Virus record (IMG/VR): IMGVR_UViG_3300024239_000005
Span: 1-41,977 of that record
Strand: one strand, 5' to 3'
DNA length: 41,977 nt
From: a virus
The translations under genes were made by a program, and so were the position numbers. The first letter of the stretch is position 1. Every line of letters begins with the position of its first letter. The notes beneath the pieces were generated by a model that was not told the origin of the DNA, made no database searches, and was given only the letters and a program-made list of their open reading frames with translations. Below are positions 1 to 41,977 of this stretch, piece by piece.

Positions 1-23
1 TGCTGCGTGGGATGCTGCGAGGG
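1..23. repeat. Terminal direct overlap with the window end
   Basis: Bases 1-23 are identical to 41955-41977. With one copy removed, the reading frame of the gene at the right end continues exactly into the reading frame at the left end. This fits a circular assembly with a leftover overlap, or a circularly permuted genome. The overlap is made of 12-bp tandem repeat units, so the true number of units at the junction is uncertain. Confidence 0.85.
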
Positions 24-103
24 CTGCTGCGTGGGATGCTGCGTGGGCTGCTGCGTGGGCTGCCCAGAATGAAATCTTCCTCGATATCGTCGGGAGAGAA
101 TGA
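2..103 (+). CDS. C-terminal part of Ala/Trp-repeat protein (rest at 41569-41977)
   Basis: This open frame has no start in the left end of the window. It encodes tetrapeptide units of the form [A/D]-A-A-[W/R], then a short tail ending in IVGRE and TGA. It joins in frame to the gene beginning at 41569 once the 23-bp overlap is removed, giving a protein of about 162 residues. The stop overlaps the ATG of the next gene (ATGA), so the two are probably translationally coupled. Function is unknown. Proteins with this Ala/Trp repeat tail are common as phage hypothetical proteins. Confidence 0.75.
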   Translation, partial: AAWDAARAAAWDAAWAAAWAAQNEIFLDIVGRE

Positions 104-492
104 CCATGCTCACCACCAACCAGATCCACCTAAACCGTCTCGACGCCAGCACGGACAGCGACGACGAATCCGCATATGCCGGCGAGACATTCACGACGAA
201 CGTCTACGGCATCGAGATTGAAATTGCGGGCGGATATCTGCTGGCAATCCTTGATGCCGAGGTGGATCTTGAGCACGACGGTATCGGCTGGGAGATCACA
301 GGCATCTCCTATAGCGGAGAGTATTCACGGCTAGGAGATGATAAACCAGATTTCGACGTTCAGGCCGTACGCTCGCGCAAGGAAGACACGACGCTCACTC
401 ACTACGTGGAGCGGGCTGTCTTGCGGGCAGTGACCAGCGACTACAATAAACTTGTTGATGAGGCTTATACGCACATTCGGAGGCCATCATGA
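100..492 (+). CDS. Hypothetical protein, 130 aa
   Basis: I do not recognise this protein. It starts at an ATG that overlaps the preceding TGA as ATGA; a second in-frame ATG lies two codons on. The product is acidic in its first half, with no membrane segment, no cysteine cluster and no clear motif. Its stop overlaps the ATG of the next small gene, so it sits in a tightly packed rightward operon of accessory genes (100-1892). It is a real gene by length, frame continuity and coupling at both ends. Confidence 0.7.
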   Translation: MTMLTTNQIHLNRLDASTDSDDESAYAGETFTTNVYGIEIEIAGGYLLAILDAEVDLEHDGIGWEITGISYSGEYSRLGDDKPDFDVQAVRSRKEDTTLTHYVERAVLRAVTSDYNKLVDEAYTHIRRPS

Positions 493-632
493 TCCCCCGC
501 GAAGAAATCCACATCCAGCGCATGAGCTTCGACCCGCCGCGCATCATCCGCTTCATGGATAGCCCACAGTTCCTGGCTGTCGTGTTCGGCGTCATCATCA
601 GTGTGTCGGCTATTGTCGGCCTGTCTGGATAG
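489..632 (+). CDS. Small membrane protein, 47 aa
   Basis: The ATG at 489 overlaps the upstream stop. The product has a charged N-terminal half containing several Arg and one hydrophobic segment near residues 27-45 (FLAVVFGVIISVSAIVGL), consistent with a single membrane-spanning helix. It is followed by an AGGAGG-type ribosome site for the next gene. The function is unknown. Both it and the next ORF encode single-helix membrane peptides, so they may act at the inner membrane together. Confidence 0.55.
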   Translation: MIPREEIHIQRMSFDPPRIIRFMDSPQFLAVVFGVIISVSAIVGLSG

Positions 633-641
633 GAGGAAGCT

Positions 642-770
642 ATGAACCCCATGGGCATCGCGGTAACGGCTTTCATCGCCGGGTTTGGTTTCGGCATCTG
701 GCTCACCGTTCACCGCATTCGGCAGATCATCAATGCGCGGATGCAGCAGTACCAGCATGGAGGCAAGTGA
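642..770 (+). CDS. Small membrane protein, 42 aa
   Basis: A strong ribosome site (AGGAGG at 631-636) precedes the ATG at 642. The product has an N-terminal hydrophobic, glycine-rich helix (about residues 5-23) followed by a basic, glutamine-rich tail. It is likely a single-pass inner-membrane peptide. Its TGA shares bases with the next ATG (770). No family was recognised. Confidence 0.55.
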   Translation: MNPMGIAVTAFIAGFGFGIWLTVHRIRQIINARMQQYQHGGK

Positions 771-1003
771 TGCGCCCTACGCTCCCTGCGAAGATCAACC
801 TAGCTGACGAGCCGGCCCGCTGGAAATGCATCTGCGGTCATGATCCCTGCGACGGCTTGGACTGTGGTGTCTATCTGCCTGGTCAAGAGCCGAGGCGAAA
901 GATAGCCACGCCGAAGTCGCCCGAGGAAATCAGGGCAATTCGACTCAGAGCATGGGCAACACGCAGAGAGAAGGCCGCCAGAAAGGCGAGGTGTAAATCA
1001 TGA
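770..1003 (+). CDS. Cys-rich hypothetical protein, 77 aa
   Basis: The start is taken as ATG 770, which shares a base with the upstream TGA; a GTG at 767 is an alternative. Four cysteines fall in the central segment CICGHDPCDGLDCG, with histidine nearby, so metal binding is possible. The C-terminal third is very basic (Arg/Lys-rich helix), suggesting nucleic-acid binding. Its stop overlaps the start at 1000. The function is unknown. Confidence 0.6.
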   Translation: MRPTLPAKINLADEPARWKCICGHDPCDGLDCGVYLPGQEPRRKIATPKSPEEIRAIRLRAWATRREKAARKARCKS

Positions 1004-1212
1004 GCCCCACAGAACTGCCCCCGTCACTGACGGCAAGGCCCAACATCCCTTTCGAGATGCAAACGCTCGAACAGCTTCGCGCCGAACGCGACTATTGGGC
1101 TCGCTGCGTCGCTGATGCCGGGGGCTTTGCCAGCGCAAATGCGGCCGACAAGTTTCGCAAGCGCTGCGAGGCGTGGATTCAGAGGCGCGAGCAGGAGTCG
1201 AAGACAGAATGA
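1000..1212 (+). CDS. Hypothetical protein, 70 aa
   Basis: A small charged protein starting at ATG 1000, which overlaps the stop of the previous gene. From about residue 20 it is predicted mostly helical, with many Arg and Glu. There is no membrane segment or recognisable motif. The stop overlaps the next ATG at 1209. It is part of the same coupled operon, and its function is unknown. Confidence 0.6.
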   Translation: MSPTELPPSLTARPNIPFEMQTLEQLRAERDYWARCVADAGGFASANAADKFRKRCEAWIQRREQESKTE

Positions 1213-1892
1213 CCTCACCCATTCCCAAGGCCACTATAAAGGTGGCAGAAGCTGCCTTTGAACAGGCAATGCATGATGGGCGAGACCCGCTTGAGGCCGG
1301 CATCCTCGCCGCCCTGCCGCACCTCGCCCCGCCAGCGCCGCCCCTTCCTAAAGGGTGGCGAGCCGTCCCGGTTGATAACGGTCCGACCATCGCCGACACG
1401 GAAATCCCTCCGGACATGCTTCAGGCCGGCGTAGAAACCTACGACGCGGCGCAACGAGATCTCGGCGAAAACTACGTGGCCGGCAAAACGATTGATTGGG
1501 ACACGCACATGATCGTCACGGCGATTTACCGCGCCATGCTAGCCGCCGCTCCAGAGCCGCCAGCCAACAGTCAAAGATCGCTTGACGGTTCCGAACCCAT
1601 GATGACTGATGAAGAAATCTCCGAGTTCATCAAGGAAAACGGTCAGCCGGAAGACACGTTCCCCTATCTGCGGGTACCGCTGTCCCCGGCCGCCGACCCG
1701 GTGAAGGTGCAACTCGTCGAGGCGCTGAAGGGCTACGAGGAATGGGAAGCCGACATCGTTATGAACGGCGATTGGTCAGATGACTTCCCCAAACTGACCG
1801 AAGCCCAATACGACCGGATGATGGAGTTGCAGGAAATGCGCAACGCCGCTCTTTCCGCTGCCGAAGCTGAGGAAAACAGAAATAAAGGTTGA
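1209..1892 (+). CDS. Hypothetical phage protein, 227 aa
   Basis: ATG 1209 is chosen because it overlaps the upstream TGA; an in-frame ATG at 1173 would overlap the upstream gene by 40 bases. The protein is acidic. Its N-terminal half includes 'AIYRAMLAAAPEPP', a segment I associate with phage accessory proteins of unknown function, and the second half is Glu-rich and helical (MMELQEMRNAA). It is the last gene of the 100-1892 operon and is followed by 268 bp of structured noncoding DNA. Confidence 0.7.
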   Translation: MTSPIPKATIKVAEAAFEQAMHDGRDPLEAGILAALPHLAPPAPPLPKGWRAVPVDNGPTIADTEIPPDMLQAGVETYDAAQRDLGENYVAGKTIDWDTHMIVTAIYRAMLAAAPEPPANSQRSLDGSEPMMTDEEISEFIKENGQPEDTFPYLRVPLSPAADPVKVQLVEALKGYEEWEADIVMNGDWSDDFPKLTEAQYDRMMELQEMRNAALSAAEAEENRNKG

Positions 1893-1939
1893 CACGCTCC
1901 CCGACATATCCGAATATCAACCCAACAAGGAGATTGATT

Positions 1940-1985
1940 ATACCGCGCACGCCCTCCCTGGCGCGGTATCGCTGAGGCGGCAGCG
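1940..1985 (+). terminator. Paired hairpins downstream of operon, possible terminator
   Basis: A perfect 9-bp inverted repeat (ATACCGCGC at 1940-1948 / GCGCGGTAT at 1961-1969) is followed by a second stem (CGCTG 1970-1974 / CAGCG 1981-1985). A T5 run lies at 1992-1996. The T run is not directly attached to the stem, so termination is plausible but not certain. The remainder of 1893-2160 holds no ORF of note. Confidence 0.4.
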
Positions 1986-2160
1986 GTCGGGTTTTTCTCC
2001 TCCTGGCCCGTAAAGCCTAAGACGGCACCGCCTGTTAAGCCCCATGAGGGGTGAAATGTCACGCTAGGAGGCGATAGTAAGCCCTAGCCGCATAGGCCCG
2101 CAATAGAGCTAATAGCGTGGGAGTGGCACTAGAGATTTACTAGCCATTAGGTGATTTAAG

Positions 2161-2571
2161 ATGCTCGATCATCCTTGTTTGATATGGGCTGGAGCTAAAA
2201 ACGATAAGGGTTATGGGTACGTCAGAATTGCAGGAAAAGTATCTAGAGTACATCGGTTAGTCGCATCAATTGCCTACGGCCCCATAAGTAAAGGGGATGT
2301 TGTGATGCATAGATGCGATAACCCATCGTGTTACAGAGTAGAGCATTTGGCTGTCGGATCTCAAAAGGACAATATTAGAGATATGATTTTAAAAGGTAGG
2401 TCTGGATTTGTCGGGGAAAGAAACCAGCATGCCAAGCTTACCAAAGAAGATGTGATATATATAAGAGGCTCATCTATGAGCGGAAGGAAATTGGCCTCAG
2501 TTTACGGAGTAAGCGAAGCTTGTATTTCAGAAGCTAGGTCTGGGAAAAAATGGAAGTGGTTAACTCCTTGA
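2161..2571 (+). CDS. HNH homing endonuclease, 136 aa
   Basis: A free-standing HNH endonuclease. The N-terminal half has the phage HNH pattern: LIWAGA, then GYGYVRI, then VHRLV, then HRCDNPSCYRVEHL, which supplies the metal-binding His/Asn residues. The C-terminal half (about 100-136) has a helix-turn-helix-like DNA-binding segment (GRKLASVYGVSEACISEA), typical of the NUMOD-type tails of these enzymes. The gene is visibly more AT-rich than its neighbours, a sign of recent transfer. It stands alone between structured noncoding stretches. AGGTGA precedes ATG 2161 with a spacing of about 8. Confidence 0.85.
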   Translation: MLDHPCLIWAGAKNDKGYGYVRIAGKVSRVHRLVASIAYGPISKGDVVMHRCDNPSCYRVEHLAVGSQKDNIRDMILKGRSGFVGERNQHAKLTKEDVIYIRGSSMSGRKLASVYGVSEACISEARSGKKWKWLTP

Positions 2572-2748
2572 GGCTCGCATACCCTCAAGGCCGCGCAGCC
2601 GGAGACTCGCGGAAATAAGCCCGGCAGGGTGGGGACGGTTTTTCTGGTTACCTTTCACCGATCTGACCACCTGATAGCGCCGCTATCTAAAAAACGAGGC
2701 CCTCGCTGTTGCAACCAGCGGGGCTAATCCATAGAAAGGAGGTAACCA
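2572..2748 (+). other. Structured noncoding leader with two hairpins
   Basis: No gene was found here. There are two hairpins. GATAGC 2673-2678 / GCTATC 2682-2687 has a 3-base loop and is followed by an A6 run, which would read as a terminator on the minus strand. A 9-bp stem with one bulged T spans 2699-2724. The second stem ends 10 bases before a perfect AAAGGAGGT (2735-2743), so it could influence translation of the 14-codon ORF that follows. Confidence 0.45.
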
Positions 2749-2793
2749 ATGGCCTGCAAACCTAAGCCTTCCAAGCCACGTCCTGGAAAGTGA
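2749..2793 (+). CDS. 14-aa basic, proline-rich peptide ORF
   Basis: The ORF reads MACKPKPSKPRPGK and stop. It is preceded by AAAGGAGGT at 2735-2743, a near-perfect Shine-Dalgarno with good spacing, and followed 7 bases later by an intrinsic terminator. Such a strong ribosome site before so short an ORF suggests a genuine micro-peptide or a translated leader. The product is strongly cationic with Lys-Pro repeats and one Cys. No family was recognised. Confidence 0.5.
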   Translation: MACKPKPSKPRPGK

Positions 2794-2800
2794 AACAAAG

Positions 2801-2825
2801 GCCCCGGCGATGAACCGGGGCTTTT
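2801..2825 (+). terminator. Intrinsic terminator, probably bidirectional
   Basis: A 7-bp GC stem (GCCCCGG 2801-2807 / CCGGGGC 2815-2821) is followed by TTTT. On the other strand the stem is followed by CTTTGTTT. It lies between the converging 2749-2793 ORF and the leftward gene ending at 2851, so it can serve both directions. Confidence 0.8.
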
Positions 2826-2850
2826 CAACTAGTGCATATTTTGCACGGGT

Positions 2851-3042
2851 TCATTCATACGGTTCCATACGATGCAGCAAAGCCCTACAGGCTAAAGCCG
2901 TCCGCAAATCCGCACCACGCTTCTTCATATCGACCACAGAGTTAGCAGATACGCCGAGAAGCCGGGCGCATTTCGCATCAGAACGAGCAAGGCCGGCGGA
3001 CTTCATATCCGCCAGCCAGCTAATGAATGATGAGGGTGTCAT
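2851..3042 (-). CDS. Small HTH protein, Cro-like candidate, 63 aa
   Basis: The start is taken at ATG 3042, overlapping the upstream stop as ATGA; a longer frame to 3096 would overlap the upstream gene by 58 bases. The segment KCARLLGVSANSVVDMKKRG reads as a helix-turn-helix with a turn glycine and a following recognition helix, as in small Cro/CI-type regulators. It is the second gene of a two-gene leftward operon driven by the promoter at 3292-3319, whose -35 lies in a palindrome. I infer a repressor of early genes. There is no peptidase domain and no integrase in the window to make it a lysogeny repressor. Confidence 0.6.
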   Translation of the reverse strand: MTPSSFISWLADMKSAGLARSDAKCARLLGVSANSVVDMKKRGADLRTALACRALLHRMEPYE

Positions 3043-3266
3043 TGGGAATTGATCCCAGTCTTCACATAATCCCGCATGCGCCTCGCGGATTCCCATTCAA
3101 TGCGCAATTTAGCAACCATTCGATCGGCTTGTTTCCCAATATACACATCACGAACCTTTTCAGCTTCCTTTTCCAGCCGCAGCATTTCGGCGTCCCAATC
3201 GGTGCGGGCGGCATCTTTGCGCATTTCATAAGCCTTGGCTTTGTCCGATTTATCAATGTACCGCAT
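3039..3266 (-). CDS. Charged helical protein of regulatory operon, 75 aa
   Basis: ATG 3266 has a good ribosome site (AGGAGATAGAA) and is the first gene behind the leftward promoter. The product is very rich in Lys, Arg, Glu and Asp, predicted helical throughout, without cysteine or membrane segment. It overlaps the HTH gene by 4 bases. No family was recognised. Its position suggests a partner or modulator of the downstream HTH protein. Confidence 0.65.
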   Translation of the reverse strand: MRYIDKSDKAKAYEMRKDAARTDWDAEMLRLEKEAEKVRDVYIGKQADRMVAKLRIEWESARRMRDYVKTGINSQ

Positions 3267-3291
3267 TTCTATCTCCTGTCTTGATGTCCCA

Positions 3292-3319
3292 ATCATACAA
3301 CAAACTTTGACGAAGTCAA
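3292..3319 (-). promoter_or_regulatory. Leftward sigma70-type promoter
   Basis: On the minus strand the -35 is TTGACT (plus 3314-3319) and the -10 is TATGAT (plus 3292-3297), with a 16-bp spacer. It lies just upstream of the ATG at 3266 and its ribosome site. Confidence 0.7.
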
Positions 3320-3343
3320 CAGCCAAATACAAAAAAGTTTGGC
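3307..3343. promoter_or_regulatory. Operator candidates: palindromes at leftward promoter
   Basis: A perfect palindrome TTGAC-gaa-GTCAA (3307-3319) contains the -35 of the leftward promoter. A second inverted repeat GCCAAA (3322-3327) / TTTGGC (3338-3343) lies directly upstream. Both are of a size and position suited to binding by a dimeric HTH regulator such as the one at 2851-3042. Confidence 0.5.
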
Positions 3344-3395
3344 AAATGAGCCGTTCGGCATACACCTTTGGTCGATTTGCGTTTGAAGATTACGC

Positions 3396-3433
3396 TTGAA
3401 ACATCGCCCATCTAGCGATATGATAGGCGATGT
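3396..3433 (+). promoter_or_regulatory. Rightward promoter within an inverted repeat
   Basis: TTGAAA (3396-3401), a 17-bp spacer and TATGAT (3419-3424) form a rightward sigma70-type promoter for the genes from 3561. An 8-bp perfect inverted repeat (ACATCGCC 3401-3408 / GGCGATGT 3426-3433) brackets the -10, a likely operator or transcript-start hairpin. The leader to 3561 is about 130 bp with no convincing ORF of its own. Confidence 0.6.
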
Positions 3434-3560
3434 CAGCGAGCCTCGTGGAAGGACATGAAGAGTGACGAATCGCCATGGTGGAGCCCGTTAACTACGCCCC
3501 GTAATCCATGGCAGCAGGTATCAAGCCCTGCCTCGCTGATAAAAACACAGGAGAGAGATG

Positions 3561-3902
3561 ATGCCGAAAACCCGCTATTGGTGGACTACAGCAACAACAG
3601 AACAAAAGCTCCATCAGGTCAAACACGCCATAGAGGCTGGACTGACTAGCGGCGAGACCGCGACCATGCTCGGCACGTATCAATGGGCGGTTTCTGGTTT
3701 TGCTCAGCGTAACGGCCTCAGTTTCGCAAACAGCGACAAGGTAGCCTCAAACCGCAAGAGGGCTATGAGCAACAAGAATGCCGAAGCCGCCCGCGTTGCT
3801 GCTTGGCGTTCTCAGGGCATGGAAGAAACAGACATCTTCGACCGTATCGACTACCGCCGCACCAATGACGACGATGTGCAGGAACTGAGGTTCACAGAAT
3901 GA
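3561..3902 (+). CDS. GcrA-like N-terminal HTH protein, 113 aa
   Basis: The ribosome site GGAGAGAG precedes two adjacent ATGs (3558 and 3561). Residues 8-50 (WTTATTEQKLHQVKHAIEAG, then TATMLGTYQWAVSGFAQRNGL) resemble the N-terminal helix-turn-helix of the alphaproteobacterial regulator GcrA, including the W-T/E start and the A-V-x-G-x-x-R-x-x-L helix. The rest is charged and acidic at the end. It is the first gene of the rightward 3561-4556 set. A DNA-binding role is likely but its target is unknown. Confidence 0.6.
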   Translation: MPKTRYWWTTATTEQKLHQVKHAIEAGLTSGETATMLGTYQWAVSGFAQRNGLSFANSDKVASNRKRAMSNKNAEAARVAAWRSQGMEETDIFDRIDYRRTNDDDVQELRFTE

Positions 3903-4120
3903 ACCATTTCCTAGAAACAACAGCAGCGCTCCACAGGTTGGCAATTGCCCTTGCCAACCTGTTCAAAAGCCGACAACGAATCGCAAATGAAGCCGAGCTG
4001 GACATCTGGTGGGACACTGGCAGTATCGTGTATGATCCTAGCCAGCTCATCAGCGAGAAATATGACTGGAAGGTGGTGAGAGTAAAGGACTACGAGGAAG
4101 CCGAGACAGGAGAGAAGTGA
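3899..4120 (+). CDS. Hypothetical protein, 73 aa
   Basis: ATG 3899 overlaps the upstream TGA. The first 25 residues are mildly hydrophobic (TAALHRLAIALANLF), perhaps an amphipathic helix, and the remainder is acidic with several Trp. No motif was recognised. Its TGA shares a base with the next ATG. Confidence 0.6.
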   Translation: MNHFLETTAALHRLAIALANLFKSRQRIANEAELDIWWDTGSIVYDPSQLISEKYDWKVVRVKDYEEAETGEK

Positions 4121-4323
4121 TGCATCCCTATCCTCATTGCCGCATCAAGTCAGTGACAGTCTCACACGACAGGCTAGGTACCGGCTTCATCACAACGGTA
4201 TCAACTGAACGCGGCAAGCTATGGGGAATGTACGAGCTTGAGGCGGTTGACTATGACAAACTGCCGCCAGTGCGCCGGTACGAGTTCTATGGGTTCCCGT
4301 TGGTTAGCTTTGGAGAGAAGTGA
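4120..4323 (+). CDS. Hypothetical protein, 67 aa
   Basis: ATG 4120 shares a base with the preceding stop (TGATG); GTG 4117 is an alternative. It is a small beta-rich protein with aromatic residues toward the end (RRYEFYGFPLVSFGEK). No family was recognised. It is part of the coupled rightward set. Confidence 0.6.
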   Translation: MHPYPHCRIKSVTVSHDRLGTGFITTVSTERGKLWGMYELEAVDYDKLPPVRRYEFYGFPLVSFGEK

Positions 4324-4556
4324 TGGCAAACATTGAAATTGGCGGGCAGACATACAAAGTGGTAGAGTCGATGGGGTTCGTTCACAGCATCGGCCTCTAT
4401 GCAAAGGTGGTGAATGATGCCGGAAACGAGCGGATGGCTGTGAAACGTGGAAAGGAATGGATGTTCTGGACAGCACATGACAGGGTCGAGCCACTACGCA
4501 AGGCTATCAAGGGCGGCTGGAAACCAGGGGATGGTCCGTCTGTTCGCGGCCAATGA
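4323..4556 (+). CDS. Hypothetical protein, 77 aa
   Basis: It starts at ATG 4323, which shares a base with the preceding stop. It is a basic, glycine-rich small protein with two Trp residues in GKEWMFWTAHDR. No family was recognised. It is the last complete gene before the packaging module. Confidence 0.6.
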   Translation: MANIEIGGQTYKVVESMGFVHSIGLYAKVVNDAGNERMAVKRGKEWMFWTAHDRVEPLRKAIKGGWKPGDGPSVRGQ

Positions 4557-4571
4557 GCACGAGGAACAAAA

Positions 4572-4631
4572 GTGATCCCAGGTAGCGTAACATTCTCTCA
4601 AGACCTATTCGACCGATTGTGCGCAACCTAA
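4572..4631 (+). pseudogene. Possible remnant of a terminase-small-subunit-like ORF
   Basis: A GTG-initiated 19-codon frame reads MIPGSVTFSQDLFDRLCAT and stop. Its end resembles the opening of small-terminase-like HTH proteins ('...ERLADG...'). It may be a fragment left by a deletion, or chance. It lies immediately upstream of the packaging genes. Confidence 0.2.
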
Positions 4632-4647
4632 ATAATCAGAAAGTACG

Positions 4648-5076
4648 ATGCCCAAAGGTGGACTAAGACCAGGAACCGGCAGGCCCAAAGGGGCGCTAGC
4701 CAAAAAGACCAGAGCGGTAGCTGAAAAGGCTGCCGCTACTGGCATGACGCCGCTTGAGGTCATGATTGACAACATGCGGCATTTCTATCAAGCCGCCGTC
4801 GACGCGGAGGCTACGATTGCCGGAATGACTGTTGACGAGATGCTTGGCAAGATCGGCGTAGACGCTACGCCTGATGAGCAGTTCAAGTTCCTCCTCGCTC
4901 AGGTCAAGCAGACGGCGGGTTTCAGGCAGATGGCGCAAGATGCGGCTAGGGACGCATCGCCGTTCATTCACCCAAGGCTATCGGCTGTTGACTACAAAAT
5001 GTCAGGCTCGCTCGAAATCACGAACAAGGAACAGCGTGACGCGGCAGTAGCGGCGGCGGCGAGGGCTGACAAGTGA
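4648..5076 (+). CDS. Terminase small subunit candidate, 142 aa
   Basis: The N-terminus is basic and glycine/proline rich (PGTGRPKGALAKKT), followed by helical segments and a conserved-looking ASPFIHPRLSAV. This pattern is seen in proteins encoded just before the large terminase in short-tailed phages and is often annotated as small terminase, which recognises DNA and recruits the large subunit. Support here is mostly position and general pattern. The stop overlaps the GTG start of the methyltransferase. The ribosome site before ATG 4648 is weak. Confidence 0.55.
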   Translation: MPKGGLRPGTGRPKGALAKKTRAVAEKAAATGMTPLEVMIDNMRHFYQAAVDAEATIAGMTVDEMLGKIGVDATPDEQFKFLLAQVKQTAGFRQMAQDAARDASPFIHPRLSAVDYKMSGSLEITNKEQRDAAVAAAARADK

Positions 5077-5799
5077 CACCTTGGAAGCGCAAAGAAGTCA
5101 TAGGCGATTGCACGCTCTATCTGGGCGACTGCATGGAGATAATGCCGACGCTGCCGCCTGTAGCCGTCGTTTTGACTGACCCTCCATATGGTATCGATTA
5201 CCAGAGCGGGCATGCAACGGATGAGCTTTGGGCCGAAGGTCGTAAGATCGCCAACGACAACGACGTGACCGCCCGAGACGCTTTCATCGCGAACTGGCTC
5301 GCAACTCAGGCAACGCCGATCCTGGCATTTGGCTCTCGGCGCAAGCCCGAGCCGCAGGGCTGCAGAATGGTCTTGGTTTGGGATAAGTGGCCAGCGCTTG
5401 GCATGGGTGCTCTTGACCTACCATGGAAGCCGTCGAGCGAGGAAATCTATGTTATTGGCAAGGGCTTCAAAGGGGGCGCGCGACGAAAGCAATGTTCTTT
5501 ACTGCCCGCCTGTCCAGAGCATGGCGAAGAATGGACGGCAGCACCCGAACCAGAAGCCTGTCGATCTCCTCAAGCGCCTTCTGCTGAAATCGCCCGAAGG
5601 AACAGTCTTTGACCCGTTTATGGGTAGCGGAAGCACGGGCGTGGCTGCCGTGCAGCTTGGTCGGCAATTCATCGGCGTTGAGCTGATGCCAGCATATTTT
5701 GACATAGCCTGCGAGCGCATTCGCAAGGCTTACGCCCAACCTGACATGTTTGTAAGCACGCCGAAGATCACAGAAACACAGGAAGGGCTTGCGTTCTGA
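5073..5799 (+). pseudogene. DNA (N4/N6) methyltransferase, frameshifted
   Basis: The first frame (GTG 5073 to 5612) carries the catalytic motif DPPYGI (residues 36-41). The +1 frame (about 5472 to 5799) carries NQKPVDLL and the SAM-binding FDPFMGSGSTG. DPPY before FxGxG is the class beta order of adenine-N6/cytosine-N4 methylases. The two halves meet at a G5 run (5472-5476). Removing one G gives a continuous protein of about 241 residues reading GKGFKGARDESNVLYCPP across the join. This may be a sequencing error, a true inactivation, or a +1 frameshift site. In phages such solitary methylases usually protect DNA from host restriction. The stop overlaps the terminase ATG. Confidence 0.8.
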
Positions 5800-8216
5800 T
5801 GACGGCCATCCAGCCGACGCCTGAAGACTACGCATTCTCTCGCCTCATAGCCTACGCGGCCTATCAGTGGCCGGCATACCGTGATGCTGCCCACCATCGC
5901 CTCATTGCCAGACACCTTGAAGCCGTAGAGCGCGGAGACATCACGCGTCTGATGATCACGATGCCGCCACGACACGGAAAGGCACTTCATGTCGATACGC
6001 CAATCCCCACAACGGCAGGATGGCGGCGCATCGCTGATTTGAAGGCCGGCGATCAGGTATTCGACGAGAACGGAAAGCCTTGTCAAGTTGTCGCCGTAAG
6101 CGAGATTTGGCGTGGTCGAGAAGTCTACGCCATCACAACGGATGATGGCGACAGGATCATCGCGGACGCCGAGCATGAATGGCTTGTCCGCCTGTGTCGA
6201 AAGAGGCCAGTTTTCAAGGTTAAGACAACGCGTTACCTTGCGGATAGGACTAGCAGCCGAGCAGCAATGGTGCGAGCGCAGTCCCCGCTTGTGTTACCCT
6301 ATGCGGAATTGCCGATAGGCCCATATACGCTTGGAGCATGGTTAGGAGATGGAACATCGCTTGATGGAGCGATTACCTCGCATGTGGACGACCAGCCTTT
6401 CATCAGACAGGCCATCGAAGACGAAGGATTGAAGACGAGTAGCCGCGTGCCGGAAATGCTATTCGGCGTTCTTGGCCTAAAGGCAAGGCTCAAAGCGGCT
6501 GGTCTGATCGGGAACAAGCATATTCCGGAGTCTTATCTGTTCGCAGCCGAAGGCCAGCGGAGGGCTTTGCTTCAAGGCTTGATCGATACTGACGGGTACG
6601 TAGCACCTGATGGTCAGGTCGAGTTCTGCAACAAGAGCAAGTTGCTTGCCTATCAGGTCAAGGAGCTTGTCGCGTCTCTAGGCGTCAAGGCGCAGATAAT
6701 TGAAGGCCGCGCCACCATTGGAGAAAAGGATTGCGGGCCGAAATACCGCGTTATGTTCTACATGGCGGGCGCAGCAAGATTGCCGAGGAAAGCGGCGCGA
6801 TGCCGTGATGGCGTTAAGCAGCCTCATCGGTATTTGCAGAGCATAGAGCCGGTCGGAACGGCTGACACGGTTTGCATACAGGTCGATAGCCCGAGCCATC
6901 TATTTCTATGCGGGCGTTCAATGCTGCCGACGCATAATTCCATGCTCGCCAGCGAGTTCTTCCCTGCGTGGTATCTAGGCCGCAATCCAGATCACTACAT
7001 CGTCACGGCCACGTATGGGCAGGATCTGGCCGACGACTTCGGACGCAAGGTCAAGCGGCAGATCGAAGACCAATCTTTCCAAGCCATCTTTCCTGGCGTC
7101 ACACTGACCAACGACAGCCGGGCATCCAGCCGGTTCAGCGTGGAAGGCTCACAGGGCGGCTACGAGCATTCGACAGCACAACGGGGCGCGTTCTATGCCG
7201 TAGGCGTCGGCGGCCCGCTAACAGGCCGTGGCGCACATCTGTTGCTCATTGATGACCCAGTGAAGAACCGAGAGGAAGCGGAATCCGAAGTCATCCGCAA
7301 GCGCACAAAGGACTGGTACACGTCCACGGCTTACACCCGTCTCATGCCCGGTGGGCGGATAGTCATCATCCAGACCCGATGGCACGAAGACGATTTGACG
7401 GGGTGGCTGTTGAATGAGCATAAGCATGAAGGCTGGACCGTCCTCGATCTTCCTGCCATCAATGATGCTGGTGAAGCTCTGTGGCCCGAGCAATACGACC
7501 TCGACGCCCTGGAGCGCATCAAGCGCGCCTTGCCGCCGCGGGACTGGTCCGCGCTGTATCAGCAAAGGCCGGCACCGGAGACAGGCGACTACTTCAAGCG
7601 CGAATGGATTCACACAGTCGAGAAGCTGCCACCGCGCGAGACCATGCTGGTTTACGGTGGTAGCGACTACGCGGTGACGGCGGACGGCGGCGATTACACG
7701 GTTCATGCCGTCGTCGGGCTTGATCCAGATGGCCGCATGTATCTACTCGACCTATGGCGCGGGCAGGCATCGTCCGATGTGTGGGTGAATACCTTCTGCG
7801 ATCTCGTCATCAAGTGGAAGCCGGTTGGTTGGGCTGAGGAAACAGGCCAGATCCGTAGTGGTGTTGGCCCGTTCCTTGTGCGCCAGATGATGGAGCGTCA
7901 GGCCTACGTCGCCAAGGAGACGTTCGCCACTCGCGGGGACAAGGCCATTCGTGCGCAGTCGATCCGTGGCCGCATGGCGCTGTCTGGGCTGTATGTGCTC
8001 AGTGACGCGCCGTTCCTGTCAGATCTCATCTCGGAAATGATGAGTTTCCCGGTAGGTGTGCATGACGATCAGGTAGACGCTCTAGGTCTTGTCGGTCAAT
8101 TGATTGATCGCATGAGTTATGGTAATAAACCAAAGGAAGAAAAGGCAAAGCCAATCTACGCCAATGACGCCGGTCGCGTCATAGCGCCTGCCCTTCCGGG
8201 TGAGAGACGGAGATAG
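5799..8216 (+). CDS. terL: Terminase large subunit (TerL) with intein, 805 aa
   Basis: This is the packaging motor ATPase and nuclease. The Walker A reads MPPRHGK (residues 55-61), is interrupted by a 319-residue intein (62-380), and resumes with S381, giving PPRHGKS after splicing. Later are the Walker B region LLLIDDP and the nuclease region with acidic residues in GGSDYAV and GVHDDQVDAL. The spliced extein would be 486 aa, a normal TerL size. ATG 5799 overlaps the upstream TGA. Before splicing the ATP site is broken, so packaging should depend on intein excision. Confidence 0.95.
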   Translation: MTAIQPTPEDYAFSRLIAYAAYQWPAYRDAAHHRLIARHLEAVERGDITRLMITMPPRHGKALHVDTPIPTTAGWRRIADLKAGDQVFDENGKPCQVVAVSEIWRGREVYAITTDDGDRIIADAEHEWLVRLCRKRPVFKVKTTRYLADRTSSRAAMVRAQSPLVLPYAELPIGPYTLGAWLGDGTSLDGAITSHVDDQPFIRQAIEDEGLKTSSRVPEMLFGVLGLKARLKAAGLIGNKHIPESYLFAAEGQRRALLQGLIDTDGYVAPDGQVEFCNKSKLLAYQVKELVASLGVKAQIIEGRATIGEKDCGPKYRVMFYMAGAARLPRKAARCRDGVKQPHRYLQSIEPVGTADTVCIQVDSPSHLFLCGRSMLPTHNSMLASEFFPAWYLGRNPDHYIVTATYGQDLADDFGRKVKRQIEDQSFQAIFPGVTLTNDSRASSRFSVEGSQGGYEHSTAQRGAFYAVGVGGPLTGRGAHLLLIDDPVKNREEAESEVIRKRTKDWYTSTAYTRLMPGGRIVIIQTRWHEDDLTGWLLNEHKHEGWTVLDLPAINDAGEALWPEQYDLDALERIKRALPPRDWSALYQQRPAPETGDYFKREWIHTVEKLPPRETMLVYGGSDYAVTADGGDYTVHAVVGLDPDGRMYLLDLWRGQASSDVWVNTFCDLVIKWKPVGWAEETGQIRSGVGPFLVRQMMERQAYVAKETFATRGDKAIRAQSIRGRMALSGLYVLSDAPFLSDLISEMMSFPVGVHDDQVDALGLVGQLIDRMSYGNKPKEEKAKPIYANDAGRVIAPALPGERRR
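5982..6938 (+). mobile_element. Class 3 intein with LAGLIDADG endonuclease in TerL
   Basis: Residues 62-380 of TerL. The intein begins with Ala rather than Cys/Ser and ends PTHN before Ser381. Block B holds H126-E-W128. Block F holds C359 in CIQVDSPSHLFLCG, and block G holds T378-H-N380. Trp at B:12, Cys at F:4 and Thr at G:5 form the WCT triplet that defines class 3 inteins, where the block F Cys makes the branched intermediate. A DOD homing endonuclease is present, with motifs LGAWLGDGT (178-186) and LLQGLIDTDG (257-266), so homing activity is plausible. The insertion point is inside the ATP-binding loop, the usual conserved-site choice. Confidence 0.9.
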
Positions 8217-8218
8217 AA

Positions 8219-10609
8219 TTGACCGAGGACTTCGATAACTCCGACACTCTCAAGGTAGAAGACGAGCCGAAGTCATCCGCTCGCGTTCTCGACGCCATCA
8301 AGGAAGCCGAGCGCGCTTTCAACGGCTGGCAAAGCTACTGTGACGACATCGACGAGGTGTATGCACGCGGCGAAGTGCGTGGCGACTGGGCTGATCCGGA
8401 CTATGATCTGTTCTGGGCCTCAATGGAGGTCATGAAGCCAGCGATCTACGCCCGCCCGCCTGTCCCCGTCGTGTCGCCGCAATTCAAAGACCGTCGCAAG
8501 CTTCAGAATACCGCAGCTGAACTGCTTGAGCGCTCCGTCGTGTCGGCCTTCGACCGTGCCGGCCTCGACCTCGAGATGATTTGCACCCGCGACGATCTGA
8601 TCTTCTACAATCGCGGTCAGTTGTGGGTGACCTACGAGAGCGACGACGGGCAGAAGATCTGCATTGAGCATCTGGACCGCAAGGACTTTCTCCACCCACC
8701 GGCCCGCAAGTGGTCTGACGTGCCTTGGGTATCCCGCCGCGCATGGATGACACGCGAGCAGATGAAGGACCGCTTCGAAAAGACGAGCGGCGATGCCTAC
8801 GAGCATATCAATCTCGGCTCTCGTGACCGCTCCAGCCAGTACAGCACCGAGACGGACCACGCCAATCAGGCCGGTGTCTGGGAGGTCTGGCACAAGGCCG
8901 ACAATCGCGTCTATTGGGTTGTAGAGGGCTGCGAAGTCCTGTTGGACGAAGGCAAGCCCCATCTCAATCTCAAGGGCTTCTTTCCTTGCCCAAGGCCGGC
9001 ATACGGCACGCTTCGACCTCGCTCGCTTGAGCCTGTTCCTGACTACAAGCGCTATGCCGGTCACTTCAACAAGATCAACAGCCTGACACGGCGCATCTAC
9101 GCCCTTCTCGACGAAGTGAAGATGAAGGGACTGATCCCGGCTGGTGGTGACATTGCCGGCGCTGTTCAGCAGCTTCTCAACGAAACCAAGGATGAGATGC
9201 TGCTAATTCCAGTTCCGGGTGCGGCTCTCTCTGCCTCGGGCGGTGCTGCCAACTTCGTCCAATGGATGCCCATCGACATGATCGCCACGACGATCACCGG
9301 GCTTATCCAGGCGCGTGCTGAACTGTTCGCGGACTTCGACCGCTTGAGCGGCATCTCTGACATCATGCGCGGCGAGACGCAGGCTGATGAAACCCTCGGT
9401 GCTCAGCGCCTCAAGGGTCAGTATGGCAGCGCCCGCATCAAGGAGAAGGTCAACGAGCTTCAGCGCATTGCCCGCGACGTGACAGAGATCGCGGCCGAGA
9501 TCATGGCCGAGCAGTTCTCGTCCGACACGCTGCTTGAGATGTCACAGCTTGAGATACCGACCAAGAAGGATATCGAGAAGACCATCAAGGAGCTTGAGGA
9601 CGCGGCCAAGGCCGATCTGAAGGAGCTGGACAAGAAGGCCAAGGAAGACCTTCAGAAGGCCGAAGAGAAGCTGATGCAGGCTCAGCAGCAGGGCCAACAG
9701 ATCGACCCAAAGCAGGTTGAACAACAGAAGCAACAGGCCGCCGCCCAGTTCCAGAAGATGCAGCAGGAGATCATCGCCAAATACGCGCCGATGATCAAGC
9801 AGGCATCTGAGCAAGTCCCCATCGAAGACATCATGAAGCTCTTGCGCGACAACAAGGCGCGCGGCTTCGCGTTCGAGATCGCGACCGACTCAACCATCAT
9901 GACGGACGAGCTTGCGGAGAAGCAAAGCCGCAACGAACTTCTTGGCGTGTTCACGCAGGCTGCCGGTTCGCTTCAGGTGCTTGGCGCGCTTGGGGCTGGC
10001 GGTGCCAAGCTGGCTGGTGAGATGCTCAAGTTTGTTCTTCAGCCATACCGCGTCGGCCGTGAGCTTAACGGCGTGATCGATGAATTCGTGGAAGGCTTGC
10101 CGCAGGCCGCCGCGCAGATGGCAGGACAGGGACAAGAGAACGGCGAAGCTCAGAAGCAAATGGCTGAAGCCAACAACAAGCTGGCCGAAGCCGAACTACA
10201 AAAGGCGCAGGCCTCGATTGCCAAGGTGCAGGCTGACGCTCAGAAGACCCAGATGGACATGGAGTTGCGCACCAAGGAAGCGCAGGCCAAGGCTCAGGCT
10301 GATGCAAGCCGCATCGGTTTGGAACTGGAACAGACGCGAGGCAGCATTGCAGAGACAAACGCCCGCATCGAAAAAATCATGGCTGAGATTCAGAAGCTCG
10401 GCGTGGATGCAAGCAACCAGACTCGTAGCCAAGATCGCGAGGACATCAAGGCCGTGTCCGACATCCGCTCGCGTCAGGTAGACCAAGCCATGAGCGCTCA
10501 GGATCGCCAGCGCGCCGCCGTCGAGAGCGAGCATAGCCGCATGATGGGCGAGCGTCAGCAGAGCTTCAGCGAGCGGCAGGCGGAAATGAGCAAGGAGGAA
10601 CAGGAATGA
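8219..10609 (+). CDS. Portal protein, 796 aa
   Basis: This large protein directly follows TerL and precedes the scaffold and capsid genes, as a podovirus portal does. The N-terminal two thirds has portal-like content: DPDYDLFWASMEVMKPAIYARPP, a Trp-rich core (WVSRRAWMTREQMKDRF), and GISDIMRGETQADETLGAQ. That last segment matches the portal family of BPP-1/BcepC6B-like podophages in my recollection. The C-terminal part (about 440-796) is a long Gln/Lys/Glu coiled coil, as in barrel-forming portals. The start is TTG 8219, the only start codon close to the upstream stop. Confidence 0.85.
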   Translation: MTEDFDNSDTLKVEDEPKSSARVLDAIKEAERAFNGWQSYCDDIDEVYARGEVRGDWADPDYDLFWASMEVMKPAIYARPPVPVVSPQFKDRRKLQNTAAELLERSVVSAFDRAGLDLEMICTRDDLIFYNRGQLWVTYESDDGQKICIEHLDRKDFLHPPARKWSDVPWVSRRAWMTREQMKDRFEKTSGDAYEHINLGSRDRSSQYSTETDHANQAGVWEVWHKADNRVYWVVEGCEVLLDEGKPHLNLKGFFPCPRPAYGTLRPRSLEPVPDYKRYAGHFNKINSLTRRIYALLDEVKMKGLIPAGGDIAGAVQQLLNETKDEMLLIPVPGAALSASGGAANFVQWMPIDMIATTITGLIQARAELFADFDRLSGISDIMRGETQADETLGAQRLKGQYGSARIKEKVNELQRIARDVTEIAAEIMAEQFSSDTLLEMSQLEIPTKKDIEKTIKELEDAAKADLKELDKKAKEDLQKAEEKLMQAQQQGQQIDPKQVEQQKQQAAAQFQKMQQEIIAKYAPMIKQASEQVPIEDIMKLLRDNKARGFAFEIATDSTIMTDELAEKQSRNELLGVFTQAAGSLQVLGALGAGGAKLAGEMLKFVLQPYRVGRELNGVIDEFVEGLPQAAAQMAGQGQENGEAQKQMAEANNKLAEAELQKAQASIAKVQADAQKTQMDMELRTKEAQAKAQADASRIGLELEQTRGSIAETNARIEKIMAEIQKLGVDASNQTRSQDREDIKAVSDIRSRQVDQAMSAQDRQRAAVESEHSRMMGERQQSFSERQAEMSKEEQE

Positions 10610-10803
10610 CAACGCATACCATTTACAGGACATCCCCAAAGGGAGAAAAGTTTGTTGGTGCGTGCAGCCTTTGCGGAAAGCAGGGGCTTACATTCAAAAG
10701 CCTGTCTGAGGAATGTGAAAACGTCCGTGGATTGTCTATCGGCGAAGCACTACTTGAAGCCGTTGATGGATTGAACGAAGTCAGAAATGGAGAACACCAA
10801 TGA
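10606..10803 (+). CDS. Hypothetical protein with CxxC, 65 aa
   Basis: ATG 10606 overlaps the portal stop. It is a small protein with a CSLCGK segment, perhaps a zinc knuckle half, and an acidic helical C-terminus. No family was recognised. It is the first of three small coupled genes between portal and the Mtd-like gene. Confidence 0.6.
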   Translation: MTTHTIYRTSPKGEKFVGACSLCGKQGLTFKSLSEECENVRGLSIGEALLEAVDGLNEVRNGEHQ

Positions 10804-10985
10804 CTGAATTCACCAAAGGCGCATCCGTCTTCGTCCATCTCATCGATGGCGATTCCTTCCTTGACGAGTACGTGAAGGACACGGCGGAATTCCACGTGTT
10901 CAAGAAGGCCGGCCGCGTGAAGAAAGATCGCATCCTTCGCATGGGGCTGGATCGCATCGCCAGAGAGCCGGAAGCGGAAAAATGA
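10800..10985 (+). CDS. Hypothetical protein, 61 aa
   Basis: The start overlaps the previous stop. The content is beta-rich then basic (FKKAGRVKKDRILRMGLDRI). No motif was recognised. The stop overlaps the start of the next gene at 10982. Confidence 0.55.
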   Translation: MTEFTKGASVFVHLIDGDSFLDEYVKDTAEFHVFKKAGRVKKDRILRMGLDRIAREPEAEK

Positions 10986-11236
10986 GCAATCTCGGGTGGC
11001 CTGTGAAGGTAGTCCCCAGCGGCGGCATTAAGGTAACGGAAGCGCTGAACGGCCTCGGCGCGCCTTATGTCGAGTCAGATAGAGGCGTGGCTGTCACTTT
11101 CGTTGAAAATGGCGGGTACCCCCTATCAACGGGAATTCCCTTTAGGCGTATCATAAATGGCGTTCTCTGCGAGCGCGTTTCCATTGACGGTGTGTGGGCC
11201 ACCATCGATGGACAGCCGGTTTACATGGAGGTTTGA
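10982..11236 (+). CDS. Hypothetical protein, 84 aa
   Basis: ATG 10982 overlaps the upstream stop. It is glycine- and valine-rich, predicted mostly beta, ending DGQPVYMEV. Its last codons contain the GGAGG ribosome site for the Mtd-like gene at 11239. It could be a small virion or fibre-associated protein, but nothing proves this. Confidence 0.6.
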   Translation: MSNLGWPVKVVPSGGIKVTEALNGLGAPYVESDRGVAVTFVENGGYPLSTGIPFRRIINGVLCERVSIDGVWATIDGQPVYMEV

Positions 11237-11238
11237 TT

Positions 11239-12312
11239 ATGGATATCAGTGCTGGCCTTCTCGGTGACTTCTTCAAGACCAATTCATCCACCGTGTGTTT
11301 TTCCACGGCGGCCGGCGCCGTATCCCTCAATCAGGACATCCGCGTTTCCGTTGGTGGCCTGCTCCGCAAGTATCTGTCCGGAGCGACCGTCGTCCTGCCA
11401 GCGCTTTCGGCCGGCACCGACTATGCGATCTACGCATGCTCCGATGGAACGCTTCAGGCCTCCGCCAACTTCTCAGCGCCGGCTGGCTATACCACAACCA
11501 ACAGCCGGCGCATTGCCGGGTTCCACTATGCCCCCGGCGGCAACGCCACCGGCTACAACACCGGCGGCGACACTACGCCGGCCATCAACCCGTTTTCGAT
11601 CTGGGATCTGAAGTGGCGGCCGGCTTGTCCGGACCCGCGCGGCATGGCGTTGGTGGCCGGGCGATTCTGGGCCGACATCTATCTGTGCGGCACCGACGTG
11701 GACGCCAACGGCACCTCGCGTAACGCCGTGACGATCGGCGATGGCGCAAGCCCGCCGAAGGTGCCGGCCATGTTCGGCGGTGACGGGACCACGACCTATG
11801 GCAGCTTCACCTGGTTCGATGCTGCCGAGCTGATGGCGTCGGCCGGCAAGATGCTGCTGTCCTACGACGAATTCGTCGCGGCGGCATATGGCACCAAGGA
11901 GGCCGTAGCGCGCGGCACAGACGCCGTCACCACTGGTCTTGGCACCAGCAACGCCGGCTCGTCGAATACCGACGTGAAATTCACTTCGAAGTGGGGCCTG
12001 ATGCAGGTGTCGGGCTGCATGCATCAGTGGGGCCGCGAGTTCATCAGCAAACTGGTCGTGCCAGCCGCGCCGGCCGACGCTACCGCGCTGGCGACCAGTA
12101 TCAACGCGTTTGCCGGCCGCGCAAGCACTGAGGGGCGCGGCTCCCTGTATCTGCCAGGTAGTGCCGATGGCATCGCCGCCGCGCGTTTCGGGGCGTCCTG
12201 GGCCAACGGCTCGAACGCGGGTTCGCGCGCGTCGTACTGGTACTACACGCCTTGGAACTCGAACGACGACATCGGGGCTCGCGGCCGCAGTGACCACCTG
12301 TCCCATGTCTAG
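11239..12312 (+). CDS. mtd: Mtd-like receptor-binding protein (DGR variable protein), 357 aa
   Basis: ATG 11239 has GGAGG nine bases upstream. The C-terminal end has the C-type-lectin variable-region pattern of the Bordetella phage BPP-1 major tropism determinant: a Trp/Gly segment, NAGSRASYW, a variable stretch YYTPWNSNDD, then the framework IGARG and DHL just before the stop. Mtd is a trimeric tail-fibre tip that binds the host receptor, and its variable residues are rewritten by a diversity-generating retroelement. The length is close to that of Mtd (about 380 aa by recollection). It is followed directly by an Avd-like gene, as in BPP-1, but no reverse transcriptase was found. Confidence 0.85.
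   Translation: MDISAGLLGDFFKTNSSTVCFSTAAGAVSLNQDIRVSVGGLLRKYLSGATVVLPALSAGTDYAIYACSDGTLQASANFSAPAGYTTTNSRRIAGFHYAPGGNATGYNTGGDTTPAINPFSIWDLKWRPACPDPRGMALVAGRFWADIYLCGTDVDANGTSRNAVTIGDGASPPKVPAMFGGDGTTTYGSFTWFDAAELMASAGKMLLSYDEFVAAAYGTKEAVARGTDAVTTGLGTSNAGSSNTDVKFTSKWGLMQVSGCMHQWGREFISKLVVPAAPADATALATSINAFAGRASTEGRGSLYLPGSADGIAAARFGASWANGSNAGSRASYWYYTPWNSNDDIGARGRSDHLSHV
12174..12309 (+). repeat. DGR variable repeat (VR) candidate
   Basis: This is the last ~136 bp of the Mtd-like gene. It contains clustered NAC-type codons (TAC, TAC, GAC, GAC, AAC) where a template would carry AAC, then a GC-rich run GGGGCTCGCGGCCGC (12276-12290), at the place of the initiation-of-mutagenic-homing site in BPP-1. 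One T interrupts the otherwise all G/C run. The boundary is approximate and no matching template repeat was found by eye. Confidence 0.6.
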
Positions 12313-12649
12313 CCGGCGCGAAAGCGACGGCCATGCCTCGATCGTGAGGGACGAGGTATCGACCTACGAGGCGATGGCGATCGTCGAGAAATACGAATGC
12401 TTTGTCGAATATCTCTATCCGATCCTGCAGAACACGCCGCGAAAGCACGCCATCGCGCGCGACGCAATGTTGACCGCACTGTTCGGCCAGGTCGAGATGT
12501 TCATCAGCGCGGGGAAGTCTCGCCAACCCTCGCGCCTTTATTCCGCCGACGCCATCAGCCGTTTCCTCGGGTCGTGGCTTGGGCATGCCGCCCATGCCGA
12601 CGCCCATCATCTGCTTGCCGGTCTCGGCATCGAAAGGACTGTTTCATGA
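12305..12649 (+). CDS. avd: Avd-like DGR accessory protein, shortened, 114 aa
   Basis: ATG 12305 overlaps the Mtd-like stop. The protein carries VEKYECFVEYLYPILQNTP, RKHAIARDAM, FGQVEMFISAGKS and RLYSADA. These align well with my recollection of Avd from BPP-1, the four-helix-bundle protein that forms a pentamer and partners the reverse transcriptase. After SADA it goes straight to SRFLGSWL, which in Avd lies about 35 residues later, so roughly one helix seems to be missing. The tail is also different. Whether it can still form the barrel or bind an RT is uncertain. The next gene's ATG overlaps its stop, leaving no space for a template repeat or RT here. Confidence 0.75.
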   Translation: MSSRRESDGHASIVRDEVSTYEAMAIVEKYECFVEYLYPILQNTPRKHAIARDAMLTALFGQVEMFISAGKSRQPSRLYSADAISRFLGSWLGHAAHADAHHLLAGLGIERTVS

Positions 12650-12918
12650 CTATCATCATCAACACCCGTGCCGATCTTGAGGCCCTGAAGGGCACCCCGG
12701 ATTATCTGCCGGCGCTGCGCACCATCGCCGGGACCATAGAGATGACGGTGAACACCGCCGAGTATCCAGAGGGGTATGTCGATGTTGGCTATAACGGCCC
12801 GGAAATCGAGCCCACATGGACAAAGGTTGAGACGTTGGAGACCATCCACCTGTTGGGGTTCGCGAGCCGCGCCGAGTTCGACGCCGAATACGCGGCGGCC
12901 ACAGCCGAGGCGGGGTAA
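12646..12918 (+). CDS. Hypothetical protein, 90 aa
   Basis: ATG 12646 overlaps the Avd-like stop. The protein is acidic, with LLGFASRAEFDAEYAAA near the end and a central Trp/Pro segment. No family was recognised. It occupies the position where BPP-1 has the template repeat and reverse transcriptase, but has none of their features. Confidence 0.6.
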   Translation: MTIIINTRADLEALKGTPDYLPALRTIAGTIEMTVNTAEYPEGYVDVGYNGPEIEPTWTKVETLETIHLLGFASRAEFDAEYAAATAEAG

Positions 12919-12969
12919 CGAACACCAGCCAAATAATGTACGTGCCTACCAACACAAGGAAACAGACAA

Positions 12970-13359
12970 ATGGCCATGAGTAACGCAGACCGACTCGCAA
13001 TGCTCTCCATGGTGCCAGCCCTCGCGAAAGAGGTTACGACCCAGATCGGCACCGCCGCCGGCACCGCCGCGTGGGCCAGCATCACCGGGAAGCCTGCCGT
13101 CATCGCTGCTGGCGCTGATGCTGCAACTGCCAGAACGGCTATCGGTTTCGATGCCGCTGCTAAGGCGGCCGTCGCTGCCAAGACAGAAGTTGCAGCTCTT
13201 GCAGCTAATACGGCCACAGCGACCACCGGCACTCTACCGACGCCTGACGGCGCAACGACGATTGCCAATGCGGCAACCCCTACCGTCGCCGAGCTTCTGG
13301 AATTTTGCATGGAAAACAGGGCAAAGATTGCCGCTATCATTGCCGCCCTGAAGGCGTAA
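12970..13359 (+). CDS. Fibre-like Ala-rich protein, 129 aa
   Basis: AAGGA lies upstream of ATG 12970. The protein is extremely rich in Ala, Thr and Val and includes WASITGKPAVIAAG, then ATARTAIG. Similar short segments occur in phage head-fibre and tail-fibre proteins with trimeric repeats. The last ~25 residues are a charged helix. A head or tail fibre component is likely. It lies between the Mtd/Avd pair and the scaffold gene. Confidence 0.5.
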   Translation: MAMSNADRLAMLSMVPALAKEVTTQIGTAAGTAAWASITGKPAVIAAGADAATARTAIGFDAAAKAAVAAKTEVAALAANTATATTGTLPTPDGATTIANAATPTVAELLEFCMENRAKIAAIIAALKA

Positions 13360-13362
13360 CGC

Positions 13363-13713
13363 ATGGCATATCGCTGGTATGATCTAGGAAATGGCCGGCA
13401 GGTCTACAGGCGCGTCAGGGACGAAAGCCCCTCGGCGCGTTCTGACCTTCCTACGCCCATGCTGATTCTTGATTTCTCCGAGCCAGTTCAGTCGTGCGCA
13501 GATGGGAAGTGGTACACGTCCAAACGCGACTTGGCCGCTTCTCACCGCGCCAGCGGCAACCCGCACGGCGTTGATTTCATCGAGATCGGCAACGAAAAGC
13601 AGGAGTTTCGCGAGTTTGTTCCCGACGAAGGGAAGCTCATTCGCGACATTCAGGAAGCCAAAGCAGACGTTGAAGCCGGCAGGTTGCCGGAAGTCCTCAC
13701 ACTGGAAGATTGA
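13363..13713 (+). CDS. Hypothetical virion-region protein, 116 aa
   Basis: It starts 3 bases after the previous stop. The sequence includes SDLPTPMLILDFSEPVQSCADGKWYTSK and ends in an acidic helix. Genes of this kind, beginning with a short beta segment and the SD.P.P motif, lie between portal and scaffold in related podophages by my recollection. It may be a structural or assembly protein, but the function is not known. Confidence 0.6.
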   Translation: MAYRWYDLGNGRQVYRRVRDESPSARSDLPTPMLILDFSEPVQSCADGKWYTSKRDLAASHRASGNPHGVDFIEIGNEKQEFREFVPDEGKLIRDIQEAKADVEAGRLPEVLTLED

Positions 13714-13718
13714 AAAAC

Positions 13719-15014
13719 ATGAACGAGAATCTTGTTGGTAACAGCACTATTCTAGAACCCGCCCCCGGCGCAATGGCCCTTGGCGGTGGCGCTCCTGTCA
13801 TTGCCGATATCAAGGACAAGGGCGCAGACGACTACAAGCCTCAGTCCGTCGCTGACGTTCTGACGGCAGAGGCGAAGCGCCTCAATGAAGAAGAGGCGGC
13901 CGAACAGAAAGCGGTCAAGGACAAGGCCGCAAAGGCCAGCGAGGACGCCAAGGCCAAGGTCTCCGAAAAGGAACAGGCCGAGAAGGATGCGGAGGCGAAA
14001 GCCAAGGCAGACCGCGCCCGCGCCAATGACGGCAAGTTTGCCAAGGCCGAAAAGACTGAAGGCGACGACGGCGACGAAGCCGAGCAGGACGGCGAACAGC
14101 CAGAGAAGGCGGACGAGCAGGAACAGGAAAAGTCTCGCCGTCCGCGCACTCAGGAAGAAATTCAGCGCGAGAATGAGAAGCGTCGCTATTCCGTCGTGGC
14201 CGAACGTTTCACGCCTGAAGCCCGCGCCAAGTGGGACAACGTGCCTCACCCGGTCAAGGCTGAGCTTTTCCGCCTGTCGCAGGAGCGTGACACAGAGGTG
14301 CAGCGCTATCGTCAGAGCCACGAGCGTTACGAGCAGTTCCGCCAGTTTGACGAGATCGCCCGGACCAATGGCCGCGACCTTCGCCAGAGCCTTGAGAAGG
14401 TCGTAGCTGTCGAGCGTGCGCTCGCGGCCAATCCAATCAGCGGCTTGGACATGATCTTGCGCGAGGTAGGCCCGCGCCGTCCTGACGGCCAGCCGCTTAG
14501 CCTCTACGAGGTGGCACAGCACATCGTCAGCAAAGGCCCGCAGGCTTACCAGCAGATGGCAGCGCAGCCGATGATGCAGCAGCCGCAACAGCGCCAGCCA
14601 GACCCAGAGATTGCCGCCCTTCGTCAAGAACTGGCAGCGATGAAGACTGAGCAGACCGTCGTTCCGGTGGTCAACAGCTTCGCTCAGTCGCATCCAGACT
14701 TTGAACAACTTGCACCACAGATCAAAGCCATCTTGGAAAGCAAGGTGATTGATGGTATATACGGTTCAGGCTTGAGTTACGAACAGAAGCTTTCGGAAGC
14801 ATATCGCATGGCTGGCGGTCGCGCCTCAATGCAGCAGATGCCGGAAGACACTGACGAAACTCACTCCGAAGTAGCAGCCCGTCCTGTAAATCCTGACGCT
14901 GGCAAGAAATCCGTCCGTGGAGCCCCAAGCAATGGCGCGGACACTGCCACGGATGATCGGGAAACAGACTTGCGTGAGATGCTTCGCAAGGAAATGCGAA
15001 AACTCACCGCATAA
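13719..15014 (+). CDS. Scaffold protein candidate, 431 aa
   Basis: ATG 13719 is preferred over TTG 13710, which overlaps the upstream gene. After a short variable start, residues about 45-160 are a highly charged Lys/Glu/Ala coiled coil, followed by more helical, Gln-rich sequence (PMMQQPQQRQP near 290) and a basic C-terminus (LREMLRKEMRKLTA). A long, charged, helical protein directly before the major capsid gene is the classic profile of an internal scaffold that guides procapsid assembly. The basic C-terminal helix would bind the capsid protein. There is no protease domain. Confidence 0.75.
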   Translation: MNENLVGNSTILEPAPGAMALGGGAPVIADIKDKGADDYKPQSVADVLTAEAKRLNEEEAAEQKAVKDKAAKASEDAKAKVSEKEQAEKDAEAKAKADRARANDGKFAKAEKTEGDDGDEAEQDGEQPEKADEQEQEKSRRPRTQEEIQRENEKRRYSVVAERFTPEARAKWDNVPHPVKAELFRLSQERDTEVQRYRQSHERYEQFRQFDEIARTNGRDLRQSLEKVVAVERALAANPISGLDMILREVGPRRPDGQPLSLYEVAQHIVSKGPQAYQQMAAQPMMQQPQQRQPDPEIAALRQELAAMKTEQTVVPVVNSFAQSHPDFEQLAPQIKAILESKVIDGIYGSGLSYEQKLSEAYRMAGGRASMQQMPEDTDETHSEVAARPVNPDAGKKSVRGAPSNGADTATDDRETDLREMLRKEMRKLTA

Positions 15015-15031
15015 CCACAGGGTTGTGAAAA

Positions 15032-16042
15032 ATGGCAATCACTTCTGACCGGCAGTACCGGCAGCTCCTGACCGCCGCAGTCGCGAAGCGGTCGCGAGAC
15101 ATCCAGGACATCGTCTACAGCGCCACGCCTCTGACGCGCATTCTCCGCGACCAGGGGCGCATTCAGACCAAGCGAGCCGGCGGCCCGGAGCTTCGCATTC
15201 CCGTCGAGTTCGACAAGCTGACTGCACAGTGGTTCACTGGCTACGATATCATCCAGTTCACCCCGAAGGAGTTGCTCAACTCTGCGGTGTTCAACTGGTC
15301 GCGTGTCGTTGCCCCGTTCTCGCTGAATGGCACCGAGCTTCTTTACACTCGCGGTGAAGAAGAAGTCATCGATCTGATGCAGCACTACGTGCAGTCTGCC
15401 GAAAAGGCGGCCCGCGAGGCGTTTGAAACCGCCATCGTCGGTGACGGAACGGCCAACGGCGGTCGGCAGATGATCGGTTTCGGCGGCGCCATCCCCATCG
15501 TTGCCAATACCGGCACGTATGGCGGCATTGACCGTGCGGAGGTCGCCAACTGGCGCACCACCACCTACACGGTGTCCACCGACTTCAGTGACATCGGCAC
15601 GACCTGGGATTCGACCACGGCTCGCCCGATCATCGAGCGGATCACGCTCAACCGTTCGCGCAACAGCCAGTATCCGGATCTCTGGATCTTCGATGCCAAC
15701 AGCTATCAGGCTGTCTCGGCTTCGTTCGTTGCCCATCAGCGCATTGCAACCGAGCGTTCTGCGCGCCTTGGCTACGCTGGCCTTGCCTACCACACGCCGG
15801 CCGGTCTCGTCGATCTGGTCGCCGCTGGTGGCGTTGGCAACGTCATGCCCGCGAACACCGCGTTCGGCCTCGATACGTCCTCGCTCAGCATCTACACGTT
15901 CCCCGGTCAGGAGTTCGTCCCGTTCCATCCTGGCGACGGTATCCGCCCGGTGAATCAGGATGCGATTGCACAGGGTATCGTGTGGTCTGGCCAGATGGTC
16001 GTCGAGAATCCGCTATTTATGATCAGGTTGGTCACGGCTTAA
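15032..16042 (+). CDS. Major capsid protein, 336 aa
   Basis: It follows the scaffold and has the size and composition of an HK97-fold capsid protein of podophages. Features include an N-terminal helical segment (YRQLLTAAVAKRSRDIQDI), an aromatic and polar core (FKLTAQW-like, FNWSRVVAPFSLNG), a helix rich in Ala/Glu (SAEKAAREAFETAIVGDG), and the late FHPGDGIRPVNQDAIAQG. It is expected to be the most abundant virion protein. The fold is inferred from position and pattern, not a structure. Confidence 0.85.
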   Translation: MAITSDRQYRQLLTAAVAKRSRDIQDIVYSATPLTRILRDQGRIQTKRAGGPELRIPVEFDKLTAQWFTGYDIIQFTPKELLNSAVFNWSRVVAPFSLNGTELLYTRGEEEVIDLMQHYVQSAEKAAREAFETAIVGDGTANGGRQMIGFGGAIPIVANTGTYGGIDRAEVANWRTTTYTVSTDFSDIGTTWDSTTARPIIERITLNRSRNSQYPDLWIFDANSYQAVSASFVAHQRIATERSARLGYAGLAYHTPAGLVDLVAAGGVGNVMPANTAFGLDTSSLSIYTFPGQEFVPFHPGDGIRPVNQDAIAQGIVWSGQMVVENPLFMIRLVTA

Positions 16043-16055
16043 GGAGAACACGAAA

Positions 16056-16385
16056 ATGGTATTCAGGATTACTCCGCAGCTTGGCCCGGATGTGGAACAG
16101 GTTGTTACTGCCGCCTCTGGGTCTTCATATGACCGCGTAGGCTCCCCGCAGCTTGGAACTATCTGCTTCGGCTCTGATGGCCGTGAGCGCATGTGGGTGA
16201 AGGCCTCTGCGGCCATTACAAAGGCTACGTCGCCGGGCACGCAGCTTGCCATTACCGTAACCGGTGCTGACAACGTGACGGCAGCGGCCGGCTCAGGTGG
16301 CTGGTATGCGCCGCCTTCGACTGTCTACAATTATGACATGGCGACGGGTGACCGCTTCTGGGCCACTAAGGGCACCGCCCCGTAA
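16056..16385 (+). CDS. Head decoration/cement protein candidate, 109 aa
   Basis: AAGGAG precedes ATG 16056. It is a small Gly/Ala/Thr-rich beta protein directly after the capsid gene (ATSPGTQLAITVTGADNV). Proteins of this size and place are often capsid stabilisers. It is followed by an intrinsic terminator, which separates the most strongly expressed capsid genes from the rest. Confidence 0.6.
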   Translation: MVFRITPQLGPDVEQVVTAASGSSYDRVGSPQLGTICFGSDGRERMWVKASAAITKATSPGTQLAITVTGADNVTAAAGSGGWYAPPSTVYNYDMATGDRFWATKGTAP

Positions 16386-16401
16386 GGCTCAGACACAAGA
16401 C

Positions 16402-16428
16402 GAGGGGCGGCATACGTGCCGCCTCTTT
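16402..16428 (+). terminator. Intrinsic terminator after capsid genes
   Basis: A 9-bp stem (GGGGCGGCA / TGCCGCCTC, arms 16404-16412 and 16417-16425, one G-T pair) with loop TACG is followed by TTT and further T-rich sequence. It lies in the 83-bp gap after the decoration gene. Confidence 0.75.
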
Positions 16429-16468
16429 CGCTTTATACTGTATGTTCATATCACCACAGGAAAACACC

Positions 16469-17185
16469 ATGTCTCTCTCTGTCCCCATCGACACTACCGA
16501 TCTAGCGGTAACCCCACTGTTCAAGTACTTCACGCGTGAGAACGTCAACGCGTCCGAGCGTGAAGGCCATGCCGTCATGGAAACCTTCGTCGGCGTAGAG
16601 GTCCGCATCGGCGGCTCCAAGCTCTATAGCCCGGTATTCCCTGCCGATGCGCAGTGGATGCGTGATGGTCATCGCATCATCACATATGCCGAGCGCTGGC
16701 CTGATCAGTACCGCGCCTTCATGGAAGGCAATCAGCAGATGGCGTCCGGTACGCCGCTGGAGAACCTTTCCGGTCAGGGAATCACCCCCTCGCAGCTTTC
16801 TCTCTGCCGCGCTCTCAAGATCTACAGCATCGAAGGGCTTGCCAGCCTCGAAGGCCAGAACCTTCGCAGCCTTGGGATGCACGCGAATGTGCTGAAGCAG
16901 ATGGCGACGGAGTATCTTCGTAGCCGGCAGTCTGGTGCTTCCGTGGCCGAGATCGACGCCATGAAGGCTGAGATTGCCGCGCTCAAGGCGATGATCGCCA
17001 TTCCTGAGAAGGAATCCACGCCGAAGGAAATCGACGAGGCATTGCGCAAGGCCGATCTTGACTTCGAGGCCATGGCGGATGACGATCTCAAGGAATGGAT
17101 CGCTCAGAAGTCCGGTGCCGGCAAGCCTCGCGGCAATCCGTCGCATGAGACGCTGGTGAGCATGGCGAAAGAGCTTACGGCTTAA
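16469..17185 (+). CDS. Hypothetical head protein, 238 aa
   Basis: ATG 16469 is chosen for its AGGA site; an in-frame ATG at 16442 lies in the terminator/leader. The N-terminal 90 residues look globular with many aromatic residues (FPADAQWMRDGHRIITYAERW). Residues about 160-200 form a coiled coil (SVAEIDAMKAEIAALKAMI). The position between capsid and connector genes suggests a head-completion or minor virion protein. No family was recognised. Confidence 0.65.
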   Translation: MSLSVPIDTTDLAVTPLFKYFTRENVNASEREGHAVMETFVGVEVRIGGSKLYSPVFPADAQWMRDGHRIITYAERWPDQYRAFMEGNQQMASGTPLENLSGQGITPSQLSLCRALKIYSIEGLASLEGQNLRSLGMHANVLKQMATEYLRSRQSGASVAEIDAMKAEIAALKAMIAIPEKESTPKEIDEALRKADLDFEAMADDDLKEWIAQKSGAGKPRGNPSHETLVSMAKELTA

Positions 17186-17197
17186 GGAGCCTGAAGA

Positions 17198-17896
17198 ATG
17201 ACAATCCTTGCGGCGATGCAGAGCGCGGCGGTTCGGTTAATCGGCAAGAAGCCCGTAACGTTCTTCTCGTCGCAAGGCACGTTCGAAATGGAGATGGTGG
17301 AGCTTGTCAATGATCTCGCCCATGATATCGCGGGCGGCCACGACTGGCAGGCTCTCACCAAGTTCGCGACGATCACGGGAGACGGCACGACAACCAGCTT
17401 TGCCAAGCCGGCAGACTTTGACCGCATGTCGCTCGGTTCGTCCGTGTCTGATCTTGATACATGGTTCTGGAACTACACCAACGTCAGTGACTTGAACGAG
17501 TGGACACAAATCCAGAACGGGCGCTATCTCGCCGTCCTACCCGGATATTGGATCATTCTCAGTGATGAGTTCCAGTTCTACCCTGCCCCGTCAGATGGCC
17601 GCGTGGCAAAGTACCCGTACGTTTCCAAGTATTATGCCCGAGCCAACGACAACTCGCTCAAGGAAGCCTTCACGACGGATTCTGACAGCTTCGTTCTCGA
17701 CGAGCGGTTGCTGACGCTTGGACTTCTGTGGAAGTGGCGCGAGATGAAGAAGCTGGACACGTCCGACGAACAGACGGCGTTCGAATTCGCATTCTCGGAA
17801 GCCTCTGGCCGCGACAATGGCTCTCGCGTCATTCGCAAGGGCGGCCGCGTGTTTGGCAATGTGCCGGTAGGCTGGCCGTTTGAGTTGGGGCACTGA
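17198..17896 (+). CDS. Head-tail adaptor / tail tubular A-like protein, 232 aa
   Basis: AAGGAG precedes ATG 17198. The sequence includes DLAHDIAGGHDWQALTKFATITGDG and the later KWREMKKLDTSDEQTAFEFAFSEASGRD. A helical N-terminus with 'HDWQ', a beta insert, and a helical end match the podovirus adaptor family (P22 gp4 / T7 gp11 type). These attach below the portal to begin the tail tube. It lies 3 bases before the nozzle-like gene, its usual partner. Confidence 0.65.
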   Translation: MTILAAMQSAAVRLIGKKPVTFFSSQGTFEMEMVELVNDLAHDIAGGHDWQALTKFATITGDGTTTSFAKPADFDRMSLGSSVSDLDTWFWNYTNVSDLNEWTQIQNGRYLAVLPGYWIILSDEFQFYPAPSDGRVAKYPYVSKYYARANDNSLKEAFTTDSDSFVLDERLLTLGLLWKWREMKKLDTSDEQTAFEFAFSEASGRDNGSRVIRKGGRVFGNVPVGWPFELGH

Positions 17897-17899
17897 CCA

Positions 17900-19483
17900 A
17901 TGGTATTCCGCCCGCCTTCAAAGCCCAAGAAGCGTACAAGCCAGCTTGGCTCATTCCCTGCCCCTGTCGCCGGCTGGATCAAGAACCGATCCCTGGCTAT
18001 CCCGCAGGACGGTCCGCAGGGTGCTGAGCTTCTCGAAAACTGGTTTCCGACCGCGACCGGCGCAACGCTTCGGCGCGGTTCGTCGCTTCATGCCACACTG
18101 CCGGACGACGAAGATATCGTCTGGGCGATGTTTACCTACTCGTCAGGCGGGACAGAACAGCTATTCGCAGCCAATGCCAGCGCCATCTATGACGTGACAG
18201 TAGGTGGGACTCCTACGGTAGTTCTCGGCACGCAAACAGGCGGCGACTGGTCTGTGGTTCAGTTCTCAACGGCTGGCGGTGTGTTCCTCGTCGGCGTCAA
18301 TGGTGTTGACCCGGCTTTCCTCTATGACGGGACGACGTTCACCGCAGCGTCCATCACCTTTCCGGTTGGCTCAACGCTGACGACGGCGGATCTCTGCTGC
18401 GTCTGGAACTATAAGCAGAGGCTCTATTTCGTCGAGAAGGAAAGCCTCAACGTCTGGTACCTGCCTGTCGATCAGGTCGGAGGTGAGCTAGACCTTTTTC
18501 CCCTCGGCGGTGTCATGCCTCGCGGCGGTACGCTGGTGTTTGGCGAGACGTGGTCTCTTGATGCGGGCGCACAGGGTGGCTTGTCAGAGCAGTGCATCTT
18601 TGTATCGTCTGAAGGCGAGGTTGCCGTTTACCAGGGCCTATCGCCGAATGACACGGCGTCGTGGTCCAAGGTCGGTCTCTATCGCATTGGCGACCCTCTC
18701 GGGCCAAAGGCGTGGATCAGGGCCGGAGGTGACATCATCATCGCGACCAAGATCGGCATGATCCCCGTTTCACAAGCCGTACAGCGCGACGTGGCTGCTC
18801 TCTCGCCGGCAGCGGTCAGTTATCCTATCGAAGAGGCATGGAACGAAGCCGTCAGCATCCGCATCGGCAATTGGGCGTGCACGCTCTGGCCTGACGGTCA
18901 AATGATGGTGGTGGCACCTGCCTACACCACGGAAGAAACGCCCCGCGTGTTCGTTGCCAATGCCCGAACAGGGGCATGGGCACCGTTCACAGGATGGGAT
19001 GCTCGTTGCCTATGCGTGTTCCAAGGCGGCCTTTACTTCGGGTCTGCGGCCGGACGTGTGGTGCAAGCCAACGTAACCGGTGCTGACGAGGGCGTCAGCT
19101 ACATCGGCAAGTACGTGCCGCTGTTCAACGACATGGGTGAGCCTGCCTCGCTGAAGATTGCCGAGATGGCCCGTCATACGTTGCGCGCTCGTGCCGCTGT
19201 CAACGAGTCGGTTAGCTGCCAGTTCGATTTCAACAGCTACCTGTCGGACCCGCCAGACGATTCCATCATTACTGGCCTACCGGTCTGGGATGCAGCCACA
19301 TGGGATGCGTCTATATGGTCTAGCCCTCAAGACAAGATCATGCAGATGCAGTGGCACTCTGTCGGAGGAACCGGCTATGCTCTCGCGCCAAGTCTTCAGG
19401 TCACGAGCGGCGCAACCGTGCCTCTCGATGTTGAGATCATCAAAAGCGATGTGACCTATCAGGTAGCGCAGATAGTTAGCTAG
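17900..19483 (+). CDS. Tail nozzle / DNA stabilisation protein (P22 gp10-like), 527 aa
   Basis: The N-terminus reads FPAPVAGWIKNRSLAIPQDGPQGA, then LLENWFPTATGATLRRGS, the hallmark opening of the P22 gp10-like family. The rest is beta-rich with repeated blades (VFLVGVNGVDPAFLYDG, LYFVEKESLNVWYLP, LYFGSAAGRVVQA), consistent with a beta-propeller tail nozzle as in T7 gp12. It closes the tail after packaging. The length is similar to P22 gp10 (472 aa) plus extra C-terminal beta sequence. It is the last gene before the HNH island. Confidence 0.8.
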   Translation: MVFRPPSKPKKRTSQLGSFPAPVAGWIKNRSLAIPQDGPQGAELLENWFPTATGATLRRGSSLHATLPDDEDIVWAMFTYSSGGTEQLFAANASAIYDVTVGGTPTVVLGTQTGGDWSVVQFSTAGGVFLVGVNGVDPAFLYDGTTFTAASITFPVGSTLTTADLCCVWNYKQRLYFVEKESLNVWYLPVDQVGGELDLFPLGGVMPRGGTLVFGETWSLDAGAQGGLSEQCIFVSSEGEVAVYQGLSPNDTASWSKVGLYRIGDPLGPKAWIRAGGDIIIATKIGMIPVSQAVQRDVAALSPAAVSYPIEEAWNEAVSIRIGNWACTLWPDGQMMVVAPAYTTEETPRVFVANARTGAWAPFTGWDARCLCVFQGGLYFGSAAGRVVQANVTGADEGVSYIGKYVPLFNDMGEPASLKIAEMARHTLRARAAVNESVSCQFDFNSYLSDPPDDSIITGLPVWDAATWDASIWSSPQDKIMQMQWHSVGGTGYALAPSLQVTSGATVPLDVEIIKSDVTYQVAQIVS

Positions 19484-19519
19484 AGCTTTAGTTCCGGTCC
19501 TTTATGGGGCATAATAAGC

Positions 19520-19553
19520 AAGGCGGGGAGCGCTGTAACGCTCAACCCGCCTT
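19520..19553 (+). terminator. Two-level hairpin, terminator candidate
   Basis: The outer stem AAGGCGGG (19520-19527) / CCCGCCTT (19546-19553) encloses the inner stem GAGCG (19528-19532) / CGCTC (19539-19543). Only a weak A/T tract follows (AAAT), so efficiency as a terminator is uncertain. It sits between the nozzle gene and the HNH gene and may mark the edge of the inserted gene. Confidence 0.5.
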
Positions 19554-19577
19554 AAATCACAGCGTGGAGAGAACGCC

Positions 19578-20123
19578 ATGACAGACAAGAATATACCGAC
19601 GCCTGAAGAACTTCGCAAGCTGCTGCGTTATGAACCGGAGACCGGAAAGCTGTTTTGGTTGCCTAGGCCAGAAGATACATTCCCGGATAAGCGGTATGCA
19701 CTGACGTGGAATAAGCGTTATGCTGGGGCAGAGGCATTCAAAACGGCGGATGGGAATGGGTATCTTCAGGGCGCTGTGCATGGAGTGGTTTATAAAACAC
19801 ATAGAGTCATATGGGCAATCGTCACAGGCGAATGGCCTAAAGACGAGATTGACCATAGAAACAGGAATAGATCCGACAATAGGTGGAAGAATTTAAGAGA
19901 AGCAACTAGATCCGAAAACATGCAGAACGCTGGAGTGCGGTCTGACAATAAGAGCGGGTACAAGGGAGTATGTTGGGATAGGAACAAGATGAAATGGCTC
20001 GCTCAAATAACGATAGGTGGAGATTCCCGCTTCCTTGGTCTTTTTGAAACGAAAGAGCTAGCGGCTGATGCATATAGAGAGGCCTCTAAAGCACACTTTG
20101 GCGAGTTCGCGAGGATGCGATGA
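19578..20123 (+). CDS. HNH homing endonuclease with AP2-like domain, 181 aa
   Basis: A free-standing HNH enzyme. The N-terminal half has LRYEPETGKLFW, then THRVIWAIVTGEWP, then DEIDHRNRNRSDNRWKNLREAT, the H-N-N/H metal-binding core. The C-terminal part (SGYKGVCWDRNKMKWLAQI and FLGLFETKELAADAYREASK) is an AP2-like DNA-binding domain. This HNH-AP2 pairing is well known in phage homing endonucleases. The gene is AT-richer than its neighbours. GGAGAG precedes ATG 19578. It sits between two tail genes and its stop overlaps the acetyltransferase start. Confidence 0.9.
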   Translation: MTDKNIPTPEELRKLLRYEPETGKLFWLPRPEDTFPDKRYALTWNKRYAGAEAFKTADGNGYLQGAVHGVVYKTHRVIWAIVTGEWPKDEIDHRNRNRSDNRWKNLREATRSENMQNAGVRSDNKSGYKGVCWDRNKMKWLAQITIGGDSRFLGLFETKELAADAYREASKAHFGEFARMR

Positions 20124-20569
20124 GCGTTAGATATGTGAGGGGGCAAGGTGTCGCGGATTTCGTCTACAATATCTTTGGCCGCAAGCCGACTCCTCCTTAT
20201 GTCGCAATCGGCACGGAGATAGACGGGGTTATCGTCAATGGAGTGATAATCAATGTCTGGACCGGATTCGACGCTCATGTTACCATTGGCGGCACAAAAT
20301 GGACGAAGGGCCTCCTGGCGGTTATCCACCATTATGCCTATCAGAGCCTTGGTTGCGTCAGGCTGACAGTTATCACCGAACAGACATCGATTGTCCGATA
20401 CGCGGAACGTCTTGGCGGTGAGGTTGAAGGTCTCTTGCGCAACCAGTTCGGTCCTGGCCGGGACGGTGTCTTGGTCGGTATTCTGAAGGAAGATTGGGAA
20501 CGTAGATTAGGACGGATGGAAAGTAATGTTCCGCCTCTCTACGATCTAATCGAAGTGGAGACGAATTGA
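20120..20569 (+). CDS. GNAT-type acetyltransferase, virion region, 149 aa
   Basis: The sequence 'LGCVRLTVITEQTSIVRYAERLGGEVEG' followed by LLRNQFGPGRDGVLVGILKEDW fits the C-terminal half of the GNAT fold (acetyl-CoA binding strand and the x-GF-x-x-EG-x-x-R pattern). Such proteins are found in the tail/ejection gene region of many podophages, where their substrate is unknown. ATG 20120 overlaps the HNH stop. Flanking HNH genes suggest they inserted on either side of this gene. Confidence 0.7.
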   Translation: MSVRYVRGQGVADFVYNIFGRKPTPPYVAIGTEIDGVIVNGVIINVWTGFDAHVTIGGTKWTKGLLAVIHHYAYQSLGCVRLTVITEQTSIVRYAERLGGEVEGLLRNQFGPGRDGVLVGILKEDWERRLGRMESNVPPLYDLIEVETN

Positions 20570-20574
20570 TGGCC

Positions 20575-21439
20575 TCATCGGCGCTTCGCATTCTTTATGT
20601 TGGATATGGTTGCGGTGCTGACGCCGAACTTTTCGGCTATGCTCCTGCCCGTGTATCCTTCATTGAGAAGGCGAATGATCTCGCGGATATCGTCATCAAG
20701 AAGAACAAGATTCTTCGGGATCGCGATAACGCTGCGAAGCTCATCGAATGTCGGGTTCCCGTCAACACCAAGACGGTGGCGACATGCCAAACCACAGTAG
20801 ATCGGCGATACGGTTCCCAGCGGCAGGGCCAATCTCTCCGCAGTCTCCTTGGCCGTCAACCCATCCATGCGGCATCTGAAGATCTGATCGGCCATGTCAT
20901 CGGTAACAACCTTGTTGTGAGCAATACGAGGTTTGCTTGGCTTGGACGCCCGAAGTTCATCAATCGTCGGGTTCCCGTCAACGCCCAGCCGATGCTTCCA
21001 AGCGCGCCCTGTGTAGATGTTCATCACGAGCGTCTTGGTGAGACCGAGGGATTCGGCAATCTCGGGGCTGGTCTTTCCGGAAAGGCGCAGGCGGTAAATC
21101 TCAGCGACGATTGCGTTGGTTATAGTCGCATTATGGGACTGCTCACCCTTGGCGGGCTTGCGAAGCACTTTGTCATTGGCGTTATCCGCATTTGTTCCCC
21201 AGCGAAGATGCGCAGGGTTGCAGCATGGAGGATTATCGCAGGAGTGAAGGGATATAAGAGAATCGTCGGCTGGCTCTATCCCGGAATAGATGAGGGCCAT
21301 CCTGTTGGCTCTCTCATTTTTCCCGTTACACCAAAAAAATCCCATAGCCACGAACATGACGATGACCAAGCCATTCCCAGCAGTCATCTGGCCCCTTTCG
21401 GTCTACTTTACTCCAAAATCTCCGAATGTTCCCGCCCAT
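20575..21439 (-). pseudogene. HNH homing endonuclease with repeated DNA-binding modules, frameshifted
   Basis: On the minus strand, ATG 21439 (ribosome site AAGGAG) gives FWSKVDRKGPDDCWEWLG and GYGIF, the start of an HNH domain. That frame stops after an A7 run (plus 21333-21339). The frame one base off continues with NGKNERANRMA, SLHSCDNPPCCNPAHLRWGT, the rest of the HNH domain. Removing one base in the run restores a protein of about 287 aa. The C-terminal half has two copies of a module ending HRLGVDGNPT-x-DELR, each with an HTH-like helix pair, and a third partial one. This may be sequencing error or decay. It is antisense to the surrounding tail genes. Confidence 0.8.
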
Positions 21440-21507
21440 CGCCGCGTCTCCTTGAACTGGATGTTCACTGATATATCACAGCAACAGCATAGTCAAGGGT
21501 TAATGAT

Positions 21508-22455
21508 ATGGTGAGCACACCAGAACCGCCTTCGCCAGAGGCTACCGCCGCCGCACAGGGTCAGATGAACAAGGAAACGGCGATTGCGCAAGCAAATCTC
21601 AACGCCGTTGACTACGTTACTCCATACGGCAACATAACCACCACTCAGACCGGTACTTGGTCGGATGGAACGCCGAAGTATACTCAGACCACGGCTTTGA
21701 GTGATGCTCAGCAGGCAGTCCTAGACCAAACGCAAGGCGCGCAGCTCAATCTAGCAACCATCGCTAACGATCAGTCGGCATTCCTCAATGAGTACCTGGA
21801 CAAGCCGTTTACGTTCGACAACAACTCGGCTGAGACGTGGGCCTATGATCTGGCGTCCCCGCGTATTCTCCAGCAGCAGCAGCAGAACGAAGACCAGCTT
21901 CGCTCGACCCTTGCCGCGAAGGGCATCCGCGAAGGCTCTGCCGCGTGGAATGCAGAGATGCAGCGGCTTACCAACGCCAACACCGATCAGCTCAACCAAC
22001 TTGCCCTCACCGGCCGCCAGCAGGCCTATAACGAGGCGCTGAGCACGTACAACGCGCCGATCAATACGATTTCGGCGCTGATGAGCGGATCTCAGGTGAC
22101 GGGGCCGAATACTGCAACAAGCGCAACCAGCCAGACGCCGGTCGCTGGCGTGGATTATACCGGCCTCGTTAACCAGAAGTACCAAGCGGACTTGGCTAAT
22201 AGCCGATCTGCTATGGGAGGTTTATTCGGTCTCCTAGGCGCTGGCATTTCTGCATTTTCTGACAGGCGTCTGAAGGAAAACATCCGCAAGGTTGGTGAAA
22301 CATTCAACGGAACGCCGATCTACGTTTATAACTTCATCGGCGATCTTACCCCACAAATGGGCGTTATGGCTCAGGAGCTTGCCGAAAAGCAGCCTGAAGC
22401 CGTGGTGATGGACCCGAGCGGATATCTCAAGGTTCTCTATGCGGAGGTGAGGTGA
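21508..22455 (+). CDS. Tail protein with S74 chaperone domain, 315 aa
   Basis: The C-terminal part SDRRLKENIRKVG, then GVMAQELAEKQPEAV, and a final LKVLYAEV is the intramolecular chaperone (peptidase S74) domain. It cleaves itself from a trimeric tail fibre or spike using the Ser-Lys dyad visible here in SDRRLKENI. The N-terminal region is Gln/Asn/Ala-rich and helical (NEDQLRSTLAAKGIREGS), not the usual beta fibre, so it may be an ejection or tail-needle protein carrying a chaperone tail. The next gene's start overlaps the stop. Confidence 0.75.
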   Translation: MVSTPEPPSPEATAAAQGQMNKETAIAQANLNAVDYVTPYGNITTTQTGTWSDGTPKYTQTTALSDAQQAVLDQTQGAQLNLATIANDQSAFLNEYLDKPFTFDNNSAETWAYDLASPRILQQQQQNEDQLRSTLAAKGIREGSAAWNAEMQRLTNANTDQLNQLALTGRQQAYNEALSTYNAPINTISALMSGSQVTGPNTATSATSQTPVAGVDYTGLVNQKYQADLANSRSAMGGLFGLLGAGISAFSDRRLKENIRKVGETFNGTPIYVYNFIGDLTPQMGVMAQELAEKQPEAVVMDPSGYLKVLYAEVR

Positions 22456-22772
22456 TGCAGTCTCCTTTCGTATGGGGCCCTAACGGCCAGCAGATGACGC
22501 CGGAACAGATCGCCGCGCTTCGCCAGCAGGGTTCAAGCATGGCCCCGGTTGGCAGCACGATGGAAGGCATGGGCAGGTTGGCTCAGGCCGCCGCTGGCGC
22601 GTACATGAACAACCAGCAAATGGCACAGCAGGACCCGGCTACGGCTGTGGCGAACGCGCTCGCCAACTCTGGTCGGACGACGGTTCCTAGCGCTTCATAC
22701 GGCGATGCGAGCTTTGATACTGGCATCACTCAAAGCCCCGGCCTATTCGGCTTGTTGAAGGGGATGTTCTGA
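22455..22772 (+). CDS. Small virion protein, N-terminal paralogue of next gene, 105 aa
   Basis: ATG 22455 shares a base with the upstream stop. Residues 5-50 (WGPNGQQMTPEQIAALRQQG, then APVGSTMEGMGRLAQAAAGA) match the first 65 residues of the following gene (WGQGGAQLTPEQVAQQRA, then APVGSWLEGLGRVANAAAGA). It probably arose by duplication of an N-terminal targeting or packaging domain of the ejection protein. It ends in a hydrophobic glycine motif (GLFGLLKGMF). Confidence 0.7.
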   Translation: MQSPFVWGPNGQQMTPEQIAALRQQGSSMAPVGSTMEGMGRLAQAAAGAYMNNQQMAQQDPATAVANALANSGRTTVPSASYGDASFDTGITQSPGLFGLLKGMF

Positions 22773-25036
22773 TGGCCCAAGCATTCATCTGGGGACAGGG
22801 CGGCGCTCAGCTTACCCCGGAACAGGTAGCGCAGCAGCGGGCGATTGCGGCATCTCTAATGAAGGAAGGCAGCAGCTACGCGCCCGTAGGCTCGTGGCTG
22901 GAAGGTCTTGGCCGCGTTGCCAATGCCGCCGCTGGCGCATTCAAGGAGTACCGCGCTGGGCAGGCTGAAAAGGCCGGGCAGGACGCTTGGCAGCAGAAGT
23001 TTGCAGCGCTTTCGCCTTCGCTTGGCGGCTCTCCTTATGTCGGTTCAACAGGAACGGGCTCGCCGGCTGTCCCGCCTAGCATGACTGGTTCTCCTGACGG
23101 CTCGCCGATAGCTTCCGGGTTTGTGAATGGCATTCCTCAGAATTACTTCGCTGCAACACGCGGTTCTGAGAGTGGAGGCAATCCAAACGCCAAGAACCCG
23201 AATTCGTCCGCTTCCGGCCTATACCAGTTTACGGACGGAACGTGGTCGGATCTCATGAAGAAATACCCGGCGCTTGGCCTGACTGATGATGGCAGGATGG
23301 ACCCGGCACAGCAGGAATTGGCAATGCAGGCGTTCACGCTGGACAATGCCGAGATTCTGAAAAACTCGGGGGTGCCGATCAGTGGCGGTTCGCTTTATGC
23401 GGCTCACTTTCTTGGTGCCGGCTCCGCGCCTCGTGTTCTGACCGCCCCGCCTGAAACGCCTATGACTTCGCTTGTGTCTAGCGCGGTCATCAAGGCCAAT
23501 CCATTCCTTGCCGATATGACAGCCGGAGACTTTGCGCAGTGGGCGGCTAAGAAGGGCGGCGACGGATCGACTGTCGCTCAATCGGTCGACGCTATGGCTT
23601 ACGCGCCGGCAGATGGCCAAGTCATCCCCGGCGATAGTTGGGACCTTCCTGGCGGCGCGAACCCGCGCGCTTCTAACCCGCAGGCCGAAGTTGCCGCCGC
23701 GCTCATGGGCACAAATCCCGACCTGATGCCGCAGCCAGCCGCCGCAATGGTACCAACACAGGCAGGAAAGCAGCCCATGCCGCAGCCTCGACAGCCGGTA
23801 AACACGGCCGGCATGAACTACGATCCCGCTACGGGCGCAATCGGCCCTGCCGCTGGCCTCAATGCCGGCGCTACGCTTGCACCTGCCGCAACGGCTGCAT
23901 TCTACGGAGGCCAGTCGCCCGTTCAAAAGACGGACACGCCTATTCTTCGCCAGATCGCCGGATTGCTCGGTGGTGGCGCTTCAATGCCGACACAGGGCGC
24001 GCCGAATGGGCAGCAGGCCGTTGCGCAGGCACTGACTGGCCAGATGCCGCGCACTCAGCCTCAAGTCGCACCGTCCATCGGCCAACTGATGGAGCTTGCC
24101 GCCGATCCCTACGCGCCGGAAGGTGCCAAGGCTGTGGTGAATGCGCTCATTCAGCAGCAGCTTCAGCAGCAAGACCCGGCGTATCGCATGGGCCTTGAGA
24201 AGGCGCAGCTTGAGCTTGAACAGATGCGCAATCCGCAAATAAAGCCGATTGAGGTCGGCGGTGTGTTGCTTGACCCACGCACTTACAAGCCGATCTACGA
24301 CAGCCGGCAGAACGAAAATCGTCCGACTGACGACATGCGCGAATATGAGGCGGCGAAGGCGCAGGGCTTTACCGGCACACTTCAGGACTGGATCTTGAGC
24401 CAGAAGAAAGCCGGCGCGGCATCGACCACTGTAAACATGGGCGAGGGTGACAAGTTCTACGAAAACCTCGACAAGAAGAATGCCGAGACATTCGCCGCGC
24501 TCTCTGATGCCGGCATGCAGGCCCGCGCCAAACTGGCGAAGGTTGGCCGTCTCGGTGAGCTGCTTGCCACATCCCCGCAGGGTCCGATTGCCGCTCTCAA
24601 ACAGGCGGCTGGCGAGTGGGGCATCAATACCGAGGGGCTGAGCGATATCCAAGCCGCTTCGTCCATCATCGAAAGCCTTGTGCCGCAGCAGCGCACCCCC
24701 GGATCTGGCCCGATGTCTGATGCCGATATCGCCATGTATCGCGCCTCGCTGCCTCGCCTCATCAACCAGCCCGGGGGTAATCAGGTCATCTTGGACACCT
24801 TGGCCGGCATCGCACAGTATGAAGCCCAGATGGGCGAGATTGCCGACATGGTTGCAGACCGCGCCATCACGCCGGCAGAAGGGCGCAAGCGCATTCGTGA
24901 GTTGAAGAACCCGCTGGAAGGCTTCAAGGCTCCGGCTGGCGCTTCTCAACCAACGAGCACAAGCCGCTCAACTCTTGGGCTTGGTGCCGATAAGGCAAAA
25001 GTCGATGAGCTTCTCAAGAAATACGGTGGTCAGTAA
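22772..25036 (+). CDS. Internal virion protein with lytic transglycosylase domain, 754 aa
   Basis: After the N-terminal domain shared with the preceding gene, residues about 125-250 form an SLT-type lysozyme-like domain. It includes RGSESGG, with catalytic Glu133, then SASGLYQFTDGTWSDLM, then QQELAMQAFT. The rest is Pro/Gln-rich and then helical, consistent with an ejected protein that opens the cell wall for DNA entry. It starts at ATG 22772, sharing a base with the previous stop. The next gene starts within its TAATG. Confidence 0.85.
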   Translation: MAQAFIWGQGGAQLTPEQVAQQRAIAASLMKEGSSYAPVGSWLEGLGRVANAAAGAFKEYRAGQAEKAGQDAWQQKFAALSPSLGGSPYVGSTGTGSPAVPPSMTGSPDGSPIASGFVNGIPQNYFAATRGSESGGNPNAKNPNSSASGLYQFTDGTWSDLMKKYPALGLTDDGRMDPAQQELAMQAFTLDNAEILKNSGVPISGGSLYAAHFLGAGSAPRVLTAPPETPMTSLVSSAVIKANPFLADMTAGDFAQWAAKKGGDGSTVAQSVDAMAYAPADGQVIPGDSWDLPGGANPRASNPQAEVAAALMGTNPDLMPQPAAAMVPTQAGKQPMPQPRQPVNTAGMNYDPATGAIGPAAGLNAGATLAPAATAAFYGGQSPVQKTDTPILRQIAGLLGGGASMPTQGAPNGQQAVAQALTGQMPRTQPQVAPSIGQLMELAADPYAPEGAKAVVNALIQQQLQQQDPAYRMGLEKAQLELEQMRNPQIKPIEVGGVLLDPRTYKPIYDSRQNENRPTDDMREYEAAKAQGFTGTLQDWILSQKKAGAASTTVNMGEGDKFYENLDKKNAETFAALSDAGMQARAKLAKVGRLGELLATSPQGPIAALKQAAGEWGINTEGLSDIQAASSIIESLVPQQRTPGSGPMSDADIAMYRASLPRLINQPGGNQVILDTLAGIAQYEAQMGEIADMVADRAITPAEGRKRIRELKNPLEGFKAPAGASQPTSTSRSTLGLGADKAKVDELLKKYGGQ

Positions 25037-26568
25037 TGGCAACGCTTGAACAGCTTCAGCGCGCTCTTGTAAACGCCGACGCGGCCGGTGATGCCGAGGG
25101 CGCGGCTATCCTTGCGCGAGAAATCGAATCCATGCAAGGGCCGCAAGATCAGAAGATCCTCACCGCTGCCGAACCGAGCGCCTACGAGAGGAGCTATGTC
25201 GGCCAAATTGGGTCGGGCCTAAACGAGGGATTGGCGAACATCCTTGGCTTCCCTATCGATGCGGCTAACAACTTCCTTGTCGCCCCAGCTCTTTGGGGGA
25301 TCAACCAGGCGTTCGGCACAGATTACCAGCCATCTTCTGAGCCATTGGGCGGGTCAGCCGGCCTAGCGAAGGGGCTTGAAATTTACGCCCCGACTGAAGA
25401 TGCGGGGCAGCAAGTCGCCCGTCGTGTTTCTAGGGCTGTAGGTGCGGCTTCCGTTCCTGTTGCGTATGGGGCTCGCACAGCCGGCGAGTTGGCCGCTGGC
25501 CTAGGAACGGCGCTTGCCGGCGGCGCGGGCGGTGCTGCGACCGAACAGATTTCTCCGAATAACCCAAGCGCAGCAGACGCGGTTGAGATGGTTGTGGGCG
25601 CTCTTGCTGGCGGCGGCATTGGCGCGGCATCGAGCCGTTCAGCCCAGAAAGCTCAGATGGCGTCGATTCCATCCGTCCAGCAACTCAAGGAGCAAGCCGG
25701 CGCATTGTACCGCAAGGCTGAGAGTAGCGGTGTGATGGCCGATCCTCAGATGACATCCGACCTTGCCGGCCAAATCAAGAAAATCGCTCGCGACAACGAG
25801 CTCATCACGCCAAAGGGCCGGGTCTCGACTGCCTACCCTCGCGCTGCCGAGTCCATGAACCTTCTCGACGACTACGCAGGGTTTGAGATGAACCCGACGC
25901 AGATGCAGATTGTTCGTGAAACTCTGGCTGATGCCGTCATGAGCACGGAAGGAAAGGAACGGCGCATTGCTGCCCAGATGCTACGCACCTTCGATGATTT
26001 TACGGCACCTCTAGCGCCGGAGCTGGATCAAGCCCGCGCCCTCTATCAGCGCGCCATGAAAGGGCAGAAACTAGAGCAGCTTGAAGAACTTGGAGACGCA
26101 AAGTCGAGCCAGTTCAGCGCATCGGGCCGCGAAAACGCCGTTCGCCGTCAGTATAGCGGTCTCGACCAAAAGATCGTCAAGGGGCAAGAAGTCGGCTGGT
26201 CTCCATCCGAGATAAAGGCCATTCAGGATGTTGGGCGCGGCACAACCGCTCAAAACGCCATGCGCAATATTGGCCGCATCGCCCCGACTGGTCCTGTCTC
26301 TGGGGCGACTACGTTCGGTATCCCGTTTATGGTTGGCAACGCTATGGCGGGGCCTAGCCTTGGCGCGGCGATGGGCGCGGGAATGTCCGGCGCTGGCTAT
26401 GGTGCTCGCGGCTTGGCCTCTGCGATGCAGCAAAGAAACATCGAAATAGCGAAGGCACTAGCTCGCAACGGCGGAACAATCCCATACGCCCAGAACGAAG
26501 GTGTCATCAACGCCATCGCGGCGGCCCTTGGCAGTCAGGGTGCCAACGCTAACGAAGTACAACGATGA
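25036..26568 (+). CDS. Internal virion / DNA ejection protein, 510 aa
   Basis: It is coupled to the transglycosylase gene (TAATG). It has Ala/Gly-rich stretches able to form membrane-active helices (VPVAYGARTAGELAAGLGTA, later GIPFMVGNAMAGPSLGAAMG), separated by charged helical sequence. This pattern is typical of podovirus ejection proteins that enter the cell envelope with the DNA. No enzymatic motif was seen. It is the last gene of the ejection set. Confidence 0.7.
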   Translation: MATLEQLQRALVNADAAGDAEGAAILAREIESMQGPQDQKILTAAEPSAYERSYVGQIGSGLNEGLANILGFPIDAANNFLVAPALWGINQAFGTDYQPSSEPLGGSAGLAKGLEIYAPTEDAGQQVARRVSRAVGAASVPVAYGARTAGELAAGLGTALAGGAGGAATEQISPNNPSAADAVEMVVGALAGGGIGAASSRSAQKAQMASIPSVQQLKEQAGALYRKAESSGVMADPQMTSDLAGQIKKIARDNELITPKGRVSTAYPRAAESMNLLDDYAGFEMNPTQMQIVRETLADAVMSTEGKERRIAAQMLRTFDDFTAPLAPELDQARALYQRAMKGQKLEQLEELGDAKSSQFSASGRENAVRRQYSGLDQKIVKGQEVGWSPSEIKAIQDVGRGTTAQNAMRNIGRIAPTGPVSGATTFGIPFMVGNAMAGPSLGAAMGAGMSGAGYGARGLASAMQQRNIEIAKALARNGGTIPYAQNEGVINAIAAALGSQGANANEVQR

Positions 26569-26671
26569 GACCTAGCGCAACAATGATTGTAAACATAAAC
26601 CACAGGTCAACGCGTAGCTTCTCAAGCATGCGCGTATTCTCTACAATGTGTCTCAACTCGTCGTTCGTCAT
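26549..26671 (-). CDS. Possible antisense membrane peptide, 40 aa
   Basis: The frame runs ATG 26671 to TAG 26549 on the minus strand, with a purine-rich AGGGGGA ahead of the start. It has a charged N-terminus (MTNDELRHIVENTRMLEKLR) and one hydrophobic helix (FMFTIIVALGLIVV). It covers the 26569-26683 gap between two rightward genes and overlaps the end of the ejection gene by 20 bases. It could be real, or chance. Confidence 0.35.
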   Translation of the reverse strand: MTNDELRHIVENTRMLEKLRVDLWFMFTIIVALGLIVVLR

Positions 26672-26683
26672 GGAGTCCCCCTG

Positions 26684-27784
26684 ATGCCTCGTGATTCAAA
26701 CGGCAACGCCTCCACCGATCCGGTATACGTCGCTACGCCGGGCACGACCATTCGTGCCGTCCAGCATAATACACCGATTGCCGACATTATACAAATGTTG
26801 ACTGGCTCGCTTGCGCGCAATGGCACGGGCGGGATGCTGGCTGATCTGGCGATGGGCGGGTTCAAGATTACCGGCCTTGCAGATGGGGCGAGCGCACAGG
26901 ACGCTGTGACCAAAGCGCAGCTTGATGCAACGCTTGACGATCTGCCGCAGCTCGGCGCTTGGACAAACGTAGCGTCTGCCTCGACGGTCAATCTCGGTGC
27001 GCAAGCAAGCCGCAACCTCGTCATCACTGGTACCACGGCAATCACTAGCTTCGGCACGGCAGGGGCTTCGGACAATGTTCCGTATCTGTTGCGGTTTGCC
27101 GCCGATCCGCTAATCACTAACGGTGCAAACCTCATCTGCAAAGGCGGGGCGGATATCCGGGCAGCGGCCGGAGACATGGCGATCGTCGTCCATGACAGTG
27201 CGACGGTCTGGCGGATGGTGGATTACATCCCGGCAAACGAGGCGGCGTATCTATCGCAAAGCGATTGGAACGGTGGAGTGCTGACCAAGCGAGCGGCACT
27301 CAGCCCGAGCCAGCTGGCGGCCGTGCTGACCGCTCGATCAATAGCACTGGGCTTTGCATACGCCGAGTACACGACCCAATCGTCGGTGACTGCAGTCATC
27401 CCGTTTGACAACACCATCCCCTTGATTTCTGAGGGGACCGAAATTTTGTCGATCTCGTATACGCCGAAAAAGGTCGGATCGACCATAATTGTAAGGGCAA
27501 CAGCAGTTGGAAGCTCGTCTTCGGCAGTTGCCGGACAAGCGACCGTTGCGATGTTTGCCGAAAGTACATGCATAGCAACCGGGAAATTAAGCCAAGCCAA
27601 CAGCTACACTATGGACACGACGGCGCTCTCCTCGAAACATACTCCAACCAGCTTGTCACCCGTAAACTTTTCGGTTCGCGCTGGCCCCGGTTCCGGGACT
27701 CTATATCTCAACGCCGATTACGCAGGCGTTGGAAAGTGGGGCGGAGCGGCGCGATGGACGCTAACAGTTGAGGAATATGCGTGA
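26684..27784 (+). CDS. Tail fibre / spike protein, 366 aa
   Basis: ATG 26684 with GGAG nearby is preferred over the upstream GTG. Residues 20-95 resemble phage fibre N-terminal adaptors (VQHNTPIADIIQML, MLADLAMGGFKITGLADGAS, AVTKAQLDA). The middle and C-terminal parts are beta-rich, with Thr, Ser and Val in repeating short strands and a final TLTVEEYA, as in fibre tips. It follows the ejection genes and precedes two small coupled genes. Whether it binds a receptor directly or carries the Mtd-like tip is unknown. Confidence 0.75.
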   Translation: MPRDSNGNASTDPVYVATPGTTIRAVQHNTPIADIIQMLTGSLARNGTGGMLADLAMGGFKITGLADGASAQDAVTKAQLDATLDDLPQLGAWTNVASASTVNLGAQASRNLVITGTTAITSFGTAGASDNVPYLLRFAADPLITNGANLICKGGADIRAAAGDMAIVVHDSATVWRMVDYIPANEAAYLSQSDWNGGVLTKRAALSPSQLAAVLTARSIALGFAYAEYTTQSSVTAVIPFDNTIPLISEGTEILSISYTPKKVGSTIIVRATAVGSSSSAVAGQATVAMFAESTCIATGKLSQANSYTMDTTALSSKHTPTSLSPVNFSVRAGPGSGTLYLNADYAGVGKWGGAARWTLTVEEYA

Positions 27785-28134
27785 TGGATATCATATCTGC
27801 TCAGTGGGCAAACGAAGACCATACGGCCTGCGTCGTGACAACGCCAGATGGCGCTATCCTGATTTCGGCAGCCGATAAGCCGGCCGCTTGGGCCGAGCTA
27901 TTGGCCAGTGGTGTCGTCGTGGCAGATGATGCTCCAGCTGCGTCTCCAGAGACCGCGACGGCAGCTGCGTGGGCTGAGTTCAACGCGACTGTGGCGGCGC
28001 TTGCTACCCGCCTGTCGCTTGCCAACCTGCATGACGGAGAAAGCCTTGCCGTAGCGGTAGCCGCCGCCATCCAGACCGAGTTTGCTGCTGCTGTCTCAAA
28101 GCGAGAGGCGGCGATTGACTTAGCATGGGAGTAA
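27784..28134 (+). CDS. Fibre-associated hypothetical protein, 116 aa
   Basis: ATG 27784 shares a base with the fibre stop. It opens with beta residues then a long Ala-rich helical region (PETATAAAWAEFNATVAALA, SLAVAVAAAIQTEFAAAVSK). Its position right after the fibre suggests a fibre assembly chaperone or accessory protein. No family was recognised. Confidence 0.6.
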   Translation: MDIISAQWANEDHTACVVTTPDGAILISAADKPAAWAELLASGVVVADDAPAASPETATAAAWAEFNATVAALATRLSLANLHDGESLAVAVAAAIQTEFAAAVSKREAAIDLAWE

Positions 28135-28140
28135 CAGCAC

Positions 28141-28332
28141 ATGACCCTCTATTGCCCTTCGTGCGGTTCAACCAATATTGAGCAGCGCACCCGAACCAAG
28201 CCCCCGTACCTCTACTGGTACTGCAATAACTGCGGGGCGCGCGGGTTTGAACCTGGATATCAGCCTGATGGTGTGCCGGTCGATCCGCCAGCCGAGACGA
28301 TGACCGACGATGCACCGCCTGCCGACGACTAA
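28141..28332 (+). CDS. Zinc-ribbon protein, 63 aa
   Basis: It has two CxxC pairs, CPSCG (residues 5-9) and CNNCG (28-32), separated by about 20 residues with aromatic strands (YLYWYC), the pattern of a TFIIS-type zinc ribbon. The rest is Pro/Asp-rich and disordered. A small nucleic-acid-binding or folding role is possible. GGAG lies upstream of ATG 28141. It precedes the lysis genes. Confidence 0.7.
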   Translation: MTLYCPSCGSTNIEQRTRTKPPYLYWYCNNCGARGFEPGYQPDGVPVDPPAETMTDDAPPADD

Positions 28333-28376
28333 GCGTTTAACGCCACCGGCTGGCCGGCATAACAAGAGTTCCAAAC

Positions 28377-29357
28377 ATGAATCATATCATTGATATCGTA
28401 CAAGCCGTCACAGGGCCTCTCAAGTCTCCGGCACTTCAGAACGCCCAAAGCGTCATTGGTTCTCTTGAGAAGTATGGCGACACGTTCGGCCTGCTTGTTC
28501 CTCACCGTCTTGCGCAGTTCCTGCCGCAGATCCTGCATGAGAGCGGAAATTTTCGCTACGACAAGGAAATCTGGGGGCCGACGCCGGCTCAAAAGCGCTA
28601 CGACACGCGCAAAGACTTGGGCAACACGCCGGCTGTTGATGGGGATGGTTTCCTCTATCGTGGACGCGCCGGCATCCAAGTGACCGGCAAGGCCAACTAT
28701 ACCGCTTACCGTGACTGGTGCCGAGCCAACATCAGCCCTGACGCGCCCGACTTCGTGGCCGATCCTGACGCCATCCTGACCGACCCATGGGAAGGTATTG
28801 CTCCGATCTGGTATTGGTCCACGCGCAACCTAAACCGCTACGCCGACAGCGGAAACAACGAGATGATCCGCCGCAAGATCAATGGCGGTACCAACGGCCT
28901 GACGGAATGCCTCGACCTTTACACCAAGGTCGCGCTTGTCATGCTCGGGTTCAAGCCGGATGACATCAGGGCGTTTCAGGCGGGTGCGAAGGGGGACGGT
29001 CTCTACAAAGGCGATGTTGACGGCCTAGACGGACCGCAGACGCGCTCGGCGCTTCACATGGCGCTTGCTGCCTTGTCTGATACGAAGGTCACCGCCGGCC
29101 CGGTGGTCGAAACCAAGATCGAGCCTGTCACCCCGCCAGCGCTCGACAAGCCGCTAACGCAGACGGCCGGCTTCTGGGAGCGCATCACACAGCTAGGCGG
29201 CCTGACATCCATCGCCGCCCTGTCGGCCTTCTTCAAGGAATGGCAGGTGGTCCTAGTGATCTGTGGCTTCCTGATGGTTGGCTCCATCGTCGGCCTTATT
29301 CTTCACAAGCAGATCGTCGATACGGTCAAGAGCGTGAAGGAGGCTTTCAAATCATGA
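28377..29357 (+). CDS. Endolysin, GH19 chitinase-like, with C-terminal membrane helix, 326 aa
   Basis: Residues about 20-200 are a glycoside hydrolase 19 lysozyme domain. It has QILHESGNF with catalytic Glu55, then the second part GFLYRGRAGIQVTGKANY, and NGGTNGL. A short peptidoglycan-binding-like segment follows (KGDVDGLDGPQTRSALHMA, about 220-240). The last 60 residues include a hydrophobic helix (VVLVICGFLMVGSIVGLIL, about 290-308), so the enzyme may be membrane-tethered. There is no N-terminal signal. The next gene starts within its stop. It degrades the cell wall at lysis. Confidence 0.85.
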   Translation: MNHIIDIVQAVTGPLKSPALQNAQSVIGSLEKYGDTFGLLVPHRLAQFLPQILHESGNFRYDKEIWGPTPAQKRYDTRKDLGNTPAVDGDGFLYRGRAGIQVTGKANYTAYRDWCRANISPDAPDFVADPDAILTDPWEGIAPIWYWSTRNLNRYADSGNNEMIRRKINGGTNGLTECLDLYTKVALVMLGFKPDDIRAFQAGAKGDGLYKGDVDGLDGPQTRSALHMALAALSDTKVTAGPVVETKIEPVTPPALDKPLTQTAGFWERITQLGGLTSIAALSAFFKEWQVVLVICGFLMVGSIVGLILHKQIVDTVKSVKEAFKS

Positions 29358-29590
29358 TTGCCGCCCTGTTCGCCAAGTTCAAGTTCTACCTCGCCGCAGC
29401 TGGTGGCCTCATCGTCGCCATAGCCCTGGCGTTCCTCAAGGGACGCGCTGAGGGCAATCAGGCTGCTAAGGCTGAGCAGGCCAAGGCCCGCGACAAAGCC
29501 CTGTCACAGAGCAAGGAAATCGAGAATGAGACCGATCGCATGTCTGATGCTGATCTCGATAGGGCTAACCGACCTTGGGTGCGCAAGTAA
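29354..29590 (+). CDS. Rz-like inner-membrane spanin (i-spanin), 78 aa
   Basis: ATG 29354 overlaps the endolysin stop. It has an N-terminal membrane helix (YLAAAGGLIVAIALAFL, about residues 12-28) followed by a charged coiled-coil periplasmic region (KAEQAKARDKALSQSKEI). This is the Rz layout. A second lysis gene is embedded at 29526-29735 in another frame, as is usual for Rz/Rz1. Together they would fuse inner and outer membranes at the end of lysis. Confidence 0.75.
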   Translation: MIAALFAKFKFYLAAAGGLIVAIALAFLKGRAEGNQAAKAEQAKARDKALSQSKEIENETDRMSDADLDRANRPWVRK

Positions 29591-29735
29591 GGCACAACCT
29601 GATTGGTGCATGCTCAACGCGCCACGGATGCCGACAGAAGCCGAATACGCTGTGATGGATCGCCAGTCGAAAGAGTGGATGCGAGATCACAACGCCAGGG
29701 GCATGAAGTTTTGTGGCTGGGATGCAAATGAATGA
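29526..29735 (+). CDS. Rz1-like outer-membrane spanin (o-spanin), 69 aa
   Basis: It starts inside the Rz-like gene in a different frame. The N-terminus is hydrophobic (MRPIACLMLISIGLTDLGC) and ends in Leu-Gly-Cys, a lipobox-like site for lipid attachment. The Asp at -3 is unusual. The mature part reads SKAQPDWCMLNAPRMPTEAE, with prolines as in short o-spanins. The overlapping architecture with the coiled-coil i-spanin supports the call more than the sequence alone. Confidence 0.65.
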   Translation: MRPIACLMLISIGLTDLGCASKAQPDWCMLNAPRMPTEAEYAVMDRQSKEWMRDHNARGMKFCGWDANE

Positions 29736-30117
29736 GTCAGTGCCTCTTGGAACATTCGACGCCGGTACGTGTTCTTACGGTATGGCAAGCTACAAGCCGC
29801 CCAGAGGCTATGAGGGTGAACAGCCTCCCGACCGTTCACACAATGAGCGCGGGGGGTACATTGTCATGACCGAGCATGAGGCTTATGACATGCGCGAAAG
29901 GCTTCGCGCTGTCGAGATACAAGTTCGCTATATGAGCGACGAGATGAAAGAGCTTCGAGATGAAATGAAGGATCTCGGCTCGTCCATTCGAGGCCTGACT
30001 GATCTCGTTGCATCAGCCCGTGGAGCAAAGTATGCCATCGGTCTAGGTTTCATGGCCCTTGGCGCGCTGGCGACATTTGCGCCAACGCTGCTCAAGATGC
30101 TGTTTGCGATCAAGTGA
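29722..30117 (+). CDS. Holin candidate with coiled coil and C-terminal membrane helix, 131 aa
   Basis: The start is uncertain: ATG 29722, ATG 29728 or the internal ATG 29866 (83 aa product). The core is a helical coiled coil (RLRAVEIQVRYMSDEMKELR) followed by a hydrophobic C-terminal segment (AKYAIGLGFMALGALATF) and a positively charged end. The position after the endolysin and spanins suggests a holin or holin partner. It overlaps the converging leftward gene end at 30110 by 8 bases, with no terminator seen between them. Confidence 0.55.
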   Translation: MQMNESVPLGTFDAGTCSYGMASYKPPRGYEGEQPPDRSHNERGGYIVMTEHEAYDMRERLRAVEIQVRYMSDEMKELRDEMKDLGSSIRGLTDLVASARGAKYAIGLGFMALGALATFAPTLLKMLFAIK

Positions 30118-30502
30118 TTTCGATAGCTGACAGGATGCGCGCCTCGTAGTCAGTTTGAGCAGAGACAAACGCTTCATCGAATGCCACATGAAATGAGAGG
30201 GAACGTGCAGATTTCGGGATATCTAAACAGATACGTTCCGGCCCAATGTCCATGATTTCGTAGCGCCCGAATATGGTTTCAGCTCTCCAGCATCCTTTGC
30301 CGAAAGTTTTCCACTCAAGCGGCTTTACCTTCACGGACTGCTTTCTGTAAAGCGGCTCAATCGTCACTTCGAAAGTCTCTGAGTAGTGGCGCCCAGGAAT
30401 GCCGTAAGCGTTTTTGTCGCTAAACGTGACGCGCTCATCAGTTTCGCCAACGTCTGTGAAGTGCATCGTATGAAGCCAAGCGACTGGTTGGTTATCCATC
30501 AT
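30110..30502 (-). CDS. Hypothetical protein, 130 aa
   Basis: The start is taken at ATG 30502, with AGGAGAGAG directly upstream. 'NQPVAWLHTMHF' near the N-terminus and a later 'KPLEWKTF' resemble short phage accessory proteins (P-x-A-W-L/Y-E pattern) of unknown function. This is the last gene of the leftward early block. It ends tail-to-tail with the holin candidate. Confidence 0.65.
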   Translation of the reverse strand: MMDNQPVAWLHTMHFTDVGETDERVTFSDKNAYGIPGRHYSETFEVTIEPLYRKQSVKVKPLEWKTFGKGCWRAETIFGRYEIMDIGPERICLDIPKSARSLSFHVAFDEAFVSAQTDYEARILSAIEIT

Positions 30503-30509
30503 CTCTCTC

Positions 30510-30998
30510 CTACGTAAACAGTCCAAGTTGTTGCAAATCACGCAACAACTGCCGGCCCTTTTTCTCGCCAGCCGCAGCTAACCGTTCTTCCTCCAAAGCA
30601 TCATCCAGCATAGGCGCAAAGGCATCGTAAGCCTTATGCATGTGCGAGCCATCAACAATCATCAGCGTACCGGATTCGTGAAGGTCGCGGATGAGCGACA
30701 TGACGGCAATGCCATACTTGGCCGCAGGTTGGCCGCGCCATTCATCGAATATGGACGTAGCGAGCTTGTCGATGCGTCGGGCTACCTTCACAGCGTCTTT
30801 CTCTGATAGGCCGCTTAGGGCCTCGAAACAGGCTTCTGTGAGGTTGGTTCGGAGGATGGCGACGTACTCCGCTTCACCCTGTTCCACGACAGTGCCGTCT
30901 TCATCAGTTGCGCGGTAGCCTCCATCGTTCACGATGCCGAGCAGCAGGCGCGGAAGGATGGCGGACTCAACACGGCGGCGCTCTGACAGGTACATCAT
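30510..30998 (-). CDS. Hypothetical protein, 162 aa
   Basis: Two adjacent ATGs (30998, 30995) overlap the upstream stop. It is a mainly helical protein (RRVESAILPRLLLGIVNDGG, DAVKVARRIDKLATSIFDEW, and Lys-rich end GEKKGRQLLRDLQQLG). No catalytic motif was recognised. It is coupled with the small acidic gene before it. Confidence 0.65.
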   Translation of the reverse strand: MMYLSERRRVESAILPRLLLGIVNDGGYRATDEDGTVVEQGEAEYVAILRTNLTEACFEALSGLSEKDAVKVARRIDKLATSIFDEWRGQPAAKYGIAVMSLIRDLHESGTLMIVDGSHMHKAYDAFAPMLDDALEEERLAAAGEKKGRQLLRDLQQLGLFT

Positions 30999-31180
30999 TC
31001 TTCCTGCTCGTCACCGTCAGGCTTGGCCCATGTCCACCATAGGCGCTCACGAACGGCATCTGAAACCATTTCTTCGATTTCATCCGCTGTCGCATCTTCA
31101 TTTACGTCAATGGCGGTTGAATGTGTTCCATACCCAACGCCGTACTCGACTTCGATAGTTATGTATTTTTTCTCAGACAT
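30995..31180 (-). CDS. Small acidic protein, 61 aa
   Basis: ATG 31180 is preceded by a clear GAGGAGAGGAAG ribosome site. It has a beta-type start (KKYITIEVEYGVGYG), then an acidic helix (DATADEIEEMVSDAV) and a Trp-containing end. No family was recognised. It is coupled to neighbours on both sides. Confidence 0.6.
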   Translation of the reverse strand: MSEKKYITIEVEYGVGYGTHSTAIDVNEDATADEIEEMVSDAVRERLWWTWAKPDGDEQEE

Positions 31181-31385
31181 TCTTCCTCTCCTCTTTTCTC
31201 CGAAGGTCAACAAGTGACCGATATAGGTCTAGCGACTTAGCCCTGACCTTGGCGCATTCGTCGATGGGGTACTTGTCGCGCCATGAGTCATTGTAGGTGT
31301 GAAGCTTGTCTCCAGCCTCACGGGCCAGCGACAGGAACTCGCGAGCCTCGGCAATGGCTATATCAAGTTTCAGCAGATCCATCAT
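31173..31385 (-). CDS. Hypothetical helical protein, 70 aa
   Basis: It starts at ATG 31385 or 31382, with GAGGGG upstream. It is helical and charged (MMDLLKLDIAIAEAREFLSL, later RRKEERKNV). No motif was recognised. It overlaps the next gene upstream by 23 bases. Confidence 0.55.
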   Translation of the reverse strand: MMDLLKLDIAIAEAREFLSLAREAGDKLHTYNDSWRDKYPIDECAKVRAKSLDLYRSLVDLRRKEERKNV

Positions 31386-31587
31386 TGCCCCTCCTGTATC
31401 CCCTCACAAGCTCATCAATGCCAAACCCGTCACTGATGTACTCGTGACGCCAAACGCCTGTCCGTTCCTTGCCATCTACCAAGATAGGAAGCCAGAGGTA
31501 TAGGCTCCCATCTTTGGCGTGGAACTGGTCTTTGTCCATGGTGATGATCTCGCCATCATATGGACCGGCGATGCAGGGGCCGATCAT
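31363..31587 (-). CDS. Hypothetical protein, 74 aa
   Basis: ATG 31587 overlaps the upstream stop as TAATG; an ATG at 31605 is less likely. 'PYDGEIITMDKDQF' and 'WRHEYISDGFG' are typical of small phage proteins with a beta core. No function was recognised. Confidence 0.6.
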   Translation of the reverse strand: MIGPCIAGPYDGEIITMDKDQFHAKDGSLYLWLPILVDGKERTGVWRHEYISDGFGIDELVRGYRRGNDGSAET

Positions 31588-31781
31588 TACTGATCGCCGG
31601 GCCACTGAAAAGCATCATACTTCCCGGTGAAAACACCCCATGCGATGCGAAAACTAGAAACTACCGACGGATAGCCAACAGATCGGCATGGATACCAATG
31701 CCCGTTGACTTTCTTTGCGCATCCGTCGCCGAGCGTACGCTGAAGGCCCGCCACCGTGTACAATGTCGGATACTGCTTCAT
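31587..31781 (-). CDS. Hypothetical protein, 64 aa
   Basis: GGAGTGAG precedes ATG 31781. It is a basic, aromatic-rich small protein with two Cys (GDGCAKK, YPCRSVG). It is the first gene behind the hairpin/leader element at 31782-31833, which is shared with the region ahead of 41569. Confidence 0.6.
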   Translation of the reverse strand: MKQYPTLYTVAGLQRTLGDGCAKKVNGHWYPCRSVGYPSVVSSFRIAWGVFTGKYDAFQWPGDQ

Positions 31782-31801
31782 CTTCTCACTCCTGTTAGAG
31801 C

Positions 31802-31833
31802 ACTGGCGCTCTGGAAAGCGCCCCGTAGGGCGC
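31802..31833 (-). promoter_or_regulatory. Leader element copy A: hairpin plus conserved 16-mer
   Basis: On the minus strand a 6-bp stem (GCGCCC / GGGCGC, loop TACG; plus 31818-31833) is followed directly by TTTCCAGAGCGCCAGT (plus 31802-31817), then a ribosome site. The same 16-mer follows a different stem with the same TACG loop at 41520-41551. The stem followed by TTT could act as a terminator or attenuator for the gene ending at 31845. Confidence 0.6.
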
Positions 31834-31844
31834 AGACCGGAAGG

Positions 31845-32183
31845 TCAGTTCTCAAACAACGCGGACATCACCTTTCTGAACCTGTACCCGTCAGACTGAA
31901 GGTTCTTGGAGGCCTGCATTGCCAGCCCTTTAGCAATCTCATCGCCAATCAAAGACGCGCCAGATATGGCGGCTGAAACAATCGCGCTTTTCTCGGACTG
32001 AAGATACTTCCGGACTTCAGGTACGACTTCAGCCTCAACGAACGCGTTGACCTCTTTGGCGATGGCGTCGCTGATGGACCAACGGTGCGTTTCAAGTAGC
32101 CCGTCGATTGTGCGGCGCTTGACCTCAGCGAGAATGCTTTCGCGGTTTTCGTCCAGAAATGACTTGATATCGCCTTCGTTCAT
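31845..32183 (-). CDS. Hypothetical helical protein, 112 aa
   Basis: ATG 32183 has a perfect AAGGAGG just ahead. It is helical and charged throughout (EGDIKSFLDENRESILAEVK, AKEVNAFVEAEVVPEVRKYL). No family was recognised. It has its own promoter candidate (32236-32263) and is followed by the 31818-31833 hairpin. Confidence 0.65.
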   Translation of the reverse strand: MNEGDIKSFLDENRESILAEVKRRTIDGLLETHRWSISDAIAKEVNAFVEAEVVPEVRKYLQSEKSAIVSAAISGASLIGDEIAKGLAMQASKNLQSDGYRFRKVMSALFEN

Positions 32184-32235
32184 CTCACCCTCCTTCTCCA
32201 TTTGCCTTATCAGCTGTGGCGGTGTTGATGTGCCC

Positions 32236-32263
32236 ATATTACACGCCATTAACCGCAAGTCAA
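32236..32263 (-). promoter_or_regulatory. Leftward promoter inside early block
   Basis: On the minus strand, TTGACT (plus 32258-32263), a 16-bp spacer and TAATAT (plus 32236-32241). It lies at the end of the HNH gene, in front of the 31845-32183 gene, and could give separate expression to the distal part of the block. Confidence 0.6.
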
Positions 32264-32607
32264 CACCTTTCTACGGTGCCGTTCATTTTCTTCCTCCATC
32301 CTGAGTGCCAAGGCCGTTTCGGCTTCATCGCGCCGTTGTGCTTGTCGCGCTGCCTGTCGGCTTTGCGGATCATGCGGATATCGTCTTGGGTCTTCCCACC
32401 TCGGTGACAGCACTCCTTGCCGAGTAGCTGAGCGTTTTCTAGCGTAGCCTCTCCGCCAAGAGCGCATGGCAGAATGTGGTCAATCTCAAAAGGCTTCTTT
32501 CCCAGCCTCATCCCGCATCCTTCGCAGACGATAACGCCATCTGGGCCAGTGGCGCGAAAGATGATTTGGGAGCGCTGTTTACGTGAAAATTCCTGCCGAG
32601 CGCTCAT
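32260..32607 (-). CDS. HNH endonuclease, 115 aa
   Basis: It has a CEGCG zinc-type pair, then FEIDHILPCALGGEATLENAQLLG and CHRGGKT, the H...N...H order of a compact HNH nuclease. Unlike the homing enzymes elsewhere in the window it is embedded in the coupled leftward block (start overlaps the upstream stop at 32604) and its base composition matches its neighbours. It is more likely a phage DNA-metabolism nuclease than a selfish insertion. Confidence 0.8.
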   Translation of the reverse strand: MSARQEFSRKQRSQIIFRATGPDGVIVCEGCGMRLGKKPFEIDHILPCALGGEATLENAQLLGKECCHRGGKTQDDIRMIRKADRQRDKHNGAMKPKRPWHSGWRKKMNGTVERC

Positions 32608-33017
32608 CTTGCTTCCCTCTCCACGTTCGCAGCGTCAATCCCATAGTGGCTTGCTATGAGCGCAAAGGCATCGCGCTTAAACTCCTTGAACCGTTCCTCT
32701 CCCATCTTCTCAAACGAGATCGACGACGGCACGAAGTACGGTGGCCCTCCTATGGCCTGACGCTGCTCGACGATGCCGCATGACATCTTCAGAGCATCAA
32801 CGAACAGCGCCGCCGTTGGGAACGGAACTGCTCCGCTTTCAACGAGGCGCGACATGGTCACCCAAAAATGGCGATGGTTCTTGCCGCTTCGCCGCTGATG
32901 GACGGTCACTTCCAGATCCACGCCGTAACTAAACTTGTCCAATTCCTCGGCATCGTATGACGACGCCGGGGAAAGGCCGTGTGCTGTACGGCGCATGATG
33001 AGGGGTGTTTTATTCAT
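32604..33017 (-). CDS. DUF1367-like phage protein, 137 aa
   Basis: The segment YFVPSSISFEKMGEERFKEF and the preceding LKMSCGIVEQRQ resemble the DUF1367 family of phage proteins, found among recombination/ninR-type genes (family known by 'SISF-x-KMDE-x-F'). The N-terminal half has a His-rich HQRRSGKNHRHFWVTMSRL. A role in recombination or DNA processing is inferred from neighbours (HNH, Erf). ATG 33017 overlaps the upstream gene by 8 bases. Confidence 0.6.
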   Translation of the reverse strand: MNKTPLIMRRTAHGLSPASSYDAEELDKFSYGVDLEVTVHQRRSGKNHRHFWVTMSRLVESGAVPFPTAALFVDALKMSCGIVEQRQAIGGPPYFVPSSISFEKMGEERFKEFKRDAFALIASHYGIDAANVEREAR

Positions 33018-33294
33018 CCTTGACTTCTACAATTTCCACATCTGCGTTTTGGCGTGGCTTTTTCTTCTCCTCCGGACGCCGGACTAGCTTGGCGTGCTCC
33101 GCAATATCCTCGAAATCCATGTTATTTTCATACCAGTCGATACCTTCAAAATTATCATCCATGACGAAGGCAATTTCTTGCTCCCTTGTCGAGTCCGGAT
33201 CGTCGGCATAGTAGTCGGCTCGCTTCTCCGCAATCACCTGAAGCGGAACGCGCCAAACGAATCCATCATCGTCGATTTCAAGATACTTGGTCAT
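33010..33294 (-). CDS. Hypothetical acidic protein, 94 aa
   Basis: ATG 33294 is favoured because AAAGG lies 8 bases ahead; a GTG at 33303 is in frame. The product is strongly acidic (ADDPDSTREQEIAF, NFEGIDWYENNMDFEDIAE) with a Lys-rich patch near the end. Acidic small proteins of this kind often mimic DNA or bind basic proteins, but no evidence beyond charge is available. Confidence 0.6.
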   Translation of the reverse strand: MTKYLEIDDDGFVWRVPLQVIAEKRADYYADDPDSTREQEIAFVMDDNFEGIDWYENNMDFEDIAEHAKLVRRPEEKKKPRQNADVEIVEVKDE

Positions 33295-33308
33295 GATATT
33301 CACCTTTG

Positions 33309-34010
33309 TTAGTTTCCAGCTGCTATGCCCTGTTCGCGAGCTTTGCCGGCCTCACGTATCATTGCTTTGTGAGACGGCGGGAGGCTCTTGAACGCTGTCA
33401 GGAACTCCGGCGCACTTCTTAACGCGTCCAAATCATCGCCAGTTCTGCAAACCCTGATGCGTTCGCAGAGATCATCAACAACGGCATCAGGATCGCCCGC
33501 AGGCTTGGCCGGATCCTCGAACGGGTTATCTGCCTTCGGCTTCTCCTGCTTGGGCTGTACGGGCTTCTGGGTAGCTTTCGGCGCTACCTCGTGCGTCTGA
33601 GCATCCGCGTCGTTATCACCCTCTGTCGGGATCGCAAAAGCCTGCATGACGGCATACTTGTAAGCTGCGCTCATCGCCTTGTTGGTGGACTTGTCGCCGC
33701 TGTCCATGGCTTCACCGAACGTCTTGACGGTGTGCTTGCTTCCATCTTCAGCCGAGACGAAATCAAACTCAACCTCAACCGTCGTGTAGAACAGCGCGCC
33801 TCCGTTCTTGTTTTGGCGCTCGATAGTTTCCCGCGCCAGCACTCGCGGCAGCACACACAAGCCATTCTTGGCGAGGATGGGCGACAGGGCGTTGTACATG
33901 TCGTCGATGCCTCGGAAGGCGTAGCCCTGTTGCTGGTTCTTCCTGTCCTTGGAGATGCCTTCCTTGGACAGTTCCGCCATGACGGCGGCGATTGCCTGAT
34001 AAACGTTCAC
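33309..34010 (-). CDS. erf: Erf-type single-strand annealing protein, 233 aa
   Basis: GTG 34010 is chosen for the GGAGGG site 4 bases ahead; an upstream ATG at 34037 would overlap the next gene. Residues 1-130 are the ERF family core: MAELSKEGISKDRKNQQQGY, then FRGIDDMYNALSPILAKNGL, and KAMSAAYKYAVMQAFAIPTE. These proteins form rings, bind single-stranded DNA and promote annealing and genome circularisation. A Pro/Lys-rich linker (about 140-180) precedes a small helical C-terminal domain. Confidence 0.9.
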   Translation of the reverse strand: MNVYQAIAAVMAELSKEGISKDRKNQQQGYAFRGIDDMYNALSPILAKNGLCVLPRVLARETIERQNKNGGALFYTTVEVEFDFVSAEDGSKHTVKTFGEAMDSGDKSTNKAMSAAYKYAVMQAFAIPTEGDNDADAQTHEVAPKATQKPVQPKQEKPKADNPFEDPAKPAGDPDAVVDDLCERIRVCRTGDDLDALRSAPEFLTAFKSLPPSHKAMIREAGKAREQGIAAGN

Positions 34011-34020
34011 TTGACCCTCC

Positions 34021-34890
34021 TTAGAACATACGGTCAATGATCTCGACGAGATAGGCCGCGTTGACCTTCTCCGGGTCTTTCTCGCGGAGCTTGGTCATAA
34101 GCTCCATGAAATACGCGCTATCAACACCTGTCAACTGGTCTTCTAGCACCTTCGGATCGGTCAGATCCAATTCGCTGATCTGCATCACAGCCTTGAGAAT
34201 TTGGCCGGCGTTGATGGTCCAGCCGCGCTTGATGAACTTGCGCAGGCGGATGATAGAGCAAACCGGATACTTGCTGCCAACGTAGCGCAGTTCCTTGGAA
34301 AGTAGCGATTCAAGCGCAGGCTGGCGAAGCGTCAAAGCGCCGTCCCAACTCGTCCAGTAGTTGGTGCAGTGGACATAATCATAGTTCTCATGGATCGCGT
34401 CAGGCTCGCCATAGAACCGGATGACGATCTGAACGCGATGGCTGAGTGTGATTGCGTTGGTGGACATGAACACCGGGCGATAGGGCGGCTTGCCGTCGTC
34501 TTCCGTTTCCAGGGCCATGGCCTCGGCCTGCTCATAAGCATCATCGATCTGGTCGGAACCAAGCATTTCAAGGTTGCCGGCAGTCTCGCCACGGTGGCCG
34601 CGCTCTGTCACGATGCGGATACGATCTGGCGTGACTTCCAGCTTGAGCGGCCATTTTGTTTCTTCGGTGAACTTGTTGACGTAGTAGGTAGCGATAGCTT
34701 CGGCCGCCTCTTTGGTCCGAAGATAAATGTCGAAGTCGTTTACCGGCTCGTTGAGCAGCATCGACGCGATTGCGCCGCCCGTGACAATGGTGTTTTTCTT
34801 CGCCAGTTCGGACACGGCCGGATCGTCAATCGACGAAACCCATTCGTTGATCTTCTTGGCGATGACAGCCTTAATGGTCTTGCCCTTCAT
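34021..34890 (-). CDS. Nucleotidyltransferase-fold protein, 289 aa
   Basis: IVTGGAIASMLL and NEPVNDFDIYL give the GG (residues 38-39) ... D-x-D (52-54) signature of the polymerase-beta/NTase superfamily. The rest does not show the CCA-adding or antitoxin patterns, and includes a helical C-terminus. The substrate is unknown. It sits between the annealing protein and a coiled-coil protein, overlapping the latter by one base. A role in nucleic-acid modification or host interference are both possible. Confidence 0.65.
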   Translation of the reverse strand: MKGKTIKAVIAKKINEWVSSIDDPAVSELAKKNTIVTGGAIASMLLNEPVNDFDIYLRTKEAAEAIATYYVNKFTEETKWPLKLEVTPDRIRIVTERGHRGETAGNLEMLGSDQIDDAYEQAEAMALETEDDGKPPYRPVFMSTNAITLSHRVQIVIRFYGEPDAIHENYDYVHCTNYWTSWDGALTLRQPALESLLSKELRYVGSKYPVCSIIRLRKFIKRGWTINAGQILKAVMQISELDLTDPKVLEDQLTGVDSAYFMELMTKLREKDPEKVNAAYLVEIIDRMF

Positions 34891-35627
34891 TATCGTGCTT
34901 CCTTCTGTTCTGTTACGATGACGCCGGCCATATCCCGCCGTCCAGCTTTAGCCAGATCATTGGCCCGCGCCGCAAAGTGTTCTTCCAGAGCCGCTTTGTC
35001 ATGAACCCAAGCCCATTTGGCAAATGCGCTCATGTCGGTGATTTCAGCCGTCACAACGACACGCAAGCCCGTCCTCTGACCAACGGCCTTGTCTGCCTTG
35101 TTAGCGGCTTTCTCGGCTGCTGCCGCTTCTGCTGCGAGGCGTTCGGCTTCCAGCTTGGCGGCTAGGTCGTTAGCCTCACGTGCCTTGGCAAACGCTGCCA
35201 TGGCGGCTTGGCGCTTTTCTTCCTCAGCCTTGCGCAACGCTTCAGCAGCAGCGCGCTTTTCCTCGTCGATCTTCTGACGCCATGGGGTGAGCAGCTTCAG
35301 GACGGCTTCTTGGGCGAGAACGAGCTTGCCCTTGCCGGTTGTCTTAGTGTCGCCAATCAAGCCATTGTATCGACTTTGGACTTCCGCCTTGGCATCGTCG
35401 AATGGCTTCACCTCTGCCTTTCGGCGTTCCTCTGCCAGCTTGGCAGCGGCTTTGATCTGGGCGAGCAGGCCGTCTAGTGCGTCGGCTTGCTCTTGGCTTT
35501 CGACGGTCATGCCGTCTACCCAATTGCAGGCTTCGGAAAGGAGGTCTTCAGCCTCTTTAGCCGATAGCTCGAATGGGGTAAGGGGCGGGAGGTTCCCTCC
35601 CAGCGTGAAGCGCGCTTCGTCAGTCAT
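34890..35627 (-). CDS. Coiled-coil protein of recombination block, 245 aa
   Basis: ATG 35627 with GAGGG upstream is chosen over an upstream ATG that would overlap the neighbour heavily. The middle (about 80-190) is a long Lys/Glu/Ala coiled coil (EEKRAAAEALRKAEEEKRQA), with a conserved-looking C-terminal part (MSAFAKWAWVHDKAALEEHF). Proteins of this kind are found beside Erf/RecT-type recombinases in many phages. The exact role is unknown. Confidence 0.65.
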   Translation of the reverse strand: MTDEARFTLGGNLPPLTPFELSAKEAEDLLSEACNWVDGMTVESQEQADALDGLLAQIKAAAKLAEERRKAEVKPFDDAKAEVQSRYNGLIGDTKTTGKGKLVLAQEAVLKLLTPWRQKIDEEKRAAAEALRKAEEEKRQAAMAAFAKAREANDLAAKLEAERLAAEAAAAEKAANKADKAVGQRTGLRVVVTAEITDMSAFAKWAWVHDKAALEEHFAARANDLAKAGRRDMAGVIVTEQKEAR

Positions 35628-35910
35628 TGCGGCCCTCGGCATTAGAAATGGCATAATACAAAGCCAGCATCCTGTCGGTGCATCCAGATGGTCGGATTGG
35701 TAGATTATCCAACCATTCATAAGCAGCCCTCGCGGCCTCAAGAAGCTCAGGGGCGGCAGCGATCAGTCGCGCATTAGCCTCCATCTGAGGCCATGTGTCG
35801 GGGTCGTTATAGTCACCATCAATTGCGGCCACTTCCCGTCCTGTGGCGTCGATAACAACGGTGTCGTCGGTGGCCGACGTAACCCATGGCCCCGGTGTAT
35901 GCTTTGCCAT
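35620..35910 (-). CDS. Hypothetical protein of 'KHTPGPW' type, 96 aa
   Basis: ATG 35910 with GGAGGGATAAG is the first gene of the leftward block. The opening MAKHTPGPWVTSATDDTVVI and later NARLIAAAPELLEAARAAYE are the well-known signature of a widespread family of small phage proteins with no assigned function. The start lies directly downstream of the face-to-face promoters. Confidence 0.75.
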   Translation of the reverse strand: MAKHTPGPWVTSATDDTVVIDATGREVAAIDGDYNDPDTWPQMEANARLIAAAPELLEAARAAYEWLDNLPIRPSGCTDRMLALYYAISNAEGRND

Positions 35911-35933
35911 CTTATCCCTCCTGTGGATTTCAA

Positions 35934-35973
35934 TTGACAATCTCCAACCTATACCATACACTCCAAATGTCAA
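35934..35973. promoter_or_regulatory. Face-to-face overlapping divergent promoters
   Basis: Rightward: TTGACA 35934-35939, a 17-bp spacer, TACACT 35957-35962. Leftward (minus): TTGACA at plus 35968-35973, a 16-bp spacer, TAGGTT at plus 35946-35951. The two polymerase sites occupy the same 40 bp, so only one can be used at a time. They drive the leftward recombination block and the rightward replication block. Confidence 0.6.
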
Positions 35974-35994
35974 CACCAATTATGGACCCGCCTT

Positions 35995-36420
35995 ATGACA
36001 GACACCAAGCTTACGAAGAGTGCCCGCTACAACACCCGCCCCCATACCCTGACAACCAAGCAAGGCGACTGGGCTATGCTCGTAGCACTTGCCAACGCTG
36101 ACCGCCGCACGATTACTGGCGAGGTGATGGCGCTGGCGTCGGACCGTATCGCTGCCATGAACCAGGAAGAGCGAACCCGCTACGACGCCTGTCTCAAGGA
36201 CTTCCTTGCCTACGAGCGCAAGGAGCACAAGGACACCATGACCTCGGCAGACATCGCCGTTCGTTGGGGTATTCCTCGCGCTCACATCGACACCATGCGC
36301 AGTCGTGGCGATGGCCCGAAATGGCGCAAGGTCGGTGGCCGCGTCGTCTACGAGCGCAAGGACGTGGAAGCCTACGAGAGCAAGGCAGGGATTGAACCGA
36401 AGGACAATAACCATGGGTGA
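35995..36420 (+). CDS. HTH (excisionase/MerR-like domain) protein, 141 aa
   Basis: The C-terminal part TSADIAVRWGIPRAHIDTMR, then KWRKVGGRVVYERKDVEAYE is a winged HTH of the excisionase/AlpA (HTH_17) kind. The N-terminal part is helical and basic. It is the first rightward gene after the divergent promoters, so it may regulate them. Its stop overlaps the start of the next gene. The ribosome site is weak (GGA). Confidence 0.7.
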   Translation: MTDTKLTKSARYNTRPHTLTTKQGDWAMLVALANADRRTITGEVMALASDRIAAMNQEERTRYDACLKDFLAYERKEHKDTMTSADIAVRWGIPRAHIDTMRSRGDGPKWRKVGGRVVYERKDVEAYESKAGIEPKDNNHG

Positions 36421-37216
36421 GAACTCGGGGATCGCGTGGACCGATAATACCTTTAACCCGTGGATCGGATGCACAAAGGTTTCTCCAGGCTGCGACCATT
36501 GCTACGCGGCGGCATACGACCAACGCTACAGTGGCGGCGAGCATTGGGGACCGGGTGCCCCGCGTCGGCGGACCAATGTTCAAAATTGGAACCGCGTTAA
36601 ACGCTGGGACCGCGAGGCGGCGGCTTCAGGAAAGCGCACCCGCGTCTTCTGCGCTTCTCTAGCCGACGTGTTCGACAATGAGGTGCCAATCCAATGGCGC
36701 ATGGACCTGTGGCAGCTCATTGTCGAAACACCGAACCTTGACTGGATCTTGGTAACCAAGCGCGTCGGCAACGTCGAGCGCATGGTGCCTGGGACAGGAT
36801 TCCGGCCGAACGTGATCGTCCTCGCAACGATCGTTGATCAATCGGAAGCAAACCGAGACATGAATAAACTCGTGCGCTTGAAGCGCTCGGGCGTGGTCCG
36901 GAAAATCGGCGTTTCCTATGAGCCGGCGCTAGGCCCTGTAGACTGGTCCCCGTGGATTGCCGATCTCGACTGGCTGATCGTCGGCGGGGAAAGCTCACAA
37001 GGCGGGGCTAGGGCGCGTGCGTTCCGTTTGAGTTGGGGAAGAAGTGCAATCTCTCAAGCCGATGGAACGGGTTGTGCCGTCTTTGAGAAGCAGATGGGGT
37101 CAAATCCGCAGGACGATAGCGGCAATGGCATAGCTTTGCGTGACCGCGCCGGGGCAGAGCCTAGCGAGTGGCCTTCTGATCTCAGCGTTCGCCAGTTTCC
37201 AGTGATTGGCGGATGA
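36413..37216 (+). CDS. Phage Gp37/Gp68 family (DUF5131) protein, 267 aa
   Basis: ATG 36413 overlaps the upstream stop; a longer frame exists but lies inside the previous gene. It has the family opening SGIAWTDNTFNPWIGCTKVS, PGCDHCYA with three cysteines spaced C-x7-C-x2-C, then RVFCASLADVFD and LDWLIVGGES. These are phage/bacterial proteins related to the radical-SAM-like fold. Their function is unclear, though the cysteines suggest a metal cluster. It lies one base before the RusA gene. Confidence 0.85.
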   Translation: MGENSGIAWTDNTFNPWIGCTKVSPGCDHCYAAAYDQRYSGGEHWGPGAPRRRTNVQNWNRVKRWDREAAASGKRTRVFCASLADVFDNEVPIQWRMDLWQLIVETPNLDWILVTKRVGNVERMVPGTGFRPNVIVLATIVDQSEANRDMNKLVRLKRSGVVRKIGVSYEPALGPVDWSPWIADLDWLIVGGESSQGGARARAFRLSWGRSAISQADGTGCAVFEKQMGSNPQDDSGNGIALRDRAGAEPSEWPSDLSVRQFPVIGG

Positions 37217-37217
37217 A

Positions 37218-37640
37218 ATGACGCAAATCACGATATACATCGATGAGCCGCCGCCATCGGTCAATCAGGCTTGGCGACACTGGAAAGGCCGAGTCGTGCG
37301 TTCTGCCGAGTTCCAGGCATGGGAAACGTCGGCATGGTGGCAAGTGAAACAACAGGCCGGCAAGTTCAAGCTACCCGATCCGTCCTATTGGGGCACGGCT
37401 CTTTTCATCCCTCGTTGCAAAACCAGAGTGGACTGCGACAACGTCGCCAAAGCGGTACACGATATGCTGAAGAAAACAGACGTCGTCCCGGATGATCGGT
37501 TTCTAGTCCATACATCGTCGGTCTACTACACTGGCGACAAGTTCCGCATCGACATAACCCATGAAAGACTAGACGACTGGATTCCAATCATGTCCCCGTC
37601 GCGAGACGTTGAGAAGCGGCTACGAGCCGCAGGAGGATGA
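37218..37640 (+). CDS. rusA: RusA-family Holliday junction resolvase, 140 aa
   Basis: ATG 37218 follows the previous stop by one base. The sequence has PPPSVNQAWRHWKGRVVRSA, then the acidic active-site region KTRVDCDNVAKAVHDMLKKT and a final VPDDRFLV, matching RusA-type resolvases that cut four-way DNA junctions as dimers. The length fits the family (about 120-140 aa). With Erf this gives the phage a simple recombination system. Confidence 0.85.
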   Translation: MTQITIYIDEPPPSVNQAWRHWKGRVVRSAEFQAWETSAWWQVKQQAGKFKLPDPSYWGTALFIPRCKTRVDCDNVAKAVHDMLKKTDVVPDDRFLVHTSSVYYTGDKFRIDITHERLDDWIPIMSPSRDVEKRLRAAGG

Positions 37641-37642
37641 GA

Positions 37643-38143
37643 ATGGGAGTTCGCATTACACCATGTTATCGCTGCCCGCTTCGTGAGGGATGCCAGCAGC
37701 GAGAGATTTACCGTCAGAAGGCGTCCGGTCTGGGTGCCGTATCCATTCGGTTCAAGTGCAAGATTTTGGCTGATCGTCTGAAGCCTGGCGTCCGCGTCAA
37801 GATTCCTCATCCTGTTGGAATGACCGGGTACACCCCTTACGGTGGAGAATATACAGTTTTCACGAGTTCGCCTCTGCCGGCGACTATCCTATCTTCAGAC
37901 GGCTATAACTTCTCGGCCGTCATCGACAAAGATCAGACCGACGAAGAAGGAGAACCTCTGAATAACAGGTTCCGCCGAAAGATGCCGGCCTATCGCATCG
38001 TTGAATTCCTTGATGAGCCGCCGCGCAAGATATGCGAACAAGGAAACATGCTCCTAGAAGATGGAACATGCGACACAAGTAGCGGGTGTGGGTGCAAGGC
38101 TTGGGATAATCTGGCGGAGGTGAGGCGTAATGACCAAGCCTAA
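37643..38143 (+). CDS. Cys-rich hypothetical protein, 166 aa
   Basis: ATG 37643 is placed 6 bases after a perfect AGGAGG (37631-37636). It opens with CYRCPLREGCQQR, has another cysteine (FKCKIL), and ends CDTSSGCGCKAW, so two zinc sites are possible. The middle is beta-rich. No family was recognised. The start of the next gene lies inside its end. Confidence 0.6.
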   Translation: MGVRITPCYRCPLREGCQQREIYRQKASGLGAVSIRFKCKILADRLKPGVRVKIPHPVGMTGYTPYGGEYTVFTSSPLPATILSSDGYNFSAVIDKDQTDEEGEPLNNRFRRKMPAYRIVEFLDEPPRKICEQGNMLLEDGTCDTSSGCGCKAWDNLAEVRRNDQA

Positions 38144-38381
38144 ATACATCATCGTGCATGAATCACGCCTAGACAACTTCATAGACCTTTTCTCAGGTCT
38201 GGCAATCATCGTTGTCGGCTGGCTTCTCTGCATATCCGCAGTCATGTGGTTCGGTTTCGCGGTCGGAACCATCATGGTTCTAACCCGTGTTTTCCAGCCA
38301 GAGAACACATACACAGCATACAGCATAGAGGACGCAAGGCGCATCTTGGACATGCTGGATGAAGACGATCAGGAGGATTGA
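38130..38381 (+). CDS. Membrane protein, 83 aa
   Basis: It has two adjacent hydrophobic stretches (LFSGLAIIVVGWLLCISAVM, WFGFAVGTIMVL, about residues 20-52) with an acidic C-terminus (RRILDMLDEDDQED). It is likely a one- or two-helix inner-membrane protein. The function is unknown. Its end carries the AGGAGG for the GapR-like gene. Confidence 0.6.
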   Translation: MTKPKYIIVHESRLDNFIDLFSGLAIIVVGWLLCISAVMWFGFAVGTIMVLTRVFQPENTYTAYSIEDARRILDMLDEDDQED

Positions 38382-38383
38382 TA

Positions 38384-38650
38384 ATGTCTGAACAGATCAA
38401 CGCTTTCACGCCCGAAGAAACCGGTATCCCGGCAAGCGAGCTTCGCTCTTTCATCGAACGCATCGAGCGTTTGGATTCAGAGAAAGCCGCCATAGGCGAT
38501 GACATCAAGGACGTATTTACGGAACTTAAGGGCCGTGGCTACGACGCCAAGGCCGTTCGACAAATCCTCAAGCTTCGCAAGCTAGACCCTAACGAGAGGG
38601 CCGAATCTGAAGCCATTCTTGCCCTGTATCTCTCAACCTTGGGGATGTAG
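38384..38650 (+). CDS. GapR-family (DUF2312) DNA-binding protein, 88 aa
   Basis: AGGAGG (38371-38376) precedes ATG 38384. The sequence runs GIPASELRSFIERIERLDSE, KAAIGDDIKDVFTELKGRGY, KAVRQILKLRKLD and ends LALYLSTLGM, closely following the alphaproteobacterial GapR protein. GapR encircles overtwisted DNA ahead of replication and transcription forks as a tetramer. A phage copy beside the replication genes could assist phage DNA topology or compete with the host protein. This also supports an alphaproteobacterial host. Confidence 0.9.
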   Translation: MSEQINAFTPEETGIPASELRSFIERIERLDSEKAAIGDDIKDVFTELKGRGYDAKAVRQILKLRKLDPNERAESEAILALYLSTLGM

Positions 38651-38693
38651 CACAGGTCAATACTGGTTTATATCAAAAAAGGAGTGATACATA

Positions 38694-39059
38694 ATGGCCG
38701 GAAACTGCATTTCTTCTACGGAAGAATATGAAAAAGAAACAAAACTTATTGTTACTCTATGGGAAGAGGGTAACAGCATGAATGAAATTTCAAGAAAAAC
38801 TAAACGAGCTAGGTCAACAATTTCAGATAGATTGAAAAAAGTCGGTGTTTTTGGCGACAATAAATTTTATACAAAAGAAAAACATACTAATCATGAATCA
38901 AACATACTAACGAAAAGGGAGGCTATAGCGACAAGTATAATGACTGGTATGGTATCTAACTCGTATTGGGATGAATTTCCATGGGATAATATCGCAGATA
39001 GTGCCGTTAGGGCCGCAGATAGTCTTATATCCACCCTAAGCAACGCAGGTAAACGATGA
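38694..39059 (+). CDS. AT-rich HTH protein, 121 aa
   Basis: ATG 38694 has AAAAAAGGAGTG ahead. It is markedly AT-rich against its neighbours, suggesting recent acquisition. Residues about 15-50 (LWEEGNSMNEISRKTKRARS, TISDRLKKVGV) form an HTH related to that of the following gene (LHNQGKTLREISEVFNMRAC, TIADRLAAAGV). The C-terminus (FPWDNIADSAVRAADSLIST) may be an interaction domain. Its stop overlaps the next ATG. Confidence 0.7.
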   Translation: MAGNCISSTEEYEKETKLIVTLWEEGNSMNEISRKTKRARSTISDRLKKVGVFGDNKFYTKEKHTNHESNILTKREAIATSIMTGMVSNSYWDEFPWDNIADSAVRAADSLISTLSNAGKR

Positions 39060-39544
39060 ACAAGCGAGAGAAAACATCCGCGAAGCGCGCCAAGCAGACA
39101 GAAATGATGGTCGAGCTTCACAACCAGGGCAAGACACTTCGTGAGATCTCAGAAGTGTTCAACATGCGGGCCTGTACCATTGCCGACCGTCTGGCCGCCG
39201 CTGGTGTGCGCATGAAGCGCGTCCCTCGCAGCTCTGGCAGTCCGTACACGCCGGAGGAATTAGCCGCCATCAAGGCTTGGAATGATCTGCCGTGGAACTT
39301 CCGACACTGGAAGGACCTGATGAGCAAGCTACCCGGCCGCACTCACAGCGGGGTGGAGATTGTCTTGCGCCGGCTGAAGAATGCCAAGCGCACCGTTTAT
39401 GCCGAGCGGCCTATTGCCGCCGAGACAAACAAGCTCGACGTTCCGGCTGGCTATTACAGGGCATCGAACGGCGTCGTCCTGAAGCATGTATCTATCCAAG
39501 GCGACATGAGCCGTTGCTACAAGCGGCCTGAAGTGGTAGCTTGA
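39056..39544 (+). CDS. HTH plus Myb/SANT-like protein, 162 aa
   Basis: Residues 10-50 form an HTH (MMVELHNQGKTLREISEVFN). Residues about 65-110 (YTPEELAAIKAWNDLPWNFR, HWKDLMSKLPGRTHSGVEIV) resemble a Myb/SANT DNA-binding repeat with the W...LPGRT pattern. It is coupled to the AT-rich paralogue before it and likely regulates phage or host genes. The downstream 39545-39614 stretch holds a GTCGGG / CCCGAC inverted repeat. Confidence 0.7.
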   Translation: MNKREKTSAKRAKQTEMMVELHNQGKTLREISEVFNMRACTIADRLAAAGVRMKRVPRSSGSPYTPEELAAIKAWNDLPWNFRHWKDLMSKLPGRTHSGVEIVLRRLKNAKRTVYAERPIAAETNKLDVPAGYYRASNGVVLKHVSIQGDMSRCYKRPEVVA

Positions 39545-39614
39545 AAAAAGTCGGGCCGGGCGATGCGACAACATCCCCGACCCAGACGACACCCTAGGCG
39601 AAGGGGCCGTTGAG

Positions 39615-39671
39615 ATGAATATAGACTATTACACTGCCGATTATCAAGCCCCATGCGAGGGGCAATCATGA
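39615..39671 (+). CDS. 18-aa ORF coupled to replication initiator
   Basis: MNIDYYTADYQAPCEGQS ends in TGA that overlaps ATG 39668 (ATGA). There is no strong ribosome site of its own (TTGAG). It may serve to bring ribosomes to the initiator start, or be chance. Confidence 0.3.
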   Translation: MNIDYYTADYQAPCEGQS

Positions 39672-40690
39672 GCGAGCTTGGCGTGTTTGCTGTAGATCGC
39701 GGCATCTTCACCGACCCTGATTTTGCTGACGAGCCATTCACAGAGCGCGAGGCGTTCATGTGGCTGGTGTCAGAAGCCGCATGGAAAGATCACGCCCGTA
39801 GAGGCTCATCAGGACGCGTCGAATTGAAGCGTGGCGAGGTCTGCCATTCCGTCCGGTTCATGGCTGAAGCGTGGAAATGGTCAAAGAGTCGCGTGGACAG
39901 GTTCATGAAAAGGGCGATTTTGCGTGGAATGTTGTCGTGCGAAAATCGGGACAACAATCAAGTTTATTTGGTTTGCAATTACAACAAGTTCCAAAGAGTG
40001 TCATTGCCAGAGCGGGACGGCAGCGGGACAGCGGCGGGACAGCAGCGGGACAGACTAGAAGACAGGGAATATACTCTTACCTCAGATACTAACGTATCTT
40101 CGGTAAGTGTCGGTTCCGACGAACCGACGATGTCTTCCGAAGGATTGGACCATGTTCCTTCCTCAAAGCCCAAACGAACAAAGCTGGCATACTCGGAAGC
40201 CTTCGAAAAGTTCTGGGGCATGTACCCGAAGACGCCAACCATGGCGAAGAAAGAGGCTTGGGATGTCTGGCGCAAGATGGGCGAGGAAGACCGGGAAGAC
40301 GCTACAAAGTCGATGCCTGCCTATGTGCGCTACTGCCGACAGAACCCAGATTATCCACCGATCCATGCTTGCCGGTTCCTGAGCAAGAGACGGTGGGAAG
40401 CGCTGAGCGAGGGCGCTACAGCGATCATCACCAAACCGAAGGAGGAAGACGATGAACACAACAGGAGAATGGCAGAGAAATACGGGAGCGCAGAGGCGCA
40501 ACAGCGGCTCGAAGAACTACGGCGAGCAAAGTCAGGAATTCAGGCCGGAGGGCAAACACGCGCAGTACAGGACCAGCGCAATGGCTTTCATCGAGGCCAA
40601 GAAAGCAATGGGGCAAGACCCTTGTTTCGCGATAGTTCCGGAGACGGAGGAATGGCGAGCTTGGGAGACATACTTTCTGGATCGGCATGA
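39668..40690 (+). CDS. Replication initiator (O-like) protein, 340 aa
   Basis: The start is ATG 39668, with GAGGGG ahead. The N-terminal part (about 1-110) is a winged-helix DNA-binding domain (REAFMWLVSEAAWKDHARRG, RFMAEAWKWSKSRVDRFMKR, NNQVYLVCNYNKFQRV), a pattern seen in phage replication initiators. A variable Ser/Thr linker with Gly/Gln repeats follows, then a helical C-terminal domain (YSEAFEKFWGMYPKTPTMAK, KKEAWDVWRKM), the part that in such proteins helps recruit the host helicase. No polymerase or helicase is encoded here, so host machinery is needed. The gene overlaps 239 bases with the next in another frame. Confidence 0.8.
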   Translation: MSELGVFAVDRGIFTDPDFADEPFTEREAFMWLVSEAAWKDHARRGSSGRVELKRGEVCHSVRFMAEAWKWSKSRVDRFMKRAILRGMLSCENRDNNQVYLVCNYNKFQRVSLPERDGSGTAAGQQRDRLEDREYTLTSDTNVSSVSVGSDEPTMSSEGLDHVPSSKPKRTKLAYSEAFEKFWGMYPKTPTMAKKEAWDVWRKMGEEDREDATKSMPAYVRYCRQNPDYPPIHACRFLSKRRWEALSEGATAIITKPKEEDDEHNRRMAEKYGSAEAQQRLEELRRAKSGIQAGGQTRAVQDQRNGFHRGQESNGARPLFRDSSGDGGMASLGDILSGSA

Positions 40691-40958
40691 TTCACTACCG
40701 TGGGAAATGAAGGCCGTCCTTCAGTTCAAGATCCCGTCCGCTACCGTTCCGACGCGCTGGCCTGATGATTTCAAAACCTACGAAGATGCCACAGCGCAGC
40801 ATGAGCGGAACCTAGGTCGAGATCCACAACAGGCCATAGCGCCCGTAAGGAAGCCGTACAGGCCGGTTGAGCGGGTTAAGGGCGGCAGGGATATCCCAGA
40901 CAGCACAAGGGCACTCATAGCGAAGCTGACGGGCAATGACGCCTATCTTCGTTCGTAG
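40452..40958 (+). CDS. Overlapping downstream replication-region protein, 168 aa
   Basis: ATG 40452 is preceded by AAGGAGG at 40439-40445, spacing 6. The start therefore looks genuine even though it lies 239 bases inside the initiator in another frame. The first ~45 residues are basic and Gln/Asn-rich (disordered), and the rest is a compact Trp-rich protein (ETEEWRAWETYFLDRHDSLP, WEMKAVLQFKIPSATVPTRW). No family was recognised. It may be a helicase-loader-like or initiator partner, which is inference from position. Confidence 0.7.
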   Translation: MNTTGEWQRNTGAQRRNSGSKNYGEQSQEFRPEGKHAQYRTSAMAFIEAKKAMGQDPCFAIVPETEEWRAWETYFLDRHDSLPWEMKAVLQFKIPSATVPTRWPDDFKTYEDATAQHERNLGRDPQQAIAPVRKPYRPVERVKGGRDIPDSTRALIAKLTGNDAYLRS

Positions 40959-40962
40959 CGGC

Positions 40963-41223
40963 CTAAAAGAAAGGCCCGGAATAACCGGGCCGATCTTCAT
41001 TCAGTGGGTGGCGGTGGAAGGGGCATCCAATGGGTGGTGTCCTGTACAGTGGGAGCCATTTTCCTTCTCCCTCAATGTCTTCCGGTCCTTCTGTTTGACG
41101 TAACCATTCCCCTTCGACACAGAAAGCGGCAACCGGGAAAAGATCGTCAATGTGTTGAGTTAGTACTGTAACAGCATCCTTTGGAGCCGTCTCAATCGGT
41201 TCCCACTTACCAAACTCACTCAT
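40963..41223 (-). CDS. DUF551-like hypothetical protein, 86 aa
   Basis: AGGAGG precedes ATG 41223 by 9 bases. It opens MSEFGKWEPIETAPKDAVTV, the signature 'W.PIETAPKD' of the DUF551 family of phage proteins, and ends in Pro/His-rich sequence. The last codons include the hairpin of the terminator at 40973-40991. It faces the replication genes and is driven by the leftward promoter at 41255-41283. Confidence 0.75.
   Translation of the reverse strand: MSEFGKWEPIETAPKDAVTVLTQHIDDLFPVAAFCVEGEWLRQTEGPEDIEGEGKWLPLYRTPPIGCPFHRHPLNEDRPGYSGPFF
40973..40991. terminator. Bidirectional intrinsic terminator overlapping a gene end
   Basis: GGCCCGG (40973-40979) / CCGGGCC (40985-40991), loop of 5, with A-rich sequence on the left. 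On the minus strand the stem is followed by TTTCTTTT, which also contains the final Phe codons and TAG of the leftward gene. It ends both converging transcripts. Confidence 0.75.
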
Positions 41224-41254
41224 TTCTCATTGCCTCCTTTTTTCTGGCATCATC

Positions 41255-41295
41255 GTTATAATCGTGTTGACAACGGCCGTCAAGGCGTTTATGGT
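41255..41295. promoter_or_regulatory. Face-to-face divergent promoters with palindromic -35s
   Basis: Rightward: TTGACA 41267-41272, a 17-bp spacer, TATGGT 41290-41295. Leftward: TTGACG at plus 41278-41283, a 17-bp spacer, TATAAC at plus 41255-41260. The two -35 boxes form the palindrome TTGAC-N7-GTCAA (41267-41283). They drive the genes at 41335 and 41223 respectively. Confidence 0.7.
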
Positions 41296-41334
41296 TCTCC
41301 TATGCCGCTGAGATGCGGATACAGGAGAGAGAAC

Positions 41335-41508
41335 ATGGAAGAGCGTGAAGAGTTGTTTGTTGTCGTTGAAACTTGGTTCAGTGGGAAGCTGGCGAGCACC
41401 AAAACCATCAACCACAATGACAGGGACGATCGTGTTTGGCTTGGGAAGCATTGCTTTTGGGCTTTCCGCAACGGCCGAGAAATCCGCACGTATGCGATTG
41501 ATTCCTGA
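41335..41508 (+). CDS. Hypothetical protein, 57 aa
   Basis: GGAGAGAG precedes ATG 41335. It is a small acidic-to-basic protein with Trp and His (ETWFSGKLAST, HCFWAFRNGRE). No family was recognised. It is the first gene of the rightward operon that continues into the Ala/Trp-repeat protein and then 100-1892 across the circle. Confidence 0.6.
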   Translation: MEEREELFVVVETWFSGKLASTKTINHNDRDDRVWLGKHCFWAFRNGREIRTYAIDS

Positions 41509-41519
41509 CTTTCTGGTTT

Positions 41520-41551
41520 CCGGCCTACGGGCCGGTTTCCAGAGCGCCAGT
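41520..41551 (+). promoter_or_regulatory. Leader element copy B: hairpin plus conserved 16-mer
   Basis: A CCGGCC / GGCCGG stem (41520-41535) with loop TACG is followed by TTTCCAGAGCGCCAGT (41536-41551), then CAGGAGAGAG and ATG 41569. Copy A at 31802-31833 (minus) has the same loop, 16-mer and spacing to its ribosome site, but a different stem sequence that still pairs. Confidence 0.6.
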
Positions 41552-41568
41552 ATCAACAGGAGAGAGAC

Positions 41569-41977
41569 ATGATCACCACCACACTGAACCGCATTCGCGA
41601 CAACCATCCCTGCACTGAAGGGTGGACGAAGCTACTTGCCGGGCTTGGCAAGACGAAGGCAGACGGTGAGCCTGTCGCCTACGCTGCAATCCTGCGCATC
41701 AATGGCCTAGACGATGCACTATGGTGCATGCAGGCAGAACCGCAGCATTCTCATTTGTGGCGCATGTTTGCCGTTCGGTGCGCCCGCAAGGTCGAGCACC
41801 TGATGACAGACCAACGCAGCCGAGACGCGATTGATGTTGCCGAGCGCCACGCCAACGGTCAGGCAACTGATGAAGAATTGGCTGCTGCGTGGGATGCTGC
41901 GAGGGCTGCTGCGTGGGCTGCTGCGTGGGATGCTGCGTGGGCTGCTGCGTGGGATGCTGCGTGGGATGCTGCGAGGG
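41569..41977 (+). CDS. N-terminal part of Ala/Trp-repeat protein (continues at 2-103)
   Basis: ATG 41569 has AGGAGAGAG ahead. The first ~100 residues are a globular domain with LNRIRDNHPCTEGWTKLLAG, RINGLDDALWCMQA and AERHANGQATDEELA. This domain is seen, with an Ala/Trp/Arg repeat tail, in many phage hypothetical proteins, to my knowledge without function. From about residue 105 it enters the tetrapeptide repeat [A/D]AA[W/R], likely a long helix with regularly spaced Trp. It runs off the window end and joins to position 23 in frame. Confidence 0.8.
   Translation, partial: MITTTLNRIRDNHPCTEGWTKLLAGLGKTKADGEPVAYAAILRINGLDDALWCMQAEPQHSHLWRMFAVRCARKVEHLMTDQRSRDAIDVAERHANGQATDEELAAAWDAARAAAWAAAWDAAWAAAWDAAWDAAR
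41881..41977 (+). repeat. 12-bp tandem repeat coding for [A/D]AA[W/R]
   Basis: Eight perfect 12-bp units of two or three variants (G[C/A]TGCTGCG[T/A]GG) end the window, and about three and a half more occur at 23-61. The length is a multiple of 3, so unit gain or loss keeps the frame. The repeat spans the circular junction and could vary in copy number between isolates. Confidence 0.85.

What the first reader, a model, noticed from the sequence alone, without database searches (positions are those of the whole stretch)
11239..12649. DGR target and accessory genes without a reverse transcriptase in an apparently complete phage genome
The Mtd-like gene (11239-12312) and an Avd-like gene (12305-12649) lie in the order known from Bordetella phage BPP-1 (mtd-avd-TR-brt). 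The next gene's ATG overlaps the avd stop, so the template repeat and RT are absent from their expected place. No RT-like frame is visible elsewhere, and the ends of the window overlap, so little is missing. Either the retroelement has been deleted and the receptor-binding site is frozen, or a host or prophage RT acts in trans.
Basis: partly seen in the sequence, partly recalled or inferred. Interest (0 to 1): 0.9.

Follow-up and report, generated by a model that had tools for sequence, protein, structure and literature searches.

The report
Phage with a deleted diversity-generating retroelement
This phage kept the host-recognition protein that a mutation-making retroelement used to diversify, but a deletion fused the ends of two helper genes and removed the machinery; several other phages carry independent scars of the same loss, so phages seem to discard this engine repeatedly while keeping its product.

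Summary
Window 11239-12312 is a true Mtd homologue (PDB Mtd, ~1e-85). No reverse transcriptase (RT) core or template repeat (TR) exists in this apparently circular genome. The "Avd" gene is not an intact avd: its first ~82 codons are Avd, its last ~32 are the C-terminus of the missing DGR RT (tail HMM E=2.4e-11; 39.8 bits versus at most 12.7 in shuffles). An intact relative, a Parvibaculum indicum prophage, has mtd-avd-TR-RT-bbp4 homologue, with the RT stop overlapping the next ATG exactly as here. So one in-frame deletion of about 1.3 kb removed the 3' end of avd, the TR and ~90% of the RT. The VR still carries the adenine-mutagenesis imprint; IMH and hairpin remain. Nine different scars are recognisable among Mtd phages, including cultured S-CBS1/S-CBS3 and Marinomonas P12026. 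"Frozen" versus "trans" stays open for this phage. In a sister lineage, two contigs sharing one deletion junction have different VRs (16 of 17 differences at TR adenines), so losing the RT need not freeze the VR; recombination explains that equally well. The phage is a natural counterpart of the laboratory BPP-1 delta-ATR recipient.

The parts
10982..11236 (+). Small ORF upstream of mtd; its last 33 codons are shared (67%) with the ORF upstream of mtd in the Parvibaculum prophage, marking the left edge of the transferred cassette
11239..12312 (+). mtd: 357-aa receptor-binding protein, intact; aligns from residue ~57 of BPP-1 Mtd (first N-terminal domain absent)
12174..12300 (+). Variable region (VR): against the TR of L002, 12 of 26 A sites are changed versus 15 of 94 other sites (p=0.002)
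12271..12300 (+). IMH-like GC-rich 3' end of the VR; 30 of 30 bases identical to the intact DGR locus L005
12313..12330 (.). Inverted repeat CCGGCGC-GAAA-GCGACGG (one G.A mismatch), counterpart of the BPP-1 target hairpin/cruciform; intact relatives also carry internal purine mismatches here
   Evidence: read from the sequence; role of the hairpin from PMC3240598
12305..12556 (+). N-terminal ~82 codons of avd; the last Avd helix is missing
   Evidence: Avd HMM 3-90 of 123; alignment with intact Avds
12545..12649 (+). C-terminal ~32 codons and stop of the lost DGR reverse transcriptase, fused in frame to avd; the deletion junction lies at about 12548-12566
   Evidence: RT-tail HMM E=2.4e-11; tblastn match to the L002 RT end, 53% over 30 aa
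12646..12918 (+). Homologue of BPP-1 bbp4 (IINTRxDLxAL family), the gene that overlaps the RT stop in intact cassettes; right edge of the cassette

Best explanation
The window is a tailed phage that received a BPP-1-type cassette (mtd-avd-TR-RT-bbp4 homologue) by horizontal transfer. Its DGR then lost, in one in-frame deletion of about 1.3 kb, the 3' end of avd, the whole TR with its spacer, and all but the last ~32 codons of the RT. Mtd stays as the receptor-binding protein, with a VR that the former DGR had diversified. The phage can no longer diversify its VR by itself. The target-side signals (IMH and hairpin) survive, so new VRs could still arrive by recombination with intact relatives or from a DGR supplied in trans. 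Shown: homologies, fusion, synteny, VR imprint, target elements. Inferred: that the remnant is inactive, that Mtd still serves as the adhesin, and that the VR is currently static.
For: Mtd and Avd identities. RT tail inside the avd ORF: E=2.4e-11 and 39.8 bits, against at most 12.7 bits in 20 shuffles and at most 8.5 bits in four backbone relatives. Intact L002/L052 (Parvibaculum indicum) aligns on both sides of the junction and has the same RT-stop/next-ATG overlap. No RT or TR elsewhere; genome apparently circular. VR adenine imprint; in intact loci, VRs versus their own TRs give 46% of A and 1.9% of non-A sites changed. Backbone relatives with 82-84% capsid identity lack mtd at this place. 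Independent scars with other breakpoints in L006, L031, L034, L081, L085/L117, L102, S-CBS1/S-CBS3 and P12026; the tree forces at least 10 changes. In published BPP-1 assays inactivating RT, Avd or TR abolishes homing (PMC12875486).
Against: No near-identical intact sibling of the window was found, so the exact junction and parental sequence are inferred from a cassette whose Mtd is 69% identical. The fusion is in frame and free of stops, which leaves room for a retained function. The window is one assembled contig; L055 (100% identical in the proteins compared) ends at window position ~12694, just short of the scar, so the junction is seen in one assembly only.
Confidence: 0.9

Rival explanations
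1. The DGR core was lost, but the VR is still diversified in trans by the RT, TR and Avd of a co-infecting phage or resident prophage, so the phage is a satellite user of another phage's DGR.
For: BPP-1 lacking avd-TR-brt switches tropism when these are supplied from a plasmid (PMC3240598). The window keeps an IMH identical over 30 bases to an intact locus and a GAAA hairpin. L085 and L117 share one deletion junction, differ by one SNP in the rest of mtd, but at 17 VR sites, 16 of them adenine in the TR of the near-identical intact L088.
Against: No donor TR matching the window's VR was found: the best TRs (L002, L005) differ at 12-15 non-adenine sites. In L085/L117, recombination with intact siblings would give the same pattern; in the HNH-carrying pair L128/L129 nearly all SNPs sit in one block of mtd, as exchange would leave. 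Conserved IMH and hairpin are also expected if the loss is simply recent.
Confidence: 0.2
2. The Avd'-'RT fusion is a functional small protein, for example a dominant-negative Avd that blocks DGRs of competing phages.
For: The ORF is open and in frame, and the AlphaFold2 model forms three long helices (mean pLDDT 72).
Against: Comparable scars are out of frame (L031, L102, L117) or not fused (L034, L081), so fusion is not a recurrent solution. The model has modest confidence (pTM 0.56) and lacks the last Avd helix. Keeping the RT end is explained by the next gene's start, which overlaps the RT stop.
Confidence: 0.05
3. Assembly artefact: the contig skips an intact DGR present in the real genome.
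For: The source is a single assembled virus record, and VR/TR repeats can confuse assemblers.
Against: The junction joins avd to the RT end, not VR to TR, so the VR/TR repeat cannot create it. The same kind of scar occurs in complete cultured phages S-CBS1, S-CBS3 and P12026, and twice with an identical junction in contigs L085 and L117.
Confidence: 0.04

Closest known systems
Bordetella phage BPP-1 DGR (mtd-avd-TR-brt-bbp4)
   Same: Same gene order, homologous Mtd, Avd N-terminus, RT C-terminus and bbp4; VR, IMH and hairpin in the same places
   Different: avd 3' end, TR, spacer and ~90% of the RT are deleted; Mtd lacks the first N-terminal domain
BPP-1 delta-ATR laboratory recipient (PMC3240598)
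   Same: Target side kept (VR, IMH, hairpin), core (avd, TR, brt) missing
   Different: Natural, leaves an avd-RT fusion scar, different phage backbone; trans complementation untested here
Parvibaculum indicum DSM 25305 prophage (L002/L052)
   Same: Closest complete cassette: Mtd 69% identical, RT stop overlaps the same next gene
   Different: avd, TR and RT intact
Synechococcus phages S-CBS1/S-CBS3 and Marinomonas phage P12026
   Same: Cultured phages with mtd and no DGR RT annotated; RT-tail (E=2.4e-6, 1.4e-5) or Avd (E=1.5e-14) remnants directly after mtd
   Different: Distant Mtds, other breakpoints, no avd-RT fusion

Membership tests
Functional diversity-generating retroelement (DGR) | Reverse transcriptase with catalytic core | tested here: not met
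   only the C-terminal tail remains
Functional diversity-generating retroelement (DGR) | Template repeat near-identical to the VR | tested here: not met
   no second copy in the window
Functional diversity-generating retroelement (DGR) | Complete accessory protein Avd (BPP-1 type) | tested here: not met
   Avd HMM positions 3-90 of 123 only
DGR target locus (VR, IMH, hairpin) | VR with substitutions concentrated at TR adenines | tested here: met
   p=0.002 against the L002 TR, 0.02 against the L005 TR; the phage's own TR is unknown, so these are proxies
DGR target locus (VR, IMH, hairpin) | IMH and downstream GRNA-loop hairpin | tested here: met
   for the IMH; hairpin read from the sequence, one mismatch
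DGR target locus (VR, IMH, hairpin) | Competence for retrohoming when a DGR is supplied in trans | not testable with these tools
   needs the reporter assay named under next steps
Mtd family | Homology to BPP-1 Mtd including the C-terminal C-type-lectin domain | tested here: met
   residues 11-354 align with Mtd 57-378

The most novel reading that the evidence does not exclude
RT-less Mtd phages form a class of DGR users: they shed the DGR core but keep the target site and go on renewing their receptor-binding tip with RT, TR and Avd from intact co-infecting relatives.
Probability: 0.15. Interest if true: 0.85.

Novelty: new variant of a known kind. Interest (0 to 1): 0.6.

Why it matters
DGRs are usually found by their RT, so loci that lost it are overlooked; Roux et al. 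2021 note that their survey would miss VRs not next to an RT (PMC8144416). Recognisable scars show that phages repeatedly drop the engine and keep its product, which makes two questions testable: what the DGR costs, and whether RT-less phages borrow another phage's DGR, as the engineered BPP-1 delta-ATR can. Pairs such as intact L088 and deleted L117, which differ by two SNPs outside the VR over the stretches compared, are natural experiments.

Tried and rejected
Portal-protein search for phage relatives in IMG/VR found none; the capsid search worked. Order- and class-level genome searches around Parvibaculum (40 and 385 genomes) found no further Mtd. Hairpin mismatch as a sign of decay: rejected, because intact L005, L023, L093 and L107 carry similar mismatches. 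The Mtd hits in 'Escherichia phage T7' records are engineered T7-Mtd chimaeras; LR745708 is annotated so. The window VR being closer to the BPP-1 TR (73%) than to the BPP-1 VR (67%) was not used as evidence of reversion, since a VR is expected to be closer to a TR than to another VR. Paper searches found no report of RT-tail scars, but only open-licence papers are held, so absence there is weak.

Full report
Observation. ORF 11239-12312 is a Mtd homologue: Pfam mtd_2nd 5.8e-24, PHROG 11262 1.8e-112, and BPP-1 Mtd crystal sequences ~1e-85 over residues 11-354. ORF 12305-12649 matches Avd (Pfam bAvd 5.9e-15; PDB Bbp7 1.5e-23). PF00078 finds no RT in the record, and no second VR-like repeat exists. 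The window's ends are a 12-bp coding tandem repeat; the half-genes at the two ends join in frame into one protein, so the genome is very probably circular and nearly complete.

The scar. tblastn of the window's "Avd" against relatives matched two places in intact loci: Avd, and the end of the RT gene. In L002, a prophage of Parvibaculum indicum DSM 25305 (same sequence as L052), window residues 2-92 match Avd at 64% and residues 83-112 match the last 30 residues of the RT at 53%. The L002 RT stop overlaps the ATG of the same next gene (66% identical) as in the window. A 50-column HMM of the RT ends of 25 relatives scores 39.8 bits (E=2.4e-11) on the window; 20 shuffles of the window's ORFs reach at most 12.7 bits and four backbone relatives at most 8.5. 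The full-length RT HMM matches at positions 295-325 of 329, the Avd HMM at 3-90 of 123. The ORF is therefore avd codons 1 to ~82 fused in frame to the last ~32 RT codons. Measured on L002, about 1.3 kb is missing: avd 3' end, TR, spacer and ~90% of the RT. The next gene is the BPP-1 bbp4 homologue, which completes the cassette order.

Origin of the cassette. Phages whose capsid protein is 82-84% identical (G003, G004, G006, G008) share portal, capsid and tail genes with the window but have no mtd between portal and the ORF at 13363. The cassette edges fall inside the ORF upstream of mtd (its last 33 codons shared with L002) and after the bbp4 homologue. The simplest reading is that the cassette arrived by horizontal exchange and then decayed (inference).

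What survives on the target side. Against the TR of L002 the window's VR differs at 12 of 26 adenines and 15 of 94 other sites (p=0.002); against the L005 TR at 8 of 23 and 12 of 89 (p=0.02). Over all intact loci, VRs differ from their own TR at 46% of adenines and 1.9% of other bases (some loci were fetched twice and count twice), so the method recognises DGR products. The IMH-like end (12271-12300) is identical to that of intact L005, and an inverted repeat with a GAAA loop follows (12313-12330). Guo et al. 2011 showed that IMH and hairpin are the cis requirements and that BPP-1 lacking avd, TR and brt switches tropism when these are supplied in trans (PMC3240598).

A recurrent event. Surveying the fetched Mtd loci, other scars were found: L034 (RT tail only, E=1.9e-16), L081 (full Avd then RT from position 273; E=1.8e-29), L085/L117 (start of avd then RT from 238), L102 (start of avd then RT from 275), L031 (avd start plus the last ~16 RT codons, E=3.9e-6), L006 (last ~15 RT codons, E=0.003, weak), and in cultured phages S-CBS1 and S-CBS3 (RT tail, E=2.4e-6 and 1.4e-5) and Marinomonas P12026 (Avd remnant, E=1.5e-14). 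With the window these are nine different scars. L003, L011 and L100 have mtd followed by a bbp4-like gene with no convincing remnant. On the Mtd tree (17 lost, 51 intact) the label changes at least 15 times, at least 10 of them forced by well-supported branches. Sampling is not random and the tree is a quick one, but the differing breakpoints alone point to independent deletions. Most scars keep the RT end, in or out of frame; the simplest reason is that the next gene's start overlaps the RT stop (inference).

Frozen or not. The window has no close relative that includes its VR, so this cannot be tested on it directly. In a sister case it can: L117 (deleted) and L088 (intact) differ by one SNP in the compared mtd stretch outside the VR and one in 1238 bp downstream. 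L085 shares the identical deletion junction with L117 and differs from it by one SNP in the rest of mtd, yet their VRs differ at 17 positions, 16 of them adenine in the L088 TR. The junction has only a three-base shared GAA, so repeated identical deletions are unlikely. The VR therefore most probably changed after the deletion, either by retrohoming from a DGR in trans or by exchange with intact siblings. Exchange does occur in this family: L128 and L129 are identical over the 5.6 kb before the divergent block and differ almost only in one block inside mtd. Loss of the RT therefore does not guarantee a frozen VR.

Function of the remnant. In reconstituted BPP-1 assays, loss of RT, Avd or TR reduces homing to background (PMC12875486); the window lacks or truncates all three. 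The AlphaFold2 model of the fusion has three long helices and modest confidence (pLDDT 72, pTM 0.56), without the last Avd helix. I take it as a scar, not a working gene.

Verdict. The locus is a degenerate BPP-1-type DGR: a retained target without its own engine.

Noticed in passing
L017 5772-6384 and L022 5875-6477, compared with L020 1988-3638: An antisense HNH endonuclease gene (~0.6 kb) sits where near-identical intact L020 has avd, TR and nearly all of the RT (flanks 97-100% identical). HNH-like sequence also appears to follow mtd in L047, L113 and L127-L129 (judged by eye from the sequence); homing endonucleases may displace the DGR core at the VR end.
   Followed up: partly
L085 and L117 (mtd ends at 8076 and 4832 of the reverse complements), L088: Two contigs with the same avd-RT deletion junction but VRs differing at 17 sites, 16 of them at TR adenines; L088 is a near-identical intact sibling.
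   Followed up: yes
L134 15720-15872 (Marinomonas phage P12026): Unannotated Avd remnant between mtd and the next gene in a cultured, completely sequenced phage (E=1.5e-14).
   Followed up: partly
window 41883-41977 and 1-63: A gene interrupted by the contig ends encodes an alanine/tryptophan-rich repeat of 12-bp units (AAWDAARAAAW...); copy number across the junction is unresolved.
   Followed up: partly
L055 (window 12694 onward): A contig from another metagenome is 100% identical in its capsid and neighbouring proteins but ends 45 bases after the scar ORF; whether that break reflects a mixed intact/deleted population was not tested.
   Followed up: no
window 10982-11236 and 11239: Mtd here lacks the first N-terminal domain of BPP-1 Mtd; a separate 84-aa ORF of unknown family precedes it, which may replace the virion-attachment part.
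   Followed up: no
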